Assembly: GCF_019801605.1 (NCBI RefSeq)
Contig: NZ_JAHVIT010000002.1
Span: forward strand, 1-64,000
Direction of reading: 5' to 3'
DNA length: 64,000 bases
DNA from: Maritimibacter alkaliphilus
GTDB lineage: Bacteria; Pseudomonadota; Alphaproteobacteria; Rhodobacterales; Rhodobacteraceae
Program-made: the position numbers and the translations under genes
Notes under the pieces: model-generated
Database searches by the model: none
What the model saw: the letters and a program-made list of their open reading frames with translations, nothing else
Told to the model about the DNA's origin: nothing
Shown: piece by piece, positions 1-64,000 of the stretch
Numbering within the stretch: the first letter of the stretch is position 1
How the letters are laid out: each line of letters starts with the position of its first letter

Positions 1-341
1 CGGCTCATGCCGGGCATCTTGGAGATCAGCTTCTCCGAGAAGAGCGCGCCGGGGATCGAGCCCGCGGAGCCGGCGAAGTAGTTCAGCTTCACCAGCTGGT
101 CGCGAACCGCGTCGGCGATACTCTCGCGACCGTAGCCGACGTTGACCGTCCAGACACCGCCGGAGACCGCGTCGAGGAATTCGCGGCCCGCCTGGTCCCA
201 GACGCGCATCCCCTTGCCCTCGACGATCACCCGCGGCTCGCCGGTCTCGAAGGGCTTGTGCTGGGTCAGGTGGTGCCAGACATGGGCGCGGTCCGCCGCG
301 ACCACGCGGGAAATGTCGTTGTCCTTGTATGCGCCGTCCAT
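1..341 (-). CDS. tpa: Taurine--pyruvate aminotransferase, N-terminal part (cut by window edge)
   Basis: Only the first 113 codons lie in the window; the gene runs off the left end. The visible protein opens with a segment containing HVWHHLTQHKPFE, then LDAVSGGVWTVNVGYG and YFAGSAGSIPGALFSEKLISKMPGMS. This is the N-terminal layout of class III, PLP-dependent omega-aminotransferases and closely resembles Tpa of roseobacters. Tpa moves the amino group of taurine to pyruvate, giving sulfoacetaldehyde and alanine in the cytoplasm. The ATG at 341 is preferred to the one at 347 because a GGAG lies seven bases before it. The family is secure; the taurine specificity rests on remembered similarity and could instead be another omega-amino acid. 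Confidence 0.75.
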   Translation of the reverse strand, partial: MDGAYKDNDISRVVAADRAHVWHHLTQHKPFETGEPRVIVEGKGMRVWDQAGREFLDAVSGGVWTVNVGYGRESIADAVRDQLVKLNYFAGSAGSIPGALFSEKLISKMPGMS

Positions 342-482
342 GGCCATGCTCCGCTGAAGAAATGAGGTTCGCGCAAAGCCTAGGCGCGTTGTCGACACTT
401 GGCAATCGGGCGTGGTCCGGTGCGGCTGGTACATGGGCGGCGGGCTGCTATGGTGCGCGCAGACATGCAAGTGGAGCCCCCG

Positions 483-1745
483 ATGACCGACGCCGACCGT
501 GCCCTCCTGATCCGCTGTTTCGAGGCCGCCATTGCCGCCGCCGACCCGAAGGCGGCGCTGGCCGCCCATCTGCCGGAGAAACCCAGGGGCCGCACCGTGG
601 TGATCGGCGCGGGCAAGGGCGCGGCACAGGTGGCACAGGCCTTCGAGGCGCTCTGGGACGGGCCGCTGGAGGGGGTGATCGTGACCCGCTACGGCTATGC
701 CGCACCCTGCCGGCAGCTGAAAGTGCTGGAGGCAGCGCATCCGGTGCCGGACGAGGCCGGGCTGGCGGCGACCCGCGAGGTGCTGGCGGCACTGGAGGGG
801 CTGAGTGAGGACGACCTCGTGGTGGCATTGGTGACCGGGGGCGGCTCGGCCCTGCTGGCGGCCCCGCCGGAGGGGCTGGAGCTGGCTGACGAGGTGGCGC
901 TGAACGAGGCCCTACTGGCCTCGGGGGCGCCGATCGGGGCGATGAACGCGATCCGCAAGCAGGTGAGCCGGGTGAAGGGCGGACGGCTGGCGGCCGCGGC
1001 GGCCCCGGCGCGGATGGTGAGCCTGATCGTCTCGGACGTGCCGGGCGACGATCCGGGCGAGGTGGCCTCGGGCCCGACGGTGCCGACGACCGTGGGCCGA
1101 GCGGCGGCGATGCAGGCGATCCGGGATTACGACATTGCCCTGCCGGAGCGGATCATGGCGCATCTGCGCGAGGCGCCGGAGGACGCGCCCGATCCCGCCG
1201 ACCCGCGCTTTGCCCGCAACAGTGTCACCGTCATCGCCTCGGCCGCGCGCTCGCTGGAAGCGGCGGCGGAGGTGGCCGAGGCCGAGGGCGTGCCGGCGGC
1301 GATCCTGTCGGACGCGGTCGAGGGCGAGGCCCGCGAGGTCGCCAAGGTCCATGCCGCCATCGCCCGCGAGGTACAGGCCAAGGACCGGCCGTTCACGAAG
1401 CCGGTGATGATCCTCTCGGGCGGCGAGACCACGGTGACCCTGCGCGGCAAGGGGCGCGGCGGGCGCAACAGCGAGTTCCTGCTGTCGCTGGCGCTGGAGA
1501 TCGAAGGCGTGGCGGGGATCGCGGCGCTGGCGGCGGATACCGATGGCATCGACGGGTCGGAAGACAACGCGGGCGCCTTTGCCGATGGCGACACGGTGGC
1601 CGCGATGCGGGCAGCCGGGCTGGACCCCGCGGCGCTGCTCCACGGCAACGACGCCTATTCGGCCTTCGAGGCTGTCGGGGCGCTGTTCGAGCCCGGCCCG
1701 ACCGGCACCAACGTGAACGACTTCCGGGCGATCCTTCTGCGCTGA
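483..1745 (+). CDS. gckA: Glycerate 2-kinase (MOFRL/DUF4147 family)
   Basis: This 420-residue protein has the family's usual length and motifs: GGGSALLAAPPEGL near the N-terminal third, SDVPGDDPGEVASGPTV in the middle, and the C-terminal MOFRL block with GGRNSEFLL, DTDGIDGSEDNAGAF and GPTGTNVNDF. The family phosphorylates D-glycerate to 2-phosphoglycerate; older annotations call it hydroxypyruvate reductase TtuD. A frame start exists upstream at 399, but the ATG at 483 has GTGGAG six bases before it and begins at the conserved domain. It is divergent from the taurine aminotransferase gene, with about 140 bases between them. It probably feeds glycerate from serine or tartrate metabolism into glycolysis. 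Confidence 0.9.
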   Translation: MTDADRALLIRCFEAAIAAADPKAALAAHLPEKPRGRTVVIGAGKGAAQVAQAFEALWDGPLEGVIVTRYGYAAPCRQLKVLEAAHPVPDEAGLAATREVLAALEGLSEDDLVVALVTGGGSALLAAPPEGLELADEVALNEALLASGAPIGAMNAIRKQVSRVKGGRLAAAAAPARMVSLIVSDVPGDDPGEVASGPTVPTTVGRAAAMQAIRDYDIALPERIMAHLREAPEDAPDPADPRFARNSVTVIASAARSLEAAAEVAEAEGVPAAILSDAVEGEAREVAKVHAAIAREVQAKDRPFTKPVMILSGGETTVTLRGKGRGGRNSEFLLSLALEIEGVAGIAALAADTDGIDGSEDNAGAFADGDTVAAMRAAGLDPAALLHGNDAYSAFEAVGALFEPGPTGTNVNDFRAILLR

Positions 1746-1759
1746 CGCGGGAGGCTCAG

Positions 1760-1781
1760 CGGGGGCCGTCGACGGCCCCCG
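1760..1781 (+). terminator. Palindromic hairpin downstream of gckA
   Basis: A perfect 22-base palindrome (half-site CGGGGGCCGTC) lies 14 bases after the gckA stop. It has no T-run, so it is a weak terminator candidate on its own. A second GC-rich hairpin at about 1888-1917 is followed by CTCACTTTT and could end transcription toward znuA. Apart from these hairpins the gap 1746-1944 shows nothing. Confidence 0.4.
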
Positions 1782-1944
1782 AGGCTGGTGCCCTTTCATA
1801 AGGGCCCTACACGGGAACCGCTCACTGGGGCTCTGCTTTGGGCCCTTGCCCCTTGACGGCGTTCATGTTCGCCCCCCTGGCAGCGTGGGGGGCCCGCCGG
1901 TCTCCCGGCAGGCCCCCTCACTTTTCGTATCTCTTCGCGCGGGA

Positions 1945-3066
1945 TCAGTCGGCGAGGCAACCGCGCAGGGACGCCGAAAGCCCTTCCATCAGGTCAGCAT
2001 AGAAGTCCGGCCCGGTGGGGATCGACTGCCCCAGCGGGTCGAGCGTGCCGGTCCTCAGGTCGAGGTCCTCTGCGATCCGCTCCATCGAGGAAGCGCTGAA
2101 CTGCGGCTCGGCGAAGATGCAGGTCACGCCCTCGGCGGCGATGGCCTCGCGCAGCTCGGCAAGGCGGGCCGGGCTGGGGCTGGTGGCGTCGCTCATGGAG
2201 ATCGCCCCGCGCGAAGGCAGGCCGAACCGGTTTTCGAGGTAGTGATAGCCGTCGTGGAAGACCACGTAGGCACCGGGCAGGTCGGAGAGCTCCGCGTCCA
2301 GCGTCTCGGTCAGGGCCGCGAGCCTCTGCTGCGCGGCGGTTGCGTTGGACTCGTAGGTTGCCGCGTTCTCGGGATCGGCCCCGGCGAGGGTCTCCGCGAT
2401 GGCGGCCAGCCAGGCCGAGGCATTCTGCGGGTCGAGCCAGGCGTGGGGATCGGTGCCGCTGTGGTCGTGGTGATGCGCGCCCTCGTGGTCGTCTTCGTGG
2501 CCCTCATGCGCTTCGTCATGATCGTGGTCGTCATGCGCGGCGGCGTGTTCGTGATCATGATCGTGGTCGGCGTGATCCTCGTGGTCCTGCCCCTCATGAT
2601 CGTGCCCCTCATGATCATCCTGATCATGCACGCCGTGGTCGTGGTCATGGCCTTCCTCGTGACCATGCCCTTCCGCCGGTTCGAAGAGGGCCTCGGTCCG
2701 GAACATCAGCGTCTCGACACCGGGGGCCTTCAGCAGTTCCACCGAACGCGCGTCCGGCGCCAGCGTGCCGATCGCCTCGCCCAGCCAGGGCTCCAGCTCG
2801 GGCCCGACCCAGAAGACCACGTCGCTGCCGGCCAGCTGCTTCGCCTCGGAGGGGCGCATCTGGTAGCCGTGCGGCGAGGCCCCCGGCGTCATGGCCAGCC
2901 CCGGCGTGCCGAGGTCGCCCATCACCTGCATCACGAGAGACTGCACCGCGGGAATGTCCGCCGTGACCACGGGCACCTCTGCCCGCACGGATCCTGCAAG
3001 GGTGGTCGCGCCCCAGAGCGCTGCGGAAAAGCCGAGGCCAAGGCTTGCATTCAGGCGGGTTCTCAT
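1945..3066 (-). CDS. znuA: Zinc ABC transporter periplasmic substrate-binding protein ZnuA
   Basis: This 373-residue cluster A-I metal-binding protein captures Zn(II) in the periplasm for ZnuBC. A signal peptide ends at about residue 29 (GSVRA). Zinc-ligand regions of the family are visible: SPHGYQ (His66), DPHAWLDP (His208), VVFHDGYHY and IFAEPQFS. Between the first two ligands lies a very His/Asp-rich loop, about residues 132-203 with roughly 25 histidines, which is characteristic of ZnuA rather than manganese-binding homologues. The ATG at 3066 is chosen because the signal peptide starts there and the frame upstream has no coding character. It is divergent from zur-znuCB across a short region with an inverted-repeat operator. 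Confidence 0.95.
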   Translation of the reverse strand: MRTRLNASLGLGFSAALWGATTLAGSVRAEVPVVTADIPAVQSLVMQVMGDLGTPGLAMTPGASPHGYQMRPSEAKQLAGSDVVFWVGPELEPWLGEAIGTLAPDARSVELLKAPGVETLMFRTEALFEPAEGHGHEEGHDHDHGVHDQDDHEGHDHEGQDHEDHADHDHDHEHAAAHDDHDHDEAHEGHEDDHEGAHHHDHSGTDPHAWLDPQNASAWLAAIAETLAGADPENAATYESNATAAQQRLAALTETLDAELSDLPGAYVVFHDGYHYLENRFGLPSRGAISMSDATSPSPARLAELREAIAAEGVTCIFAEPQFSASSMERIAEDLDLRTGTLDPLGQSIPTGPDFYADLMEGLSASLRGCLAD

Positions 3067-3082
3067 GGAAATCCTCCGGGGA

Positions 3083-3126
3083 GATGTTATATAGTAGCCC
3101 TCACTTATCGCGTACGTTATAACATC
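3083..3126. promoter_or_regulatory. Probable Zur operator region between znuA and zur
   Basis: GATGTTATA at 3083-3091 is repeated in perfect inverted form as TATAACATC at 3118-3126. The right copy sits in GTTATAACATCAC, which resembles known Zur boxes built around TGTTATAACA. The two half-sites flank the divergent start region of znuA (minus) and zur-znuCB (plus), so one or two Zur dimers could repress both directions when zinc is sufficient. The match to a Zur box is an inference from motif and context. Confidence 0.7.
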
Positions 3127-3199
3127 ACAACCCCGAAACGCCGGGTTCCCCCGGCTGCCGTTCGTGACCGCCCGGAAAACGACTGCCTGGAGCCGAAAG

Positions 3200-3694
3200 A
3201 TGAGCCACGTTCCGACCGACCCGCAGGGCATCGTGGGCTTTGCCGCGCATGACCATGGCGCCTGCACCCGCGCCGCGCTCGCACGGGCCGAGGAGGCCTG
3301 CGCCGAGAAGGGGCTCAGCTTCACCCCGGTGCGGCGGCGGACCCTGGAGATCCTGCTGGAGAGCCATACCTCGCTCGGGGCCTACGACGTGCTGGCGCGG
3401 CTGGCCGAGGACGGATTCGGCTCCAAGCCGCCGGTGGCCTACCGGGCGCTCGGCTTCCTCGTGGACAACGGGCTGGCGCACCGGATCGAGCGGCTGAATG
3501 CCTTCGTGGCCTGCGCCCATCCCGGCGCGGTGCATGACCCGGCCTTCTTCATCTGCCGCAAGTGCGGCGCCGTGGCCGAGGCCCAGGGCGTGACGCCGCT
3601 GGACGCCAGCGCCAGCGCCGCCGGCTTCGCCGTCGAGAAGACCACCATCGAGGCCGAAGGCCTCTGCCCGCTCTGCCGGGAGGAAGCGGCATGA
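3200..3694 (+). CDS. zur: Zinc uptake regulator, Fur family (Zur)
   Basis: The 164-residue protein has the Fur-family winged-helix domain (LSFTPVRRRTLEILLES, then KPPVAYRALGFLVDNGLAHRI) and a C-terminal dimerisation domain. That domain has two structural-zinc CxxC pairs, Cys119/Cys122 and Cys156/Cys159. The location in front of znuC and opposite znuA identifies it as Zur rather than Fur. With bound zinc it should repress the znu genes by binding the inverted repeat just upstream. The ATG at 3200 has GGAG seven bases before it. Its stop codon overlaps the znuC start (ATGA), so the two are translationally coupled. Confidence 0.93.
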   Translation: MSHVPTDPQGIVGFAAHDHGACTRAALARAEEACAEKGLSFTPVRRRTLEILLESHTSLGAYDVLARLAEDGFGSKPPVAYRALGFLVDNGLAHRIERLNAFVACAHPGAVHDPAFFICRKCGAVAEAQGVTPLDASASAAGFAVEKTTIEAEGLCPLCREEAA

Positions 3695-4539
3695 GCCTGA
3701 TCACCGCCCGTGGCCTGACGGCCGGCTTCGGCGGTCAGCAGGTGCTGCAGGGCGTCGACCTCGCGCTGGAGCCGGGCGAGATCGTGACCATCGTCGGGCC
3801 CAACGGCTCGGGCAAGTCCACGCTGCTGCGGGTGCTGGCAGGGGCCCTGTCGCCCTCGGGCGGCACGCTGACCCGCGCCCCCGGCCTGCGCATCGGCTAC
3901 GTTCCGCAGAAGCTACACATCGACCCGACGCTGCCGATGACCGTGACGCGGTTCCTGAACCTGCCGCACCGCGCGAAGCCCGAGGCGATCGCCCGCGCCA
4001 TGGCCCGCACCGGGGTGGCCGACAGCCTCGCCAAACGCCAGATGGCCGACCTCTCCGGCGGCCAGTTCCAGCGGGTCCTTCTGGCCCGCGCCCTGCTGCA
4101 GGAGCCGCATATCCTCATGCTGGACGAGGCGACGCAGGGGCTGGACCAGCCCGCGTCCGCCGCCTTCTACCAGCTCATCGACGAGATCCGGCACGAGATC
4201 GGCTGCGCCGTGCTAATGATCAGCCACGAACTGCACGTGGTGATGAGCGCCTCCGACCGGGTGATCTGCCTGAACGGCCACATCTGCTGCCAGGGCACGC
4301 CCGAGGTGGTCAGCTCCGCGCCCGAGTACCGCGCCCTCTTCGGAGCCGGCACCCAGGGGGCGCTCGCGCTCTACCGCCACCAGCACGATCACGACCATGA
4401 CGAAAGCTGCGGCCACGATCACGGCGACGGCCTGGACAAAGGGCACGGCCACACGCACGGCCACCCCCATGTCCACGGGCCCGATCACGGCACCCCGACC
4501 GACCCGGCCCCGCGCCACGCTGCCCAAGGACGCTCCTGA
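3691..4539 (+). CDS. znuC: Zinc ABC transporter ATP-binding protein ZnuC with His-rich tail
   Basis: This 282-residue ATPase energises zinc import with ZnuB. It has Walker A GPNGSGKST at residues 36-44, signature LSGGQ at 121-125, Walker B ILMLDE at 141-146 and an H-loop histidine at 179. After the ATPase fold ends near residue 225 there is a tail with 13 histidines between residues 230 and 266, in HDHDHD and HGHTHGHPHVH runs. Such a tail could hold or sense zinc on the cytoplasmic side. The start overlaps the zur stop, and the stop abuts the znuB start with no spacer. Confidence 0.95.
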   Translation: MSLITARGLTAGFGGQQVLQGVDLALEPGEIVTIVGPNGSGKSTLLRVLAGALSPSGGTLTRAPGLRIGYVPQKLHIDPTLPMTVTRFLNLPHRAKPEAIARAMARTGVADSLAKRQMADLSGGQFQRVLLARALLQEPHILMLDEATQGLDQPASAAFYQLIDEIRHEIGCAVLMISHELHVVMSASDRVICLNGHICCQGTPEVVSSAPEYRALFGAGTQGALALYRHQHDHDHDESCGHDHGDGLDKGHGHTHGHPHVHGPDHGTPTDPAPRHAAQGRS

Positions 4540-5328
4540 ATGCTCGACGATTTCCTGATCCGCGCCACGCTTGCCGGTGTCGGCGTGGGACTGGGCGCCT
4601 CGCTGCTGGGCTGTTTCGTGGTCTGGCGCCGGATGGCCTATTTCGGCGACGCCACCGCCCACGCGGCGATCCTCGGCGTGGCGCTCTCGCTGGGATTCGC
4701 CCTGCCGGTCCCCGGCGGTGTCCTCGTGGTGGCGCTGATCATGGCGCTGACCATCACCGCGCTCTCGCGCCGGGGGCAGGCGATGGACACGGTGCTGGGC
4801 GTGCTGGCCCATGCGGCGCTGGCCTTCGGGCTGATGGCGGTGGCCTTCCTGCCCGGCGCGCGGCTGAACCTCGAAAGCTACCTCTTCGGCGACATCCTCT
4901 CGGTCTCGAAATCCGACCTTGCCCTGGTCTGGGGCGGTACCGCCCTGCTGACGGTCTGGCTCGCCTGGCGCTGGCAGGCGCTGCTCACCGCCACGCTGAA
5001 CCCCGATCTTGCCGCCGCCTCCGGCATCGACCCCGAGCGGGAGCAGCTGGGCCTCACCCTCGCCCTCGCCCTCGTGGTGGCGCTTTCCATCAAGGTGGTG
5101 GGCGCCCTGCTGATCACCGCGCTGCTGATCATCCCCGCCGCCGCCGCCCGGCCCTTTGCCCGCACCCCCGAGGCGATGCTGGGCCTTGCCGCCCTCGTCG
5201 CCGTGATCTCGGCCCTCGGCGGATTGCGCCTCGCCTGGGTGCTCGACACGCCCGCCGGCCCCTCGATCGTCACCTGCGCGGTGATGCTCTTCGCCCTCGG
5301 CCAGATCGCCGCCCGCCTGCGCCGCTGA
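4540..5328 (+). CDS. znuB: Zinc ABC transporter permease ZnuB
   Basis: This 262-residue inner-membrane protein belongs to the ABC-3 permease family. It shows about seven or eight hydrophobic segments and family motifs such as GCFVVWRRMAYFGDATAHAAILG near the N-terminus and IKVVGALLITALLIIPAAAARPFARTPEAM in the second half. It forms the channel through which ZnuA delivers zinc. The ATG follows the znuC stop immediately, making zur-znuC-znuB one tightly coupled operon. Confidence 0.94.
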   Translation: MLDDFLIRATLAGVGVGLGASLLGCFVVWRRMAYFGDATAHAAILGVALSLGFALPVPGGVLVVALIMALTITALSRRGQAMDTVLGVLAHAALAFGLMAVAFLPGARLNLESYLFGDILSVSKSDLALVWGGTALLTVWLAWRWQALLTATLNPDLAAASGIDPEREQLGLTLALALVVALSIKVVGALLITALLIIPAAAARPFARTPEAMLGLAALVAVISALGGLRLAWVLDTPAGPSIVTCAVMLFALGQIAARLRR

Positions 5329-5343
5329 CCCCCGCATCCACTG

Positions 5344-5399
5344 TTCCGAAATATCCTCGGGGGGAGTCGCGGCACGCGACGGGGGGCAGACAGCCCCCC
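5344..5399 (-). repeat. Dispersed palindromic repeat, B module (copy 1)
   Basis: Read on the minus strand this holds a G6C/GC6 hairpin (5381-5399), a GTCGCG-TGC-CGCGAC hairpin (5366-5380) and a tail TCCCCCCGAGGATATTTC. The same three-part order recurs at 14914-14971, 11645-11709, 44938-45003 and 45799-45860, and without the second hairpin at 41054-41108. It lies 15 bases after the znuB stop. The rest of the gap to 5559 shows nothing recognisable. Confidence 0.75.
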
Positions 5400-5559
5400 G
5401 CCCCGCCCTCCGGAACCACGGCGCCGACCCCGGCCACTCCCCCACAACCCGCGCCGACGCACCGACGCCTCCTGCCCCTGTGCGCTTGACAGCGCCGCGC
5501 CGCAGCGGCAGCGTCGCAGCCATTTCCGCCGACCCAATTCCGCCTTGAGGGAGCCCGCA

Positions 5560-6219
5560 ATGGCAAAGGAAACCCGCAGCTTCGCCGTGATCGGCCTCGG
5601 CGCCTTCGGGCAGACCGTGGCCGCCGAACTGGCCCGCTTCGGCAATCACGTGATCGGCGTCGACATGGACGAGCGCCGGGTGAACAGCATGGCCTCGGTG
5701 CTGACCGCGACCGTGATCCTCGATTCCACCGACGAAGGCGCGCTGCGCGAGGCCGGGATCGAGCGCTACGACGTGGCGCTGATCGCCATCGGCGAGGACA
5801 TCCAGGCCTCGATCCTGACCACGATGAACCTCAAGCTCTGCGGCGTGAACACGATCTGGGTGAAGGCCTCGAACCGGACCCACCACCGCATCCTGATGAA
5901 GCTCGGCGCGGACCGGGTCATCCTGCCGGAGCAGGAGATGGGCCGCCATATCGCGCAGATGCTGAACAACCCCGTGATGCTGGACTACGTCAGCCTCGGC
6001 AACGGCTATTCCGTGGTCAACATGGCGGTGCCGGAACGCATGGCGGGCAAGGCGCTGAAGGAGCTCGACTTCACCGGCCATGACCTGACCCTGCTGGGGG
6101 TCATGCGCGGGACCGAGTTCCGCCCCGCCCACAGCCGCGACTACACGCTGGAGCAGGACGACAAGATCATCGTCCTCGGCAAGCGGCCCGAATTGCGCAG
6201 CTTCGGCGACCAGATCTGA
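5560..6219 (+). CDS. ktrA: Potassium channel regulatory subunit, KtrA/TrkA type (RCK)
   Basis: This 219-residue cytoplasmic protein has one RCK unit. The N-terminal Rossmann domain starts with VIGLGAFGQTVAAEL (GxGxxG) and has the acidic VDMDE after the second strand. A C-terminal RCK_C domain ends in DKIIVLGKRPEL. A single RCK unit of this length is typical of KtrA, not of the doubled TrkA. It should bind NAD(H) or adenine nucleotides and gate the membrane subunit encoded seven bases downstream. The ATG at 5560 is chosen because GAGGGAG precedes it at proper spacing. Confidence 0.88.
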   Translation: MAKETRSFAVIGLGAFGQTVAAELARFGNHVIGVDMDERRVNSMASVLTATVILDSTDEGALREAGIERYDVALIAIGEDIQASILTTMNLKLCGVNTIWVKASNRTHHRILMKLGADRVILPEQEMGRHIAQMLNNPVMLDYVSLGNGYSVVNMAVPERMAGKALKELDFTGHDLTLLGVMRGTEFRPAHSRDYTLEQDDKIIVLGKRPELRSFGDQI

Positions 6220-6226
6220 GCCCGTC

Positions 6227-7570
6227 ATGGCCCTGATCCCCAAGGCAACCGCCCGCCGTATCGCCCGGATGCCCGCACCGGCGATCCTCGCGCTGGCCTA
6301 TGCACTGCTGATCCTGGCCGGGGCGGCGCTCTTCATGCTGCCCGTGGCCCGGACGATCCCGATCAGCTGGGGCGACGCGCTCTTCACCGCCACCTCCGCG
6401 GTGACGGTGACGGGGCTGGCGGTCTTCGACATCGGCACCGGGCTCACGCTCTTCGGACAGGCGGTTCTGGCGCTGCTGATCCAGCTCGGCGGCCTGGGGC
6501 TCATGACCTTCGCGGTGCTGGTGCTGGCGGCCCTCGGCCTGCCGGTGGGGATCACCGGCCATGTCTACCTGCGCGAGGACCTGAACCAGAGCTCGATGAC
6601 GCAGGTCCGCCTGCTGATGAAGACCATCGCCAAGGTCGTGCTCTTCTGCGAGATGACCGGCACGCTGCTGCTGGCACTGGTCTTCGTGCCGCAGCAGGGG
6701 GTCTGGCAGGGGCTCTGGACCGCGCTGTTCCACGCGATCTCGGCGTTCAACAACGCGGGCTTCTCGACCTTTCCGAACGGGTTGGTGCCCTATGCCACCG
6801 ATCCGATCGTCAACATCGTGATCCCCGCGCTCTTCATCGTGGGGGGCATCGGCTACGTGGTGCTGCAGGATGTGTTCAACCAGCGCAACTGGCGCCAGTG
6901 GACGCTGCATACCAAGATCATGCTGCTGGGGACGGCGGTGCTGATCCCCTGGTCGGTCGGGCTCTTCGCCCTGCTGGAATGGCACAACCCCGGCACGCTG
7001 GGCCAGCTTCACGGGGTCATGGCCAAGCTGACGGTGAGCTGGTTCCAGGGCGTCACCACCCGCACAGCCGGGTTCAACACCACCGACATCAGCGCGATGC
7101 ACGACAGCACGACGATGATGTTCATCTCGATGATGCTGATCGGCGGCGGCCCCACCTCCACCGCGGGAGGGATCAAGGTCACCACCTTCGTCGTCATGCT
7201 GATCGCCACGATGGCCTTCTTCCGCCGCCAGTCGCAGCTGCACGCCTTCGGGCGCAGCATCAGCCTCGACGAGGTGCTGAAGGTCATGGCCCTGACCGCG
7301 ATCAGCGTGATGATCGTCTTCATGGGGGTCTTCCTGCTGGCCGCCTCGCACGAGGGGCATTTCCTCGACATTTCCTTCGAGGTCTCCAGCGCCTTCGGCA
7401 CCGTGGGCCTGTCGCGCGGCTTCACCGGGGAGCTTTCGGGCTTCGGCCGGGCGGTGATCATGGCAATCATGTTCCTTGGCCGTGTCGGCCCCCTGACGCT
7501 GGGCTTCTTCCTCGCCACCCGGTCGACCCCGCGCGTGCGCTACCCCGCCGGGCAGATCCACCTCGGCTGA
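6227..7570 (+). CDS. ktrB: Potassium uptake membrane subunit, TrkH/KtrB family
   Basis: This 447-residue integral membrane protein has the four M1-P-M2 repeats of the SKT superfamily. Selectivity-filter loops are recognisable as TSAVTVTGLAVF, SAFNNAGFSTF, TRTAGFNTTD and SSAFGTVGLSRGF, and the third repeat is followed by GGGPTSTAGGIKVTTF. The length fits KtrB. It imports potassium in complex with the RCK protein just upstream; the two form an operon. An AT-rich palindromic element 25 bases after the stop probably terminates transcription. Confidence 0.9.
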   Translation: MALIPKATARRIARMPAPAILALAYALLILAGAALFMLPVARTIPISWGDALFTATSAVTVTGLAVFDIGTGLTLFGQAVLALLIQLGGLGLMTFAVLVLAALGLPVGITGHVYLREDLNQSSMTQVRLLMKTIAKVVLFCEMTGTLLLALVFVPQQGVWQGLWTALFHAISAFNNAGFSTFPNGLVPYATDPIVNIVIPALFIVGGIGYVVLQDVFNQRNWRQWTLHTKIMLLGTAVLIPWSVGLFALLEWHNPGTLGQLHGVMAKLTVSWFQGVTTRTAGFNTTDISAMHDSTTMMFISMMLIGGGPTSTAGGIKVTTFVVMLIATMAFFRRQSQLHAFGRSISLDEVLKVMALTAISVMIVFMGVFLLAASHEGHFLDISFEVSSAFGTVGLSRGFTGELSGFGRAVIMAIMFLGRVGPLTLGFFLATRSTPRVRYPAGQIHLG

Positions 7571-7595
7571 CGGGGCCGGTGCCCGCCGGGCGCAC

Positions 7596-7641
7596 CCAAG
7601 AATTTTGGAAAATTCTTGAGAAAATTCTTCGAAGAATTTTC
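7596..7641 (+). repeat. Dispersed AT-rich double hairpin, A module (copy 1), likely terminator
   Basis: The element contains AAGAATTTT-GG-AAAATTCTT (7598-7617), a three-base spacer, then the perfect 20-base palindrome AAAATTCTTCGAAGAATTTT (7621-7640). A 46-base copy differing at one position lies at 63921-63966, just after the livF gene. Both copies follow the end of an operon, so they probably serve as transcription terminators. The remaining gap, to 7837, has no gene I can support. Confidence 0.8.
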
Positions 7642-7837
7642 CCGCGCGGCCTCGGGGCCACCGTATGCCGGACCCGCGCGCCCGGCACTGGCCGCAGCAA
7701 AGGCTCCAGCAAAGGCCCCGTCGAGGTGCCCGCCCGTCGCACCGGGCCACAGGCACGTTCGCGTCATTGGTTCGGGCCCGCCCTTGTCCGGGCCCGAAAT
7801 CACCACAGCTTTGCAAAGCCGAAAGAGGAATCACGAC

Positions 7838-8476
7838 ATGCTGACGATCTGGGGACGCAAGACATCGTCCAACGTGCAGGCCCTGATGTGGGCCGTGGCC
7901 GAGTTGAAGCTGCCCCATGAGCGGATCGATGCCGGGCATGTCCATGGCGTCACCGATACCGAGGCCTTCCTCGCCATGAACCCGAACGGCACCGTTCCGG
8001 TCCTGCGCGACGGCGACAACCCGCCGCTGTGGGAAACGGGGGCCATCCTGCGCTACCTCGCCACGCGCTACGGCGGGAGCCCGTTCTGGCCTTCCGATCT
8101 CCTCGACCGGAGCGATATCGACCGCTGGGCGGAATGGGCCAAGATCAACGTCGCCCTCGGCTTCACCGGCCCCGTCTTCTGGCGCGTGGTGCGCACGCCC
8201 GCCGATCAGCGGGACCCCGAGGCCATCGCCAAAGCCATGACAGCGCTGGAAAAACCTCTGCGAATCGCAGAGGCGCAGCTGACCCGCCACGCCCACCTCG
8301 CGGGTGAGGCATTCACGCTGGCGGACATCCAGTTCGGCCATGTCCTCTACCGCTACTACGACATCGAGGTCGACCGCCCGGAGCTGCCCGCGCTCGCCGC
8401 CTACTACGCCCGCCTGACCGAACGCCCGGCCTACCGGGAACACGTCATGGTCCCCTACGACGCCCTGCGCGCCTGA
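7838..8476 (+). CDS. Glutathione S-transferase family protein
   Basis: This 212-residue protein has an N-terminal thioredoxin-like domain, from MLTIWGRKTSSNVQALMWAVAEL to the conserved NPNGTVPVL and the glutathione-binding ETGAILRYLATRY. An all-helical C-terminal domain contains FTLADIQFG. It should bind glutathione in the cytoplasm; the substrate is unknown. Ser9/Ser10 of the TSSNVQ segment is the likely thiol-activating residue by position. The ATG at 7838 has AGAGGA upstream. No functional link to its neighbours is evident. Confidence 0.85.
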   Translation: MLTIWGRKTSSNVQALMWAVAELKLPHERIDAGHVHGVTDTEAFLAMNPNGTVPVLRDGDNPPLWETGAILRYLATRYGGSPFWPSDLLDRSDIDRWAEWAKINVALGFTGPVFWRVVRTPADQRDPEAIAKAMTALEKPLRIAEAQLTRHAHLAGEAFTLADIQFGHVLYRYYDIEVDRPELPALAAYYARLTERPAYREHVMVPYDALRA

Positions 8477-8542
8477 ACTCCCGAAAGCGACACCATGTCG
8501 TTTTCGGCATTCAAATTGTCGCCTTTCCCCTGAAAATTTTCG

Positions 8543-8571
8543 TTGCGCGACGTCGCGACAGGCACTAGATG
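8543..8571 (+). promoter_or_regulatory. Probable sigma-70 promoter of serC-serA
   Basis: TTGCGC at 8543-8548 and TAGATG at 8566-8571 are separated by exactly 17 bases. Transcription would begin about seven bases later and include the two hairpins of the serC leader. This is inferred from spacing and sequence only. Confidence 0.5.
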
Positions 8572-8584
8572 CGTCCGTGGGACA

Positions 8585-8625
8585 CCCTTCCCCAACGAAG
8601 GGCGCTTATCTGGAAGGATAGCTAC
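8585..8625 (+). ncRNA. Putative serC leader RNA (two hairpins upstream of serC)
   Basis: The first hairpin is CCCTTC (8585-8590) with GAAGGG (8597-8602), a perfect six-base stem. The second pairs 8604-8610 (GCTTATC, with one bulged T) with 8617-8622 (GATAGC). The AAGGA ribosome-binding site is in its loop and 3' arm, just before the ATG at 8626. The arrangement and position match my recollection of the serC motif found upstream of serC-serA in alphaproteobacteria. Sequestration of the ribosome-binding site suggests translational control. A covariance-model match has not been run. Confidence 0.55.
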
Positions 8626-9780
8626 ATGGCTATTGATGCACCGGCAACGCGGCCGGCAAACCCGCGTTTCTCCTCTGGCCCCTGCGCCAAGATCCCCACG
8701 TTCACGCTCGACAAACTGGCTGATGCCGCACTCGGTCGCTCGCACCGCGCTGCCATCGGCAAGGAAAAGCTGAAGGCCGCGATCGAAGAGACGCGTGACC
8801 TGCTGGGCGTGCCCGCCGACTACAAGATCGGCATCGTTCCCGCCTCCGATACCGGCGCCGTCGAAATGGCGCTCTGGTCCATGCTGGGCGCCCGCAAGGC
8901 CACCATGCTGGCCTGGGAAAGCTTCGGCGCAGGCTGGGTGACCGATGTCGTCAAGCAACTGAAAATCGACGCCGAGGTGAAGACCGCCGAGTACGGTCAG
9001 ATCGTCGACTTCGCCGAGGTCGACTTCAACACCGACGTCGTCTTCACCTGGAACGGCACCACCTCCGGCGTGCGCGTCCCCAACGGCGACGCGATCCCCG
9101 CCGACCGCGAAGGCCTGACCATCTGCGACGCGACCTCGGCCGCCTTCGCGCAGGACCTGCCCTTCGACAAGCTCGACGTGGTGACCTTCTCCTGGCAGAA
9201 GGTGCTGGGCGGTGAAGCGGCCCACGGGATGCTGATCCTCAGCCCCCGCGCCGTGGAACGGCTGGAAAGCTACACCCCCGCATGGCCGCTGCCGAAGATC
9301 TTCCGCATGACCAAGGGCGGCAAGCTCAACGAAGGCATCTTCAAGGGCGAAACCATCAACACCCCCTCCATGCTGGCGGTCGAGGATTACCTCGTCGCGC
9401 TGGACTGGGCCCGCTCCGTGGGCGGGCTGAAGGGCCTGATGGCGCGCGCCGATGCGAACGCCAAGGTGATCTGGGACTTCTGCGAGGCCAACGACTGGAT
9501 CGCGAACCTCGCCGAGGATGACGCGACCCGGTCGAACACCTCGGTCTGCCTGAAGTTCACCGACGACCGCATCAAGGACGGCGCCGCCTTTGCCAAGGCC
9601 GTGGCCAAGCGCCTCGAAGCGGCCGGCGTTGGCCTCGACCTCGGCGCCTACCGCGATGCACCGGCCGGTCTGCGGATCTGGTGCGGCGGCACGATCGAGA
9701 CCTCGGACGTCGAAGCGCTGATGCCATGGGTGGCCCATGCCTTCGAAGCCGAGATCGCGGCCCAGACCGAAGCGGCCTGA
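8626..9780 (+). CDS. serC: Phosphoserine aminotransferase SerC
   Basis: This 384-residue PLP enzyme converts 3-phosphohydroxypyruvate and glutamate to phosphoserine and 2-oxoglutarate, the second step of serine synthesis. It belongs to the alphaproteobacterial type of the class V aminotransferases. [13 protein letters not shown] lies at the N-terminus, and the PLP lysine is probably Lys192 in [31 protein letters not shown] is also characteristic. The start at 8626 follows AAGGA at suitable spacing within the leader hairpin. serA lies 111 bases downstream in the same direction, completing the pathway operon. Confidence 0.96.
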
Positions 9781-9891
9781 TCCGATCTGACGGGCGGGCC
9801 CCGGTCCGCCCCCATCTTCCCCGAATTTGACGGCACGGCCGGCGCTTGCAGTGCCGGTCCACACCCCGATCTTATCCAAAGGAGCCCAGAC

Positions 9892-11487
9892 ATGGCCCCC
9901 CGCGTTCTCATTTCCGACAAGCTGTCCGACGCCGCCGTCCAGATCTTCAAGGACCACGGCATCGACGTCGACTTCCAGCCCGACCTTGGCAAGGACAAGG
10001 ACAAGCTGCTGGAGGTCATCGGCCAGTATGACGGCCTCGCCATCCGCTCGGCCACCAAGGCGACCGAGAAGATCATCGCCGCCGCGGACAACCTCAAGGT
10101 CATCGGCCGCGCCGGCATCGGCACCGACAACATCGACAAGGACGCCGCGTCCAAGAAGGGCATCATCGTGATGAACACGCCCTTCGGCAACATGATCACG
10201 ACGGCGGAACATGCCATCGCGATGATGTTCGCCGTGGCGCGCCAGATCCCCGAGGCCTCTGCCTCGACCCATGCGGGCAAGTGGGAAAAGTCGAAGTTCA
10301 TGGGTGTCGAGCTGACCGGCAAGACCCTCGGCGTGATCGGTGCCGGCAACATCGGCGGCATCGTCTGCGACCGCGCCCGCGGCCTCAAGATGAAGGTCGT
10401 GGCCTATGACCCCTTCCTCGGCGAAGAAAAGGCCGAGAAGATGGGCGTCGAGAAGGTCGAGCTGGAAGAGCTGCTGACCCGCGCCGACTTCATCACGCTG
10501 CACGTGCCGCTGACCGAGACCACCAAGAACATCCTCTCGAAGGAAAACCTCGAGAAGACCAAGAAGGGCGTGCGGATCATCAACTGCGCCCGCGGTGGCC
10601 TCGTCGATGAAGCGGCCCTCGCAGAGCTGCTGAAATCGGGCCACGTGGCCGGCGCCGCCTTCGACGTCTTCTCGGAAGAGCCCGCGACCGAGAACCCGCT
10701 CTTCAACCTGCCCAACGTGGTCTGCACGCCGCACCTCGGCGCCGCCACCACCGAGGCACAGGAAAACGTCGCGCTTCAGGTGGCCGAGCAGATGTCGGCC
10801 TACCTGCTGACCGGCGCGGTCGAGAACGCCCTGAACATGCCCTCCGTCACCGCCGAGGAAGCCAAGGTCATGGGTCCGTGGCTGAAGCTGGCCGGGCACA
10901 TCGGCTCCTTCATCGGCCAGATGACCGACGAGCCGATCAAGGCGATCAACATCCTCTACGACGGCACAGTGGCGGGCATGAACCTCGAGGCGCTGAACTG
11001 CGGCGTCGTGGCGGGCATCATGAAGAAGGCCAACCCGGACGTGAACATGGTCTCGGCCCCGGTCGTGGCGAAGGAGCGCGGCATCCGCATCTCCACCACG
11101 AACCAGGACAAGTCGGGCGCCTTCGACGGCTACATCAAGGTGACCGTGGTCACCGACAAGCGCGAGCGGTCTGCCGCCGGCACCGTCTTCTCGGACGGCA
11201 AGCCCCGGTTCATCCAGATCAAGGGCATCAACGTGGACGCCGAAGTGGGCCCGCACATGCTCTACACCACCAACGAGGACGTGCCGGGCATCATCGGCAC
11301 GCTGGGTGCGACGCTTGGGACCAACGGCGTGAACATCGCGAACTTCACCCTCGGCCGGGCCTCGGCCGGCGGTCAGGCGATCGCGCTGCTCTACCTCGAC
11401 GGCGCGATGACCAACGACGCGATCGACGCGCTGAAGGCCACCGGCAAGTTCCAGCAGGTCAAGCCGCTGGAATTCGACGTCGCCTGA
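9892..11487 (+). CDS. serA: D-3-phosphoglycerate dehydrogenase SerA
   Basis: This 531-residue enzyme oxidises 3-phosphoglycerate with NAD, the first committed step of serine synthesis. The order of domains is the N-terminal substrate domain, the NAD domain (GVIGAGNIGGIVCDRARGLKMKV, catalytic region NCARGGLVDE, HLGAATTEAQENVA), an intervening ASB domain and a C-terminal ACT domain (DVPGIIGTLGATLGTNGVNI). The length is that of the long, ACT-containing class that is often feedback-inhibited by serine. AAGGAG precedes the ATG. A strong terminator follows the stop. Confidence 0.97.
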   Translation: MAPRVLISDKLSDAAVQIFKDHGIDVDFQPDLGKDKDKLLEVIGQYDGLAIRSATKATEKIIAAADNLKVIGRAGIGTDNIDKDAASKKGIIVMNTPFGNMITTAEHAIAMMFAVARQIPEASASTHAGKWEKSKFMGVELTGKTLGVIGAGNIGGIVCDRARGLKMKVVAYDPFLGEEKAEKMGVEKVELEELLTRADFITLHVPLTETTKNILSKENLEKTKKGVRIINCARGGLVDEAALAELLKSGHVAGAAFDVFSEEPATENPLFNLPNVVCTPHLGAATTEAQENVALQVAEQMSAYLLTGAVENALNMPSVTAEEAKVMGPWLKLAGHIGSFIGQMTDEPIKAINILYDGTVAGMNLEALNCGVVAGIMKKANPDVNMVSAPVVAKERGIRISTTNQDKSGAFDGYIKVTVVTDKRERSAAGTVFSDGKPRFIQIKGINVDAEVGPHMLYTTNEDVPGIIGTLGATLGTNGVNIANFTLGRASAGGQAIALLYLDGAMTNDAIDALKATGKFQQVKPLEFDVA

Positions 11488-11508
11488 GGCGGACGAGATC
11501 AGACGAGA

Positions 11509-11537
11509 GGCCCCGGCAGCAACGCCGGGGCCTTTTT
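11509..11537 (+). terminator. Rho-independent terminator of serC-serA
   Basis: GGCCCCGGC (11509-11517) pairs perfectly with GCCGGGGCC (11524-11532) around a six-base loop, followed directly by TTTTT. It lies 21 bases after the serA stop. Confidence 0.92.
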
Positions 11538-11644
11538 CGTTTGAAGGGCGGGCCCGAGCGAAAGGATGTGCATCCCGCCACATTTGACCAAAAGGGCGCG
11601 CGTCCCGCGCGACACGACGTCTGGCCGCGCTGGGGCGCGGCGGC

Positions 11645-11709
11645 GGGGCTCTGCCCCCTTGGCCCCGTGCCGGGGCCAATTCCCCCGGAGTATTGCAGGA
11701 AAAATGAAG
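11645..11709 (+). repeat. Dispersed palindromic repeat, B module (copy 3)
   Basis: The element has GGGGC-TCT-GCCCC (11645-11657), then a nine-base hairpin TTGGCCCCG-TGC-CGGGGCCAA (11659-11679), then the tail TTCCCCCGGAGTATT followed by AAAAATGAAG. The same order recurs elsewhere in the window. It lies between the serA terminator and the phosphatase gene that starts at 11771. Confidence 0.75.
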
Positions 11710-11770
11710 CCGGGGGTGGAGGTTCGGACCGCCGGGTGGTTCAAAGGTAGCGCAGACAGGAGACGGGCTC

Positions 11771-12541
11771 ATGAGCGATCCGATCTATGCCATCGGCGAT
11801 ATCCACGGCCAGCGGGCCTGGCTGGAGGAGTTGCTCGAAAGGGTCGACCGGGATGGCGGGCCGGGCGCGCGGCTCGTCCTGCTGGGCGATCTCGTGGACC
11901 GCGGCCCGGACAGCCGCGGGGTCATCGACCTGCTGATCGCGGAAGCCGCCGCCGGGCGCAACATGACCGTTCTGGCGGGCAATCACGACGTGATGTTCCG
12001 CCGCTTCCTCGCCGATGCCACCGTGCATGACGCCAATATCAAATCCGGCCTGCCCTGGCCGCACCGGCGGCTTGGCGGGCTCGCGACGCTGCAGAGCTAT
12101 GGCGTGGACGTGGACGAACGCCGCCCGATGGAGGAGATCCACGCCGATACGCTGGCCGCTGTACCGGAGGCCCATGCCGCCTTCCTCGCCGGCCTGCCCT
12201 ACTGGCTGGAGTCCGGGGACAAGCTCTTCGTCCACGCGGGCATCGTGCCGGGCGTGGCACTGCAGGACCAGCGGATCGACGACCTGATCTGGATCCGCGA
12301 CGCCTTCTACGAGGCCGCGCAGGACCTGCCCTGGCTGGTGGTCCATGGCCATACGGCGCTGGAGGCCCCGCGCCATTTCGGGCCCCGGATCGATCTCGAC
12401 AGCGGCGCGGGCTATGGCCGGATGCCCACCGCGGCCCGGCTCGAGGGGCACGCCGCCTGGGTGCTGGAGGCCGACGGCCCACGCCCCCTGCCGGTGGAGC
12501 CCGAGGAGCCCGAGGAGACCGGGACAGCGGACCAGGGCTGA
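11771..12541 (+). CDS. Serine/threonine-type metallophosphatase (PPP family)
   Basis: The 256-residue protein carries the complete PPP signature: GDIHG at residues 9-13, GDLVDRGPDS about 30 residues later, GNHDVMF, and downstream metal-ligand histidines in FVHAGIVPG and VVHGHT. These coordinate a di-metal centre that hydrolyses phosphoesters. Close bacterial relatives act on phosphoproteins or on diadenosine tetraphosphate; sequence alone does not separate these. AGGAGA precedes the ATG. It stands alone between a dispersed repeat and a thiolase gene. The C-terminus is acidic and Pro/Glu-rich. Confidence 0.88.
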   Translation: MSDPIYAIGDIHGQRAWLEELLERVDRDGGPGARLVLLGDLVDRGPDSRGVIDLLIAEAAAGRNMTVLAGNHDVMFRRFLADATVHDANIKSGLPWPHRRLGGLATLQSYGVDVDERRPMEEIHADTLAAVPEAHAAFLAGLPYWLESGDKLFVHAGIVPGVALQDQRIDDLIWIRDAFYEAAQDLPWLVVHGHTALEAPRHFGPRIDLDSGAGYGRMPTAARLEGHAAWVLEADGPRPLPVEPEEPEETGTADQG

Positions 12542-12685
12542 CCCCCGCCGACCCCGTCTATTCGTTTCATTCCGCACAACCGTCGTAGCGTCTTTGGCGG
12601 TGCAGCATTGCAATGGTCCGACCTGCGCGGCAATGTCCGCGCGACCGGGGCGAGGACGAGCGCCCCTTCAAGGGAGAGACCAGAC

Positions 12686-13861
12686 ATGGACGATATCGTT
12701 ATCCTCGACGGGGCCCGCACGGCCATCGGCACTTTCGGCGGCAGCCTTTCCGGCGTCGCCCCCATCGACCTCGGCACCGCGGCGGCGAAGGCCGCGCTGG
12801 AGCGCTCGGGCGTCGAGGGCGGCCAGATCGGCCACGTGGTCTTTGGCCACGTCATCAATACCGAACCCCGCGACATGTACCTAAGCCGCGTCGCCGCGAT
12901 CCAGGCCGGCATCCCCGACACGACCCCTGCCATGAACGTGAACCGGCTCTGCGGCTCGGGCGCGCAGGCCATCGTCTCGGCGGTTCAGTCACTGGCGCTT
13001 GGCGATGCGGACTTCGCCCTCGCCGGCGGGGCCGAGAGCATGAGCCGCTCTCCCTATATCGTGCCCTCGCAGCGCTGGGGCCAGAAGATGGGCGACGTGC
13101 AGACGCTCGACATGATGCTGGGCGCACTGAACTGCCCCTTCGGCACCGGCCACATGGGCATCACCGCCGAGAACGTGGCGGACGAGAGCGAGATCACCCG
13201 CGCGGACATGGACGCCTTCGCGCTGGAAAGCCAGACCCGCGCCGCGGCGGCCATTGCCGCTGGCCATTTCGACAGCCAGATCGTGCCGGTCGAGGTCAAG
13301 GTGAAGCGCGACATGGTGCCCTTCACCACCGACGAACACCCGAAGGCCACCACGCTGGAGGCCCTCTCCGGCCTGCGCCCCGCCTTCCGCAAGGACGGCC
13401 GCGTGACGGCGGGCAACGCCTCTGGCCTCAATGACGGGGCTGCGGCGCTGGTGCTGGCCCGCGGTGCGGCAGCCGAGAAGGCTGGCCTCAAGCCCCGCGC
13501 CCGCGTGCTGGGTTATGCCCATGCCGGCGTGCGCCCCGAGGTGATGGGCTTCGGCCCGATCCCTGCGGTGGAGAAACTGCTCGAGAAGACCGGCCTCTCG
13601 GCGGGCGACTTCGACGTGATCGAATCGAACGAGGCCTTCGCGGCCCAGGCCATCGCGGTGAACCGCGCCCTCGGCCTCGACACCGCCAAGGTGAACCCGA
13701 ACGGCGGCGCCATCGCGCTTGGCCACCCGGTCGGTGCCACCGGCGCGATCATCACCGTCAAGGCGCTCTACGAGTTGGAGCGGATCGGCGGCTCGAAGGC
13801 GCTGATCACCATGTGCATCGGCGGCGGTCAGGGCATCGCCCTGGCGATCGAACGCCTCTGA
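12686..13861 (+). CDS. Acetyl-CoA C-acetyltransferase (thiolase)
   Basis: The 391-residue thiolase condenses two acetyl-CoA, or cleaves 3-ketoacyl-CoA, through the Cys89 (NRLCGSGAQA), His347 (GGAIALGHPVGATGA) and Cys377 (TMCIGGGQG) triad. The conserved NEAFAAQ is present. The spacing of the triad matches the biosynthetic PhaA/AtoB type. No phaB lies beside it, so a role in polyhydroxybutyrate, leucine or ethylmalonyl-CoA metabolism remains open. GGGAGAG precedes the ATG at 12686; the upstream frame extension to 12608 has no coding character. Confidence 0.93.
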   Translation: MDDIVILDGARTAIGTFGGSLSGVAPIDLGTAAAKAALERSGVEGGQIGHVVFGHVINTEPRDMYLSRVAAIQAGIPDTTPAMNVNRLCGSGAQAIVSAVQSLALGDADFALAGGAESMSRSPYIVPSQRWGQKMGDVQTLDMMLGALNCPFGTGHMGITAENVADESEITRADMDAFALESQTRAAAAIAAGHFDSQIVPVEVKVKRDMVPFTTDEHPKATTLEALSGLRPAFRKDGRVTAGNASGLNDGAAALVLARGAAAEKAGLKPRARVLGYAHAGVRPEVMGFGPIPAVEKLLEKTGLSAGDFDVIESNEAFAAQAIAVNRALGLDTAKVNPNGGAIALGHPVGATGAIITVKALYELERIGGSKALITMCIGGGQGIALAIERL

Positions 13862-13869
13862 AACGGCGC

Positions 13870-13891
13870 GCGCCCCGCTCAGGCGGGGCGC
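13870..13891. terminator. Hairpin between convergent thiolase and queG
   Basis: GCGCCCCGC (13870-13878) pairs with GCGGGGCGC (13883-13891) around TCAG. It overlaps the last codons of queG and lies nine bases after the thiolase stop. There is no T-run, so termination activity is uncertain. Confidence 0.45.
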
Positions 13892-14913
13892 AACCGGGCC
13901 ACGGCCCAGCGGGCGGCGTCGGCCACGGCCTCGTCCGCATCCTCGCAGAGCGCCTGCGCCGCCGGCAGCAGATGCGCCGCTCCCGAATTCCCGATGGCAT
14001 AGAGCACGTTGCGCACGAAACGGTCGCGCCCGATGCGCTTGATCGGCGAGCCGCGGAACCGCTCGCGGAACCCCGCATCGTCCAGCCCCACCAGCTCCGC
14101 CAGCTCGGGCAGCGTATTGCCCGGCTTCGGCTGGTAGCCGATCTCCCGCGCCGCCTGCGCGAACTTGTTCCACGGGCAGACCGCAAGGCAATCGTCGCAG
14201 CCGTAGATCCGGTTGCCCATCTTCCCCCGCAATTCCTCCGCCACCGGGCCCTTGTGCTCGATCGTCAGGTAGGAGATGCAGCGCCGCGCATCCATCCGGT
14301 AGGGTGCCACGAAAGCCTCCGTCGGGCAGGCCGTCAGGCAGCGGTGGCAGGAGCCACAATGATCCACCTCCGGCGCATCGACCGGCAGCTCCAGCGTCGA
14401 GAAGACAGCCCCGAGGAACATCCAGTTCCCCAATTCGCGCGAGACGACATTGGTGTGCTTGCCCTGCCAGCCCAGCCCCGCCGCCTGCGCCAGCGGCTTC
14501 TCCGGCACCGGCGCCGTATCGACAAAGACCTTCACCTCGCCGCCCGCCTCGGCGATCAGCCAGCGGGCCAGCCGCTTAAGCCGCTTCTTCACGAGGTCAT
14601 GGTAATCCTTGCCCCGCGCATAGACCGAGATCACGCCGCGCTCCGGCTCGGATAGCCCGGCCAGCGGATCGTCCTGCGGCGTATAGCTCTCCGCCAGCAT
14701 GATCACGGAGCGCGCCTCGGGCCAGAGCGCCGCGGGATCGCCGCGCCAATGGGCACGATCTTCCAGCCATCCCATCTGCCCGTGATAGCCCGCCTCCAGG
14801 AACCCGCTCAGCCGCCCGGCCACCTCGGGCACGGCGAACGGCCGGCAGATCCGCGCGGCATCGAACCCTTCCTCGAGGGCGCGCGCGATCAGCCGGGTCT
14901 TCACCTCGTCCAT
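13879..14913 (-). CDS. queG: Epoxyqueuosine reductase QueG
   Basis: This 344-residue cobalamin and iron-sulfur enzyme performs the last step of queuosine synthesis, reducing epoxyqueuosine in tRNA. It shows the N-terminal cobalamin-binding region with the likely catalytic Asp132 in [13 protein letters not shown]. The ferredoxin-like motif is Cys186-x2-Cys189-x2-Cys192-x3-Cys196-Pro, and the second set is Cys212 with Cys239, Cys242 and Cys246. A HEAT-like C-terminal tail follows. The ATG at 14913 lacks a good Shine-Dalgarno; the sequence in front of it is the tail of a dispersed palindromic repeat, which is unusual. Confidence 0.95.
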
Positions 14914-14971
14914 TTTCGTTTCCCAAGTATCCCGGGGGGAGTCGCGGCACGCGACGGGGGGCTGGCCCCCC
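14914..14971 (-). repeat. Dispersed palindromic repeat, B module (copy 2), abutting queG start
   Basis: On the minus strand it reads as a G6C/GC6 hairpin (14956-14971), a GTCGCG-TGC-CGCGAC hairpin (14941-14955) identical to that of copy 1, and a tail TCCCCCCGGGATACTTGGG. The tail continues through GAAACGAAA into the queG ATG. The queG leader is therefore made largely or wholly of the repeat. Confidence 0.75.
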
Positions 14972-15017
14972 TTCCCGCCCGGTCGCCAGTCAGACGTCGC
15001 CAGTCAGAAATCGCCGG

Positions 15018-15689
15018 TCAGAAATCCAGGTCAGAGTAGTGCGGCGGCTGCGGGAAGCCCGGGACCTGGTCGATCAGGATCTTCCGGAAGGCCGGCCGCG
15101 ACTTGATCTTGGCGTACCAGTCCTTCACCGCCTCGGAGCGGTTCCAGTCCACGTCCGAGATATAGTCGAGCGAGGACAGATGCGCCGCGGCGGTGAAATC
15201 CGCCAGCGTCATGCGGTCACCGGCCAGCCAGCGCCGGTGGTCCAGCAGCCATGTCATGTAATCGAGGTGGAACTTGATCCGCTGCGCGCCAAACTTCACG
15301 TTCTTGCTGTCCGGATAGCCCTGCCCGGTGACCTTCTTGTTCACCCGCTCGTAGAGCAGCTTGGAGGTCACCTCGTGGTGGAACTTGTCGTCGAACCAGT
15401 TCACCAGCCGCCGCACTTCATAGCGCTCGTCCGGCGTGTCGGGGATCAACTGCGGATCGGGATACATCTCTTCCAGCCACTCGCAGATCGGGCCGCTCTC
15501 GGACATGGTCTTGCCGTCGATCCGCAGCACCGGCACCTTGGCCGCCGGATTGCGGCGCAGGAAATCGGGGTGCTGCTCCCAGTAGCGTTCCTCGACCAAC
15601 TCGCAATCGATCTTCTTCTCGGCCAGCACGAGGCGGACCTTGCGGCAGAAGGGGGAGAGCGGGACGTGATAGAGGCGGGCCATGGTCAT
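15018..15689 (-). CDS. Glutathione S-transferase family protein
   Basis: This 223-residue GST has the N-terminal thioredoxin fold, LYHVPLSPFCRKVRLVLAEKK, with Ser/Cys positions typical of bacterial GSTs. It also has NPAAKVPVLRIDGKTMSES, the glutathione-contacting cis-Pro and Glu-Ser segment, and a helical C-terminal domain with RMTLADFTAAAHLSSLDYI. Substrate unknown. Two possible starts, ATG at 15689 and 15683, are both without a clear ribosome-binding site; I used the first. It lies between queG and mtgA on the same strand but with no evident functional link. Confidence 0.85.
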   Translation of the reverse strand: MTMARLYHVPLSPFCRKVRLVLAEKKIDCELVEERYWEQHPDFLRRNPAAKVPVLRIDGKTMSESGPICEWLEEMYPDPQLIPDTPDERYEVRRLVNWFDDKFHHEVTSKLLYERVNKKVTGQGYPDSKNVKFGAQRIKFHLDYMTWLLDHRRWLAGDRMTLADFTAAAHLSSLDYISDVDWNRSEAVKDWYAKIKSRPAFRKILIDQVPGFPQPPHYSDLDF

Positions 15690-15751
15690 GAGCGGAAAGA
15701 TGTGCCGATGTTTCGAAGGTTCCACGTCCTTGCCTGTGAAAACGGGGAAAT

Positions 15752-16516
15752 TCAATCCTCGAAACAGGCGGCGCGGCCATCCGCGCGGATCGTGGCCGCC
15801 CCGTCCATGATCATCCCGGTCCGCTTGCGCACGTAATTGCTGGGGTTGGAGGCCGACCAGCTCTGCGGTGCGGGCAGCACGGCGGCCAGTCGCGCCGCCT
15901 GAAGCGCGCTCAACGTGTCGGGAGCCACGCCGAAGTAATGCCGGGCCGCGGCATCGACGCCGAAGATGCCCTCGTCGAACTCGGCCACGTTCAGATAGAC
16001 CTCGACGATGCGGCGCTTGGACCAGAAGGTTTCCACCACCGGGGTCAGCAGCGCCTCCAGCGCCTTGCGGACATAGCTGCGCCCGTGCCAGAGGAAGACG
16101 TTCTTCACCACCTGCTGGGTGATCGTCGACCCGCCGCGCCGCCCGCCCTGTTCGATGGCGGTGCGGATCGCGCTCATGTCGAAGCCCCAGTGGGTACAGA
16201 AGTTCGCATCCTCCGCCGCCACCACGGACCGCGCCATGACCGGCGCCACGTCGGAGAGCGGCACCCATGTGCGTTCGATGGTGCCGAGGCGGGCCTGCTC
16301 CTGCCGCATGTAGACGCCCATGGGCGGGTTGGCCTTGCTGGTAGCCAGCACCAGAAGCAGCACCAGAACGACCGCCACGGCAAGGGCGCGCAGGGACATG
16401 CGCAGAAGCCAGCGGACCGGTTTGATCCGCGCCTTCTTCGCCGTCCCGGCCTTTGCCTTCGATCCGGTGGCCTTGCCCTTGCGGGGCTTGCCCGATGATT
16501 TTGCCTGTCGTGCCAC
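15752..16516 (-). CDS. mtgA: Monofunctional peptidoglycan glycosyltransferase MtgA
   Basis: This GT51 enzyme polymerises lipid II into glycan strands at the inner membrane. After a Lys-rich cytoplasmic N-terminus there is one transmembrane anchor (ALAVAVVLVLLLVLAT). The GT51 block follows: AAEDANFCTHWGFD (catalytic Glu), GGSTITQQVVKN and RKALEALLTPVVETFWSKRRIVEVYLN. There is no transpeptidase domain. I chose the GTG at 16516, giving 254 residues. A TTG at 16534 is in frame but neither has a Shine-Dalgarno. A TATAGT lies seven bases before the GTG, so a leaderless transcript is possible. Confidence 0.88.
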   Translation of the reverse strand: MARQAKSSGKPRKGKATGSKAKAGTAKKARIKPVRWLLRMSLRALAVAVVLVLLLVLATSKANPPMGVYMRQEQARLGTIERTWVPLSDVAPVMARSVVAAEDANFCTHWGFDMSAIRTAIEQGGRRGGSTITQQVVKNVFLWHGRSYVRKALEALLTPVVETFWSKRRIVEVYLNVAEFDEGIFGVDAAARHYFGVAPDTLSALQAARLAAVLPAPQSWSASNPSNYVRKRTGMIMDGAATIRADGRAACFED

Positions 16517-16757
16517 GGCGCGACTATAGGCCAAGGGCGGGACACGCGGAAGCGAAACGGCGGCTGACGGGACGGGAAGACGCGGCGAAGCGCCATGCCC
16601 GGCGCCAGCGCTGACCTCTGCCAGTTGCCCCGGTACAGACCCCCGTCCGCGCAGGGCACGGGCTTAAGTCCAAGGGGCCGGGGAGACCGGCCAGACGTGG
16701 CATGATTGAGCGGCAGCGCAGCACCCGGCCGGAGCGCGCGGTGCAGCCCCCCAGACG

Positions 16758-16785
16758 AAAAGGCCCCGTCGCATCCGACGGGGCC
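16758..16785 (-). terminator. Terminator of the gltD-GFA-gltB operon
   Basis: On the minus strand a ten-base perfect stem (complement of 16762-16771 with 16776-16785) with a four-base loop is followed by TTTTCG. It lies 24 bases after the gltB stop. The remainder of the gap up to mtgA (16517-16757) shows no gene. Confidence 0.85.
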
Positions 16786-16809
16786 CCTTATCATCCATGA
16801 ACCGGCGGA

Positions 16810-19800
16810 TCACTCCGCAGGCATCGCGGCCTCTTCGATGGCCAGCGGATGCGGGATATGCACCAGCATCTCCTTCGGGCAGACCTGCACGAAGTTCGCC
16901 TTCTCCACGTCCCAGTGCTGCAGGATGTCCTTGGCCTTGCGGCTGCCGGTCTCCTCGGCGTGACGTTCGATCAGGCCCTTCAGCTGGGCTTCCCAATGGG
17001 CCACCGTGACCGGGCAGGTCACCAGCGTTTCCATGTTCATCAGCGAGGAGGACTTCGCCTCGGGGTCATAGAGATAGGCCATGCCGCCCGTCATCCCCGC
17101 ACCGAAGTTCGCGCCGATCGAGCCGAGGATCACCGCCACGCCACCCGTCATGTACTCGCAGCCGTTGGAGCCGCAGCCCTCGATCACCACCTTGGCGCCC
17201 GAGTTCCGCACCGCGAAGCGTTCGCCCGCGCGGCCAGCGGCAAAGAGGTAACCGTCGGTCGCACCGTAAAGCACGGTGTTGCCGATGATCGTGTTCTCGG
17301 AGGCGACCAGCGGGCTGGACATCGGCGGGTGCACCACGACGGTACCGCCCGAGAGGCCCTTGCCGACATAGTCGTTCGCCTCGCCCGCCACCTCGATCTT
17401 GAGGCCCGGGGCCGCGAAGGCGCCCAGCGACTGGCCGGCCGAGCCGGTCAGCTTGACGGTCAGGTGATCCGGCTGCAGCGCGTTGCGCATGCCGAACTTC
17501 CGCACGATGTGCGACGAGGTCCGCGTGCCCACCGTCCGGTGCGTGTTCTGCACCGCGTAGGAGAGCTGCATCTTCTCGCCGTCCTTCAGGAAGCGGGCGG
17601 CGTCGCGCACGATTTCCGCATCCAGCGTGTCCGGCACGGCGTTGCGCGGCTTGTCGCGGTTGTAGACGATGGCATGGGCGCCATCGACGGTGATCAGCAG
17701 CGGGTTGAGGTCGAGATCATCCAGATGCTCGGCCCCGCGGCTGACCTGGCTCAGCAGGTCGGCGCGGCCGATCACCTCGTCCAGCGACCGGGCACCGATG
17801 GAGGCGAGGATCTCGCGCACCTCGGTGGCGTAGAAGGTGATGAGGTTCACCACCTTGTCCGCGTTGCCGGTGAACTTGGCCCGCAGGCTGTCGTCCTGGG
17901 TGCAGACGCCCACCGGGCAGGTGTTCGACTGGCACTGGCGGACCATGATGCAGCCCATGGCGATCAGCGCGGCGGTGCCGATGCCGTATTCCTCGGCGCC
18001 CATCATGGCGGCCATGACGATGTCACGGCCGGTGCGCAGGCCACCGTCGGTCCGCAGGGTCACCCGCTCGCGCAGGTTGTTCATGGCCAGCACCTGGTGC
18101 GCCTCGGTCAGGCCCATTTCCCACGGCAGGCCGGCGAACTTGATCGAGGTGCCCGGGGACGCCCCGGTGCCGCCGTTGTGGCCCGAGATCAGGATGATGT
18201 CGGCCTTGGCCTTGGCCACGCCCGCGGCGATGGTGCCGACGCCCGAGGAGGCCACCAGCTTCACCGTCACCTTCACGCCCGGGTTGATCTGCTTGAGATC
18301 GTAGATCAGCTGGGCAAGGTCCTCGATCGAGTAGATGTCGTGGTGCGGCGGGGGCGAGATCAGTGTCACGCCCTTGGTCGAATGCCGCAGCCGCGCGATC
18401 AGGTCGGTCACCTTCATGCCGGGCAGCTGGCCACCCTCGCCGGGCTTGGCGCCCTGGGCCACCTTGATCTCCAGCTCTTCGCACTGGTTCAGGTATTCGG
18501 CGGTGACACCGAACCGGCCCGAGGCCACCTGCTTGATCTTGGCCGAGGGGTTGTCGCCGTTGGGCTCGGGCACGAAGTGTGCCGGATCCTCGCCGCCCTC
18601 GCCGCTGTCGGATTTCGCACCGATGCGGTTCATGGCGACGTTCAGGGTCTTGTGGGCCTCGGGGCTCAGCGCGCCCAGCGACATGCCCGGCGTGACGAAA
18701 CGCTTGCGGATCGAGGTGATGCTTTCGACCTCTTCGATCGGCACCGGCGTGCCGAGCGGCTTGATCGCCAGCAGGTCGCGCAGGTGGATCGGCGGGTTCG
18801 CCTGCATCCGCGCGGAATACTGCTTCCACAGCTCGTAGGAGGCGCGGTTACAGGCGGCCTGCATCATGTGCATGGTCTGCGCTTCCCAGGCGTGGGTCTC
18901 GCCCGACTTGCGCGACTTGTAGAAGCCGCCGATCGGCAGGACGTCCTGACCGCCCAGCCAGCCCTGCTGGTGCACGGCCTCGACCTTCTTCTGGATGCCC
19001 GAGACACCGATGCCCGAGATGCGCGAGGTCATGCCGGGGAAATACTCGGCCACCATGGCGCGGGACAGGCCCACGGCCTCGAAGTTCAGACCGCCGCGAT
19101 AGGACGAAACCACCGAGATGCCCATCTTGGACATGATCTTGAGCAGGCCCTGGTCGATGGCTTCGCGGTAACGGGCCATGTTCTCGGTCAGGGTGCCGTC
19201 CAGCAGGCCCCGGTCGATCCGGTCGGCGAGGCTGTCCTCGGCGAGGTAGGGGTTCACGATGGTCGCACCGACGCCGATGAGCACGGCGAAGTAATGTGGA
19301 TCGATGCATTCAGCCGAACGCACACCGAGCGAGCAGAAGGTGCGCAGGCCCTTCTTGGTCAGCCAGGAGTGCACCGCCGACGTCGCAAGGATCATCGGCA
19401 TGGCCACCTTGTCGGGGCCCTGGTGATGGTCGGTCAGAACGATGTGGCCACCGCCGGACCGCACGGCGTCCTCGGCCTCGGCGCGGATCCGCTCCAGCCC
19501 CTTGTGCAGCGCATCTCCATCGTCGCCGCCCGCCGGGAACGTACAGTCGATCTCGACCATGTCGGCGTTGAAATGCGTCATCAGCTCTTCGAACTGCGCA
19601 TTGCCGACGAAGGGCGTGTCGAGCACGAGGATCTCGGTCTGGGCCGAGCTTTCGTCGAGCACGTTCTTCAGGTTGCCGAACCGCGTCTTGAGGCTCATCA
19701 CGCGGAATTCGCGCAAGGAGTCGATCGGCGGGTTGGTCACCTGGGAGAAGTTCTGCCGGAAGAAGTGGCTCAGCGGGCGGTACTTGTTCGACAGAACCGC

Positions 19801-21351
19801 GGAGGGCGTGTCGTCGCCCATGGAGGCGAGCGCTTCCTTCGCGTCCTCGGCCATCGGCGAGAGCACGGTTTCGAGATCCTCGATGGAGTAGCCCGCCGCG
19901 ATCTGCCGCTTGCGCAGCTCACCGCCCGAGAAGATCGCCTTCTCGGTCACGGCCGAGAGCGGCTGATCCAGATCGGTGATCTTGCCGACCCATTCGCCGA
20001 AGGGCTGGGAGGCGGCCAGTTTGTCCTTGATCTCGGTATCGTGGTAGAGCTTGCCGCTTGCCATGTCGACGGCCAGCAGCTGGCCCGGGCCAAGCGCGCC
20101 CTTCTCGCGCACGGTGGCCTCGTTCGAGGGCACCATGCCGGCCTCGGAGCCCGCGATCAGCAGGCCGTCGCCGGTGACGACATAGCGCATCGGGCGCAGG
20201 CCGTTCCGGTCCAGACCGGCACAGACCCAGCGACCATCAGTCATGGCGAGGGCGGCGGGGCCGTCCCAGGGTTCCATGACGCCGTTGCAGTAGGAATACA
20301 TGTCGCGCCACGCCTGCGGCAGCTCGATCGCCTGCTGCGACCAGGCTTCGGGCACCAGCATGGTTTTCGCCATGGGCGCGTTCCGGCCTGCGCGCACCAG
20401 CACCTCGAAGACGGCATCCAGCGCGGCGGAGTCGGACGACCCGCCGGGGATGATCGGCTTGATGTCTTCCGCCATGTCGCCAAACGTGGACGAGGCCATG
20501 CGGATCTCGTGGGACTTCATCCAGTTGATGTTGCCCTTGATCGTGTTGATCTCGCCGTTGTGGGCCAGCATCCGGAACGGCTGCGCCAGCCACCACTGCG
20601 GGAAGGTGTTGGTGGAATAGCGCTGGTGGTAGATCGCGAAGGCGCTCTCGAACCGCTCGTCCATCAGGTCGGGGTAGAAGACGGCGACCTGCTCGGCCAG
20701 CATCATGCCCTTGTAGATCACCGAACGGCAGGACAGCGACGCGATGTAGAGCCCGTTCACCTGCGCGGCGGCGGCGGCTTTCTCGATCCGGCGACGGATC
20801 ACGTAGAGCTCACGCTCGAAGGTCTCTTCATCCACGCCCTTGGAGTTCGAGATCAGGATCTGCTCGATCTCGGGGCGGGTCGCGTTGGCCTTCTCGCCAA
20901 GGCAGGTGATGTCCACGGGCACGTGGCGCCAGCCGTAGATATAGTAGCCCATGCGCAGGACTTCGGTCTCGACGATGGTCCGGCAGGCTTCCTGCGCGCC
21001 GAAATCCGTGCGGGGCAGGAAGACCTGGCCCACGGCCATCAGCTCATCCGTGCGCGGCTCGTGGCCGGTGCGCTTGATCTGGTCGTAGAAGAAGGGGACG
21101 GGGATCTGCACGTGGATGCCCGCGCCGTCACCGGTCTTGCCGTCTGCGTCCACCGCGCCGCGGTGCCAGATCGCCTTGAGCGCCTGAATGCCCGCCTCGA
21201 CCACCTTGCGGCTCTTCTTGCCGTCGATGGAGACGACGAGGCCCACGCCGCAGGAGGACTTCTCGTCCTCTTCGCGGAACAGCGAGTTCTCCGCCATCCA
21301 CTTGCGCTTGGCTTCTTCGGCTGCGACCCAGTTTTCGTCGAACGTCGTCAT
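16810..21351 (-). CDS. gltB: Glutamate synthase (NADPH) large subunit GltB
   Basis: This 1513-residue enzyme makes two glutamates from glutamine and 2-oxoglutarate together with GltD. It has the N-terminal class II amidotransferase domain whose catalytic Cys34 (KSSCGVG) should be exposed by removal of a short propeptide. Central and FMN-binding domains follow (PPPHHDIYSIEDLAQLIYDLK, LISGHNGGTGASP). The 3Fe-4S cysteines are in CIMVRQCQSNTCPVGVC, and a C-terminal beta-helix contains GGVAVILGSIGANFGAGMTGG. GGAG precedes the ATG at 21351. It is the last gene of an operon with gltD and a small GFA-family gene, an unusual interruption. Confidence 0.97.
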   Translation of the reverse strand: MTTFDENWVAAEEAKRKWMAENSLFREEDEKSSCGVGLVVSIDGKKSRKVVEAGIQALKAIWHRGAVDADGKTGDGAGIHVQIPVPFFYDQIKRTGHEPRTDELMAVGQVFLPRTDFGAQEACRTIVETEVLRMGYYIYGWRHVPVDITCLGEKANATRPEIEQILISNSKGVDEETFERELYVIRRRIEKAAAAAQVNGLYIASLSCRSVIYKGMMLAEQVAVFYPDLMDERFESAFAIYHQRYSTNTFPQWWLAQPFRMLAHNGEINTIKGNINWMKSHEIRMASSTFGDMAEDIKPIIPGGSSDSAALDAVFEVLVRAGRNAPMAKTMLVPEAWSQQAIELPQAWRDMYSYCNGVMEPWDGPAALAMTDGRWVCAGLDRNGLRPMRYVVTGDGLLIAGSEAGMVPSNEATVREKGALGPGQLLAVDMASGKLYHDTEIKDKLAASQPFGEWVGKITDLDQPLSAVTEKAIFSGGELRKRQIAAGYSIEDLETVLSPMAEDAKEALASMGDDTPSAVLSNKYRPLSHFFRQNFSQVTNPPIDSLREFRVMSLKTRFGNLKNVLDESSAQTEILVLDTPFVGNAQFEELMTHFNADMVEIDCTFPAGGDDGDALHKGLERIRAEAEDAVRSGGGHIVLTDHHQGPDKVAMPMILATSAVHSWLTKKGLRTFCSLGVRSAECIDPHYFAVLIGVGATIVNPYLAEDSLADRIDRGLLDGTLTENMARYREAIDQGLLKIMSKMGISVVSSYRGGLNFEAVGLSRAMVAEYFPGMTSRISGIGVSGIQKKVEAVHQQGWLGGQDVLPIGGFYKSRKSGETHAWEAQTMHMMQAACNRASYELWKQYSARMQANPPIHLRDLLAIKPLGTPVPIEEVESITSIRKRFVTPGMSLGALSPEAHKTLNVAMNRIGAKSDSGEGGEDPAHFVPEPNGDNPSAKIKQVASGRFGVTAEYLNQCEELEIKVAQGAKPGEGGQLPGMKVTDLIARLRHSTKGVTLISPPPHHDIYSIEDLAQLIYDLKQINPGVKVTVKLVASSGVGTIAAGVAKAKADIILISGHNGGTGASPGTSIKFAGLPWEMGLTEAHQVLAMNNLRERVTLRTDGGLRTGRDIVMAAMMGAEEYGIGTAALIAMGCIMVRQCQSNTCPVGVCTQDDSLRAKFTGNADKVVNLITFYATEVREILASIGARSLDEVIGRADLLSQVSRGAEHLDDLDLNPLLITVDGAHAIVYNRDKPRNAVPDTLDAEIVRDAARFLKDGEKMQLSYAVQNTHRTVGTRTSSHIVRKFGMRNALQPDHLTVKLTGSAGQSLGAFAAPGLKIEVAGEANDYVGKGLSGGTVVVHPPMSSPLVASENTIIGNTVLYGATDGYLFAAGRAGERFAVRNSGAKVVIEGCGSNGCEYMTGGVAVILGSIGANFGAGMTGGMAYLYDPEAKSSSLMNMETLVTCPVTVAHWEAQLKGLIERHAEETGSRKAKDILQHWDVEKANFVQVCPKEMLVHIPHPLAIEEAAMPAE

Positions 21352-21364
21352 GGCTGGCTCCTTC

Positions 21365-21805
21365 TCAGGTCCGCCCCTGCGGCAGCTCGGCCGTGGGGAC
21401 GAAGGGAAACGTCTCTTCATAGGTCTCGGCAGTCACCCGCCGATGGTCGCCCTCGAGCGTGAGGGCGGTGAGGCGCTGATCGACGTAGGCTTCGCTGATC
21501 AGCGGGAAGTCGCGGGCCGCCTCGAAGAGGCCCGCGCAGAATTCCGTCTCCTCCGCTCCGTCGTCCTTCAGCCAGAGGCTGCTGCCGCAGGTGGGGCAGA
21601 AGCTCCGCTGCGAGAACGGGGAGGAGCGGTGGGTACGCACCTCCCCCACGACGCGGATCGCGTCATCGGGGGCGGTGAAGAAGGCGTAGGCGCTGCCGCT
21701 CCAGCGCCGGCACATGGCGCAGTGGCAGACGCCGACCTCGGCCCGGTAGGTTGTCAGGGTAAGGGTGACGGCGCCGCAGAGGCAGTGCCCCGTGATGGTC
21801 TCCAT
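21365..21805 (-). CDS. GFA/CENP-V family zinc protein between gltD and gltB
   Basis: The 146-residue protein has the GFA fold: GHCLCGAVTLTLTT at the N-terminus, VCHCAMCRRWSGSAYAFF and SFCPTCGSSLWL. These provide the CxC, CxxC and CxxC zinc ligands. Family members include glutathione-dependent formaldehyde-activating enzyme, but most are of unknown function. It lies 41 bases after gltD and 13 bases before gltB in the same direction, so it is part of the glutamate synthase operon. A link to glutamate or glutathione metabolism is only an inference from position. Confidence 0.85.
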   Translation of the reverse strand: METITGHCLCGAVTLTLTTYRAEVGVCHCAMCRRWSGSAYAFFTAPDDAIRVVGEVRTHRSSPFSQRSFCPTCGSSLWLKDDGAEETEFCAGLFEAARDFPLISEAYVDQRLTALTLEGDHRRVTAETYEETFPFVPTAELPQGRT

Positions 21806-21846
21806 CGTCCCCGTCTCCCTGATCCGCCCGTCCCGGCCCGCGGTGA

Positions 21847-23286
21847 TTACTCGGCAGCGACCGCTTCAGCGCCGGTGTTGAGGTAATCGAGCATCGCGGT
21901 GGCGCAGTCGCGCCCGTCGCGGATTGCCCAGACCACCAGCGAGGCGCCGCGCACGATGTCACCCACGGCAAAGACGCCATCGAGGCTGGTCTTGCCGGTG
22001 CCGTATTCGGCGCGGATCGTACCCCAGCGGGTCACGGCCAGTTCCGGCTGGCCCCAGAGCGTCGGCAGGTCCTCGGGCTCGAAGCCGAGCGCCTTGATCA
22101 CGAGGTCCGCATCCTCGGCGTAGTCGGCGCCCTCGATCACCTCGGGGCTCTGACGGCCCGAGGCATCCGGCGCGCCGAGACGCATCTTCTGCACGGTCAC
22201 CGAAGAGACGCTGTCGCCGGCGAAGGCCTTGGGTGCCGAGAGCCAGACGAATTCGACGCCCTCTTCCTCGGCGTTCTGCACCTCGCGCTGCGAGCCGGGC
22301 ATGTTGGCGCGGTCGCGGCGGTAGAGACATTTGACCGACTCGGCGCCCTGACGCACGGCGGTGCGGACACAGTCCATCGCGGTGTCGCCCCCGCCGATGA
22401 CCACGACCTTCTTGCCATTGGCGTTCAGCTCGCCGCTGGTGAATTCGGGCACTTCGTCGCCGAAGTTCGAGGCCTTGTTCGAGGCGGTGAGGTAGTCGAT
22501 GGCGCGCACGATCCCGTCGGCGCCCGCACCGGGGCCGGTCAGGTCGCGGGTCTTGTAGACGCCGGTGGCGATCAGCACGGCGTCGTGCTTGCCGCGGATC
22601 GCATCGAAGGAGAGATCCTCGCCCACGTTGCAGTTCAGCACGAATTCGACACCGGATTTTTCCAGCTGCTCGATCCGGCGCATGACCACGTCCTTCTCCA
22701 GCTTGAAGCCGGGGATGCCATAGGTGAGCAGCCCGCCCGCGCGGTCATACCGGTCATAGACGGTGACCTGCACGCCGGCGCGGCGCAGCATGTCGGCCGC
22801 CGCGAGGCCGCCGGGGCCCGCGCCGATGATTCCCACCGACTGGTCGCGCTCAACCACAGGGGTAATGGTCTTCACCCAGCCCTCTTCCCATGCGGTATCG
22901 GTGATGTATTTTTCGACAGCGCCAATCGTCACAGTGCCGTGACCCGATTGCTCGATGACGCAGTTGCCCTCGCACAGGCGGTCCTGCGGGCAGATGCGGC
23001 CACAGATTTCCGGGAAGGTGTTGGTCGCCTGGCTGACCTCGTAGGCCTCCTGCAGGCGGCCCGTCGCGGTCAGCTTCAGCCAATCGGGGATGTTGTTGTG
23101 CAGCGGGCAATGCGACTGGCAATAGGGCACGCCACATTGGCTGCAACGGCTGGACTGCTCCTTGGCCTTCGCATCGGCAAATTCAGCGTAGATTTCGTCG
23201 AAATCCTTGTTCCGCGTTTCGGCGCCACGCTTCACGGGCATGTCGCGTTCAACGGTCACGAATTTCAGCATAGGTTGCTTCGCCAC
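21847..23286 (-). CDS. gltD: Glutamate synthase small subunit GltD
   Basis: This 479-residue flavoprotein passes electrons from NADPH to GltB. N-terminal 4Fe-4S ligands are visible in SRCSQCGVPYCQSHCPLHNNIPDWL and ICGRICPQDRLCEGNCVIE. An FAD-binding segment reads GIIGAGPGGLAAADMLRRAG, an NADPH-binding segment VVVIGGGDTAMDCVRTAVRQGA, and a C-terminal FAD contact GVFAVGDIVRGASLVVWAI. The GTG at 23286 is preferred because AGGAAAGG precedes it; an ATG five codons later has no such site. It is the first gene of the gltD-GFA-gltB operon. Confidence 0.96.
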   Translation of the reverse strand: MAKQPMLKFVTVERDMPVKRGAETRNKDFDEIYAEFADAKAKEQSSRCSQCGVPYCQSHCPLHNNIPDWLKLTATGRLQEAYEVSQATNTFPEICGRICPQDRLCEGNCVIEQSGHGTVTIGAVEKYITDTAWEEGWVKTITPVVERDQSVGIIGAGPGGLAAADMLRRAGVQVTVYDRYDRAGGLLTYGIPGFKLEKDVVMRRIEQLEKSGVEFVLNCNVGEDLSFDAIRGKHDAVLIATGVYKTRDLTGPGAGADGIVRAIDYLTASNKASNFGDEVPEFTSGELNANGKKVVVIGGGDTAMDCVRTAVRQGAESVKCLYRRDRANMPGSQREVQNAEEEGVEFVWLSAPKAFAGDSVSSVTVQKMRLGAPDASGRQSPEVIEGADYAEDADLVIKALGFEPEDLPTLWGQPELAVTRWGTIRAEYGTGKTSLDGVFAVGDIVRGASLVVWAIRDGRDCATAMLDYLNTGAEAVAAE

Positions 23287-23349
23287 GTCGCTGCCTTTCC
23301 TAGTGTCCCTAGATCGGAGTTCTCTTTACGGAATGTCCCGGATGAATAA

Positions 23350-23368
23350 AAGTCAGAAGTGCTGACTT
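23350..23368. promoter_or_regulatory. Inverted repeat in the gltD-uppP divergent region
   Basis: AAGTCAG (23350-23356) and CTGACTT (23362-23368) form a perfect seven-base inverted repeat with a five-base centre, in an AT-rich stretch 64 bases upstream of the gltD start. A second one, TAGGTC/GACCTA, lies at 23424-23443, closer to uppP. Both are candidate regulator sites; the regulators are unknown. Confidence 0.4.
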
Positions 23369-23513
23369 ATATATCAGAAAAATGCCCCCAAGGCCAGTCA
23401 GGGGTCATTTTTCCCCTCGAAAATAGGTCCGATATGCGACCTACCGTCCCGCTTTCCTTTTCGGGACCACCGGTTAAAGGTGAAACCGACTCTCGAAACC
23501 ATCGGAGCTCCTG

Positions 23514-24314
23514 ATGACTCTCCTGCACCTTTTGCTCCTGGCCATGGTCCAGGGGGTGACGGAATTCCTCCCCATCTCGTCCTCCGGGCATCTTATCCTG
23601 ATTCCCGCCCTGACAGGAGCGGCGGATCAGGGGCAGGCGCTGGATGTCGCCGTTCACGTCGGCACATTGGGGGCGGTGATCCTCTATTTCTGGGCCGATG
23701 TGCGCGAGGCGACCTTTGGCCTGCCGCGGGCGCTCTGCGGCAAGATGGACACCCCGGGCTCCAAGCTCGCCTTCCTGCTGATCCTCTCGACGATCCCGGT
23801 GATCCTCTTCGGCCTACTGCTGAAGGCGACGGGCATCGATGAGCTGCTGCGCTCCGCCACGGTGATCGCGGTGACGATGATCGGCTTCGGCCTGCTGCTT
23901 TACTGGGCGGACCAGAAGAAGGGCGGGCTCAAGCAGGACCGGGAATGGTCGGTGAAGGACGCGGTGATCATGGGCCTGTGGCAGGCGGTGGCGCTGATCC
24001 CCGGCACCTCGCGGTCCGGCATCACGATCACCTCGGCGCTGATGCTGGGCTATACCCGGCGCGACGCGGCCAAGCTCTCGATGCTGATGTCGATCCCGAC
24101 GATCATCGCCAGCGCCGCCTACCTGCTGGCCGAGGTGATCGCGACCGGAGAGGCCTCCCTCACCGACATGGCGATCGCGGCCGTCTTCTCCTTCCTCTCG
24201 GCCCTCGTGGCGCTGACCCTGATGATGCGCCTGCTGCGCAGCGTCAGCTACACGCCCTACGTCATCTACCGGCTGATCCTCGGCGTGGTGCTGCTGATCT
24301 GGATCTACGCCTGA
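23514..24314 (+). CDS. uppP: Undecaprenyl-diphosphatase UppP (BacA)
   Basis: This 266-residue inner-membrane enzyme recycles undecaprenyl pyrophosphate to the monophosphate carrier used in cell-wall synthesis and confers bacitracin resistance. The signature QGVTEFLPISSSGHL (Glu17, His26) and the second motif PGTSRSGITITSALMLG are intact, with about eight hydrophobic segments. CGGAG precedes the ATG. It is divergent from gltD and followed by a strong two-way terminator. Confidence 0.95.
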   Translation: MTLLHLLLLAMVQGVTEFLPISSSGHLILIPALTGAADQGQALDVAVHVGTLGAVILYFWADVREATFGLPRALCGKMDTPGSKLAFLLILSTIPVILFGLLLKATGIDELLRSATVIAVTMIGFGLLLYWADQKKGGLKQDREWSVKDAVIMGLWQAVALIPGTSRSGITITSALMLGYTRRDAAKLSMLMSIPTIIASAAYLLAEVIATGEASLTDMAIAAVFSFLSALVALTLMMRLLRSVSYTPYVIYRLILGVVLLIWIYA

Positions 24315-24348
24315 TCGGCCCCACCGCCCGGCTGCCTCTCCAGAACGC

Positions 24349-24376
24349 AAAAGGCCCCGCGAGAGCGGGGCCTTTT
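24349..24376. terminator. Bidirectional terminator between uppP and the SDR gene
   Basis: GGCCCCGC (24353-24360) and GCGGGGCC (24365-24372) form a perfect stem around GAGA, flanked by AAAA and TTTT. It can therefore stop transcription from both convergent genes. Confidence 0.9.
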
Positions 24377-24409
24377 CATGTCCTGCGGGCCGAATCTCAG
24401 TTCTTGGCC

Positions 24410-25393
24410 TCAGATCTTGAGGTTGCGGGCCGAATTCTTGATGTCGGAATACTGGCCGCTCTGGCGATAGCGCCAGAGGTAGCTGGGCAGGACCGCGCCA
24501 TAGGCGACCGGGGTGATCCCCAGATCGGCAAAGCCCTTGGCCCCGTCGGAAACCACGTTGTCGCTCTTCAGGTTCCTCACCTGATCGCGGGTCAGCACCT
24601 TGTTGGTCAGCAGACCGCCGGTCACCTTCTGGATCAGGTCGAAGACCCAGCCGATCAGCCTGCCCACGCCGAAGGGCACGTTCATCACGATGCGCTTGCG
24701 CCGGATCACCTGCAGCATGTCTTCCATCAGCTTGCGGAAGGTCACCACGTCCGGGCCACCCAACTCGTAGATGCCACCGGGCGCCTTGCCCTCGGCGCCG
24801 AGCTGTGCGGCTGCGGCCACGTCATCGGCAAAGACCGGCTGGAACTTGGTGTCGCCGCCGACCACCGGCAGGACCGGGCCGCGGGTCGCCATCGAGGCGA
24901 AGCGGTTGAAGAACTCGTCCTCGGGCCCGAAGACCACGGAGGGACGCAGGATCACGGCGCCGGGGAAGGCGGCCAGCACGGCCTCTTCGCCGGCGGCCTT
25001 GGTGCGGGCATAGTCGCTGGCCGATCCGGCATCGGCCCCAAGCGCCGAGAGCTGGACGAGGGAGGCCACGCCTTCCTCTGCCGCGATGCGCGCGATCCGG
25101 CCCGGCGCCTCGGCCTGCACGGCCTCGAAGGAGTTCTTGCCGCTTTCGACCAGCACGCCGACACAGTTCACGACGGCATCGGCACCGCGGGTCACGGCCC
25201 GGACCGACTCGTCATCACGGATGTTGCAGAACACCGGCTCGACCTGGCCGACGTTGCCGTAGGTCCGGACGAAACCTGCCTCGTTCGGACGGCGCACGGC
25301 GACGCGCACGCGCCAGCCATCCAGAGCCATACGGCGGGCCACATAGCGCCCGATGAAGCCCGAACCGCCAAAAATGGTCACCAGCTTTGCCAT
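24410..25393 (-). CDS. Complex I NDUFA9-like NAD(P)-binding protein (atypical SDR)
   Basis: The 327-residue protein begins with the dinucleotide motif VTIFGGSGFIGRYVARRM and follows the atypical extended-SDR pattern. RMALDGWRVRVAVRRP, GADAVVNCVGVL, an active-site-like DYARTKAAGE and RPSVVFGPEDEFFNRF are visible. This is the pattern of the NDUFA9 subunit of respiratory complex I. Alphaproteobacterial homologues are annotated as complex I accessory proteins, though a direct role here is not shown. The ATG at 25393 has GGGGAGA nine bases upstream. Confidence 0.87.
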   Translation of the reverse strand: MAKLVTIFGGSGFIGRYVARRMALDGWRVRVAVRRPNEAGFVRTYGNVGQVEPVFCNIRDDESVRAVTRGADAVVNCVGVLVESGKNSFEAVQAEAPGRIARIAAEEGVASLVQLSALGADAGSASDYARTKAAGEEAVLAAFPGAVILRPSVVFGPEDEFFNRFASMATRGPVLPVVGGDTKFQPVFADDVAAAAQLGAEGKAPGGIYELGGPDVVTFRKLMEDMLQVIRRKRIVMNVPFGVGRLIGWVFDLIQKVTGGLLTNKVLTRDQVRNLKSDNVVSDGAKGFADLGITPVAYGAVLPSYLWRYRQSGQYSDIKNSARNLKI

Positions 25394-25497
25394 CAAGAAA
25401 TCTCCCCGCTACCGCGCTTTCCCCTTGTTCCTAGCCCCCCACCCGGGCCCCGGCAAGGCGTTAAGAAGAGAATGGATAAAAACCTGCAAAAAGTTCG

Positions 25498-25526
25498 TTG
25501 ACACCCCCCGCCAGCATCAATATACG
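25498..25526 (+). promoter_or_regulatory. Promoter of tRNA-Leu
   Basis: TTGACA at 25498-25503 and TATACG at 25521-25526 are separated by 17 bases, a near-consensus sigma-70 promoter. Transcription would start a few bases before the mature tRNA at 25543. Confidence 0.8.
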
Positions 25527-25542
25527 CCCCTCCACGGCACCT

Positions 25543-25628
25543 GCCCAGGTGGCGGAATGGTAGACGCGCTGGCTTCAGGTGCCAGTGACCTTACGGTCGT
25601 GGAGGTTCGAGTCCTCTCCTGGGCACCA
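25543..25628 (+). tRNA. tRNA-Leu (anticodon CAG)
   Basis: The acceptor stem GCCCAGG pairs with CCTGGGC. The anticodon arm CTGGC-TTCAGGT-GCCAG shows anticodon CAG, reading CUG. There is a long variable arm as expected for a type II leucine tRNA, a T-arm GAGG-TTCGAGT-CCTC and an encoded CCA end. A strong promoter lies upstream and a terminator downstream. Confidence 0.97.
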
Positions 25629-25642
25629 ACTGCCGTTGGCAG

Positions 25643-25681
25643 AAAAAAGCCCCTGAAACCAATCGGTTTCAGGGGCTTTTT
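25643..25681. terminator. Bidirectional terminator after tRNA-Leu
   Basis: GCCCCTGAAACC (25649-25660) pairs perfectly with GGTTTCAGGGGC (25665-25676) around AATC, with AAAAAA before and TTTTT after. It serves the tRNA and the convergent phospholipase gene. Confidence 0.93.
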
Positions 25682-25713
25682 CCGTTATGGCCGACCGCTC
25701 CGCCGCGCCGCGG

Positions 25714-27246
25714 TCAGAGCTGCCCGTCCACCGGCAGGAGCCAGGCGAGGTTCGCGATCAGCTTCCGGAACGCCCCGGCGGTGGGTTCATCGTGGAAGCT
25801 GTAGGCACCGCCCGCATCGCGCGCCGACCAGAGCGTTTTGCCCTCGGAATCGAGCGAGAGATGGTAGGTCAGCCGGGCGATGTCATCCTCGATCCCCGCC
25901 AGCAGATCGCGGGTCAGCGACGCGCTGTGGACCACGACCCCCATCTCCGTGTTCACCTTGATCGAGCGCGGGTCGAAATTCAGCGATCCCACGAATGTGT
26001 CGGTATCGTCGATCAGCACCAGCTTGGTGTGCATGGTCAGGTGATGGTCGGGCGCGTCGCGCAGGAAGGGCTTCACCTCGTAGAGTTCGACCCCCGCCGC
26101 GAGCAGGCGATCGCGATAGGGCAGGTAGCCGCCGTGCACGTAGGGATGATTGGTCGCGGCCAGCGAATTGGTCACCACCCGCACCCGGACCCCGCGCGCC
26201 ACCAGCCCTTCGAGCATCGACGCGCCCCATTCCTCCGGCACGAAGTAGGGGGTGATGATCGTCACCTGCTTCTGCGCCGCAACGATCCGCTGCATCAGCC
26301 CCTCGGCCAGCAGCCGGGGCCCGCCGCGCACCTTCTGGCGCAGCTTGTCCGGCGTGTCCGACAGCACCTCCGCCGTGGCGGAGTAGAGCGCGCGCCGCCC
26401 CGAGAGCACGTCCTTCAGGTAGGTCGAGCCGACCGCCTGCCGGTAGACATCCCCCGCGCCGCGTTCGGCATTGCGGGCCAGCACCTCCTCAATCACGGCG
26501 CGGAAGTCGGTGCGCGCGGGACGGGCATAGGCCTCGACCGGCAGGGAGAAGCCGTCGTTCCAGTAGAGCTCGAAGACCTTGGTCAGATCCGCAACCTCGC
26601 CGCCGGTCAGGAACAGGTCGAAATCCGCGAATTCGGATTCGGTATCGATCTGGTAATATTCATCCGCGATATTGCGCCCGCCGAGGATGGCGTGGCGGCC
26701 GTCGACGATGAAGGCCTTGTTGTGCATCCGCCGGTTCACCCGGGGAAAGTCCGTCAGGTAGCTGAGCGCCTTGGACGACCGCACGCCCAGCGGGTTGAAC
26801 ACCCGCACGCTGATCCGCGGGTGCGAGGACAGGAAGGCCATCTGCGAATCCCGCGCCGTGGTCATGGCGTCATCCACCAGCAGCCGCACGGCGACACCGC
26901 GGTCGGCGGCGTCGATCAGCGCCAGCGAAACCAGCGCCCCGGCCATGTCGGGGCGGATCAGGAACGTCTGGATGTCGATGCGATGCTGGGCGCGGTCGAT
27001 CATGCTCAACCGCGCGCCAAGGGCGTCGTTGCCCTCCACCAGCGGCATGACGCGGGTCGGCGCGGCCCCGCTGGAGGCCACCACCGGCACCTCGGTCTGT
27101 GGGCGCGGTTCGCTGCGGGGCACCGTGGCATCCAGCGATACGCAGCCCGCCAAGCCACACAAAAGCAGCGCCAGGCCCGCCCCCCGCATCCTGCCCCCCG
27201 GCCGCGACAGGGGGTTGAGACGACCGGAGACGGGAAACACTGCCAT
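25714..27246 (-). CDS. Phospholipase D-family lipoprotein (cardiolipin synthase-like)
   Basis: The protein, 510 residues from the ATG at 27246, has a lipoprotein signal with lipobox LAGC (Cys35). It also has two HKD motifs: HNKAFIVDGRHAILGGRN near residue 175 and HTKLVLIDDTDTFVGSLNFD in the C-terminal half. These form the active site of phospholipase D and cardiolipin-synthase enzymes, which transfer or hydrolyse phosphatidyl groups. A later ATG at 27189 would give a shorter, more usual lipoprotein signal; neither has a clear Shine-Dalgarno. It resembles YmdC/ClsC-type proteins, but the exact substrate is not determined. Confidence 0.87.
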   Translation of the reverse strand: MAVFPVSGRLNPLSRPGGRMRGAGLALLLCGLAGCVSLDATVPRSEPRPQTEVPVVASSGAAPTRVMPLVEGNDALGARLSMIDRAQHRIDIQTFLIRPDMAGALVSLALIDAADRGVAVRLLVDDAMTTARDSQMAFLSSHPRISVRVFNPLGVRSSKALSYLTDFPRVNRRMHNKAFIVDGRHAILGGRNIADEYYQIDTESEFADFDLFLTGGEVADLTKVFELYWNDGFSLPVEAYARPARTDFRAVIEEVLARNAERGAGDVYRQAVGSTYLKDVLSGRRALYSATAEVLSDTPDKLRQKVRGGPRLLAEGLMQRIVAAQKQVTIITPYFVPEEWGASMLEGLVARGVRVRVVTNSLAATNHPYVHGGYLPYRDRLLAAGVELYEVKPFLRDAPDHHLTMHTKLVLIDDTDTFVGSLNFDPRSIKVNTEMGVVVHSASLTRDLLAGIEDDIARLTYHLSLDSEGKTLWSARDAGGAYSFHDEPTAGAFRKLIANLAWLLPVDGQL

Positions 27247-27445
27247 GATACTTGCCTAACTGCGGGCCCCCACGGGCGCCATCGCGGCCATGAAAGCCTG
27301 CGGCGCGACCCGAATCAAGGAGGTGCGCGACGACTCCCGCGCGGACGCGGCACCACGACCACAGCTGCTGCCCAGACAGAAACCCCGGGGCCGAACGAAC
27401 GGCTCCGGGGCAGGTCGGCTCAGGCGACAATTCTGGCGCGCCGGC

Positions 27446-28327
27446 TCAGCGCACCTCCATCCGCGGCGCGAAGTCGAGCAGAACCCGCAGCGCCGCAGAG
27501 GCATTGCGCCGCGACGGATAGACGATGTTCACCGGGAGTTCGGGCATCTCGTATTCCGTCAGCACGCTGACCAGGCGCCCTTCCTCCACGTCCTTTCGGA
27601 TCAGGAACTCGGGCATGAAGGCCAGCCCCATGCCAGCGACCGCCGCGGCGCGGATCATCTCGCCGTTATTGGTCATGAAGGCGGGGTGCACCTTCTGATG
27701 CTGCACCTCGCGTCCCAGCCGGAACGGCCAGGTGCCCGCACCGCGCATGTTGGTATAGTGCAGCGCCCGATGCTGGGCGAGGTCCCCGGGTCGCTCGGGC
27801 ATACCGTATTCCTGAAGGTACGCCGGCGCGCCCACGATGAAGGTCGAGACACTGTCGATGCGCCGGGCGTGCAACGCGCTGTCTTCCAGTTCACCCACCC
27901 GGATCGCGGCGTCGTAGCCCTGACCGATCAGGTCGACGATGCCATCGTCTAGCACCATCTCGAGCTGGATCGCCGGGTAGTTCCGGCAGAACCGCAGGAT
28001 ATGAGGCTGCAACACGGCATTGGTGTAGGACAGCGGCGCACCGATCTTGAGCCGGCCCGAGGCGGTGTTCACCTCGGCCTTCACGCTCTCGTCGGCCTCG
28101 GCCATGAGGTCGAGGATCCGCCGGACCTTGCCGTAGTAGTCCAGCCCGATCGCCGTCGGACGGACGGAGCGGGTTGAGCGGGTCAGCAACCGGGCGCCAA
28201 GCCGGGCCTCGATATCGCTGATATGTTTGGAGCACATGCTCTTGGAGATGCCGAGCCGCCGCGCAGCCGCGGAGAAACTGCCCTCCTCGATGATCAGTGC
28301 ATAGGCCTGCAGTGCGACGGTATCCAT
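27446..28327 (-). CDS. LysR family transcriptional regulator
   Basis: This 293-residue regulator has an N-terminal winged helix-turn-helix (FSAAARRLGISKSMCSKHISDIEARLGARLLTRSTR) and a LysR substrate-binding domain starting near residue 88. The ATG at 28327 is chosen because AAGGA lies eight bases before it; the ATG at 28336 overlaps that site. The usual divergent target is missing: the next 343 bases on the other side hold no plus-strand gene I can support. Its regulon may be elsewhere. It most resembles the CrgA/AaeR-like subgroup. Confidence 0.88.
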   Translation of the reverse strand: MDTVALQAYALIIEEGSFSAAARRLGISKSMCSKHISDIEARLGARLLTRSTRSVRPTAIGLDYYGKVRRILDLMAEADESVKAEVNTASGRLKIGAPLSYTNAVLQPHILRFCRNYPAIQLEMVLDDGIVDLIGQGYDAAIRVGELEDSALHARRIDSVSTFIVGAPAYLQEYGMPERPGDLAQHRALHYTNMRGAGTWPFRLGREVQHQKVHPAFMTNNGEMIRAAAVAGMGLAFMPEFLIRKDVEEGRLVSVLTEYEMPELPVNIVYPSRRNASAALRVLLDFAPRMEVR

Positions 28328-28670
28328 GCCGTTCATCCTTGTTGAAACGCCTGAAACCCTGACGCCGGCGAGGACGCAGGGACGGGTGGATGGACAGGCC
28401 ATCAACCGGCCACCACGAACCAATCATGGCGCCATTGGATCAGAATAGTGCACAAAAGTGCAAGGGTCCCGAAGGACCGGTGGCGAAGCGCCGCCGCGTC
28501 ACCGCCTGCATGTCAGGGAGGAGTCAGGCGGGAGCGGCGGCTTCCTCGTGGGGGTCGCGTCCGGGAAACGCGCCCCGTGGTCCCGAGGAAATCGGGAGGG
28601 TCGTGGGGTGGGTCAGCGGGGCCCTCAACGGGGCCGCCCCGCTGGAGCGGCACGCCCTGCCCCGTGGCCC
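28328..28670. other. Intergenic stretch upstream of the LysR gene
   Basis: I see no gene in these 343 bases. TGCAC-AAAA-GTGCA at 28449-28462 is a small inverted repeat that could be a regulator site for the LysR gene. Near 28617-28647 CAGCGGGG and CCCCGCTG can form a GC-rich hairpin without a T-run, which may mark the end of the small exported-protein gene transcribed from the right. Confidence 0.4.
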
Positions 28671-28982
28671 TTACCGGCCGTTATCGGGGAGCGGGCCCGT
28701 TTCGCCGCGGGGGAAGGTCGTCACGCCCACGGTGCGCTCCGCGTCCAGACCCATTTTGGCCCGGTCGCCGAAGGTGTAGAACTGGTCGGCGTCCATGTGG
28801 CGGACGGTACCGCGGGTCACCGGAACCTCGTCGTTGATCTGCGCGGCCTGGTCGGTCGGCGCATAGATCAGTTCGGCGGGCACGTTGCGGGTAACCTGCT
28901 GTGCCTCCTGAGCAAGCGGTGCTGCAGCGGCTGCACCCGCGGTGATCATCAGGGCGGTGGCGGCAAGTGCTGCGAATTTCAT
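28671..28982 (-). CDS. Small exported protein of unknown function
   Basis: The 103-residue protein starts MKFAALAATALMITAGAAAAA, a clear Sec signal peptide cleaved near residue 21. The mature part of about 80 residues has no cysteine pair or domain that I recognise; it contains VPVTRGTVRHMDADQFYTFGDRAKMGLDAERTVGVTTFP. AAGGAG lies before the ATG at 28982, which supports this start over the upstream in-frame ATGs. It is probably periplasmic. Function unknown. Confidence 0.75.
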   Translation of the reverse strand: MKFAALAATALMITAGAAAAAPLAQEAQQVTRNVPAELIYAPTDQAAQINDEVPVTRGTVRHMDADQFYTFGDRAKMGLDAERTVGVTTFPRGETGPLPDNGR

Positions 28983-29422
28983 GACATCTCTCCTTGGTCG
29001 GTGTGTGTCCATTGTGGTGCGCGACTGTTTTCGTCGTGCCTTACAGAACAAGAGATAGGCACCATACCTTCCGATATTAGACATCAATCATTGCATTCAT
29101 TGTTCGATCAGAAGGCCCAATCGAGAATGAACTCTGAGTGACCCGTCCGACCATCAACATACCATCCTTGGGCCACTCGCCACGGAAGGCACCCTGCGCC
29201 GCGCAACCGCTTGAGGGCAGCAGCTAGAGAGGGCCGCCCGGGTTATGGGCGAGAGAAGAACACCCACCCGGCGATTGTCCACCGGACGCATCCCCTGTCA
29301 TCTCCGGACCGGCACAGATGCGAAAAGGGCGCCCCGTGGGGCGCCCTGCGTGAGTGGTGGTCTTGGGTAATGTCGATGCTTCCGAGTGAAGCCTGACCCG
29401 CCCGTCCGGCGGGCCGCAGTGG
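28983..29422. other. Intergenic stretch between two small exported-protein genes
   Basis: This 440-base region contains the AT-richer promoter area of the 28671-28982 gene near 29040-29110. It also holds the terminator of the 29423-29560 gene at 29323-29346. I find no convincing open reading frame or RNA gene in it. Confidence 0.5.
29323..29346 (-). terminator. Terminator of the small gene at 29423-29560
   Basis: On the minus strand GGGCGCCC and its complement form a perfect eight-base stem with a four-base loop, followed by TTTTCGC. It lies 77 bases after the stop of the small gene. Confidence 0.8.
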
Positions 29423-29560
29423 TCAGTACCGTCGTGCGGGCCGGGCGTCGCGCCTGGTCACGGGCACCACGGCGAGGGCCGGGCGGGGCTGGGCGGCCCG
29501 CAGCTGACCGCCAAGGGCGATCGCGGCAAGGGCGGCGCAGGTGAGGAAAAGCAGGTGCAT
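29423..29560 (-). CDS. Very small membrane or exported protein (45 aa)
   Basis: The 45-residue product begins MHLLFLTCAALAAIALGGQL, a hydrophobic signal or anchor. It ends in a short Arg-rich tail (TRRDARPARRY). A strong AGGAGG lies seven bases before the ATG at 29560, and a good terminator follows, so this short frame is probably translated from its own transcript. I do not recognise a family. It could be a signal-anchored peptide or simply a short exported protein. Confidence 0.55.
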   Translation of the reverse strand: MHLLFLTCAALAAIALGGQLRAAQPRPALAVVPVTRRDARPARRY

Positions 29561-29708
29561 GATGACCCTCCTGTTGGCCTCTGAATTGGGGGTGAAGCGC
29601 GGTCTGCGCCTCCCGTACCAGAGATATGCACTCCGCCCGGGGATACCAGAGGGCGGGGAGTGAACCCTCTTTTCGACCCCACCGAACAATCGGTACCCCT
29701 TTCGTGCA

Positions 29709-29743
29709 GGCAGGCAAACCAAACCGCACACGGTCTGCCTGCC
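29709..29743 (-). terminator. Hairpin after the FUSC gene
   Basis: GGCAGGCA (29709-29716) and TGCCTGCC (29736-29743) pair perfectly, with an inner ACCG/CGGT pairing. The hairpin lies 15 bases beyond the FUSC stop on the minus strand. It has no long T-run. Confidence 0.5.
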
Positions 29744-29758
29744 GCTGTCGCGCCAGCC

Positions 29759-31636
29759 TCAGGCCACGGGCGCCACCAGCCGCAGCCCCGCCGCGGCGGC
29801 GCGCAGCATCTCGGCCTCGCCGGTGCGCCGGCGCAGGGCAAGGCGCGACAGAGCACTGCCCGCCCGCTCCGGCTGGCTGCGGAACCGCGCCACACGGGCC
29901 AGTGCCGCGCGGGCCGCGCGCCGGTCGCTGGCGCTCGCCTGCGGATCGGACAGAAGCCCGTGGCAGTAGAGCACCGCGTGGCCCAGCGTCAGCAGCGCCA
30001 GCGAAACCTCCAGCGCCTGCCCGTTGGCCCGGGCGGAGCGTTCGGACACCCGCACCAGCCGCAACGTGCGATGATAGAGGCGGGCCTGCCACGTCTTGCG
30101 GCGCTCCAGCGCGCGCGGGTCGGCGGCGAGATCGGCAAGGTCGTGGCGCATCATCGCCAGCAGGGTCTCGCTCCGCCGCCGCAGAGACAGGGGATAGACC
30201 AGCCGATAGGCGACATAGGCCGTGGCCGGCGCGGCGATCACGGCGATCCCGGCGGTGGCGGACTGGACAAAACTGCCCTCCAGCGGCCAGTGCGGCTGAA
30301 GCATCAGTAGTAGCAGCATGTTGTAGTCGAAGCTGGCCGCCGTGGTCCGGTGATGGGCCACGAGGAAGGGCCCGACGAGGATGAAGGGCAGCGTGAGCAG
30401 GATCATCTGCGTCTCGCTCCCGGCCAGCGGCCAGGCGAGCCAGCGACAGGCCAGCGCCCCCAGCACGCCGAGGAGCTGCCCGGTGAAGACGAAGCGCATC
30501 ATCCCCGTGGGATTGGGGAAGGTGGAGAAGAGCGAGAGCATGATCGACAGGCCGAGCAGCATGTAGGCCCCGGCGCTCCACCCCGTCGCAAGCCAGATCG
30601 CGCCGAAGAGGAGGATCATGCCGCCGGCGCGGATCATCGCCTCGCGGGCGCCGACCCAGTCGCGGTGCAGCACCTGCGGCAGGGCGGCCTCGGACCGGAC
30701 CGGCCCCTCGGGGGACCAGCTGCGCAGCGCCTCGGCCAGCGGGGCCAGCGTGCCGTCGAGACCCACCTCGCTCTCCGCGCCACCGGCGGCACAGACCTCT
30801 TCCAGCGCACGCGCGGCGCTGCCGATCTGGCCCGCCCGCAGCGCCTCGGCCGCGTCCTGCAACCCGGCCGCGCTCGCCGCGCTTTCGAAGCTCCGCCCGC
30901 GGCCACGCCGCCAGAGCAGCAACGCAATGGCCGCGATCAGCAGGTCCCGCGTCGCCCGCACCATGTGCCGCGACCGGATCGAGCCCGCGCCATGCTGGTC
31001 GAGCAGTTCCTCAGCCTCGGCAATCCGGTGCAGCAGCGCCTGGTCCACGGCCTCGGCATCCGCCGGCGCGGGCCGTGCGGCGCGGGCCAGCAGGTCCGCC
31101 AGCAACGCAAGAACACCCCGGCGCAGGCCCCCGCCATCGGCGGGCGGCGCAAAGACGTAGCCGATGAGGGCGGCCACGATGACACCGGTCAGCACCGTTG
31201 CCATCCGGTCCGCGCCAAGCGCCAGCACGCGATCGGGATGCGCCGCATCCAGCAGGGCGACCATGGCGGCGGTATAGCCCGCCAGCACCGCCCCGTAGCA
31301 GACGAAGCCGCGCAGCAGGTTGCCCGCCCCGGTGCAGAGCGCCACCCAGAGCGCGAGACCGATCACCAGCAGGGAAGTGTCGTACTGCGCGCCAAGCACG
31401 AGCAGCACCCCGGCGATGGAGCCGACGACCGTGCCAAGCACCCGGAACAGGCTCTTCTCGATCAGCTGGCCGCGGGTCGGCTGCGAGGCGGCCCAGACCG
31501 CCATGCCTGCCCATTGCGGATGTTCCAGCCCCAGAAGCCACGCGAGCACGAAGGCGAGGGCCGCGGCGACCGCGGTCCGCGCCGCATAGGAGAGGCGGCC
31601 GGCATCGAAGCCGGCCGTGGCGAGAAACGCGGTCAT
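29759..31636 (-). CDS. FUSC-family inner-membrane exporter
   Basis: The 625-residue protein has two similar halves. Each has a block of about five or six transmembrane segments (starting ARTAVAAALAFVLAWLLGLEHPQWAGMAVW and again AGGMILLFGAIWLATGWSAGAYMLLGLSIM) and a cytoplasmic helical region. That is the FUSC layout of fusaric acid resistance and AaeB-type p-hydroxybenzoate efflux proteins. Its start overlaps the stop of a marR gene (ATGA), so the regulator and pump form one operon. A likely role is export of aromatic or other weak acids; the substrate is not known. Confidence 0.88.
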   Translation of the reverse strand: MTAFLATAGFDAGRLSYAARTAVAAALAFVLAWLLGLEHPQWAGMAVWAASQPTRGQLIEKSLFRVLGTVVGSIAGVLLVLGAQYDTSLLVIGLALWVALCTGAGNLLRGFVCYGAVLAGYTAAMVALLDAAHPDRVLALGADRMATVLTGVIVAALIGYVFAPPADGGGLRRGVLALLADLLARAARPAPADAEAVDQALLHRIAEAEELLDQHGAGSIRSRHMVRATRDLLIAAIALLLWRRGRGRSFESAASAAGLQDAAEALRAGQIGSAARALEEVCAAGGAESEVGLDGTLAPLAEALRSWSPEGPVRSEAALPQVLHRDWVGAREAMIRAGGMILLFGAIWLATGWSAGAYMLLGLSIMLSLFSTFPNPTGMMRFVFTGQLLGVLGALACRWLAWPLAGSETQMILLTLPFILVGPFLVAHHRTTAASFDYNMLLLLMLQPHWPLEGSFVQSATAGIAVIAAPATAYVAYRLVYPLSLRRRSETLLAMMRHDLADLAADPRALERRKTWQARLYHRTLRLVRVSERSARANGQALEVSLALLTLGHAVLYCHGLLSDPQASASDRRAARAALARVARFRSQPERAGSALSRLALRRRTGEAEMLRAAAAGLRLVAPVA

Positions 31637-32115
31637 GGCGTGGGCTCCCCGTCCAGCAGGCCCTGCACGCGGGCGTTGATCCCGTCCAGCGCGGCCATCA
31701 TCTGCTCGATCTGGCGATCGTCGAGGTCCGCCAGCATGCGCCGCTCGATGCTCAGCACCCGGGACCGCACGCGGAGGACCTCCTCCTCCCCGGCGGGGGT
31801 CAGCACGATGTGGCGGGCGCGGCGGTCATCGGGCGGGATGCGCCGCTCGACGAAGCCACGGGCGACCAGCAGGTCGATCAGCCGCACCAGCGAGGAGGCA
31901 TCGACCCCGACGCGCTGCGCCAATTCGCCCTGCGGGATGCCGTCGCCGCCCTCGGCGAGGTGCATCAGAGGGGCCCAGCTGGCATCGGTCAGACCCTCGC
32001 GGGCAAGCTCATGGTCGATCGCGCGGCGCCAGCGACGGGCAAGGGTCACGAAGGTGAAGCCGATCCGCTCGCGGACCGGCACGGGAGGAGGTGCAATATC
32101 GGACATGCCGTCCAT
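31633..32115 (-). CDS. MarR family transcriptional regulator of the FUSC exporter
   Basis: This 160-residue regulator has the MarR winged helix: LTDASWAPLMHLAEGGDGIPQGELAQRVGVDASSLVRLIDLLVARGFVERRIPPDDRRARHIVLT. It is typical in length. Starts at 32115 and 32106 are both possible; neither has a good Shine-Dalgarno. Translational overlap with the FUSC gene suggests that it represses its own operon until a small aromatic or phenolic ligand binds. An inverted-repeat candidate operator lies just upstream at 32126-32161. Confidence 0.9.
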   Translation of the reverse strand: MDGMSDIAPPPVPVRERIGFTFVTLARRWRRAIDHELAREGLTDASWAPLMHLAEGGDGIPQGELAQRVGVDASSLVRLIDLLVARGFVERRIPPDDRRARHIVLTPAGEEEVLRVRSRVLSIERRMLADLDDRQIEQMMAALDGINARVQGLLDGEPTP

Positions 32116-32125
32116 GTGCGCGAGA

Positions 32126-32161
32126 ATGGTTGGCAATTCAAATGATTTTGCTCCAAACCAT
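32126..32161. promoter_or_regulatory. Candidate MarR operator
   Basis: ATGGTT (32126-32131) and AACCAT (32156-32161) form an outer inverted repeat around AATTCAAATGATTTT, whose core resembles the ATTCAAATGAAT-type sites used by many MarR proteins. The position just upstream of the marR start fits autorepression. This is inferred from sequence only. Confidence 0.45.
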
Positions 32162-32302
32162 CTGAACGCATGGCAGGACTGCAGGGATCGAAACGCTTCT
32201 GCCGCATCGAGGCGCCCAAATGTGCCCAGAGGCCACCCGGATGGCCCCCGCCCCACCCGCACGATGCCCTTGCGATGAAGCTGCGCTGCGGCGGGCGTGC
32301 CG

Positions 32303-33064
32303 TCAGTCCGCAACCTGCCAGCCTGCGCGGTTCCGACGCGCGGGAAAGCGGTCTGCCAGTCCGAGGTCATCGATCCGGTCGAGGCTGGCCTCGAAGAGCC
32401 CGCGGTTGACCGGCACGTCGTCGGGCGTCAGCGCGACCCTGCGCAGGGCGGCGGCCCGGGGGGCATAGGCCTCGTAGAGCGCCCGCAGATCAGCCACGGC
32501 GCAGCCCGCGGAGATGTCGATGCGCAGGTCGCATTGCGGGATGTCCTCCGCCCCCGTCACCTGCAAGGCGGCGGACTTCAGCGGCCCGTGGATCTCTCCC
32601 CCCGCAGCCAGCCCGGCCTCCAGCCCGCGCAGCAGGCGCGCGGCCAGCGGCAGGCCCGCGGCGGCAGAGAACCCCGCGACCATGGCATCGGTCACCCCGT
32701 CATTGGCAAGGATATTGCCAAGCGCGAGGCACTCAGGCCCGGCGCTGTGGGTGTAGATCGAATACATCCGGTCACCGTGGTGCACCGCCCAGTGACCCCG
32801 GGCATCCAGCACGCCCACCTGCCGCCAGCCGATGTCCGGCGTGGCGGCGACGATCTCGTCCAGCACCGCCTCGGCCTCCAGCCCCCGGTGCAACAGGTCT
32901 GCCCCGAGGATCCCGAGACGCGGGTCGGTGCGGTGCTGCGACAGCACCGCGCCCCGGCCATGGACGAGGTGGACGCAGCGGTTGCCGACGGCGAGGTCTG
33001 ACGTGGTGATGGCGGCCCCGACGGCGCCGCTCTCCGGGCAGCGCCCGATCATGGAAAAGGTCAT
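32303..33064 (-). CDS. DUF1028 domain protein (Ntn-hydrolase-like)
   Basis: The 253-residue protein starts MTFSMIGRCPESGAVGAAITTSDLAVGNRCVHL and continues with QHRTDPRLGILGADLLHRGLEAEAVLDEIV, QVGVLDARGHWAVHHGD and NILANDGVTDAM. These are the conserved features of DUF1028. The family resembles N-terminal nucleophile hydrolases and is often seen beside amidases or peptide metabolism genes, but its reaction is not established. GGGGAACC precedes the ATG at 33064. It has no obvious operon partner. Confidence 0.85.
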   Translation of the reverse strand: MTFSMIGRCPESGAVGAAITTSDLAVGNRCVHLVHGRGAVLSQHRTDPRLGILGADLLHRGLEAEAVLDEIVAATPDIGWRQVGVLDARGHWAVHHGDRMYSIYTHSAGPECLALGNILANDGVTDAMVAGFSAAAGLPLAARLLRGLEAGLAAGGEIHGPLKSAALQVTGAEDIPQCDLRIDISAGCAVADLRALYEAYAPRAAALRRVALTPDDVPVNRGLFEASLDRIDDLGLADRFPARRNRAGWQVAD

Positions 33065-33356
33065 CTCGGTTCCCCTGCACCTGCCCACTGGATGGGCCCT
33101 TCCGGATTGGCCCTCCGGACTGGCCCGTCGCCACAGCCCACCATCACGGCCCACCCGCGCCGGCCTGCCCTGCACCCTAGACCGCGGCTTCGGGACAAGG
33201 CCAGACGGCAATGGCGCGAATGCAGGCCACCCCGGACGATGGCCGCGCACAGGCCAGGCACCGACCACGCAAGCCGCTGCGCAGACCTGTCAAAAAGCCC
33301 GCCACCCCCGTACGGCAGGCCTTGCCCGCCCCGCCGCAACCTGCCACCCAAGGCGC

Positions 33357-33959
33357 ATGACCCGCCTTGCCCGCCTCAGCGCCGCCCTCATCGGATGTCT
33401 TGCCGCCCTGTCGCTCGCGGGGGAGTTCATCAACACCGCCGTGGGCAACCCGGACCTCGGGCCGCTTCAGGTGGCGTGGCGGTTGCTGCGCTTCTTCACC
33501 ATCACGACCAATGTCCTCGTGGCGGGCACCTTCCTCGCCATCGGGTTTGGCCGTGCACGGGCCCGGCCCAGCTGGCTGACAGCCCTGACCCTCTGGATCG
33601 GGATCGTGAGCGCTGTCTACTGGCTGCTCCTTGCGGGCGCACCGGGCCCGCGCCTGATCGGGCGGCTGGCCGATCTGGGGCTGCACAGCTACGTGCCCGC
33701 GGCGGTCGGCCTGTGGTGGGTGATCTTCGCACCCAAGGCGCGGCTGGGGCAGCGGCAGGCGCTGATCTGGCTGGCCTATCCGCTGCTCTATGTCGCCTAT
33801 GTCTTTGCCCGGGCGCAGGGCGGCGACGCCTATCCCTACTACTTCCTGAACCCCGGCGCGGTCGGCACCGGGGGACTGGTGCTCTACATCCTCGGGCTGG
33901 GGGCCGCCTTCTATCTCGGCGGCCTCGCCCTGATCTTCATTGGACGGCTCTTCCGCTGA
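33357..33959 (+). CDS. Pr6Pr family membrane protein
   Basis: The 200-residue protein has six predicted transmembrane helices and the Pr6Pr family features FFTITTNVLVAGTFLAIG, LGLHSYVPAAVGLWWVIFAPK and LAYPLLYVAYVFARAQGGDAYPYYFLNP. Its biochemical role is unknown. The ATG at 33357 begins right at the first hydrophobic segment; no strong Shine-Dalgarno is visible. The 292-base gap before it holds nothing I can support. It ends three bases before the convergent FAH-family gene. Confidence 0.82.
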   Translation: MTRLARLSAALIGCLAALSLAGEFINTAVGNPDLGPLQVAWRLLRFFTITTNVLVAGTFLAIGFGRARARPSWLTALTLWIGIVSAVYWLLLAGAPGPRLIGRLADLGLHSYVPAAVGLWWVIFAPKARLGQRQALIWLAYPLLYVAYVFARAQGGDAYPYYFLNPGAVGTGGLVLYILGLGAAFYLGGLALIFIGRLFR

Positions 33960-33962
33960 GGG

Positions 33963-34652
33963 TCAGGCCATCTCGGTGATGGTCAGGGAGATCGGGCTCA
34001 GCCCCTCGACCCCGGCCTCCAGAACGTCGCCGGGCTGCACCGGACCCACGTTCTCGGGCGTGCCCGTCATGATCAGGTCACCGGGCCGCAGGTGATAGAA
34101 GGTCGAGAGGTGGGCGATGATCTCGGGCACCCTGTGCACCAGCAGGTCGAGCGTGCTGTCCTGCTTCGTCTCGCCGTTCTGGTCCAGCCAGATGCGCTGT
34201 GTTCCGGGGGTGAAGTCGGCAGCTTTGGTGATCGGCGCGAAGACGGCGGATTGCTCGACATCCTTGCCCAGCGACCACGGGCGCAGCTTGGTGCGTTCGC
34301 GGATCTGCAGGTCGCGGCGCGTCATGTCGAGCGCGGCGCAATAGCCATAGACCGCCGCGGCGCCCTCCTCCGGGGTGCACTGGAAGACCTCGGCGCCCAT
34401 GGCGACGGCCAGCTCGATCTCGAAATGGTAATCCTCGGTCCCGCCGGGATAGGGCGTGGCGGCGCCGGTCAGCACCATGTTGGCGGGCGACTTGGTGAAA
34501 TAGAACGGCTGCTCGCGGTCCACCTCGTAGCCCATCTCGGCGGCATGGGCGGCATAGTTGCGCCCGACACAGAAGATGCGGCGCACCGGGTAGCCTTCGC
34601 CCTCACCCAGCACGGGAATGTCGGGGATCGGCGGCAGATCGAAGAGGCTCAT
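33963..34652 (-). CDS. Fumarylacetoacetate hydrolase (FAH) family protein
   Basis: The 229-residue protein has the FAH core: IFCVGRNYAAHAAEMG, YFTKSPANMVLTGA, the metal-binding DYHFEIELAVAMG, and TGTPENVGPVQPGDVLEAGVEG. This family includes acylpyruvases, oxaloacetate decarboxylases and catechol-pathway hydratases. The short length and motifs fit the FAHD1/YcgM-like acylpyruvate hydrolase group. AAAGGA precedes the ATG at 34652. A GntR-like palindrome overlaps its promoter region. Confidence 0.88.
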   Translation of the reverse strand: MSLFDLPPIPDIPVLGEGEGYPVRRIFCVGRNYAAHAAEMGYEVDREQPFYFTKSPANMVLTGAATPYPGGTEDYHFEIELAVAMGAEVFQCTPEEGAAAVYGYCAALDMTRRDLQIRERTKLRPWSLGKDVEQSAVFAPITKAADFTPGTQRIWLDQNGETKQDSTLDLLVHRVPEIIAHLSTFYHLRPGDLIMTGTPENVGPVQPGDVLEAGVEGLSPISLTITEMA

Positions 34653-34667
34653 GGCGATTCCTTTACA

Positions 34668-34679
34668 CTAATATACCAG
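34668..34679. promoter_or_regulatory. GntR/FCD-like palindrome before the FAH-family gene
   Basis: CTGGTATATTAG on the minus strand resembles the TGGTATACCA core recognised by FCD-type GntR regulators. It lies 15 bases before the FAH-family start codon, where a repressor could block transcription or initiation. No such regulator is encoded in the window. Confidence 0.35.
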
Positions 34680-34814
34680 TTACCTGCCACGTTCCCGCGC
34701 GCCTGAGAAGCCACTCTCTGCGTCCCCTGCCCGAAGGACACCGATGACGGGCACCGCTGGACAGACCCCTCGGATTGCGGGAGGCTTGGCGCAAACCACG
34801 ACAGGAGACGCCCC

Positions 34815-36515
34815 ATGACGATGCCCCTTTCCGATCTGATCGCGCAGGGTCGCGGCGACGTGCCCGCGGACAAGGTGCTGCGCGGCGGGCGCGTGCTGGA
34901 TGTGGTCACCGGCGCCTTCGTCGAGGGCGATGTGGCGATCTGCGGCGACACGATCGTCGGCATCGGCGCCGACTACGAGGGGGCCGAAGTGATCGACGTC
35001 ACCGGCCTGACGCTGGTCCCCGGCTTCATCGACACGCATCTTCACATCGAAAGCTCGCTGGTCACGCCGCATGAGTTCGACCGCTGCGTGGGCCCGCGCG
35101 GGATCACCACGGCGATCTGCGACCCGCATGAGATCGCAAACGTGATCGGGGTGGAGGGCATCCAGTACTTCCTCGACAGCGCGACCCAGACGGTGATGGA
35201 CATCCGCGTGAACCTGTCGTCCTGCGTGCCCTCCTCGCACATGGAGACGGCGGGCGCCCGGATCGAGGCGGAGGACCTCGCGCCGCTGCGCGATCACCCG
35301 CAGGTCATCGGGCTGGCCGAATTCATGAACTACCCCGGCGTGATCTTCCAGGACCCGGGCTGCATGGCCAAGCTGGAGATGTTCCGCGGTGGCCATATCG
35401 ACGGCCACTGCCCGCAGCTGGTGGGCAAGGACCTGAACGCCTATGTCGCCGCCGGCATCCGGACCGAGCATGAGGCGACCACGGCGGAAGAGGCACTGGA
35501 AAAGCTGCGCAAGGGGATGCGCGTGCTGCTGCGCGAAGGCTCGGTGTCGAAGGACATGGCCGCGCTGCAACCGATCCTGACCGATATCACCTCGGCCTAT
35601 ATGTGCCTGTGCACCGACGACCGGAACCCGCTGGACATCGGCGAACATGGGCACCTCGACTATATGATCCGGTGGATGATCGCCCAAGGCACGCCGGTGC
35701 TGGCCGCCTATCGCGCGGCGTCCCTCTCGGCCGCCGAGGCCTTTGGCCTGAAGGACCGGGGCCAGATCGCGCCGGGCAAGCGGGCGGATATCGTCGCGCT
35801 GTCCTCGCTGGAGGATTGCCGGGCCGAGATGGTGCTGGCCGGTGGCGTCGTGGTGAATGACGCGGCCTTTGCCACGCGCCAGATCGCGCCGCCGGTGGGG
35901 CGCAACTCGGTCAAGGCACCCAAGGTCACGGCGACCTCGTTCCGCGCGACCTCCAACCAGACCATGACGGACGTGATCGGGGTGATGGAGGGCAAGATCA
36001 TCACCGAGCACCTGCGCGAGGAGATCCCGATCGAGGACGGCGACAAGTGCCCCGACACCGCCCGCGACCTGATCCGCGTGGCCGTGGTGGAACGGCACGG
36101 GATCAACGGCAATATCGCCACCGGCTTCGTGAAGGGCTTTGGCCTGAAGCACGGGGCGATCGCCTCGACCGTCTGCCACGATCACCACAACATCGCCGTC
36201 GTGGGCGCGGACTACGACGACATGGCCCTTGCCGCGAACCGGCTGGGCGAGATCGAGGGCGGCTTCGTCGTGGTGCGCGACGGCAAGGTGCTGGCGGAGC
36301 TGGCGCTGCCGGTGGCGGGTCTGATGAGCCTAGAGCCCTTCGAGGAGGTCCGCGACCGGCTGATCGACCTGCGGGCGGCGGCCAAGAGCCTCGGCGTCGT
36401 GCTGGAGGAGCCGTTCCTGCAGCTGGCCTTCGTGGCGCTGCCGGTGATTCCCGCGCTCAAGATCACGGATCGCGGCATGGTGGACGTGGTGAAGTTCGAG
36501 ATCATCCCCGGCTGA
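34815..36515 (+). CDS. ade: Adenine deaminase
   Basis: The 566-residue amidohydrolase converts adenine to hypoxanthine and ammonia. It shows the metal-binding THLHIESS, the following [10 protein letters not shown] and the family-specific [35 protein letters not shown] and a C-terminal Ade domain with [28 protein letters not shown] and HDHHNI complete the pattern. The length fits bacterial adenine deaminase. ACAGGAGACG precedes the ATG. It stands alone. Confidence 0.95.
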
Positions 36516-36531
36516 CCCACGCTAAGCCCCT

Positions 36532-36586
36532 CTGCGGAAAAGCATGCTCACGGCAAACTTCCGCAGTGCAAAAAATCATTCCGCAG
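36532..36586. promoter_or_regulatory. Three CTGCGGAA sites upstream of the beta-oxidation operon
   Basis: CTGCGGAA at 36532-36539 is repeated in inverted form as TTCCGCAG at 36559-36566 and again at 36579-36586. Three copies of an eight-base word in 55 bases suggest an operator for the operon starting at 36687. The regulator is unknown. Confidence 0.5.
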
Positions 36587-36686
36587 ATTGACCCCACCTC
36601 TCTGCTCCCCTAATTTGACCCCGCGACGGCGGGCCGGGCTGCCCCGTGCCTGCCGCGCAGAGGAGACATCAGGAGGAGAGGTCCGC

Positions 36687-38786
36687 ATGGACACGGCAGC
36701 GACAACCGACAACGTCGTCACGGTGGAATACGTGGGCGACGTCGCGCTGATCTGCATCGACAACCCGCCGGTGAATGCCACCGGCCACGCCGTCCGGGCG
36801 GGGCTGGACGCCGCGCTGAACGAGATCAACGCAGGCGGCAAGACCAAGGCCATCGGCCTCTACTGCGCCGGGCGGACCTTCGTCGCGGGCGCGGACATCC
36901 GTGAATTCGGCAAGCCGCCGATGCAGCCGATCCTGCCCGAGGTCCTGAACCGCATCGAGCAGAGCACGACCCCCGTGGTCGCCGTGATCCACGGCACCGC
37001 GCTTGGCGGCGGGCTGGAACTGGCACTGTCGACCCACGCCCGTGTCGCCATCGAGGGCGCCCGCATCGGCCTGCCCGAGGTCCTGCTGGGCATCCTGCCC
37101 GGCGCCGGCGGCACGCAGCGCCTGCCCCGCCTGACCGATATCCCGTGGTCGCTGGAAGCGATACTCTCGGGCCGCCAGATCCCCGCAGCCGAGGCGCTGG
37201 AGAAGGGCGCGATCGACCGGATCGCCACCGGTGAGCCCCGCGACGTGGCGCTTGCCGCCGCGCAGGAGGTCATCGCCGGCACCCTGCCCACCCGCCGCAC
37301 GGGCGACTTGCAGGTCACGCCCGACGATCAGGTGCTGGAAGACACCGCCGCCATGCTCAAGGCCAAGCAGCCGCACCTCTTCTCGCCGCTGAAATGCGTC
37401 GAGGCGGTCGCGGCCTCCACCGGCCCGCTGGAGGAGGGGCTGAAGTTCGAGCGTCAGGCCTTCTTCGCCTGCATGGAGACCCCGCAGCGCGGCGGGCTGA
37501 TCCACGCCTTCTTCGGTGAACGCGCCGTCTCCAACATCCCCGAGGCCAAGGGCCCGACCCGTCCGCTGGAAAGCATCGGCGTGATCGGCGGCGGCACCAT
37601 GGGCTCCGGCATCGCGACGGCACTGCTGACGGCAGGCTACGCGGTGACGCTGGTCGAAGTGGCGCAGGACGGCCTCGACCGGGGCGTCGCCACGATCACC
37701 AAGAACCTCGACGGCGCGGTCTCGCGCGGGAAGATGAGCGCGCAGAAACGCGATGCGGCGCTGTCCAAGCTGCTGCCGACGCTGAAGATGGACGACCTCG
37801 CCCCGGTCGACATGGTGATCGAGGCGGTGTTCGAAGAGATGTCGGTGAAGAAGGAGATCTTCACCAAGCTCGACACGATCTGCAAGCCGGGCGCGATCCT
37901 CGCCTCAAACACCTCCTACCTCGACGTGAACGAGATCGCGGCGGTCACCTCGCGCCCGCAGGACGTGATCGGCCTGCATTTCTTCAGCCCGGCCCATATC
38001 ATGCGCCTGCTGGAAATCGTCGTGGCCGACAAGACCGCGGCGGACGTCACGGCCACCGGCTTCCTGCTGGCCAAGAAGCTGAAGAAGGTCGGCGTGCGGG
38101 CGGGCGTCTGCGACGGCTTCATCGGCAACCGCATCCTCGCCCATTACCGTCTGGCGGCGGACTACATGGTGCTGGACGGCGCCTCGCCCGAACAGATCGA
38201 CCACGCGCTGGAGGACTTCGGCTTTGCCATGGGGCCCTACAAGGTGGGCGACCTCGCGGGCCTCGACATCGGCTGGGCCACGCGCAAGCGCAAGGCCGCG
38301 ACCCGCGACCCCGAACAGCGCTATGCCGGTGCCATCGCGGACCGGATCTGCGAACAGGGCTGGTTCGGGCGCAAGACCGGCAAGGGCTACTACCTCTACG
38401 ACACCGGCGCGCCGGTGCCCAACCCGGGCGCCCTGCGGATCATCGACGACGTGCGCAAGGAAGAGGGCAGCCTCGAGCATCCCTTCACCGATGCGGAGAT
38501 CGTGGACCGCTACATGACCGCGATGATCGTCGAGGCCACCCGCGTGGTCGAGGACGGCACCGCGCGCCGCCCCGTGGACGTCGATATGGTCTTCCTCTTC
38601 GGCTACGGCTTCCCGCGGTTCCGCGGCGGCCCGCTGCATTATGCCGACACCATCGGGGCCAAGACCCTGATCGAGAGGATCGAGCACTACGCTCAGGAAG
38701 ACGACTACTACTGGCAGGTGCCTGCCCTGCTGCGGAAGATGGCCGCGGACGGGACCACCTTTGCCGACCTGAACAAGGAGAGCTGA
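36687..38786 (+). CDS. Bifunctional enoyl-CoA hydratase/3-hydroxyacyl-CoA dehydrogenase (FadJ-like)
   Basis: The 699-residue protein has an N-terminal crotonase domain (GRTFVAGADIREFG, oxyanion region GTALGGGLELALSTHARVA, catalytic LPEVLLGILPGAGGTQRLP). It then has an NAD-binding 3-hydroxyacyl-CoA dehydrogenase domain with GVIGGGTMGSGIA near residue 300 and the dehydrogenase C-terminal repeats. It carries out the two middle steps of beta-oxidation. GGAGGAGAGG precedes the ATG at 36687. Two acyl-CoA dehydrogenase genes follow with one-base spacing, so the three form an operon. Confidence 0.94.
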   Translation: MDTAATTDNVVTVEYVGDVALICIDNPPVNATGHAVRAGLDAALNEINAGGKTKAIGLYCAGRTFVAGADIREFGKPPMQPILPEVLNRIEQSTTPVVAVIHGTALGGGLELALSTHARVAIEGARIGLPEVLLGILPGAGGTQRLPRLTDIPWSLEAILSGRQIPAAEALEKGAIDRIATGEPRDVALAAAQEVIAGTLPTRRTGDLQVTPDDQVLEDTAAMLKAKQPHLFSPLKCVEAVAASTGPLEEGLKFERQAFFACMETPQRGGLIHAFFGERAVSNIPEAKGPTRPLESIGVIGGGTMGSGIATALLTAGYAVTLVEVAQDGLDRGVATITKNLDGAVSRGKMSAQKRDAALSKLLPTLKMDDLAPVDMVIEAVFEEMSVKKEIFTKLDTICKPGAILASNTSYLDVNEIAAVTSRPQDVIGLHFFSPAHIMRLLEIVVADKTAADVTATGFLLAKKLKKVGVRAGVCDGFIGNRILAHYRLAADYMVLDGASPEQIDHALEDFGFAMGPYKVGDLAGLDIGWATRKRKAATRDPEQRYAGAIADRICEQGWFGRKTGKGYYLYDTGAPVPNPGALRIIDDVRKEEGSLEHPFTDAEIVDRYMTAMIVEATRVVEDGTARRPVDVDMVFLFGYGFPRFRGGPLHYADTIGAKTLIERIEHYAQEDDYYWQVPALLRKMAADGTTFADLNKES

Positions 38787-38787
38787 G

Positions 38788-39975
38788 ATGGATCTGAGCT
38801 ATTCCCCCGAGGACATCGCCTTCCGGGACGAGGTGCGCGCCTTCTTCGCCGAGAAGATGCCCGAGGACATCCGCACCGCCGTGCGCAATGGCAGCGAGCT
38901 GGGCAAGGAGATGCTGGAACGCTACCACGCGATCCTGAACGCGCAGGGCTGGCTGGCCGCCACGTGGCCTGTCGAGTTCGGCGGCACCGGCTGGAGCCCG
39001 GTACAGCGCCACATCTTCGAGGAGGAGGCCTGCCGCGCCTACGCGCCGCGGCCGCTGTCCTTCGGCCTCGCCATGCTGGGGCCGGTGCTGCAGAAGTTCG
39101 GCAGCAAGGAACAGCAGGACTACTACCTGCCGCGCATCCTCAACGGTGACGACTGGTGGTGCCAGGGCTATTCCGAGCCGGGCGCGGGCTCCGACCTTGC
39201 CTCGCTCAAGACCCGCGCAGTGCGCGACGGCGACGAGTATGTCGTGAACGGCCAGAAGACATGGACGACGCTGGGCCAGCACGCCAACCGGATCTTCTGC
39301 CTCGTGCGGACCGACCCGGACGTGAAGCAGCAGCAGGGGATTTCCTTCCTGCTCATCGACATCGACACCCCCGGCATCGAGGTCCGTCCGATCCGCCTGA
39401 TCGAGGGCGGCCACGAGGTGAACGAGGTCTTCTTCACCGACGTGCGCGTGCCGGTCACCAACCTCGTTGGCGAGGAGAACCAGGGCTGGACCATCGCCAA
39501 GTACCTGCTGACCCATGAGCGCACCAACATCGCCGGTGTCGGCTTCTCGATGCAGGCGCTGGAGGAGGTCAAAGCACTGGCCCGCCGCACCACGCGCAAT
39601 GGCCGTCCGCTGATCGAGGACCCGCTCTTTGCCGCCCGCGTGGCGCAGGTGGAAATCGACCTCGAGGCGATGAAGATCACCAACCTGCGGATGCTCTACA
39701 CGGCGCAGAAACAAGGCTCTCCGGGGCCCGAGACCTCGATCCTCAAGATCAAGGGCACGGTGATCATGCAGGAACTGCGCGATCTGGCGCGCCGGGCGCT
39801 CGGCCCCTCGTCGGCACCCTTCCCGGGGCATATCACCGACGGCAACCTGATGCTGGCACCGGTCGAGGCGGCGAACAATGCCGCGCGCTACTTCAACGGG
39901 CGCAAGACCTCGATCTACGGTGGATCGAACGAGATCCAGCGCAACATCCTCACCAAGACCATGCTGGAGCTGTGA
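38788..39975 (+). CDS. Acyl-CoA dehydrogenase, motif-complete subunit
   Basis: The 395-residue flavoenzyme oxidises an acyl-CoA to the 2-enoyl-CoA. It shows the N-terminal helical domain, CQGYSEPGAGSDLASLKTRA and GQKTWTTLGQHANRIFCLVRT of the FAD-binding middle domain, and the C-terminal YGGSNEIQRNILTK motif. The start follows the FadJ-like stop by one base and its stop is one base before the next dehydrogenase. The partner gene lacks the C-terminal EIQ motif, which suggests a heteromeric enzyme. Confidence 0.93.
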   Translation: MDLSYSPEDIAFRDEVRAFFAEKMPEDIRTAVRNGSELGKEMLERYHAILNAQGWLAATWPVEFGGTGWSPVQRHIFEEEACRAYAPRPLSFGLAMLGPVLQKFGSKEQQDYYLPRILNGDDWWCQGYSEPGAGSDLASLKTRAVRDGDEYVVNGQKTWTTLGQHANRIFCLVRTDPDVKQQQGISFLLIDIDTPGIEVRPIRLIEGGHEVNEVFFTDVRVPVTNLVGEENQGWTIAKYLLTHERTNIAGVGFSMQALEEVKALARRTTRNGRPLIEDPLFAARVAQVEIDLEAMKITNLRMLYTAQKQGSPGPETSILKIKGTVIMQELRDLARRALGPSSAPFPGHITDGNLMLAPVEAANNAARYFNGRKTSIYGGSNEIQRNILTKTMLEL

Positions 39976-39976
39976 C

Positions 39977-41038
39977 ATGAACTTCGATCTGACCGAAGAC
40001 CGGCAGATGCTGTCGGACAGCCTGAACCGGTTCCTCGCGGACAAATGCCCCTTCGAGCACCGCACCAAGGTCGCCTACGAGGCGCCCTACCACGATCCCG
40101 CCCTCTGGGCCGGCCTGTCGGAACTGGGGGCGCTCTATGCCTTCGGCACCGAGGAGCAGGGCGGCTTCGGCGGCTCCGGCTTCGACATCACCGTGGTCTT
40201 CGAGGCCATGGGCCGCGCACTCTGCCCCGAGCCGCTGCTGGGGGCCGCCATGGGCGCGCGCCTGCTGGCCGCGGCGGGTGCCGATGCGGATGACCTGATG
40301 TCGGGCGCCGTGACCTATGCCCTGGCCGTGGGCGAGCTCGATGCGCCCTATGACCTAGACGGGATCGCCTGTGCCGCAACGAAGGCGGGTGAGGGCTACA
40401 CGCTCACGGGCCGCAAGAGCGCGGTCTACGGCGGGCAGGCCGCCGACCGGTTGCTGGTGGCGGCCCGGCTCGACGGGAAGCTGGCGCTCTTCGAGGTGAC
40501 GGCGGCAGAGGCCTCGGTCACCGGCTACGGCATGATCGACGGCGGCGGCGCGGCCGAGGTGGTGCTGGATGCCACGCCGGGCAAGCTTCTGCTGGCCGAT
40601 GCCCGCGCCGCGCTGGAGGATGCACAGGCGGCCGGCATCGTCGCGCTCTGCGCCGAGGCGGTGGGGCTGATGGACGTGCTGCACAAGATGACCGTGGAGT
40701 ACCTCGGGCAGCGCAAGCAGTTCGGCCGCACGATCGGCTCCTTCCAGGCATTGCAGCACCGCGCGGTCGACATGCTGACCGAGATCGAGCAGGCGCGGTC
40801 GATCACCATCAAGGCCGCGGCCGAACTGGGCGGTCCCGACGCCGGGCGCTACGCCTCGATGGCCAAGAACCTGATCGGCCGCGCAGGCCGTCTGGTGGCC
40901 GAGGAGGCGATCCAGATGCACGGCGGCATCGCGATGACATGGGAGTATCCCGGGGCGCATTACGCCAAGCGCATCGTCATGATCGACGCGCAGCTGGGGG
41001 ATACGGATTATCACCTGTCGCGGGTGATGGCGGCCTGA
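39977..41038 (+). CDS. Acyl-CoA dehydrogenase, shorter subunit lacking the EIQ motif
   Basis: The 353-residue protein is shorter than typical acyl-CoA dehydrogenases. It keeps GQRKQFGRTIGSFQALQHRAVDM and EEAIQMHGGIAMTWEYP. It ends in a short IDAQLGDTDYHLSRV segment instead of the usual GGxxEIQ region. It starts one base after the previous dehydrogenase. Adjacent unequal pairs of this kind form alpha2-beta2 enzymes in steroid side-chain oxidation. Here that is an inference; the substrate is unknown. Confidence 0.88.
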   Translation: MNFDLTEDRQMLSDSLNRFLADKCPFEHRTKVAYEAPYHDPALWAGLSELGALYAFGTEEQGGFGGSGFDITVVFEAMGRALCPEPLLGAAMGARLLAAAGADADDLMSGAVTYALAVGELDAPYDLDGIACAATKAGEGYTLTGRKSAVYGGQAADRLLVAARLDGKLALFEVTAAEASVTGYGMIDGGGAAEVVLDATPGKLLLADARAALEDAQAAGIVALCAEAVGLMDVLHKMTVEYLGQRKQFGRTIGSFQALQHRAVDMLTEIEQARSITIKAAAELGGPDAGRYASMAKNLIGRAGRLVAEEAIQMHGGIAMTWEYPGAHYAKRIVMIDAQLGDTDYHLSRVMAA

Positions 41039-41053
41039 GCGGGCGACGCAGGC

Positions 41054-41108
41054 GGGGGGGGGGCCAGCCCCCCCGCACCCCCCGGGATATTTCCGAGCGA
41101 AAGATGGA
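41054..41108 (+). repeat. Dispersed palindromic repeat, B module (copy 5, shortened)
   Basis: A long G-run and C-run form a hairpin (41054-41074), followed directly by the tail ACCCCCCGGGATATTTCC and GAAAGATGG. The second hairpin found in other copies is missing. A ten-base G-run is included, which may be prone to slippage. Confidence 0.65.
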
Positions 41109-41139
41109 CGGGCTCCGGCAGTGCCGGGGCCCTTTCGCG

Positions 41140-42168
41140 TCAGATGAGCTTGACCACCTGCTTGCCGGTGTTGCCGCCCTTGAGGAGCTTGATGAAGGTC
41201 GCGGGCGCGTTTTCCAGCCCCTCGGCCACGTCCTCGAGGTAGGCGATCTCGCCCGAGGCGACGAGAGGGGCAACCTCCTTGGCGAAGTCGGGGAAGAGGT
41301 GGAAGTGATCGCCCACCAGCAGGCCGTTGATCTGCAGGCGCTTGACCAGCGTGCGGCGCCAGAGCGCGGCCAGCGGCATCTGCGCGGTCGGGTCGTCCTC
41401 GACCCCGTTGTACCAGGCGATCATGCCGCAGACGATGATCCGTCCGTGCAGGTTCATCAGCGGCAGCACCCCGCCCAGCACCGCACCGCCCACGTTCTCG
41501 AAGTAGATGTCGATCCCGTCGGGGCAGGTCTCGGCCAGGGCCTCGCGCATCGCCTTGGCGTCCTTGCCGCGGTGGTCGATGCAGGCGTCGAAGCCGAAGG
41601 TCTCGGTCGCGATGCGGCATTTCTCGGCCCCGCCCGCGACGCCGATCACCCGGCAGCCCGCGCGTTTGGCGATCTGGCCCACCATGGAGCCGACCGGTCC
41701 CGTCGCCGCGGCCACCACCAGCGTCTCGCCCGCCTGCGGCTTGCCGTAGGCCCTGAGGCCGGACCAGCCCGTGAGGCCGGGCATCCCCAGCACGCCGAGC
41801 GCGGTGGAGATCGGCACCGCCTGCGGGTCGACCTTGCGCAGCTGGTCGCCGGGCTGCACGCCATGGCTGGCCCAGCCGAACATGCCGAAGGCGAAATCGC
41901 CGGGCGCGAAACGCGGGTGGTTCGAGGCGATCACCTCGCCCACGGCACCGGCGGTCATGGTCTCGCCGATGGCCACCGGCTCGGCGTAGCTTTCCGCGTC
42001 GCTCATGCGGCCCCGCATGTAGGGATCGAGCGACATGTAGTGGCAGCGTACCAGCACCTCGCCCGGGCCGGGCTGCGGCAGGGCGCTCTCCTCGAGGCGG
42101 AAATTCTCGGCCGTGGGTTCGCCCGCGGGACGGCTCGCCAGCGCGATTCGTTTCATCATCTCTGTCAT
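41140..42168 (-). CDS. NADP-dependent MDR oxidoreductase (prostaglandin/alkenal reductase-like)
   Basis: The 342-residue zinc-independent medium-chain reductase has GEVLVRCHYMSLDPYMRGRMSD at the N-terminus. The nucleotide motif is AATGPVGSMVGQIAKRAGCRVIGVAGG, and the family marker YFENVGGAVLGGVLPLMNLHGRIIVCGMIAWYN. Close families (CurA, YfmJ, leukotriene B4 dehydrogenase) reduce double bonds of enones or enals with NADPH. AAGGAG lies before the ATG at 42168. It converges on the acyl-CoA dehydrogenase operon. Confidence 0.9.
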   Translation of the reverse strand: MTEMMKRIALASRPAGEPTAENFRLEESALPQPGPGEVLVRCHYMSLDPYMRGRMSDAESYAEPVAIGETMTAGAVGEVIASNHPRFAPGDFAFGMFGWASHGVQPGDQLRKVDPQAVPISTALGVLGMPGLTGWSGLRAYGKPQAGETLVVAAATGPVGSMVGQIAKRAGCRVIGVAGGAEKCRIATETFGFDACIDHRGKDAKAMREALAETCPDGIDIYFENVGGAVLGGVLPLMNLHGRIIVCGMIAWYNGVEDDPTAQMPLAALWRRTLVKRLQINGLLVGDHFHLFPDFAKEVAPLVASGEIAYLEDVAEGLENAPATFIKLLKGGNTGKQVVKLI

Positions 42169-42296
42169 GGAATACTCCTTCTCCCGCCAAACCCTAGCGC
42201 GCGGGGGCGGGCGACCCAATATAGGGCCCTTCATCAACGCTGCGTCACGCCGGGAACATGGACGGCCCGCGCGGCTTGGTGTAGAGGAGCGCGACC

Positions 42297-42770
42297 ATGG
42301 CCAAGAAACCGACAGACCCGAATTACAAGGTGATCGCCGAGAACCGGCGCGCCCGCTACGATTATGCCATCGAGGAAGACCTCGAGTGCGGCATCGTGCT
42401 GACCGGGTCCGAGGTGAAATCCCTGCGCACCGGGCAGTCCAACATCGCGGAAAGCTATGCCGCGGTGGAGGAAGGCGAGCTCTGGCTGGTGAACAGCTAC
42501 ATCGCACCCTACGAGCAGGCCATGTTCGGCCACGAGGCGCGCCGCCGCCGCAAGCTGCTGGTCTCCAAGCGCGAGCTGTCCCGCCTGTGGCAGGACACGG
42601 GGCGCAAGGGCATGACGCTGGTGCCGCTGGTGATGTACTTCAACCACCGCGGAATGGTGAAGGTGAAGATCGGCATCGCCAAGGGCAAGAAGACCCACGA
42701 CAAGCGCGCAACCGAGGCCAAACGGGACTGGAACCGGCAGAAACAGCGGCTGCTGCGCGAAAACCACTAG
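42297..42770 (+). CDS. smpB: SsrA-binding protein SmpB
   Basis: The 157-residue protein binds tmRNA and brings it to stalled ribosomes. It shows the conserved [65 protein letters not shown] and the basic C-terminal tail [21 protein letters not shown] that occupies the empty mRNA channel. The length and motifs are complete. The tmRNA gene itself is not in the window. Confidence 0.97.
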
Positions 42771-42851
42771 GGTTTCCGCCAGCCCTCGCTTGCCTCTGCG
42801 GCGCTGCGGCGCTAGCTATACCCTCGTTTTTCGTATGAGGGGGACGACGCC

Positions 42852-43703
42852 GTGGATGATCCGAAGACGCTTGTTTCGACCGAGTGGCTGGCCGCTCACC
42901 TGAAGGATCCCGACCTGCGGATCCTGGACGCAAGCTGGTTCATGCCCGGCTCGGACCGGGATCCCAAGGCCGAGTTCGACGCCGCCCATATCCCGGGCGC
43001 GCGCTTCTTCGACATCGACGAGATCAGCGACCTGCGCTCGGACCTGCCCCACATGGCCCCGCCGGTGGAGAAGTTCATGTCCCGGCTGCGCGCCATGGGC
43101 GTGGGCGACGGGCACCAGGTCGTCGTCTATGACAGCACCGGCCTCTTCTCGGCGCCCCGCGTCTGGTGGCTGTTCCGCCTGATGGGGCAGTTCGACGTGG
43201 CCGTGCTGGACGGCGGCTTCCCCAAGTGGCAGGCCGAGGGCCGCCCGGTGGAGGACATGCCGCCGGTGATCCGCGACCGCCACATGACGGTGCGGCGCCA
43301 GAACCAGATGGTGAAGGACGTGACGCAGGTCTCCTCCGCCTCGAAGCTGGGCGACTATGTCATCGTCGACGCCCGCGCTGCCGACCGCTTCTCGGGTGCC
43401 ACGCCCGAGCCGCGCCCCGGCCTGCGCTCGGGCCACATCCCCGGCGCGCGCAACGTGCCCTTCTCGACCCTGCTGACCGCGGAGGGGACAATGAAATCCC
43501 CCGAGGAGATCCGCGCGATCTTCGACGCGGCCGGCGTCGACATGACGAAACCCGTGATCACCTCCTGCGGCTCCGGCATCACCGCGGCCGTGCTCAGCCT
43601 CGCCCTCGAGCGGATCGGCAAGACCGATCACGCGCTCTACGACGGGTCCTGGACCGAATGGGGTGCCTTCCCCACCCTCCCGATTGCCACCGGAGACGCC
43701 TGA
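42852..43703 (+). CDS. sseA: 3-Mercaptopyruvate sulfurtransferase SseA
   Basis: The 283-residue protein has two rhodanese domains. The active cysteine is Cys239 in the loop CGSGITA, which matches mercaptopyruvate sulfurtransferase rather than the CRKGVTA of thiosulfate sulfurtransferases. It moves sulfur from 3-mercaptopyruvate to thiol or cyanide acceptors. The start is a GTG at 42852 with GAGGGGG upstream. Its stop overlaps the start of the aminotransferase gene (TGATG). That is meaningful: such aminotransferases can produce 3-mercaptopyruvate from cysteine. Confidence 0.94.
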   Translation: MDDPKTLVSTEWLAAHLKDPDLRILDASWFMPGSDRDPKAEFDAAHIPGARFFDIDEISDLRSDLPHMAPPVEKFMSRLRAMGVGDGHQVVVYDSTGLFSAPRVWWLFRLMGQFDVAVLDGGFPKWQAEGRPVEDMPPVIRDRHMTVRRQNQMVKDVTQVSSASKLGDYVIVDARAADRFSGATPEPRPGLRSGHIPGARNVPFSTLLTAEGTMKSPEEIRAIFDAAGVDMTKPVITSCGSGITAAVLSLALERIGKTDHALYDGSWTEWGAFPTLPIATGDA

Positions 43704-44887
43704 TGTTCGAAGCCCTGAAACCGCTGCCCGAGGACAAGATCCTCGCGCTGATGCAGAAATTCCGCGAAGACCCGCGCGAGACCAAGATCGACCTCGGCGT
43801 GGGCGTCTACAAGAACGCCTCCGGCGTGACCCCGGTGATGCGTGCCGTGAAGGCCGCGGAGAAGCGCATCTGGGAAGAGGAAACCACCAAGAGCTACACC
43901 GGCCTCGCCGGTGAGCCTGCCTTCCTCGACGCGATGATCTCGCTCGTGCTGGGCGATGCGGTGGCCCGCGACACCGTCGCCGCCGCTGCCAGCCCCGGCG
44001 GCACCGGCGCGGTGCACCACGGCTTCCAGATGGCGCGTCTGGCCAAGCCCGACGTGCGCGTCTTCGTCTCCGATCCGACCTGGCCCAACCACCTGTCGAT
44101 CCTGAAGTTCATGGGCGTGGAAACCGTGCCCTACCGCTACTTCGACAGCGCCACCGGCGAGGTGAACTTCGAGGGCATGATCGAGGACCTCGGCCAGGCC
44201 AGGAAGGGTGACATCATCCTGCTGCACGGCTGCTGCCACAACCCGACCGGCGCCAACCTGACGCTGGACCAGTGGCAGACCGTGGTCGAGACGCTGCTGA
44301 AAACCGGCGCGGTGCCGATGATCGACATCGCCTACCAGGGCTTCGGCGACGGGCTGGAAGAAGACGCGGCCGCCACCCGGCTGGTGGTCTCCGCGGTGCC
44401 CGAAACCATCGTGGCGGCGAGCTGCTCGAAGAACTTCGGCATCTACCGCGAGCGGACCGGCGTGCTGATGGCGATCTCGCACGACACCTCCAAGACGGCG
44501 GTGAACCAGCAGACGCTGGCCTTCCTGAACCGGCAGAACTTCTCCTTCCCGCCGGACCACGGCGCCCGCCTCGTCTCGACCATCCTGGGCGATGCAGAGC
44601 TGCGCGCCGACTGGATGGCCGAGCTGGAAGAGGTGCGTCTCGGCATGCTGGGCCTGCGCGAGCAACTGGCCGGCGAGCTGGCACGGCTGTCGAACTCCGA
44701 CCGCTTCGCCTTCCTCGCCCGGCACCGCGGCATGTTCTCGCGCCTCGGCACCTCGCCCGAGATGGTCGAGAAGCTGCGCGCGGACCATGGCATCTACATG
44801 GTGGGCGACAGCCGCATGAACATCGCCGGGCTGAACAGCCAGACTGTGCCGATCCTTGCCCGCGCGATCATCGACGCCGGCATCTGA
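43703..44887 (+). CDS. Aromatic amino acid/aspartate aminotransferase (class Ib, TyrB/AspC-like)
   Basis: The 394-residue PLP enzyme shows LGVGVYKNASGVTPVMRAVK, the substrate-contact region SDPTWPNHLSIL, HGCCHNPTGANLT (Asn180), DIAYQGFGDG (Asp208, Tyr211) and the PLP lysine Lys243 in SCSKNFGIYRERTG. It transfers amino groups between aromatic or acidic amino acids and 2-oxoglutarate. Translational coupling to sseA suggests that cysteine to 3-mercaptopyruvate is a relevant reaction. A hairpin terminator follows. Confidence 0.92.
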   Translation: MFEALKPLPEDKILALMQKFREDPRETKIDLGVGVYKNASGVTPVMRAVKAAEKRIWEEETTKSYTGLAGEPAFLDAMISLVLGDAVARDTVAAAASPGGTGAVHHGFQMARLAKPDVRVFVSDPTWPNHLSILKFMGVETVPYRYFDSATGEVNFEGMIEDLGQARKGDIILLHGCCHNPTGANLTLDQWQTVVETLLKTGAVPMIDIAYQGFGDGLEEDAAATRLVVSAVPETIVAASCSKNFGIYRERTGVLMAISHDTSKTAVNQQTLAFLNRQNFSFPPDHGARLVSTILGDAELRADWMAELEEVRLGMLGLREQLAGELARLSNSDRFAFLARHRGMFSRLGTSPEMVEKLRADHGIYMVGDSRMNIAGLNSQTVPILARAIIDAGI

Positions 44888-44907
44888 TCCCCGCCACGGG
44901 ATCCGAC

Positions 44908-44939
44908 AAGGCCCGGGACGGAGACGCGCCCCGGGCCTT
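44908..44939 (+). terminator. Terminator of sseA-aminotransferase operon
   Basis: AAGGCCCGGG (44908-44917) pairs perfectly with CCCGGGCCTT (44930-44939) around a twelve-base loop, followed by CATCTTTCC. The hairpin is strong but the T-run is weak. Confidence 0.75.
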
Positions 44940-45036
44940 CATCTTTCCCCCAATACTCCGGGGGAATTGCGCCGCGCAGCGGCGCAAGGGGGCAGAGCCC
45001 CCCAAAATTCTCCGACGAATTTTGCCAAGAATTTTC
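44938..45036 (-). repeat. Dispersed composite repeat, A and B modules (copy 6)
   Basis: Read on the minus strand, a degenerate A module is at 45004-45036 (AAAATTCTTGGCAAAATTC, then GAATTTT). It is followed by the B module: GGGGGC-TCT-GCCCCC, the nine-base hairpin TTGCGCCGC-TGC-GCGGCGCAA, and the tail TTCCCCCGGAGTATTGGGGG with GAAAGATGAAG. It begins within the terminator of the aminotransferase gene. The rest of the gap to 45155 shows nothing. Confidence 0.75.
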
Positions 45037-45155
45037 AAACAGTCCTGGACGCGCGCCGCGCCCGCCCGCGCCCCTGCACAGTCATTGCGCGCCTAGACCG
45101 TTGACCCGCACCGCCCCGCTGCGCACCCTGTCCGCAACCACAAGCGGAGAGAGCC

Positions 45156-45737
45156 ATGCGCAAGCTTCAGGTACAGGGGGTGCATCACATCACCCTCACC
45201 GGCGCCGACCGGCAGAGCACCATCGACTTCTGGGAAGGCGTGCTGGGGATGCCCTTCGTCTTCGATCAGCCGAACCTCGACAACCCGGACGAGGGGCACC
45301 TCTACTTCGATCCCGGCGACGGGCGGCTGATCACGGTCTTCACCAACGAGAAACGTGTGCCGGTCCATGACCGGACCCCCACCGATCCCGGCTGCGTGCA
45401 CCACGTCGCCTTCAACGTCAGCCAGGCCACCTTTGCCCAGACGGTCAAGCGGCTCGACGAACGCGGCATCAAGCACTCCGGCCCCAAGGACCGGGGCTTC
45501 ATGGATTCGATCTACTTCAAGGACCCCCTGGGCTTCCTGATCGAACTGGCCTCCTACCGGTTCGAGCCGCCCGCGGGCGTCAGCCATGCCGCCGTCCTGC
45601 TGGAGGCGCATCACATCCGGGTGGAGCAGGGGGATTACAACATCCAGACGGCGCACCTCGCCGATGCGATCGAGCGGCTGACGACGGCAACCACGCGCTC
45701 GCTCTCCGAGGACCGCAGCCCGAAAGATCCCTACTGA
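45156..45737 (+). CDS. VOC family (glyoxalase/dioxygenase superfamily) protein
   Basis: The 193-residue protein has two beta-alpha-beta-beta-beta units. Metal-ligand candidates are His10 in VQGVHHITLT, His82 in GCVHHVAFNV and a Glu in KDPLGFLIELASY. It starts with the strand pattern of glyoxalase-type proteins. The reaction could be isomerisation, ring-opening dioxygenation or fosfomycin-like chemistry; sequence does not decide. AGAGAG precedes the ATG. The C-terminal 45 residues extend beyond the VOC fold. Confidence 0.85.
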   Translation: MRKLQVQGVHHITLTGADRQSTIDFWEGVLGMPFVFDQPNLDNPDEGHLYFDPGDGRLITVFTNEKRVPVHDRTPTDPGCVHHVAFNVSQATFAQTVKRLDERGIKHSGPKDRGFMDSIYFKDPLGFLIELASYRFEPPAGVSHAAVLLEAHHIRVEQGDYNIQTAHLADAIERLTTATTRSLSEDRSPKDPY

Positions 45738-45751
45738 CCCCGCCGCGCTGC

Positions 45752-45860
45752 CCGTTTTCTTCGAAGAAAACGGACCGGAAAATGCGCATTTTCCGGGAGG
45801 GGGCTCTGCCCCCGTCCGCGCGGGGCGCGGACTCCCCCGGAGTATTTGGGGAAAGATGAA
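45752..45860 (+). repeat. Dispersed composite repeat with four consecutive palindromes (copy 4)
   Basis: Perfect 22-base palindromes lie at 45752-45773 (half CCGTTTTCTTC) and 45775-45796 (half CCGGAAAATGC). GGGGGC-TCT-GCCCCC follows at 45799-45813, then GTCCGCG-CGGGG-CGCGGAC at 45814-45832 and the tail TCCCCCGGAGTATTTGGGG with AAAGATGAAG. The last three parts match the B module elsewhere; the first two replace the usual A module. It lies between the VOC gene and the dapA terminator. Confidence 0.8.
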
Positions 45861-45871
45861 GACCAAAGGAA

Positions 45872-45901
45872 AAGGCCCGGGACGGTGTCGTCCCGGGCCT
45901 T
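45872..45901 (-). terminator. Terminator of dapA
   Basis: AAGGCCCGGGACG (45872-45884) pairs perfectly with CGTCCCGGGCCTT (45889-45901) around GTGT. On the minus strand it is followed by a T-rich stretch (TTCCTTTGG). It lies 24 bases after the dapA stop and may also serve the convergent VOC gene. Confidence 0.87.
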
Positions 45902-45925
45902 GGTCTTTCCCGAACCTTCAGGCGA

Positions 45926-46801
45926 TCAGTTGATCAGGCCCGCGTGGCGCATGGCGGCACGGATCGTGGTCTTGGTGCTGTCCTCGAGGCCGGTGAGCGG
46001 CAGGCGCACCTCGTCCGAGCAGAGGCCCAGTTCGGCCATGGCGAACTTGGCACCGGCCAGGCCGGGCTCGATGAAGATCGCCTCGTGCAGCGGCATCAGG
46101 CGGTCCTGATAGTCGAGTGCAAGCGTGTAGTCGCCCGCCAGCGTCGCGGCCTGAAACTCGGCGCAGAGCTTGGGCGCCACGTTCGCGGTGACCGAGATAC
46201 AGCCGACGCCGCCATGGGCGTTAAAGCCGAGCGCGGTGGCATCCTCGCCGGAGAGCTGGATGAACTCGGGGCCGCAGGCCATGCGCTGCTGGCTCACCCG
46301 CTCCAGCTTGCCGGTGGCATCCTTGACGCCAATGATCCGGGGCAGCTTGGCCAGTTCGCCCATGGTCGCCGGGGTCATGTCGATGACCGAGCGGCCGGGG
46401 ATGTTGTAGATCACGATCGGCAGGGTGCAGCAGTCATGCAGCACACGGAAATGCTCGATCAGGCCGCGCTGCGTCGGCTTGTTGTAGTAGGGCGTCACCA
46501 CCAGCGCCGCGTCGGCACCCACCGATTCGGCATGCTGGATCAGGCGGATGCCTTCCTTGGTGTTGTTCGAGCCCGCGCCCGCAATCACCGGGATGCGACC
46601 GGCGGCGGCCTTCACTACCTCCTCGATGACGGTCTCGTGCTCGCGGTGGCTCAGCGTGGGGCTCTCGCCCGTGGTGCCCACGGGAACGAGGCCGTTGGAG
46701 CCCTGCTCCACATGCCAGTCAACCAGCTTCTTGAGCGTCTCCAGATCCAGCTCGCCGTTCTTGAACGGCGTGACCAGGGCAGGAATGGACCCTTTGAACA
46801 T
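45926..46801 (-). CDS. dapA: 4-Hydroxy-tetrahydrodipicolinate synthase DapA
   Basis: The 291-residue aldolase condenses pyruvate with aspartate semialdehyde in lysine and diaminopimelate synthesis. The Schiff-base lysine is Lys160 in GVKDATG; Tyr132 lies in YNIPGRS, and Thr43/Thr44 in [17 protein letters not shown] lies seven bases before the ATG at 46801. It is divergent from a lytic transglycosylase gene, an arrangement I recall from other Rhodobacteraceae, and followed by a strong terminator. Confidence 0.96.
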
Positions 46802-46956
46802 GACACGCTCCTTTCTACGTGGCGGGCGGGCCTGCGACGCTGTTTGTGCAGGCGAACCCATGCGAAAAGACGCCTCTGCCGCGAATGTGAGTTGAGAGCG
46901 AAGGGCGCCGGGTTATCTTCCCGCGTGTCTATCCGTTTTCATTAGGGGAATTGCAA

Positions 46957-49020
46957 GTGATCTTGCACCGGCGCTACCGCATTCTGGTGCTTCTGGCCGC
47001 TCTCGGCGTTGCCGCCCCGGTCCTGTCGCAGCAGACCGGCCCGCAGGACGAGGAGGCAGAGGAGCAGCCCGACCAGACACCGGAACCGCCTTCTCCCGAG
47101 GAGCTGGCGCGCAAGCCGCCACGGCCGCTGTCCTCGGCGCTGCATGCCGCCGGGCGCGGGGACTGGGCGCGGGCGCAGATTCTGGCGCTGCGCGACGGGC
47201 CGGTGGCGGCGGAGATCATCGAATGGACCCGGCTGCGCAGCGGCGCAGGATCGCTCGAGCAGGTGCTGGCCTTCCTGAAGGCGCATCCCGACTGGCCCGG
47301 CCTCGACTACCTGCGGCGCCGGCACGAGGACCAGTTGCAGGGTGCCGGCCCCGATCAGATCCTCGCCTTCTTCGGCGACACCGCGGCCCAGACCGGCACC
47401 GGCGTCCTGTTGCGCGCAGCGGCACTCACCGCCAACGGCCAGCAGGGCGAGGCGGAGGCCAGCCTCGTGCTGGCGTGGCGCAGCATGTCGCTCACGCAGG
47501 AGGAGCATAACGCCTTCCTCACCACCCACGCCGACCTGTTGAAACCGCACCACGAGGCGCGCCTCGACCGGGCGCTCTGGCAGGGCTGGAGCGCGGATGC
47601 CAACCGCATGGTGCCGCTGGTGAGCGAAGCCCGCTGGAAGCTGGCGCTGGCCCGCCGCGGCCTGAAGGATGACGCGGGCAACGTGGACACCCTGATCGAC
47701 GCGCTGCCCGAGGCCCTGCAACAGGATGCCGGGCTGGCCTTCGAACGCTTCGACTGGCGCGTCCGCAAGGGCCGCGAGGAGGAGGCGATTGCGCTGATGC
47801 TGGAACGCTCGGCGATTCCCGGCGGGTTGGGGCTGGCGGAAAGCTGGGCCCCGCGGCGCCGCTACTACGTTCGTGAGAAGATCTACGAGGGAGACTTCGG
47901 CCTCGCCTATCGCCTTGCCGCGCAGAACCAGCTGACCGGGGGCGCGGCCTTCGCCGATCTGGAGTTCCTCGCCGGCTTCATCGCGCTGCGGTGGCTGGAT
48001 GACCCGGAGCGCGCGCTGATGCATTTCGAGCGCCTGCGCGACGGGGTCGAGACGCCGATCTCGCTGGGCCGTGCGTGGTACTGGATCGGCCGCGCCGAGG
48101 AGGCCATGGGCCGCAGCGCCGAGGCCATGGCCGCCTATACCGAGGGCGGCGGCTACCAGACGACCTATTACGGGCTGCTCTCGGCCGAGAAGGCCGGGCT
48201 GCCGCCCGACCCCGATCTCGCGGGCGACGAGGACTTCGGCGACTGGCACGAGGCGGATTTCGCGGGCTCCGACCAGATCGAGGCGGGCATGCTGCTGCTG
48301 GCCGCCGGCCAGGGCTACGACGGCGAGCGGTTCCTCGTGAACCTTGCCGATCACCTTGACCGGACCGGGCTGGGACGGCTGGGCCGCCTGCTGGAGGAGG
48401 AGGGATCTCCGCATCTCCAGATCATGCTGGGCAAGGCCGCCGCGCAGCGCGACATCGTGCTGCCGCGGTTCTACTACGCGCTGCACCCGCTGGCCGCGAT
48501 GGAGATGCCGGTGCCGCCCGAGATGGCGCTCGCCATCGCCCGGCGCGAAAGCGAATTCGACCCCTCGGTCAGCAGCCATGCCGGTGCGCAGGGGCTGATG
48601 CAGCTGATGCCCGCCACGGCGCGGCTCGTGGCACGGGGCTTCGACACGCCCCATGACGCCGCCGCCGTCCTCAGCGACTGGACCTACAACACGCGGCTCG
48701 GCACCGCCTACCTCGCCGACCTGGCGGACCGGTTCGACGGCAACGTGCTGCTGGTGGCGGCGGGCTACAACGCCGGGCCCGGGCGGCCCGAGCAGTGGAT
48801 CAACGACTTCGGCGATCCGCGCGACGGGGATGTGGACGTGGTCGACTGGGTCGAGCTGATCCCCTACCGCGAGACGCGCAACTACGTGATGCGGGTGGCG
48901 GAAAGCCTGCCGGTCTACCGCGCCCGGCTGGGCAAGGCGCCCCTGCCGCAGCCCTTCACCAAGGAACTGAAGGGCTCAAGCCTGTTGCTGGGCCCGCCGT
49001 TCGCGCCAAAAGGTGAATAG
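46957..49020 (+). CDS. slt: Soluble lytic murein transglycosylase (GH23)
   Basis: The 687-residue periplasmic protein begins with a signal peptide (YRILVLLAALGVAAPVLS). It then has a long helical superhelix like Slt70 and ends with the catalytic SLT domain: ARRESEFDPSVSSHAGAQGLMQLMP with catalytic Glu531, and VAAGYNAGPGRPEQW. It cleaves glycan strands to 1,6-anhydro products in wall turnover. The GTG at 46957 has AGGGGA eight bases upstream; a TTG at 46951 is too close to that site. It overlaps the convergent transporter gene by 45 bases. Confidence 0.92.
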   Translation: MILHRRYRILVLLAALGVAAPVLSQQTGPQDEEAEEQPDQTPEPPSPEELARKPPRPLSSALHAAGRGDWARAQILALRDGPVAAEIIEWTRLRSGAGSLEQVLAFLKAHPDWPGLDYLRRRHEDQLQGAGPDQILAFFGDTAAQTGTGVLLRAAALTANGQQGEAEASLVLAWRSMSLTQEEHNAFLTTHADLLKPHHEARLDRALWQGWSADANRMVPLVSEARWKLALARRGLKDDAGNVDTLIDALPEALQQDAGLAFERFDWRVRKGREEEAIALMLERSAIPGGLGLAESWAPRRRYYVREKIYEGDFGLAYRLAAQNQLTGGAAFADLEFLAGFIALRWLDDPERALMHFERLRDGVETPISLGRAWYWIGRAEEAMGRSAEAMAAYTEGGGYQTTYYGLLSAEKAGLPPDPDLAGDEDFGDWHEADFAGSDQIEAGMLLLAAGQGYDGERFLVNLADHLDRTGLGRLGRLLEEEGSPHLQIMLGKAAAQRDIVLPRFYYALHPLAAMEMPVPPEMALAIARRESEFDPSVSSHAGAQGLMQLMPATARLVARGFDTPHDAAAVLSDWTYNTRLGTAYLADLADRFDGNVLLVAAGYNAGPGRPEQWINDFGDPRDGDVDVVDWVELIPYRETRNYVMRVAESLPVYRARLGKAPLPQPFTKELKGSSLLLGPPFAPKGE

Positions 49021-49851
49021 GCCCGCGCCCACGATCACCGCCGCGCCGATGGCCACGTTCAGGCGCACCACCTCGCCGAAGACGATCATCCCGATGACCG
49101 AGGCAAAGCCGAGCTGGAAGTAGGCGAAGGGCTGCACCGCCGAGGCCTCGGCCAGTTCGTAGACCCGGATCAGCAGGTAGTGGCCCAGGGCGCCCGACAT
49201 GCAGAGCAGCCCCATCCACACCCAGTCCCCGCCGGTCATGGGCGTCCAGTACCAGATGCCCCAGACGGTGGCGATGACGGCCCCGGTCACGCCGGTCCAG
49301 AAGAAGGAGGTGGCCGAGGCATCGCGCCGCGCCACGTAGCGCGTCAGAAGGCCGTAGATCGCGAACATCAGCGCCGCGGCCAGCGGCACGAGGCTTTTCA
49401 CGCTGAACACGCCGAAGCCCGGCTCAAGCACGATCAGCACGCCGACGAAGCCCACGCCGATCGCCAGCCAGCGCCGCCAGCCCACCCGCTCGCCAAGAAC
49501 CGGGCCCGAGAGCGCCGCCACCAGCAGCGGGTAGCAGACGAAGACGGCATGGGTTTCCACCAGCCCCAGCAGGGTGAAGGCGATCACCATGACGCCGATT
49601 TCCACCACCAGCAGGGCGCCGCGCAGCACCTGCAACAGCGGGTAGCCCGTATGGGCGGCCTTGCGCAGCCCGCCGGCCTGACGCCCGGCCAGCACCAAGA
49701 CGAAGATGCCGAAGAACCAGTAGCGGATCATCACGATCATCTCGACCGGGTAGTTGTCCCCCAGGTGCCGCGACACCGCGTCCTGCACCGAGAAGACGAA
49801 GGTCGTCAGGATCATCAGCAGGATGCCGAGTCGCGTGTTCTGTTCAGCCAT
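48976..49851 (-). CDS. EamA/DMT family transporter
   Basis: The 291-residue membrane protein has ten hydrophobic segments in two EamA repeats, with RYWFFGIFVLVLAGRQ and PFAYFQLGFASVIGMIVFGE at the expected places. Members export amino acids or metabolites; the substrate here is unknown. The ATG at 49851 has no Shine-Dalgarno but overlaps the stop of mnmD (49844), so translation is probably coupled. An alternative GTG at 49875 would add eight residues. Confidence 0.87.
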   Translation of the reverse strand: MAEQNTRLGILLMILTTFVFSVQDAVSRHLGDNYPVEMIVMIRYWFFGIFVLVLAGRQAGGLRKAAHTGYPLLQVLRGALLVVEIGVMVIAFTLLGLVETHAVFVCYPLLVAALSGPVLGERVGWRRWLAIGVGFVGVLIVLEPGFGVFSVKSLVPLAAALMFAIYGLLTRYVARRDASATSFFWTGVTGAVIATVWGIWYWTPMTGGDWVWMGLLCMSGALGHYLLIRVYELAEASAVQPFAYFQLGFASVIGMIVFGEVVRLNVAIGAAVIVGAGLFTFWRERRAQQQA

Positions 49852-50545
49852 GGGAGGGGTCCGGTAAGACGGCACGGGTCATGTGCCGTTTCCGCCCGTA
49901 TCCCGGCGCGCGGACAACGTCAAACCCCGCCGCCTGCAAGCCCCGCCTGACGAAACCTGCGGCCGTATAGGTCGCCGCCGTGCCACCCGGCGCGGTATGG
50001 GCCCCGACCTGCGCCATCAGGCCCTCCTCCCAGAGCTCGGGGTTCTTGGCGGGCGCGAATCCGTCGAGGAACCAGGCGTCCGCACGGGCCTGCCACGCGG
50101 GCAGCGTCTCGCGGGCGTCGCCGCGGATCATGCGGAACGACAGATCGGGCAGGTCGAAAGCCTCCTGTCCCCAGACGGGGGCCAGTTCTTCCGACAGGGC
50201 CGTGATCTCAGGGAAGGCCGCATGGGCGCGGCGCATCTCGGCCGCGGTCATCGGATAGGCCTCGAAGGTGGTGAAGTGCAGCCGCCCCGCCTGCCCCGTT
50301 TCGCGCCAGAGCCGCAGCGCCGCCAGCAGGTTCAACCCGGTGCCGAACCCCAGCTCGGCCACGTGGAAGCCGTCCCGGAACCGCGCCGGCAGGTCATTGC
50401 CCGCGAGGAAGACATATGCCGTCTCGGCCAGCCCGTTCTCGAGGCTGAAATAGGGATCGTCGAAAAGCCGCGAGACCGGGATCTCCCCCTCGCGCCAGTC
50501 GAGATCGGCAACCCCGCCGCGACGCTCGGGCGTCTGGTCCTGCAT
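49844..50545 (-). CDS. mnmD: tRNA 5-methylaminomethyl-2-thiouridine methyltransferase MnmD (stand-alone)
   Basis: The 233-residue protein has the SAM-binding ELGFGTGLNLLAALRLW (residues 64 onward) and the family motif LDGFAPAKNPELW (residues 160-172). It also has the N-terminal PVSRLFDDPYFSLENGLAETAYVFL. This is the methyltransferase half of MnmC, which makes mnm5s2U at the tRNA wobble position. Gammaproteobacteria fuse it to an FAD domain; here it is separate, and an FAD oxidoreductase gene starts divergently 49 bases away. AAGGGA precedes the ATG. Confidence 0.9.
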   Translation of the reverse strand: MQDQTPERRGGVADLDWREGEIPVSRLFDDPYFSLENGLAETAYVFLAGNDLPARFRDGFHVAELGFGTGLNLLAALRLWRETGQAGRLHFTTFEAYPMTAAEMRRAHAAFPEITALSEELAPVWGQEAFDLPDLSFRMIRGDARETLPAWQARADAWFLDGFAPAKNPELWEEGLMAQVGAHTAPGGTAATYTAAGFVRRGLQAAGFDVVRAPGYGRKRHMTRAVLPDPSHG

Positions 50546-50594
50546 GTCGTGTTCCCTTATGGATGGCGGCGCAAGGATACGAGGGATCAGGGCG

Positions 50595-51635
50595 ATGGCA
50601 AGGACAGAGGTCACGGTACGCGGCGCGGGCATCTTCGGGCTCAGCTGTGCATGGGCCTGCCTCAAGGCCGGCGCCTCGGTGACGGTGATCGACCCCTTCG
50701 GGCCGGGCGCCGGGGCCTCGGGCGGGCTGGTCGGCGCATTGGCGCCCCATGTGCCCGACCAGTGGAACGAGAAGAAGCAGTTCCAGTTCGAAAGCCTGAT
50801 CATGGCCGAGCCGTTCTGGGAGGAGGTCGAGGACATCTCCGGCCGTTCGCCGGGATACAAGCGGCTGGGGCGCATCCAGCCGCTGGCGGACGAGAAGTCC
50901 CTGACGCTGGCGCAGGAGCGCGCGGCCTCGGCCCGGACGCTGTGGCACGGGCTGGCGGACTGGCGCGTGCTGCCGATCCCGGCGCAGAGCGAGTGGGCCC
51001 CGCAGAGCCCTACGGGGCAGGTGATCCACGACACGCTGACCGCCCGGATGCATCCGCGCATGGCCTGCGACGCCCTCGTCGCCGCGATCCGCGCCAAGGG
51101 CGGCCGGGTCGAGAGCGAGGGCCCGAACCGGGGCGCGGTGATCTGGGCCACCGGTGTCGCCGGGCTCCAGTCGCTGAGCGAGGACAGCGGCAAGTCGCTC
51201 GGAAACGGGGTGAAGGGACAGGCCGCGCTGCTGGCCCATGACGCCCATGACATGCCGCAGATCTACGCGGGCGGGGTGCACGTGGTGCCGCACGAGGACG
51301 GCACCGTGGCCATCGGCTCCACCAGCGAGCGGGAGTATACGGACCCGTTTGGAACCGACGAGCTCCTCGATGACGTGGTGGCCCGCGCGCGCGAGGTGGT
51401 GCCCGCCCTGCGCGGCGCCCCGGTGATCGACCGCTGGGCCGGGCTGCGCCCCCGCGCGAAGACCCGTGCGCCGGTGCTGGGGACATGGCCGGGGCGGCCC
51501 GGGCATTACATCGCCAACGGCGGCTTCAAGATCGGCTTCGGCATGGCGCCCAAGGTGGCACAGGTCATGGCCGACCTCGTGCTGGAGGGCGTCGATGCCG
51601 TGCCCGAGGCCTTCCGCGCCGAGGCGCTGTTCTAG
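50595..51635 (+). CDS. FAD-dependent oxidoreductase (DAO family), possible stand-alone MnmC oxidase half
   Basis: The 346-residue protein has the FAD-binding VRGAGIFGLSCAWACLKAG (GxGxxG at residues 10-15), GAGASGGLVGALAPHVPDQWN, and C-terminal GAPVIDRWAGLRPRAKTRAPVLG and YIANGGFKIGFGMAP of glycine/D-amino acid oxidases. Its position opposite mnmD suggests it is the counterpart of the MnmC oxidase domain, which removes the carboxymethyl group from cmnm5U. It could also be an unrelated amino acid oxidase. Start at 50595 is chosen at the beginning of the FAD domain. Confidence 0.85.
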   Translation: MARTEVTVRGAGIFGLSCAWACLKAGASVTVIDPFGPGAGASGGLVGALAPHVPDQWNEKKQFQFESLIMAEPFWEEVEDISGRSPGYKRLGRIQPLADEKSLTLAQERAASARTLWHGLADWRVLPIPAQSEWAPQSPTGQVIHDTLTARMHPRMACDALVAAIRAKGGRVESEGPNRGAVIWATGVAGLQSLSEDSGKSLGNGVKGQAALLAHDAHDMPQIYAGGVHVVPHEDGTVAIGSTSEREYTDPFGTDELLDDVVARAREVVPALRGAPVIDRWAGLRPRAKTRAPVLGTWPGRPGHYIANGGFKIGFGMAPKVAQVMADLVLEGVDAVPEAFRAEALF

Positions 51636-51647
51636 GCCCCGCGCAGG

Positions 51648-51679
51648 AAAAAGGGCGCGGCCCCTGCCGGACCGCGCCC
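51648..51679 (-). terminator. Terminator of the eight-gene acyl-CoA operon
   Basis: GGGCGCGG (51653-51660) pairs with CCGCGCCC (51672-51679); on the minus strand the hairpin is followed by TTTTT. It lies 25 bases after the thioesterase stop and just past the convergent FAD oxidoreductase gene. Confidence 0.85.
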
Positions 51680-51704
51680 CTCGCATTCGTCATCCGGCAG
51701 CCGT

Positions 51705-52115
51705 TCAGCTGCGCATCCGGAAAGCCCCGGAGCCGGTGGCCAGCAGGTTGCCCAGATCATCGCGCACCTTGGCCTCGGCAAAGAAGGTCTTGCGCCCGCC
51801 GCCGGTGCGGAAGCCTTCCGCGATGATCACCTTGCCCTGCAGCTGCCCGATGAAGTTCACGTTCAGCGACAGCGTCATGGCCAGCTGCTTGCGCTCAGGA
51901 TCGCCGGTGTAGCAGCCGGCAAAGCCCATCACCGTGTCGCAGAGCACGCCGTGAATCCCGCCGTGCAGGATACGGTATCGGTTCCCCAGATAGTCGTCCC
52001 AGGGCAGTTCGAAGCGCGAATAGCCCTCCTTCCATGCCACCAGCTTGAATCCCATGTGCCGCTGGAAGGGATAGGGATCCTCCACCAGCGCCGGGTCCAG
52101 TTCCAATTCGCTCAT
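51705..52115 (-). CDS. PaaI/hotdog family thioesterase
   Basis: The 136-residue hotdog protein shows RYRILHGGIHGVLCDTVMGFAG, the HGG loop and the catalytic Asp/Glu helix region, then LSLNVNFIGQLQGKVIIAEG. PaaI-type enzymes release CoA from acyl or aromatic acyl-CoAs. It is the last gene of the catabolic operon, 16 bases after the phosphotransferase gene, and probably relieves CoA trapping. GAGGAGACGG precedes the ATG at 52115. Confidence 0.9.
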   Translation of the reverse strand: MSELELDPALVEDPYPFQRHMGFKLVAWKEGYSRFELPWDDYLGNRYRILHGGIHGVLCDTVMGFAGCYTGDPERKQLAMTLSLNVNFIGQLQGKVIIAEGFRTGGGRKTFFAEAKVRDDLGNLLATGSGAFRMRS

Positions 52116-52131
52116 TCCGTCTCCTCGGGGG

Positions 52132-53154
52132 TCAAACACTGTGTGCCGCCTGAAGCCCGCCGCGCGCGAACTCGGGCACCGACCGGGCCACCTTCGCCGC
52201 GAGCGCGGGGTTCGAGGCGTTTCCGTCCAGCGCGCGTTTCTTGACGCCCTGGATGATACCGGCCATCCGGAAGAAGGTGAAGGCAAGGTAGAAGCCGAAC
52301 CTTTCAATCTGCGAAATGCCGGCCTCTGAACAGTAGGCTTCGAGGAAGTCTTCATCTTCCATCACGCCAAGCGCCTTGCGATCGAGGCCGCGCAGGCCGC
52401 GGTTCGTCTCGGGCATCTGCCACTGCATGATCACCGCGGCCACATCGGCGAAGGGATGCCCGGTGGTCGACAGCTCCCAGTCCAGCACCGCGAGGCAGCG
52501 CGGCTGCGTGCTGTCGAACAGCAGGTTGTCGATGCGATAGTCGCCATGCACCAGGGTGCGCCGCCCGTCCTCGCCCGGGATATTGGCATCGAGCCAGGCG
52601 ATCAGTTCCTCCATCTCGGGGATCACCTCGGTCTCGGAGGCGCGGTACTGCTTGGTCCAGCGGTCGATCTGGCGACGGTAGTAGTTCCCTTCCGGCCCGT
52701 AGTCGGACAGCCCCGTGGCCTGCAGGTCGACCCCGTGGATCGCGGCCAGTACGCGGGCCATCTCGTCGTTGATCCGGCGCCGCTGGTCGACGGCCAGGTC
52801 GGGCATCGTCGGCAGGCCGATGTTGCGGCCGCGGACCTCCTCCATCACGTAGAAGGCCGAGCCGATGACGCTCTCGTCCTCGCAGAGCGCATGCATCCGG
52901 GCCACCGGCACCGCCGTCCCGGCCAGGGCCTTCTGCACCCGGTACTCCCGGTCGACCGCATGGGCCGACTTCAGCAGCTTGCCCAGCGGCTTGCGGCGCA
53001 GCACGTAGGTGTCGCGCGGGGTCTTCAGACGATAGGTCGGGTTCGACTGGCCGCCTGCGAATTTCTCGGCCTCCAGCGGGCCCTCGAACCCCTCGACGTT
53101 TTCTTTCAGCCAGCGGGCGACCGCCCCGGTGTCCAGCGTTGCGCTGTCCTGCAT
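52132..53154 (-). CDS. ACAD10/11-type phosphotransferase (APH fold)
   Basis: The 340-residue protein has the aminoglycoside-phosphotransferase fold: GGQSNPTYRL and YVLRRKP (ATP-binding), HGDYRIDN at 203-210 with catalytic Asp205, and VLDWELSTTGHP (Asp225) for metal binding. It belongs to the group fused to acyl-CoA dehydrogenase in animal ACAD10/11, and to the LvaA group. Those enzymes phosphorylate the hydroxyl of hydroxyacyl-CoAs so that phosphate can be eliminated. Its place in an operon with dehydrogenases supports that role here. The substrate is not known. Confidence 0.88.
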   Translation of the reverse strand: MQDSATLDTGAVARWLKENVEGFEGPLEAEKFAGGQSNPTYRLKTPRDTYVLRRKPLGKLLKSAHAVDREYRVQKALAGTAVPVARMHALCEDESVIGSAFYVMEEVRGRNIGLPTMPDLAVDQRRRINDEMARVLAAIHGVDLQATGLSDYGPEGNYYRRQIDRWTKQYRASETEVIPEMEELIAWLDANIPGEDGRRTLVHGDYRIDNLLFDSTQPRCLAVLDWELSTTGHPFADVAAVIMQWQMPETNRGLRGLDRKALGVMEDEDFLEAYCSEAGISQIERFGFYLAFTFFRMAGIIQGVKKRALDGNASNPALAAKVARSVPEFARGGLQAAHSV

Positions 53155-53167
53155 GTCCCAGCCCTCC

Positions 53168-53833
53168 CTAGCTGTAGCTCAGGAACGCCGCCTCGGTGGC
53201 GGCGTCGATGTGCGGCGTTTCGTTGAAGCCGGTCAGCCATGTCTGGCGCGGCGTCACCAGCAGGCGCGTCACGGCGCAGTTCTTCATCTGCAGTTGCAGG
53301 GCCAGCTGCGCGGCGCCCGGCGCGCCAAGCGCCGCCGCCGCCAGCTGTCCGATCGCCCCGCCGGAGGAGACGGCCAGAACGCTCTGCGCCCCCTCCCGCG
53401 CCATGTGGGCCCGCGCCGCCTCGACCCGCGCGGTGAAGGCGGCCCATGTCTCGGGCGGGTCGGCCACCGCGTCTTGCTGCCATTCGCCCACCACGGCCCG
53501 CAGGGTGCGAAAATGGGTCTTGGCGTCCTGCATCATGCCGTCGGGCGCACCGCCGTCGCGGAACCGCGCCGACAGCAGGCCGGCGAAGTCGTATTCGTCG
53601 AGGCCCGGGTGCTCCTCGACCTGCGCCGAGAGGCCCAGCCCCTCCAGCAGCCCTGCCATCGTCTCCTTCTGGCGGCGGAGCGTGCCGGTGACGAAACGCT
53701 CCGGCCGCAGGCCCTGCCCCCTCAGCGCCTGCCCGAGAGCATACGCCTGCGCATGGCCCTTCTCCGACAGCACGTCGTAGTCAGCCGCCCCGAAGGAGGC
53801 CTGCCCGTGCCGCGCGACGGTCAGCGCGACCAT
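53168..53833 (-). CDS. Histidine phosphatase superfamily protein with altered second catalytic site
   Basis: The 221-residue protein begins [15 protein letters not shown] with the canonical Arg8-His9-Gly10, and TGTLRRQKETMAGL follows as in phosphoglycerate-mutase-like phosphatases. The usual VSHGG motif near the end is VSSGG (Ser157), so the second catalytic histidine is missing. It may be a phosphate-binding or weak phosphatase subunit. It overlaps the thiolase stop (TGATG) and precedes the kinase gene, which suggests that kinase and phosphatase homologue act in the same pathway. Confidence 0.85.
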   Translation of the reverse strand: MVALTVARHGQASFGAADYDVLSEKGHAQAYALGQALRGQGLRPERFVTGTLRRQKETMAGLLEGLGLSAQVEEHPGLDEYDFAGLLSARFRDGGAPDGMMQDAKTHFRTLRAVVGEWQQDAVADPPETWAAFTARVEAARAHMAREGAQSVLAVSSGGAIGQLAAAALGAPGAAQLALQLQMKNCAVTRLLVTPRQTWLTGFNETPHIDAATEAAFLSYS

Positions 53834-55035
53834 CAGAGCACCTCGAAGAGGCCCGCCGCGCCCATGCCGCCGCCGACGCACATGGTGCAGACCACGTAGC
53901 GCGCGCCGCGGCGCTTGCCCTCGATCAGCGCGTGGCCGACCATCCGCGCACCGGACATGCCATAGGGATGCCCGACCGAGATCGCGCCACCGTTCACGTT
54001 CAGGATCTCGTCCGGGATGCCGAGGACACGGGCCGACTGCAGGACCTGGCAGGCGAAGGCCTCGTTCAGCTCCCACAGGCCGATGTCGTCCATCTTGAGG
54101 CCATGGGCCGCCAGCAGCCTGGGCACCGCGTGGATCGGCCCGATGCCCATCTCGTCGGGGTCGAGGCCCGCGGCCATGACGCCCACGTAGCGGCCCAGCG
54201 GTTGCAGCCCGCGTTTTTCGGCCAGCTTCGCCTCCATCAGGACCGAGGCCGAGGCCCCGTCGGAGAGCTGCGAGGCATTGCCCGCGGTGATGAACTTGCC
54301 CTCTTTCACCACCTGCCCGTCCTTGAAGACGGGGGCCAGCGATTGCAGCCCCTCCAGCGTGGTGGAGGGACGGTTGCCCTCGTCCTGCGCCAGCGTGACC
54401 TCCTTGTAGGAAACCTCCTTCGTCTCCTTGTCCATGACGGCCATGGTGCTGGTCAGCGGCACGATCTCGTCATCGAACCGGCCCGCCTGCTGCGCGGCGG
54501 CGGTGCGCTGCTGCGAGCGGAGCGAATAGGCGTCCTGATCCTCGCGGCTGACGCCGTACCGCTCGGCCACCACTTCGGCGGTTTCCAGCATGGACATGTA
54601 GAGCGCGGGCACATGGTCAGTGATCCACGGGTCGCGCAGGTGGTCGGTGCGCATCTTCTGGTTCTGCACCAGCGAGATCGACTCGACCCCGCCGCCGATG
54701 ACCACGTCCATGCCGTCCTGCACCACCTGCTTGGCCGCCGTGGCGATCGCCATCATGCCCGAGGCGCACTGCCGGTCCATGGACATGCCCGCGACCGAGG
54801 TGGGCAGGCCCGCGCGGATCACGGCCTGACGGCCGATGTTGCCCCCGGTGGAGCCCTGCTGGATCGCGCAGCCGATCAGGCAGTCCTGCACCTCGCCGCC
54901 CTCCAGCCCGGCGCGGTCGACGGCGTGGCGCACGGCATGGCCGATCAGCTCCTGCGCCTGCGTGGCGTTGAAGGCCCCGCGAAAGGCCTTGCCGATCGGG
55001 GTGCGTGCGGTTGAAACGATGACAGCATCGCGCAT
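53833..55035 (-). CDS. Thiolase (acetyl-CoA C-acyltransferase, degradative)
   Basis: The 400-residue thiolase shows active Cys90 in [38 protein letters not shown] and [12 protein letters not shown]. The motifs suit a FadA-like enzyme of beta-oxidation. It removes acetyl-CoA or propionyl-CoA from the chain degraded by this operon. The SDR gene lies 27 bases upstream and the histidine phosphatase overlaps its stop. Confidence 0.93.
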
Positions 55036-55062
55036 GGGAAATCTCCTCGAAGTCTGTTGGGT

Positions 55063-55992
55063 TCAGCGCGCGTCCGGCAGCGCGAGGCCAAGCGCCTCGG
55101 CGGCCATGGCGGCATATTTTCGGGTCTGGGCAAAGGCGCCGGGCATGACCTCCGCGCCCTCCGGGTCGCGGATACGGCCCATGGCGGCCATGACACCCTC
55201 GGGGCTCAGCTCCGCGCCGGTCAGGGTCACGCCGCGGGTTTCGGTGATCCGGGTCTCGGTAAAGGCCCCGGCCCCCGCGCCGAGGATCATCCGGCTGGGC
55301 GCCTCTTCGCTCACGAGCGCCAGCAGGCCCGGCGTGATCGTCTCGGGCTTCAGCAGTTCCGCGACCTCGGGCGGCAGCAGGCCCTCGGTCATCCGCGTCG
55401 CGGCGGTAGGGGCCAGCAGGTTGGCGCGGATGTCGTACTTCTCGCCTTCCTGCGCCAGCACGTTCATCAGCCCCATCATCGCCGCCTTGGCCGCGCCGTA
55501 GTTCGACTGGCCGAAGTTGCCGTAGAGCCCCGAGGCCGAAGTGGTGTAGACGATACGACCATACGCATTCGAACGGAAATGATCCCAGAGCGCCTTGGTC
55601 GGCACGACGGAGCCCATGAGATGCACCTCGACCACGCGGGCGAAGTCCTCCAGCGTCATCTTGGCAAAGGTCTTGTCCCGCAGGATGCCCGCATTGCAGA
55701 CGAGGATGTCGACCTTGCCCCAGCGGGCGATCGCCTGATCGACCATGTCCTGCACGGCCTCCGGATCGGTGACATTGGCGCCGTGGGCCATGGCCTCGCC
55801 CCCTGCCGCCACGATCTCGGCCACCACGGCATCGGCGGCGGCGGTGCTGCTGCCGCTGCCGTCCGTCGCCACGCCAAGGTCGTTGACCACGACCTTCGCG
55901 CCACGCGCCGCCAACCCGAGGGCATGGGACCGGCCAAGGCCGACCCCCGCGCCCGTGACGATGGCCACCCGGCCGTCGAACCTGATGCTCAT
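55063..55992 (-). CDS. SDR family 3-hydroxyacyl-CoA dehydrogenase-like protein (MFE-2 type)
   Basis: The 309-residue short-chain dehydrogenase has VAIVTGAGVGLGRSHALGLAARGAKVVVNDLG, the NAD motif typical of the peroxisomal multifunctional enzyme 2 dehydrogenase domain. NAGILRDKTF and the active-site Tyr and Lys in GQSNYGAAKAAMMG are also present. It oxidises a 3-hydroxyacyl-CoA. The MaoC gene overlaps its start, matching the dehydrogenase and hydratase halves of MFE-2. Confidence 0.92.
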   Translation of the reverse strand: MSIRFDGRVAIVTGAGVGLGRSHALGLAARGAKVVVNDLGVATDGSGSSTAAADAVVAEIVAAGGEAMAHGANVTDPEAVQDMVDQAIARWGKVDILVCNAGILRDKTFAKMTLEDFARVVEVHLMGSVVPTKALWDHFRSNAYGRIVYTTSASGLYGNFGQSNYGAAKAAMMGLMNVLAQEGEKYDIRANLLAPTAATRMTEGLLPPEVAELLKPETITPGLLALVSEEAPSRMILGAGAGAFTETRITETRGVTLTGAELSPEGVMAAMGRIRDPEGAEVMPGAFAQTRKYAAMAAEALGLALPDAR

Positions 55993-56450
55993 GAGGCCTC
56001 CCCGAAGTGGCGCCGTCCCAGCCAGTCGGCGACGAGCGCGGGCTTGGCCTGTCCCTCGATCTCGACCGTGACGGTGTAGATGGTCTGGATTTCCGTCGGG
56101 CTCTTGTCCTCGACCGCCTTCAGCACGAAGACCCCCCGGACCCGCGCACCCGAGGGCACCGGCGAGACGAAGCGCACCCGGTCGAAGCCGTAGTTCACCC
56201 CCATGGTCACGCCCTCCAGCTCCGGCCCGCCGTCGATGACCATGGCCGAGAGCATCGAGAGCGTCAGGAAACCATGGGCGATGGTGGTGCCGAAGGGCGT
56301 GTCCCGGGCGCGCTCCGGGTCGATGTGAATGTACTGGTGATCCTCGGTCACGTCGGCGAAGCGGTCGATCCGCTTCTGGTCGATGGTGAACCAGCGCGAG
56401 GTTCCGACCTCCTGCCCCACCAGTCCGCGCAATTCCTGCCGTGTCACCAT
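55989..56450 (-). CDS. MaoC family enoyl-CoA hydratase
   Basis: The 153-residue hotdog hydratase has FADVTEDHQYIHIDPERARDTPFGTTIAHGFLTLSML, with the conserved Asp and His of (R)-specific hydratase 2. It adds water to an enoyl-CoA and passes the product to the overlapping SDR. It lies three bases after the upstream acyl-CoA dehydrogenase stop. Confidence 0.93.
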   Translation of the reverse strand: MVTRQELRGLVGQEVGTSRWFTIDQKRIDRFADVTEDHQYIHIDPERARDTPFGTTIAHGFLTLSMLSAMVIDGGPELEGVTMGVNYGFDRVRFVSPVPSGARVRGVFVLKAVEDKSPTEIQTIYTVTVEIEGQAKPALVADWLGRRHFGEAS

Positions 56451-56453
56451 GCC

Positions 56454-57575
56454 TCAGAACCCTCTCGCCTGTGCCACGCGCCCGGCGTGATAGCCGTAGT
56501 CGCCCAGCCATTCCGCGCCCACCCGGGCGCGCTTCATGTAGAACCCCATGTCGAAGTCATCGGTCATGCCGATGCCGCCATGCATCTGGACGCCCTCGCT
56601 GACCACCTGCCGCGCGGTGCGCGCGGCGCGGGCCTTGGCCAGCGACACGGCGAGGTCGGCCTCGTCCGGGGTGTCGTCCAGCACCCGGCCCGCGTTGGCG
56701 ATGGCGCTCGCGGTCACCTCGATCTCGCACCACAGGTGCGCCGCCCGGTGCTGCAGCGCCTGGAACGCGCCGATGGTGCGACCGAACTGCTTGCGCTCCT
56801 TCAGGTAGCCCGCCGTCATGGCAAAGGCGCCGGTGGAGAGGCCCGCAAGCTCTGCCGCCATGGCCGCCTGTCCCGCGTTCAGGGCCGGGCCGAGGGCAGC
56901 CAGACCGCCGTCCACCTCGCCCACCACGTCGGCGCCGGTGGCCTCGACCCCGGCGAACTCGATCCGCGCATGGTCGCGGCTGTCGACGGTGGCCTGCACC
57001 TGCCGCGTGAGACCCGCGCGCCCCGCCTCGATATCGAAGAGCGTCAGGCCCTGCGCCTCGCCCGGGCGGCCCGCGGTGCGCGCCAGCACCAGCAGGCGAT
57101 CCGCACTGCTGCCGTCGGCGACGAAGCATTTGCGCCCGGTCAGGCGGAAGCCATTGCCCGCCGCCTCCGCCGTCATGGCGGTGCGGGCGGGGGCATGTTT
57201 CGCCCCCTCGTCCACCGCAAGCGCATAGGTCAACTCACCGCTGGAAATCGCCGCCAGCCGGTCATGGGCCGCACCGCGCAGAGCCGTAGCGGCCAGCACG
57301 GCGGAGGAGAGGAAGGGCGTCGCGGCCAGCGTCACGCCCATCTCCTCGGCGAGGATGCCCGCCGCGCGGTGCCCCATGTCGGAGCCCCCCGCCGCCTCCG
57401 GCACCAGCACCCCGGCCCAGCCCATCTGGGCCATCTCGCGCCAGAGGCCCGGGTCCCAGGCCCGGCCCCGGTCACGGTTCTCGCGCAGGGCCCGGACCGG
57501 CGCGCTGTCGTCAAGGAACCCCCGCGCCATGTCGCGCAGCATTCCCTCGTCTTCTGTCGGCAGAAGGCTCGTCAT
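56454..57575 (-). CDS. Acyl-CoA dehydrogenase, shorter subunit lacking the EIQ motif
   Basis: The 373-residue protein has the dehydrogenase core (KERKQFGRTIGAFQALQHRAAHLW and VSEGVQMHGGIGMTDDFDMG) but no GGxxEI segment at the end. The C-terminus is FYMKRARVGAEWLGDYGYHAGRVAQ instead. The adjacent upstream gene encodes a dehydrogenase that has the motif. The pair resembles heteromeric enzymes of sterol side-chain degradation. It lies 12 bases after its partner. Confidence 0.88.
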   Translation of the reverse strand: MTSLLPTEDEGMLRDMARGFLDDSAPVRALRENRDRGRAWDPGLWREMAQMGWAGVLVPEAAGGSDMGHRAAGILAEEMGVTLAATPFLSSAVLAATALRGAAHDRLAAISSGELTYALAVDEGAKHAPARTAMTAEAAGNGFRLTGRKCFVADGSSADRLLVLARTAGRPGEAQGLTLFDIEAGRAGLTRQVQATVDSRDHARIEFAGVEATGADVVGEVDGGLAALGPALNAGQAAMAAELAGLSTGAFAMTAGYLKERKQFGRTIGAFQALQHRAAHLWCEIEVTASAIANAGRVLDDTPDEADLAVSLAKARAARTARQVVSEGVQMHGGIGMTDDFDMGFYMKRARVGAEWLGDYGYHAGRVAQARGF

Positions 57576-57587
57576 TGCCGGAATTCC

Positions 57588-58784
57588 CTATGCTGAAGGC
57601 AGGCCGAGGACCCGCTTGGAGAGGATGTCGAGCATGATCTCGCTCGTTCCGCCCTCGATCGAATTGGCCTTGGTGCGCAGCCATTCGGCGGCGAGACCGC
57701 CATGCGGGCCGTCCCATTCCGCCCCGTCGCTGCCGGTGGCGGACATGAGCAACTCGTAGCGGCGCTTGTTCAGCTCGGTGCCCATGTACTTGAGCATGGC
57801 CGAGGCATGGCCCGCACCCTGCCCGCTTTCGGACATGTCCTTGTAGCGCTCCAGCGTGAGGGCGGTGGCGAGCGTGTCGATCTCCACCTCCATCGCCTCG
57901 GCGCGCAGGGCGGGATCGTCGAGGATGCCCTCGTCCAGCGAGCCGAGGAAGTCACCCAGCGACCGCCCGCCCAGCAGGCCACGTGCCCCGCCGCCGATCA
58001 TCTCGCGCTCGTGGGTCAGCAGGTGCTTGGCCACGTCCCAGCCCCGGTTCACCTCTCCCACGACACGGCCGAGCCCGATGGCATCGACCTTGGGCACCTT
58101 CACGTTGTCGAAAAAGGTCTCGCAGAACGGGGACTTGCCCGAGATCAGCCGGATCGGGCGGGTCGTGACGCCCTCGCTTTCCATGTCGATCAGCAGGAAG
58201 GAAATGCCCTTGTGCTTGGGCGCCTCGCGGTCGGTCCGCACGAGGGCAAAGATCCAGTCCGCCTTGTCGGCGTAGGAGGTCCAGATCTTCTGTCCGTTGA
58301 CCAGCCAGTGATCCCCCCTGTCCTCGGCCCGGGTCTGCACGTTGGCCAGGTCACTGCCTGCGCCCGGCTCGGAATAGCCCTGGCACCAGCGGATCTCGCC
58401 CCGGGTGATCTGCGGCAGGTAGTGGGCCTTCTGCGCCTCGCTGCCGAAGGCCAGCAGCGCGGGGCCCAGCATCCAGAGCCCGAAACTCTCCAGCGGGGTC
58501 GGCGCCCCGGCGCGGGCCAACTCCTCGCGGAAGACCTTCTCCTGCGCGCGGGTGAACCCTGCGCCACCGTATTGTTCAGGCCAGCGGGGCGCGGTGAAGC
58601 CACGTTCGGCGCAGCGCTCCAACCAGTGACGTTGCGATTCGGAGCGGAACTGCCACCGCTTTCCGCCCCAGCAGATGCTATCCTCGGTGCGCGGCTGATT
58701 GCGCAGATCCTCAGGTAAAGCCTCGTGAATCCAGCTTGCTATCGTGGATCTGAAGCGCTCCAGATCCCCTGCCTCCTCGGACAT
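57588..58784 (-). CDS. Acyl-CoA dehydrogenase, motif-complete subunit (first gene of operon)
   Basis: The 398-residue flavoenzyme shows WCQGYSEPGAGSDLANVQTRA, GQKIWTSYADKADWIFALVRTDREA and a C-terminal EGGTSEIMLDILSKRVLGLP. It begins the eight-gene catabolic operon and faces the Liv-type importer across a 137-base divergent region. GGGAGGAACGG precedes the ATG. A segment near residues 262-278 is Gly-rich (GGGARGLLGGRSLGDFL). Its substrate is probably the imported compound after CoA activation, although no CoA ligase is present in the window. Confidence 0.92.
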   Translation of the reverse strand: MSEEAGDLERFRSTIASWIHEALPEDLRNQPRTEDSICWGGKRWQFRSESQRHWLERCAERGFTAPRWPEQYGGAGFTRAQEKVFREELARAGAPTPLESFGLWMLGPALLAFGSEAQKAHYLPQITRGEIRWCQGYSEPGAGSDLANVQTRAEDRGDHWLVNGQKIWTSYADKADWIFALVRTDREAPKHKGISFLLIDMESEGVTTRPIRLISGKSPFCETFFDNVKVPKVDAIGLGRVVGEVNRGWDVAKHLLTHEREMIGGGARGLLGGRSLGDFLGSLDEGILDDPALRAEAMEVEIDTLATALTLERYKDMSESGQGAGHASAMLKYMGTELNKRRYELLMSATGSDGAEWDGPHGGLAAEWLRTKANSIEGGTSEIMLDILSKRVLGLPSA

Positions 58785-58818
58785 TCCGTTCCTCCCAGAC
58801 GGTTTATGTTCGCAATGC

Positions 58819-58869
58819 AGAATAGAATTTCACAGATTTCTTGACAAGCCGCCCTGCCCGGCTTTTGAT
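58819..58869. promoter_or_regulatory. Back-to-back promoters with overlapping -35 elements
   Basis: On the plus strand TTGACA (58841-58846) and TTTGAT (58864-58869) are 17 bases apart. On the minus strand TTGTCA (complement of 58842-58847) and TATTCT (complement of 58819-58824) are also 17 bases apart. The two -35 boxes share five bases, so both operons probably fire from one shared control region. Confidence 0.6.
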
Positions 58870-58921
58870 CAGGCCCAGCGAGAGGGCTTGGGAGGGCTCT
58901 CTCCAAACGGGAGGAGACATC

Positions 58922-60157
58922 ATGAAACTCATCGCATCCGCCGCTCTTGCGGCGGCCATGTCCTTTGTCGCCCTTGGCGCATCGGCAGACACCCTGAAGG
59001 TTGCCTTCATCGACCCGCTGTCCGGCCCCATGGGCCCCTCGGGCGAATCCGGGCTCAAGCACTTCATGTTCGCAGCGGAGGAGCTGAACGCCGATGGCGG
59101 CGTGAACGGGGCGCAGGTCGAGGTCGTCGGCTTCGACAACAAGGTGAACCCCAAGGAAAGCCTCGTGCAGCTGCAAAAGGCGATCGACCAGGGCATCCGT
59201 TACGTGGTGCAGGGCAACGGCTCGTCCGTGGCCTCGGCGCTGATCGACGCCATCGAGAAGCACAACAAGCGCAACCCGGGCGAGGAGGTGCTGTTCCTGA
59301 ACTACGCCGCCGTCGACCCGGCCTTCACCAACGAGAAGTGCAGCTTCTGGCACTTCCGCTTCGATTCCGACGCCGACATGAAGATGGAAGCGGTCACCGA
59401 CTGGGTCGCGGCACACCCCGACATCAAGTCGGTCTACATCATCGGTCAGGACTATTCCTTCGGCAAGGCCGTGGCCGCCGCCGCCGTGCGGATGCTGGAG
59501 GTGAAGGCCCCCGAGGTGAAGATCGTCGGCAACGAACTGCACCCGCTGGCCAAGGTGAAGGACTTCACCCCCTACGTGCAGAAAATCATCAACTCCGGCG
59601 CGGATGCGATCATCACCGGCAACTGGGGCTCCGACATGGTGCTGCTGGTGAAGGCGGCGATCGACGCGGGCTGGGACAAGCCGATCCTGACCTACTACGG
59701 CGGCTCCACCGGCGCGGCCACCGCCATGGGCGAGGCCGCGGTCGGCAAGGTGAAGCAGGTGTCGGAAGTGGTGGTGAACTACCCCTCCTCCCCCGAGCAG
59801 GAGGAGCGGATCGCCAAGTTCGAGGAGAAGTATCCCGAGAACAACTACTACTACCACCGTGCCTTCAACCTGATGCACTTCCTCGACGCGGCGGCAGAGA
59901 AGGCGGGATCGAACGATCCGGTCAAGGTCGCCTTCGCCATGGAAGGCATGGAGATGGACGGCGCCTACGGGCATCTGACCATGCGCAAGGACAACCACCA
60001 GATCCTTCAGGATCTCTTCGTCGGCACCTTCTCGGCCAACCCGCCGCGCGGGGTCGAGGGTCTGCCGCTGGGGTGGATGGCCGAGGACAAGGACCATATC
60101 GCCGCCGCGGCGACCTCGATGGAGACCACCTGCAAGATGGACCGACCCGAGATGTGA
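58922..60157 (+). CDS. livK: Liv-type ABC transporter substrate-binding protein
   Basis: The 411-residue periplasmic protein begins with a signal peptide that ends after residue 22 (GASA). It has the type I periplasmic binding fold: VAFIDPLSGPMGPSGESGLKHF, VVQGNGSSVASALIDAIEKH, VYIIGQDYSFGKAVA and NYYYHRAFNLMHFLDAAAE. It belongs to the branched-chain amino acid binding family, but the neighbouring catabolic operon suggests a carboxylic acid ligand instead. GGAGGAG precedes the ATG at 58922. Confidence 0.9.
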   Translation: MKLIASAALAAAMSFVALGASADTLKVAFIDPLSGPMGPSGESGLKHFMFAAEELNADGGVNGAQVEVVGFDNKVNPKESLVQLQKAIDQGIRYVVQGNGSSVASALIDAIEKHNKRNPGEEVLFLNYAAVDPAFTNEKCSFWHFRFDSDADMKMEAVTDWVAAHPDIKSVYIIGQDYSFGKAVAAAAVRMLEVKAPEVKIVGNELHPLAKVKDFTPYVQKIINSGADAIITGNWGSDMVLLVKAAIDAGWDKPILTYYGGSTGAATAMGEAAVGKVKQVSEVVVNYPSSPEQEERIAKFEEKYPENNYYYHRAFNLMHFLDAAAEKAGSNDPVKVAFAMEGMEMDGAYGHLTMRKDNHQILQDLFVGTFSANPPRGVEGLPLGWMAEDKDHIAAAATSMETTCKMDRPEM

Positions 60158-60232
60158 CGGGGCCCGTCATCCGCAGTTGAAACAGGGGCGCCGTGCAACG
60201 ACGCGGCGCCTCCGCGATCCAGAGAGGGAACC

Positions 60233-61165
60233 ATGGAAACGATCGTATTCTCGCTCCTGAACGGGGTGATTTACGGCCTGTTGCTCTTCATGCTGTCATC
60301 GGGGCTGACGCTCATCTTCTCGATGATGGGCGTGCTGAACTTCGCCCACGCCAGCTTCTACATGCTCGGCGCCTATTTCGCCTATACCGTCACCGATGCG
60401 ACCAGCTACTGGTTCGCGCTGATCTTTGCCCCGATCCTCGTGGGCCTCGTCGGCGCGGGGGTGGAGAAATGGGGCCTGCGCCGCGTCCACGCCAACGGCC
60501 ACGTGGCGGAACTGCTCTTCACCTTCGGTCTGGCCTACCTGATCGACGAGGTGATCAAGATCGTCTACGGGCGCAACGCCGTGGACTACCGGGTGCCCGA
60601 GGCGCTCGATTTCCCGCTCTTCACCCTCTACGGCGCGCAATACCCGGCCTACCGGATCTTCATGCTCTTCGTCGCCGTGGCGATGCTGGTGGCGCTCTGG
60701 GTGCTGCTGAAGCGTACCCGCGCGGGCCTGATCATCCAGGCGGCGCTGACCCATCCGCACATGGTCGGCCATCTGGGCCACAACGTGCCGATGATCTTCA
60801 TGACCGTCTTCGGGGTGGGCTGTGCACTTGCGGGCCTCGCCGGGGTGATCGGCGGCAACTACCTCGTGACCGATCCGTTCATGGCCGCCTACATGGGGCC
60901 CATCGTCTTCGTGGTCGTTGTGATCGGCGGCATGGGCAGCCTCGAGGGCGCCTTCGTCGCCTCGATCCTGCTGGGCCTGCTGCAGACCTTCGCGGTCTCG
61001 GTGGATGCGAGCTTTGCCGATCTCTTCGGCTGGATCGGCCTGTCATCGGCGACCGAGGTCGGCCGCATCACCATTGCGCAGCTGGCGCCGATGCTGCCCT
61101 ACCTGCTGCTCGTCCTGATCCTCTTCGTCCGCCCGCGCGGCCTGATGGGAGAACGTGAACTGTGA
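60233..61165 (+). CDS. livH: Liv-type ABC transporter permease LivH
   Basis: The 310-residue permease has about eight transmembrane segments and family motifs SSGLTLIFSMMGVLNFAHASFYMLGAYF and GMGSLEGAFVASILLGLLQTF. It forms half of the channel with LivM. GAGAGGGAACC precedes the ATG, 75 bases after the binding-protein gene. Its stop overlaps the livM start (GTGA). Confidence 0.92.
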   Translation: METIVFSLLNGVIYGLLLFMLSSGLTLIFSMMGVLNFAHASFYMLGAYFAYTVTDATSYWFALIFAPILVGLVGAGVEKWGLRRVHANGHVAELLFTFGLAYLIDEVIKIVYGRNAVDYRVPEALDFPLFTLYGAQYPAYRIFMLFVAVAMLVALWVLLKRTRAGLIIQAALTHPHMVGHLGHNVPMIFMTVFGVGCALAGLAGVIGGNYLVTDPFMAAYMGPIVFVVVVIGGMGSLEGAFVASILLGLLQTFAVSVDASFADLFGWIGLSSATEVGRITIAQLAPMLPYLLLVLILFVRPRGLMGEREL

Positions 61166-62427
61166 CCGACATGACTCAAGACTACGCGGATCTCGCGCCC
61201 TCGGCCTCGGCCAAGTTCTATGGGCGCATCCTGCCGATCCTGCTCTTTGCCCTGCTGGTCGTGGTGATCCCCTTCCTCGGGCCGTCCCGCACCATGTATT
61301 CGCTGCTGAACGTCATGGCGATCAACATCGTCTTCGCGCTCAGCTACAACATGCTGCTGGGACGCTGCGGGCTGCTGTCCTTCGGGCATGCGGTCTACTA
61401 CGGGCTGGGGGGCTACTGCGCCGTCCATGCCATGACCTGGATCGAGGCGGGCACCAGCCCGTTCTGGGCCAACTTCCCGGTCTTCGGCCTGCCGCTGGTG
61501 GGCTTTGCCGGCGGGGCGCTTGCAGGCGCCATCATCGGCTGGCCCTCCTGCCGCCGGGCCGGCACCCCCTTCGCCATGATCTCGCTCGGCGTGGCCGAGC
61601 TGATCGCGGCGGCGGGCTTCATGTTCCTGTCCTTCTTCGGCGGGGAAATGGGCGTCTCGGGCGACCGGATGAACGGGCCCGCGCTCTTCGGCCTCTCCAT
61701 GGGTCCGGTCGAGGACGTCTACTGGTTCATGGCCTTCTGGGTCGTGGCGGGTCTGGTGGGCATGTATGCCTTCACGCGCACGCCGCTCGGCAAGCTGTCC
61801 GAGGCGACGCGCGACAACCCGCAGCGCGTGCAGTTCATCGGCTACGACCCGACCCGCGTGCGCTACCTCGTCTTCATCGCGGCGGGTGCCTTCGCCGGGA
61901 TGGCGGGCGGCATGTCGGCGGTGAACTACGAGATCTTCACCCCCGAGGCCGTCTCGCTCATCCCGTCGGGCTTCGTGCTGATCATGGCCTACGTGGGCGG
62001 CATCGGCTACTTCGTCGGGCCGATCCTCGGCGCGGTGCTGCTGACCTTCATGCAGTCGATGCTGTCGGACTACACCGAGGCCTGGCTGCTCTACCTCGGC
62101 GTGCTCTTCATCTCGATCGTGATGTTCGCCCCCGGCGGGCTGGCGGGCATCGTCTTCGGCGTCGCCCATACGGCCCGGAATGGTGAAACCGGCGCGGTGC
62201 TGAAACGCTGGGGCGGTCAGGCGGCGGGCATCCTGCTGGCGCTCGCAGGGCTGATCGTGCTGGTCGAGGTCTCGACCCGCTGGTCGAACGGCTACGGCGA
62301 GATCTTCGAACCCTTCGGCCTGCACCTCACCTTCACCAACCCGCTGACCTGGGTCCTCATCGTCGTGCCCTTCGCGGCGGGTGTGGCGATCCTGCGCCGG
62401 CTGAGCCGCGAGGAGGACCCGGCATGA
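61162..62427 (+). CDS. livM: Liv-type ABC transporter permease LivM, with C-terminal extension
   Basis: The 421-residue permease shows the LivM features NIVFALSYNMLLGRCGLLSFGHAVYYGLGGYC and AGAFAGMAGGMSAVNYEIFTPE. Its last about 85 residues add two more hydrophobic segments (AAGILLALAGLIVLVEV and WVLIVVPFAAGVAIL), longer than the usual LivM of about 320-350 residues. The GTG start at 61162 overlaps the livH stop. An ATG three codons later is possible. The stop overlaps livG (ATGA). Confidence 0.9.
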   Translation: MTDMTQDYADLAPSASAKFYGRILPILLFALLVVVIPFLGPSRTMYSLLNVMAINIVFALSYNMLLGRCGLLSFGHAVYYGLGGYCAVHAMTWIEAGTSPFWANFPVFGLPLVGFAGGALAGAIIGWPSCRRAGTPFAMISLGVAELIAAAGFMFLSFFGGEMGVSGDRMNGPALFGLSMGPVEDVYWFMAFWVVAGLVGMYAFTRTPLGKLSEATRDNPQRVQFIGYDPTRVRYLVFIAAGAFAGMAGGMSAVNYEIFTPEAVSLIPSGFVLIMAYVGGIGYFVGPILGAVLLTFMQSMLSDYTEAWLLYLGVLFISIVMFAPGGLAGIVFGVAHTARNGETGAVLKRWGGQAAGILLALAGLIVLVEVSTRWSNGYGEIFEPFGLHLTFTNPLTWVLIVVPFAAGVAILRRLSREEDPA

Positions 62428-63182
62428 CCAACGCGCTCGAGATCACCGACCTGCGCAAGAGCTTCGGCCCGGCGCAGATCATCAACGGGGTGAACCTGAC
62501 GATACCGCGTGGCGAACGCCACGCGGTGATCGGACCCAACGGGGCGGGCAAGTCGACGCTCTTCAACCTCGTCTCGGGGCTCTTCGCGCCCACCTCCGGC
62601 TCGGTCCGGCTTAACGGCGAGGAGATCGGCGGGATGAAACCCTTCCTGATCAACCGCCGCGGGCTGTCGCGCTCGTTCCAGGTGTCGAACATCTTTGCCA
62701 AGATGACGGTGCGGGAAAACGTGCGCTGCGGCGTGCTGCATTCGCTGGGACAGGGCTACAGCTTCTGGCGCAACATCGGATCGCAGCGCGACGTGCAGGA
62801 GAAGACCTCGGCCGTGCTGGAACACTGCGGGCTGATCGACAAGGCGAACACGCCTGCCGCCCTCCTGCCCTACGCCGACCAGCGGGCGCTGGAGATCGCG
62901 ATCACCATCGCGGGCGGGGCCGAGGTGATCCTGCTGGACGAACCCACGGCCGGCATGAGCCATTCCGAAACCGACCGCGCCGTGGCGCTGATCGAGAAGG
63001 CGACCGAGGGCAAGACGCTGATCATCGTCGAGCATGACATGGGCGTGGTCTTCAACCTCGCCGACCGGATCTCGGTGCTGGTCTACGGCGAGATCATCGC
63101 CACCGGCACGCCCGAGCAGATCCGCAACGATCCCAAGGTGCGCGAGGCCTACCTCGGCGAGGAAGTGGAGGACGCGGCATGA
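62424..63182 (+). CDS. livG: Liv-type ABC transporter ATP-binding protein LivG
   Basis: The 252-residue ATPase has Walker A GPNGAGKST and Walker B VILLDEPTAGMS. In place of the LSGGQ signature it has LPYADQRALEIA, an atypical form of the LAYGxQRxLE seen in LivG proteins. The H-loop is VEHDMGVVF. It overlaps both neighbours by four bases and forms a heterodimer with LivF. Confidence 0.93.
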   Translation: MTNALEITDLRKSFGPAQIINGVNLTIPRGERHAVIGPNGAGKSTLFNLVSGLFAPTSGSVRLNGEEIGGMKPFLINRRGLSRSFQVSNIFAKMTVRENVRCGVLHSLGQGYSFWRNIGSQRDVQEKTSAVLEHCGLIDKANTPAALLPYADQRALEIAITIAGGAEVILLDEPTAGMSHSETDRAVALIEKATEGKTLIIVEHDMGVVFNLADRISVLVYGEIIATGTPEQIRNDPKVREAYLGEEVEDAA

Positions 63183-63904
63183 ACGCGCAAAGCCAGATGC
63201 AGGAGCCGATGCTCTCGGTCCGGGACCTGCACGCCTATTACGGCAAGTCCCATGTGCTGCGGGGCGTCACCCTGCACATCCAGCCGGGCGAGGTCATCGC
63301 CCTGCTGGGCCGCAACGGCGTGGGCCGGTCCACCACCGCCAAGGCGATCATGGGAGAGGTCGCGCCCAAGGGCGAGATCACCTTCAAGGGACAGCCGATC
63401 GCGGGGCTGGAAAGCCACCGCATCGCGCGGCTCGGCCTCGGCTACGTGCCCGAGAGCCGGGACATCTTCCCGACGATGACGGTGCGCCAGAACCTGATCC
63501 TCGGGATCAAGGACATGAAGCGGCCGGGCAAGTACTCGATCGAGCAGATGCTGGAGATGTTCCCCAACCTCGCGGCCCGTGCCGACAACCCGGCGGGGGT
63601 CCTGTCAGGCGGCGAGAAACAGATGCTGACCATGTGCCGGACCCTGATGGGCGATCCCGACCTGATCATCATCGACGAACCGACCGAGGGGCTGGCGCCC
63701 AAGATCGTGCAGCAGATCGGCGACATGATCGCCGAGATCGCCAAGACCGGTGTTGCCATCCTGCTGGTGGAACAGAAGCTCTCCATCGCGCTGAGGATCG
63801 CCAGCCGGGTCTATGTCATGGGCCACGGGGAAATCGTCTTCGAGGGTACGCCCGCGGAGTTCCGCACCCGCGACGACGTGCGCAAGGAGTGGCTGGAGGT
63901 CTGA
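63179..63904 (+). CDS. livF: Liv-type ABC transporter ATP-binding protein LivF with Arg in Walker A
   Basis: The 241-residue ATPase has a normal signature LSGGEKQML and Walker B LIIIDEPTEGLAP. The Walker A sequence is GRNGVGRST at residues 44-52, with Arg50 where Lys is nearly invariant. This could weaken ATP hydrolysis at its site or be a tolerated variant of this subfamily. It is the last gene of the importer operon, and an AT-rich double hairpin follows 16 bases after the stop. Confidence 0.92.
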   Translation: MNAQSQMQEPMLSVRDLHAYYGKSHVLRGVTLHIQPGEVIALLGRNGVGRSTTAKAIMGEVAPKGEITFKGQPIAGLESHRIARLGLGYVPESRDIFPTMTVRQNLILGIKDMKRPGKYSIEQMLEMFPNLAARADNPAGVLSGGEKQMLTMCRTLMGDPDLIIIDEPTEGLAPKIVQQIGDMIAEIAKTGVAILLVEQKLSIALRIASRVYVMGHGEIVFEGTPAEFRTRDDVRKEWLEV

Positions 63905-63920
63905 CCCCTCCGGCCCGCGA

Positions 63921-63966
63921 CCAAGAATTTTGGAAAATTCTTGGGAAAATTCTTCGAAGAATTTTC
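63921..63966 (+). repeat. Dispersed AT-rich double hairpin, A module (copy 2), likely terminator
   Basis: The element is the same as at 7596-7641 except for one base. It has AAGAATTTT-GG-AAAATTCTT (63923-63942) and the palindrome AAAATTCTTCGAAGAATTTT (63946-63965). It follows livF closely and probably ends the importer operon. Confidence 0.82.
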
Positions 63967-64000
63967 TGTGCCCGGCCGATGGCCCGCCCCTCCCGGGGCG

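What the first reader, a model, noticed from the sequence alone, without database searches (positions are those of the whole stretch)
51648..63966. Divergent import and acyl-CoA degradation locus with a kinase/phosphatase module
An eight-gene catabolic operon (two acyl-CoA dehydrogenases, MaoC, SDR, thiolase, histidine-phosphatase homologue, APH-type kinase, thioesterase) faces a five-gene Liv-type ABC importer. The kinase is of the ACAD10/11 and LvaA type. ACAD10/11 proteins of animals fuse such a kinase to an acyl-CoA dehydrogenase, and they phosphorylate hydroxyacyl-CoAs before elimination. Here the same parts are separate genes in one operon together with a specific importer. I infer a pathway for an imported 4-hydroxy or otherwise beta-oxidation-resistant carboxylic acid. 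No CoA ligase and no small LvaB-like partner is visible in the window.
Basis: partly seen in the sequence, partly recalled or inferred. Interest (0 to 1): 0.7.

Follow-up and report, generated by a model that had tools for sequence, protein, structure and literature searches.

The report
Split importer and hydroxy-acid kinase pathway
A marine bacterium carries an uptake pump and a set of fat-burning enzymes that probably take in and break down acids blocked by a hydroxyl group, using the same phosphorylation trick as animal ACAD10/11, with the missing enzymes on another contig under what looks like a shared DNA switch.

Summary
Confirmed: eight catabolic genes (51705-58784, minus) face a five-gene Liv-type importer (58922-63904, plus).

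The kinase is of the ACAD10/11 kind. The two acyl-CoA dehydrogenases beside it are not: they look like a heteromeric pair and lack the LvaC/ACAD11 residues.

An LvaC-type dehydrogenase and two CoA ligases lie on contig C8. In a same-genus relative that block sits 7-17 kb past the binding-protein gene. A 17-base pattern occurs three times in this 4.9 Mb genome: between the window operons, between the LvaC-type gene and one ligase, and before the other ligase.

In 198 family genomes the kinase (110) and LvaC-type dehydrogenase (114) co-occur in 109. The importer lies within 10 kb of a kinase in 24 of the 32 genomes that have it. The binding protein lacks two residues that, by recall, hold the amino group in LivK.

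The 'phosphatase' has Ser for the second catalytic His in 96 of 96 subfamily sequences, so it may be a partner of the kinase.

Most likely an imported 4-hydroxy or 4-oxo acid pathway. The substrate is unknown and nothing was tested biochemically. New variant of a known kind.

The parts
51705..52115 (-). PaaI-like hotdog thioesterase
   Evidence: TIGR00369 43.4 bits over cut-off 36.6; start set to 52115
52132..53154 (-). APH-fold kinase of the ACAD10/11-LvaA kind
   Evidence: PF01636 183 bits; PDB 3dxp E 2.6e-112 and ACAD11 (8v3v) E 1.1e-71; HGDYRIDN and DWELS
53168..53833 (-). histidine-phosphatase-fold protein with Ser158 in place of the second catalytic His
   Evidence: PF00300 82.9 bits; residues; 11 of 11 conventional homologues aligned keep His; model pLDDT 86.6
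53833..55035 (-). thiolase (acetyl-CoA C-acyltransferase)
   Evidence: TIGR01930 405.7 bits over cut-off 240.55
55063..55992 (-). SDR, probable 3-hydroxyacyl-CoA dehydrogenase (role inferred)
   Evidence: PF00106 145 bits; best NCBIfam PRK07791, below cut-off
55989..56450 (-). MaoC hydratase
   Evidence: PF01575 97.8 bits
56454..57575 (-). small ACAD, no Glu/Asp base found in the alignment
   Evidence: Tcur3481 (6wy8_A) is the second best PDB hit; best NCBIfam PimD, far below cut-off; alignment
57588..58784 (-). large ACAD with catalytic Glu (SIEGGTSEIM)
   Evidence: best PDB hits Tcur3483 (6wy9_A, 6wy8_B) and 4x28_A; best NCBIfam PimC, far below cut-off; alignment
58816..58832 (+). operator-like site TGCAGAATAGAATTTCA in the divergent intergenic region
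   Evidence: one of exactly three matches of the pattern in the genome; in the gap of 17 of 22 divergent-type loci with up to one mismatch
58922..60157 (+). periplasmic binding protein of a Liv-type importer
   Evidence: PF13458 257 bits; Val for Thr102 and Tyr for Glu226 of LivK
60233..61165 (+). LivH-type permease
   Evidence: NCBIfam matches to UrtB and LivH models, all below cut-off
61162..62427 (+). LivM-type permease
   Evidence: position in operon and orthologues in relatives; not scanned itself
62424..63182 (+). LivG-type ATPase
   Evidence: position in operon and orthologues in relatives; not scanned itself
63179..63904 (+). LivF-type ATPase
   Evidence: PF00005 104.6 bits

Best explanation
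One regulon, split over two contigs in this Pseudooceanicola-like genome, imports and degrades a carboxylic acid with a hydroxyl (or a reducible oxo group) at C4. Proposed order: the importer takes the acid up; a C8 ligase makes the CoA thioester; a C8 SDR next to the LvaC-type gene may reduce a 4-oxo group; the window kinase, probably helped or restrained by the histidine-phosphatase-fold protein, phosphorylates the 4-hydroxyl; the C8 LvaC-type ACAD eliminates phosphate to a 2-enoyl-CoA; MaoC, SDR and thiolase of the window shorten it; the ACAD pair dehydrogenates the next, perhaps bulkier, acyl-CoA. An IclR-type regulator (C8) probably binds the shared site. Shown by sequence: gene families, residue signatures, co-occurrence, synteny, shared site. 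Inferred: substrate, every reaction, roles of the regulator and the phosphatase-like protein.
For: Kinase matches ACAD11. Of 198 genomes: kinase 110, LvaC-type 114, both 109. All 24 importer-linked kinase genomes have an LvaC-type ACAD somewhere, 11 of them within 20 kb of the importer. C8 holds SDR, LvaC-type ACAD (RLGPGRIHHCMR, VDGPDEVH), two ligases and IclR; the same-genus genome G192 has that set on the importer's own contig. Pattern: 3 matches in 4.9 Mb, all in these loci; over 198 genomes 15 of 87 matches lie within 10 kb of a kinase, 0.3 expected at an assumed 3.75 Mb per genome. Binding protein lacks LivK Glu226 and Thr102 equivalents. Sulfitobacter guttiformis pSD118 carries importer, kinase, ACAD pair, LvaC-type ACAD and ligases together.
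Against: No substrate or activity was tested. The LvaC-type enzyme is not beside this kinase, and a second kinase with its own LvaC-type ACAD and ligase exists on C6, so pairing the window kinase with the C8 enzyme is inference. 8 of 32 importer genomes do not have the kinase within 10 kb, and 27 of 62 named loci with long flanks show no kinase over 250 bits, so the importer also serves something else. The pattern was settled after I had seen the C8 sites, and 72 of 87 matches, the two C8 ones included, lie away from a kinase. In G192 the C8-like block has no match with up to one mismatch (L178), and two further exact matches there lie on other contigs, one of them inside a frame that reads as DNA polymerase I.
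Confidence: 0.66

Rival explanations
1. The ACAD pair itself replaces LvaC in this operon: it eliminates the phosphate or oxidises the phosphorylated acyl-CoA, and the C8 and C6 LvaC-type enzymes belong to other pathways.
For: Among 128 kinase loci the pair (26) and an LvaC-type ACAD (76) were found together in only one, L046, as if one stood in for the other.
Against: The large ACAD keeps the ordinary Glu and lacks the Arg/His/Arg helix; the small ACAD has no base. All 24 importer-linked kinase genomes keep an LvaC-type ACAD somewhere.
Confidence: 0.12
2. Ordinary branched-chain amino-acid or fatty-acid catabolism: a Liv importer for leucine-like compounds beside a generic beta-oxidation operon; the kinase is incidental.
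For: The pSD118 orthologue is annotated as a branched-chain amino acid ABC transporter; MaoC, SDR and thiolase are generic beta-oxidation families.
Against: Glu226 and Thr102 of LivK are Tyr and Val in 10 of 10 family members aligned (roles recalled); the best NCBIfam amino-acid model scores 90.5 against a cut-off of 477; the kinase is linked to the importer in 24 of 32 genomes.
Confidence: 0.1
3. Side-chain degradation of a bulky acid (steroid, bile-acid-like or dicarboxylic), in which the kinase and LvaC-type ACAD remove a hydroxyl; the 4-hydroxy step is one detour in a longer spiral.
For: The ACAD pair resembles Tcur3483/3481 and 4x28, recalled as steroid side-chain enzymes; MaoC plus SDR plus thiolase is the matching set.
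Against: No ring-degradation gene was recognised by eye among the genes of the 19 kb beyond the window; no dedicated search was made. Scores to the pimeloyl models are far below cut-off.
Confidence: 0.12

Closest known systems
lva (levulinic acid) operon of Pseudomonas putida and P. citronellolis
   Same: LvaA-type kinase, LvaC-type ACAD, SDR, CoA ligase; P. citronellolis also has a histidine-phosphatase homologue beside the kinase and no lvaB (PMC6692424, passages read)
   Different: Here a Liv-type importer instead of an acetate-permease-like symporter; LvaC-type ACAD and ligases on another contig; extra ACAD pair, MaoC, SDR, thiolase; nearby regulator IclR-type rather than sigma54-type
ACAD10/ACAD11 of animals
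   Same: Kinase homologous over nearly its whole length; [quoted passage not shown]
   Different: Kinase and elimination enzyme are not fused and not in one operon; ACAD10 carries a HAD domain that restrains the kinase (passage), here the neighbour has a different phosphatase-like fold
Heteromeric ACADs Tcur3483/Tcur3481, 4x28 (recalled as FadE26/FadE27), PimC/PimD
   Same: Adjacent large and small subunits, catalytic Glu in the large one only
   Different: Well below the PimC and PimD model cut-offs; beside a kinase; substrate and oligomeric state unknown

Membership tests
LvaA/ACAD10-11 kinase-elimination pathway | APH-fold kinase close to ACAD10/11 with its catalytic Asp motifs | tested here: met
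   HGDYRIDN and DWELS
LvaA/ACAD10-11 kinase-elimination pathway | LvaC-type ACAD (Arg, His, Arg on one helix plus Asp base) in the same operon | tested here: not met
   Large ACAD has Glu and no Arg/His/Arg, small ACAD no base
LvaA/ACAD10-11 kinase-elimination pathway | LvaC-type ACAD present in the genome | tested here: met
   C8:34961-36163 and C6:54268-55467; motifs
LvaA/ACAD10-11 kinase-elimination pathway | CoA ligase linked to the pathway | tested here: met
   none in the window, two on C8 around the LvaC-type gene and two of the three pattern sites; the link is by synteny and site, not by activity
LvaA/ACAD10-11 kinase-elimination pathway | LvaB-like small partner | not tested
   no LvaB sequence at hand
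LvaA/ACAD10-11 kinase-elimination pathway | phosphorylates a 4-hydroxyacyl-CoA | not testable with these tools
   needs an enzyme assay
Heteromeric ACAD pair (Tcur3483/3481, PimCD) | adjacent large and small subunits, base in one only | tested here: met
Heteromeric ACAD pair (Tcur3483/3481, PimCD) | score over the PimC and PimD model cut-offs | tested here: not met
   268.1 against 623.85 and 168.1 against 652.7 bits
Heteromeric ACAD pair (Tcur3483/3481, PimCD) | the two chains form one enzyme | not testable with these tools
   needs co-purification
Branched-chain amino-acid importer (LivJ/LivK) | residues that hold the amino acid: Ser79, Thr102, Glu226 of LivK (roles recalled) | tested here: not met
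   Ser79 kept, Thr102 is Val, Glu226 is Tyr in 10 of 10
Histidine phosphatase superfamily, branch 1 | Arg-His motif, second Arg, Glu | tested here: met
   R9, H10, R55, E81 in 96 of 96 sequences
Histidine phosphatase superfamily, branch 1 | second catalytic His | tested here: not met
   Ser in 96 of 96; 11 of 11 conventional homologues from such loci keep His

The most novel reading that the evidence does not exclude
The histidine-phosphatase-fold protein is not a phosphatase of the pathway but a partner of the 4-hydroxyacyl-CoA kinase: with the first His kept and the second replaced by an invariant Ser, it binds the phosphorylated acyl-CoA or the kinase and controls it, doing the job of LvaB in P. 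putida and of the HAD domain in ACAD10. Three unrelated proteins would then have been recruited to govern one kinase family.
Probability: 0.3. Interest if true: 0.75.

Novelty: new variant of a known kind. Interest (0 to 1): 0.57.

Why it matters
Animal ACAD10/11 were shown only recently (2024 and 2025 papers) to degrade 4-hydroxy acids. This locus would give the same chemistry a dedicated importer, a regulator and a longer downstream pathway in marine bacteria, so its natural substrate could be found with a binding protein and a deletion mutant. The shared site and the synteny suggest that the parts form one system even when split, and the invariant His-to-Ser change makes the role of the kinase's phosphatase-like neighbour a direct question.

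Tried and rejected
Rejected: that the operon's ACADs are the ACAD10/11-type elimination enzyme; that the organism lacks CoA ligases for the pathway. Made unlikely: that the importer is a leucine system; that the ACAD pair replaces LvaC altogether (LvaC-type ACADs exist somewhere in all 24 importer-linked kinase genomes).

Led nowhere: PA4913 literature (prompted by a recalled identity of 4xfk that no call confirmed, so not used); Ruegeria transporter papers (no hit); structure search of the phosphatase-like protein (tool switched off); PDB sequence search with it (no hit); pseudophosphatase papers (listing and abstract starts only); heterotetrameric ACAD papers (listing only). The first gene-calling runs were noisy in this GC-rich DNA, and an overlap filter hid the phosphatase-like gene in some loci; counts come. 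The kinase tree shows importer, pair, LvaC and phosphatase states mixed over it (13 to 19 changes) and was not used further.

Limits: the 198 family genomes are nearly one per genus but not independent. One search covers 128 of the 129 kinase matches (G173 was not fetched), and several of its 27 'neither' loci are cut by contig ends. One search kept the best 80 of 328 loci. At least one of the 27 'no kinase' loci, L195, has the phosphatase-like gene, so a kinase may have been missed there. The 96 sequences were picked by a profile built from this subfamily (over 90 bits), so they test invariance within it, not the whole superfamily.
Full report
What is there. The window is the first 64 kb of contig C2 of a 4.9 Mb genome. 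Its binding protein is 96% identical to that of Pseudooceanicola nanhaiensis DP2Y115-3. All 13 genes of the finding are real. The eight catabolic genes are packed with gaps of at most 27 bases. The five importer genes run the other way and end at 63904.

The kinase. PF01636 scores 183 bits. The closest solved proteins are 3dxp (E 2.6e-112) and ACAD11 (E 1.1e-71). A second, 43% identical kinase lies on C6 beside an SDR, an ACAD and a CoA ligase, with genes that read as TRAP transporter parts next (ligase, TRAP named by eye).

The two ACADs are not the ACAD10/11 part. The published signature of ACAD10/11 and LvaC is three residues (Arg, His, Arg) on one helix and a catalytic Asp (PMC12440821, passages read). 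I aligned the window pair with LvaC-type enzymes from relatives. The large window ACAD has an ordinary Glu and none of the helix residues; the small one has no base. Their closest solved relatives include the paired chains Tcur3483/3481 and 4x28. Their NCBIfam scores are best for PimC and PimD but far below cut-off.

Where the missing parts are. A profile of LvaC-type ACADs finds two in this genome: C6:54268-55467 and C8:34961-36163. Around the second are an SDR directly behind it, two AMP-binding CoA ligases, an IclR-type regulator, an oxidoreductase and a DsbA-like protein. In the same-genus genome G192 most of that set (both ligases, SDRs, IclR, oxidoreductase, LvaC-type ACAD) lies on the importer's own contig, roughly 7 to 17 kb past its binding-protein gene. 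In named relatives (Thalassovita, Sediminimonas, Litorivita, other Pseudooceanicola) one of these ligases lies in the 10 kb flank in 12 of 16 divergent loci with long flanks (my reading; the 16). So the finding's 'no CoA ligase' is true of the window but not of the genome.

Co-conservation. In 198 family genomes the kinase (E up to 1e-40) is in 110, the LvaC-type ACAD (E up to 1e-90) in 114, both in 109, one alone in 6, neither in 83. The binding protein (E up to 1e-60) is in 32, within 10 kb of a kinase in 24. All 24 have an LvaC-type ACAD somewhere, and 11 of the 32 have it within 20 kb of the importer. Fisher's test gives 2e-48 for kinase and LvaC-type, without correction for kinship. In 62 named loci with long flanks, 35 have the kinase near the importer: 16 divergent as here, 19 in one direction. 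The other 27 (among them Pseudovibrio, Labrenzia, Alcanivorax, Salinisphaera) show no kinase over 250 bits, so the importer family is not tied to it. On plasmid pSD118 of Sulfitobacter guttiformis the importer, kinase, pair, a ligase and an LvaC-type ACAD lie within about 22 kb.

A shared site. The divergent gap of relatives holds a conserved block that reads TGCRGAATNNNRTTTCR. Each ambiguous letter is seen among relatives, although I had also seen the C8 sequences when I wrote the pattern down. In this genome it matches exactly three times: C2:58816 between the operons, C8:36233 between the LvaC-type gene and one ligase, and C8:40807 before the likely start of the other ligase. The reversed control pattern matches nowhere. 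With up to one mismatch it is in the gap of 17 of 22 divergent-type loci, exactly in 13. Of 20 other loci scanned exactly, 10 hold a match somewhere. Over 198 genomes there are 87 exact matches, 15 within 10 kb of a kinase against 0.3 expected at an assumed 3.75 Mb per genome; the other 72, including the two C8 sites here, are elsewhere. The reversed pattern gives 7 over the same genomes (my count). In G192 the C8-like block has no match with up to one mismatch. An IclR-type regulator is the likely binder because one sits in the C8 block and beside the kinase in many relatives; that is inference.

The binding protein. Aligned with E. coli LivJ and LivK, the family keeps Ser79 but has Val for Thr102 and Tyr for Glu226 in all ten members aligned. 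By recall the last two hold the amino group of leucine. A carboxylate without an amino group fits better.

The phosphatase-like protein. It lies directly before the kinase. It accompanies 24 of 26 kinase loci with the pair, 7 of 51 window-type kinase loci with an LvaC-type ACAD, and 0 of 27 C6-type loci. In 96 of 96 non-identical sequences the first Arg-His, the second Arg and the Glu are kept, and the second catalytic His is Ser (sets overlap in organisms and were picked by a profile of this subfamily). Eleven of eleven ordinary histidine phosphatases from such neighbourhoods keep that His. A model shows a well-folded protein (pLDDT 86.6). Relatives with the same change are in 47 of 299 genomes of the phylum; of 30 short loci read, 17 show a kinase-like or LvaC-type frame within about 1.5 kb and 13 do not (my count), so the change is not specific to the kinase pairing. 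In P. citronellolis a histidine-phosphatase homologue lies beside the LvaA homologue and no lvaB was found; its authors guessed it removes phosphate from 4-phosphovaleryl-CoA (PMC6692424, passages read). The missing His argues against a plain phosphatase but does not exclude one.

Reading. The best-supported account is an imported 4-hydroxy or 4-oxo acid pathway of the LvaAC/ACAD10-11 kind, split over two contigs. Steps shown by sequence are the families, signatures, linkage and site. The reactions, the substrate and the regulator's role are inferred. Six searches of the paper library listed no paper on such an importer-linked cluster; the library holds only open-licence papers, and searches listed 10 of 31 and 10 of 295 hits.

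Noticed in passing
G000:C6, about 53477-61086 (locus L010): Second, complete-looking set: SDR, LvaC-type ACAD, CoA ligase, kinase and TRAP-like transporter genes (the last named by eye), resembling a classical lva cluster.
   Followed up: partly
L259 (Sulfitobacter guttiformis pSD118, NC_019364.1): Importer, kinase, ACAD pair and LvaC-type ACAD on a plasmid, with a beta-lactamase-fold serine hydrolase and an acetoacetate--CoA ligase behind the importer; the hydrolase follows the importer also in loci without a kinase (L065, L067, L069, L071).
   Followed up: partly
L265-L292: A wider histidine-phosphatase-fold subfamily (mostly RHGQASFG) with Ser for the second His; in 13 of 30 short loci read no kinase-like or LvaC-type frame is next to it.
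   Followed up: partly
L190, L200, L210, L234, L241: The same importer family without a detected kinase nearby in Labrenzia, Pseudovibrio, Thalassobaculum, Salinisphaera and Alcanivorax; its ligand there is unknown.
   Followed up: no
L299 (G192:C3:487918): A match of the site pattern just before another CoA-ligase-like frame in the same-genus relative, perhaps a further member of the regulon or chance.
   Followed up: no
G000:C2:64046-71036, just beyond the window: Beyond the importer lies what looks like a polyamine gene block (oxidoreductase, ABC transporter, aminotransferase), named by eye only.
   Followed up: no
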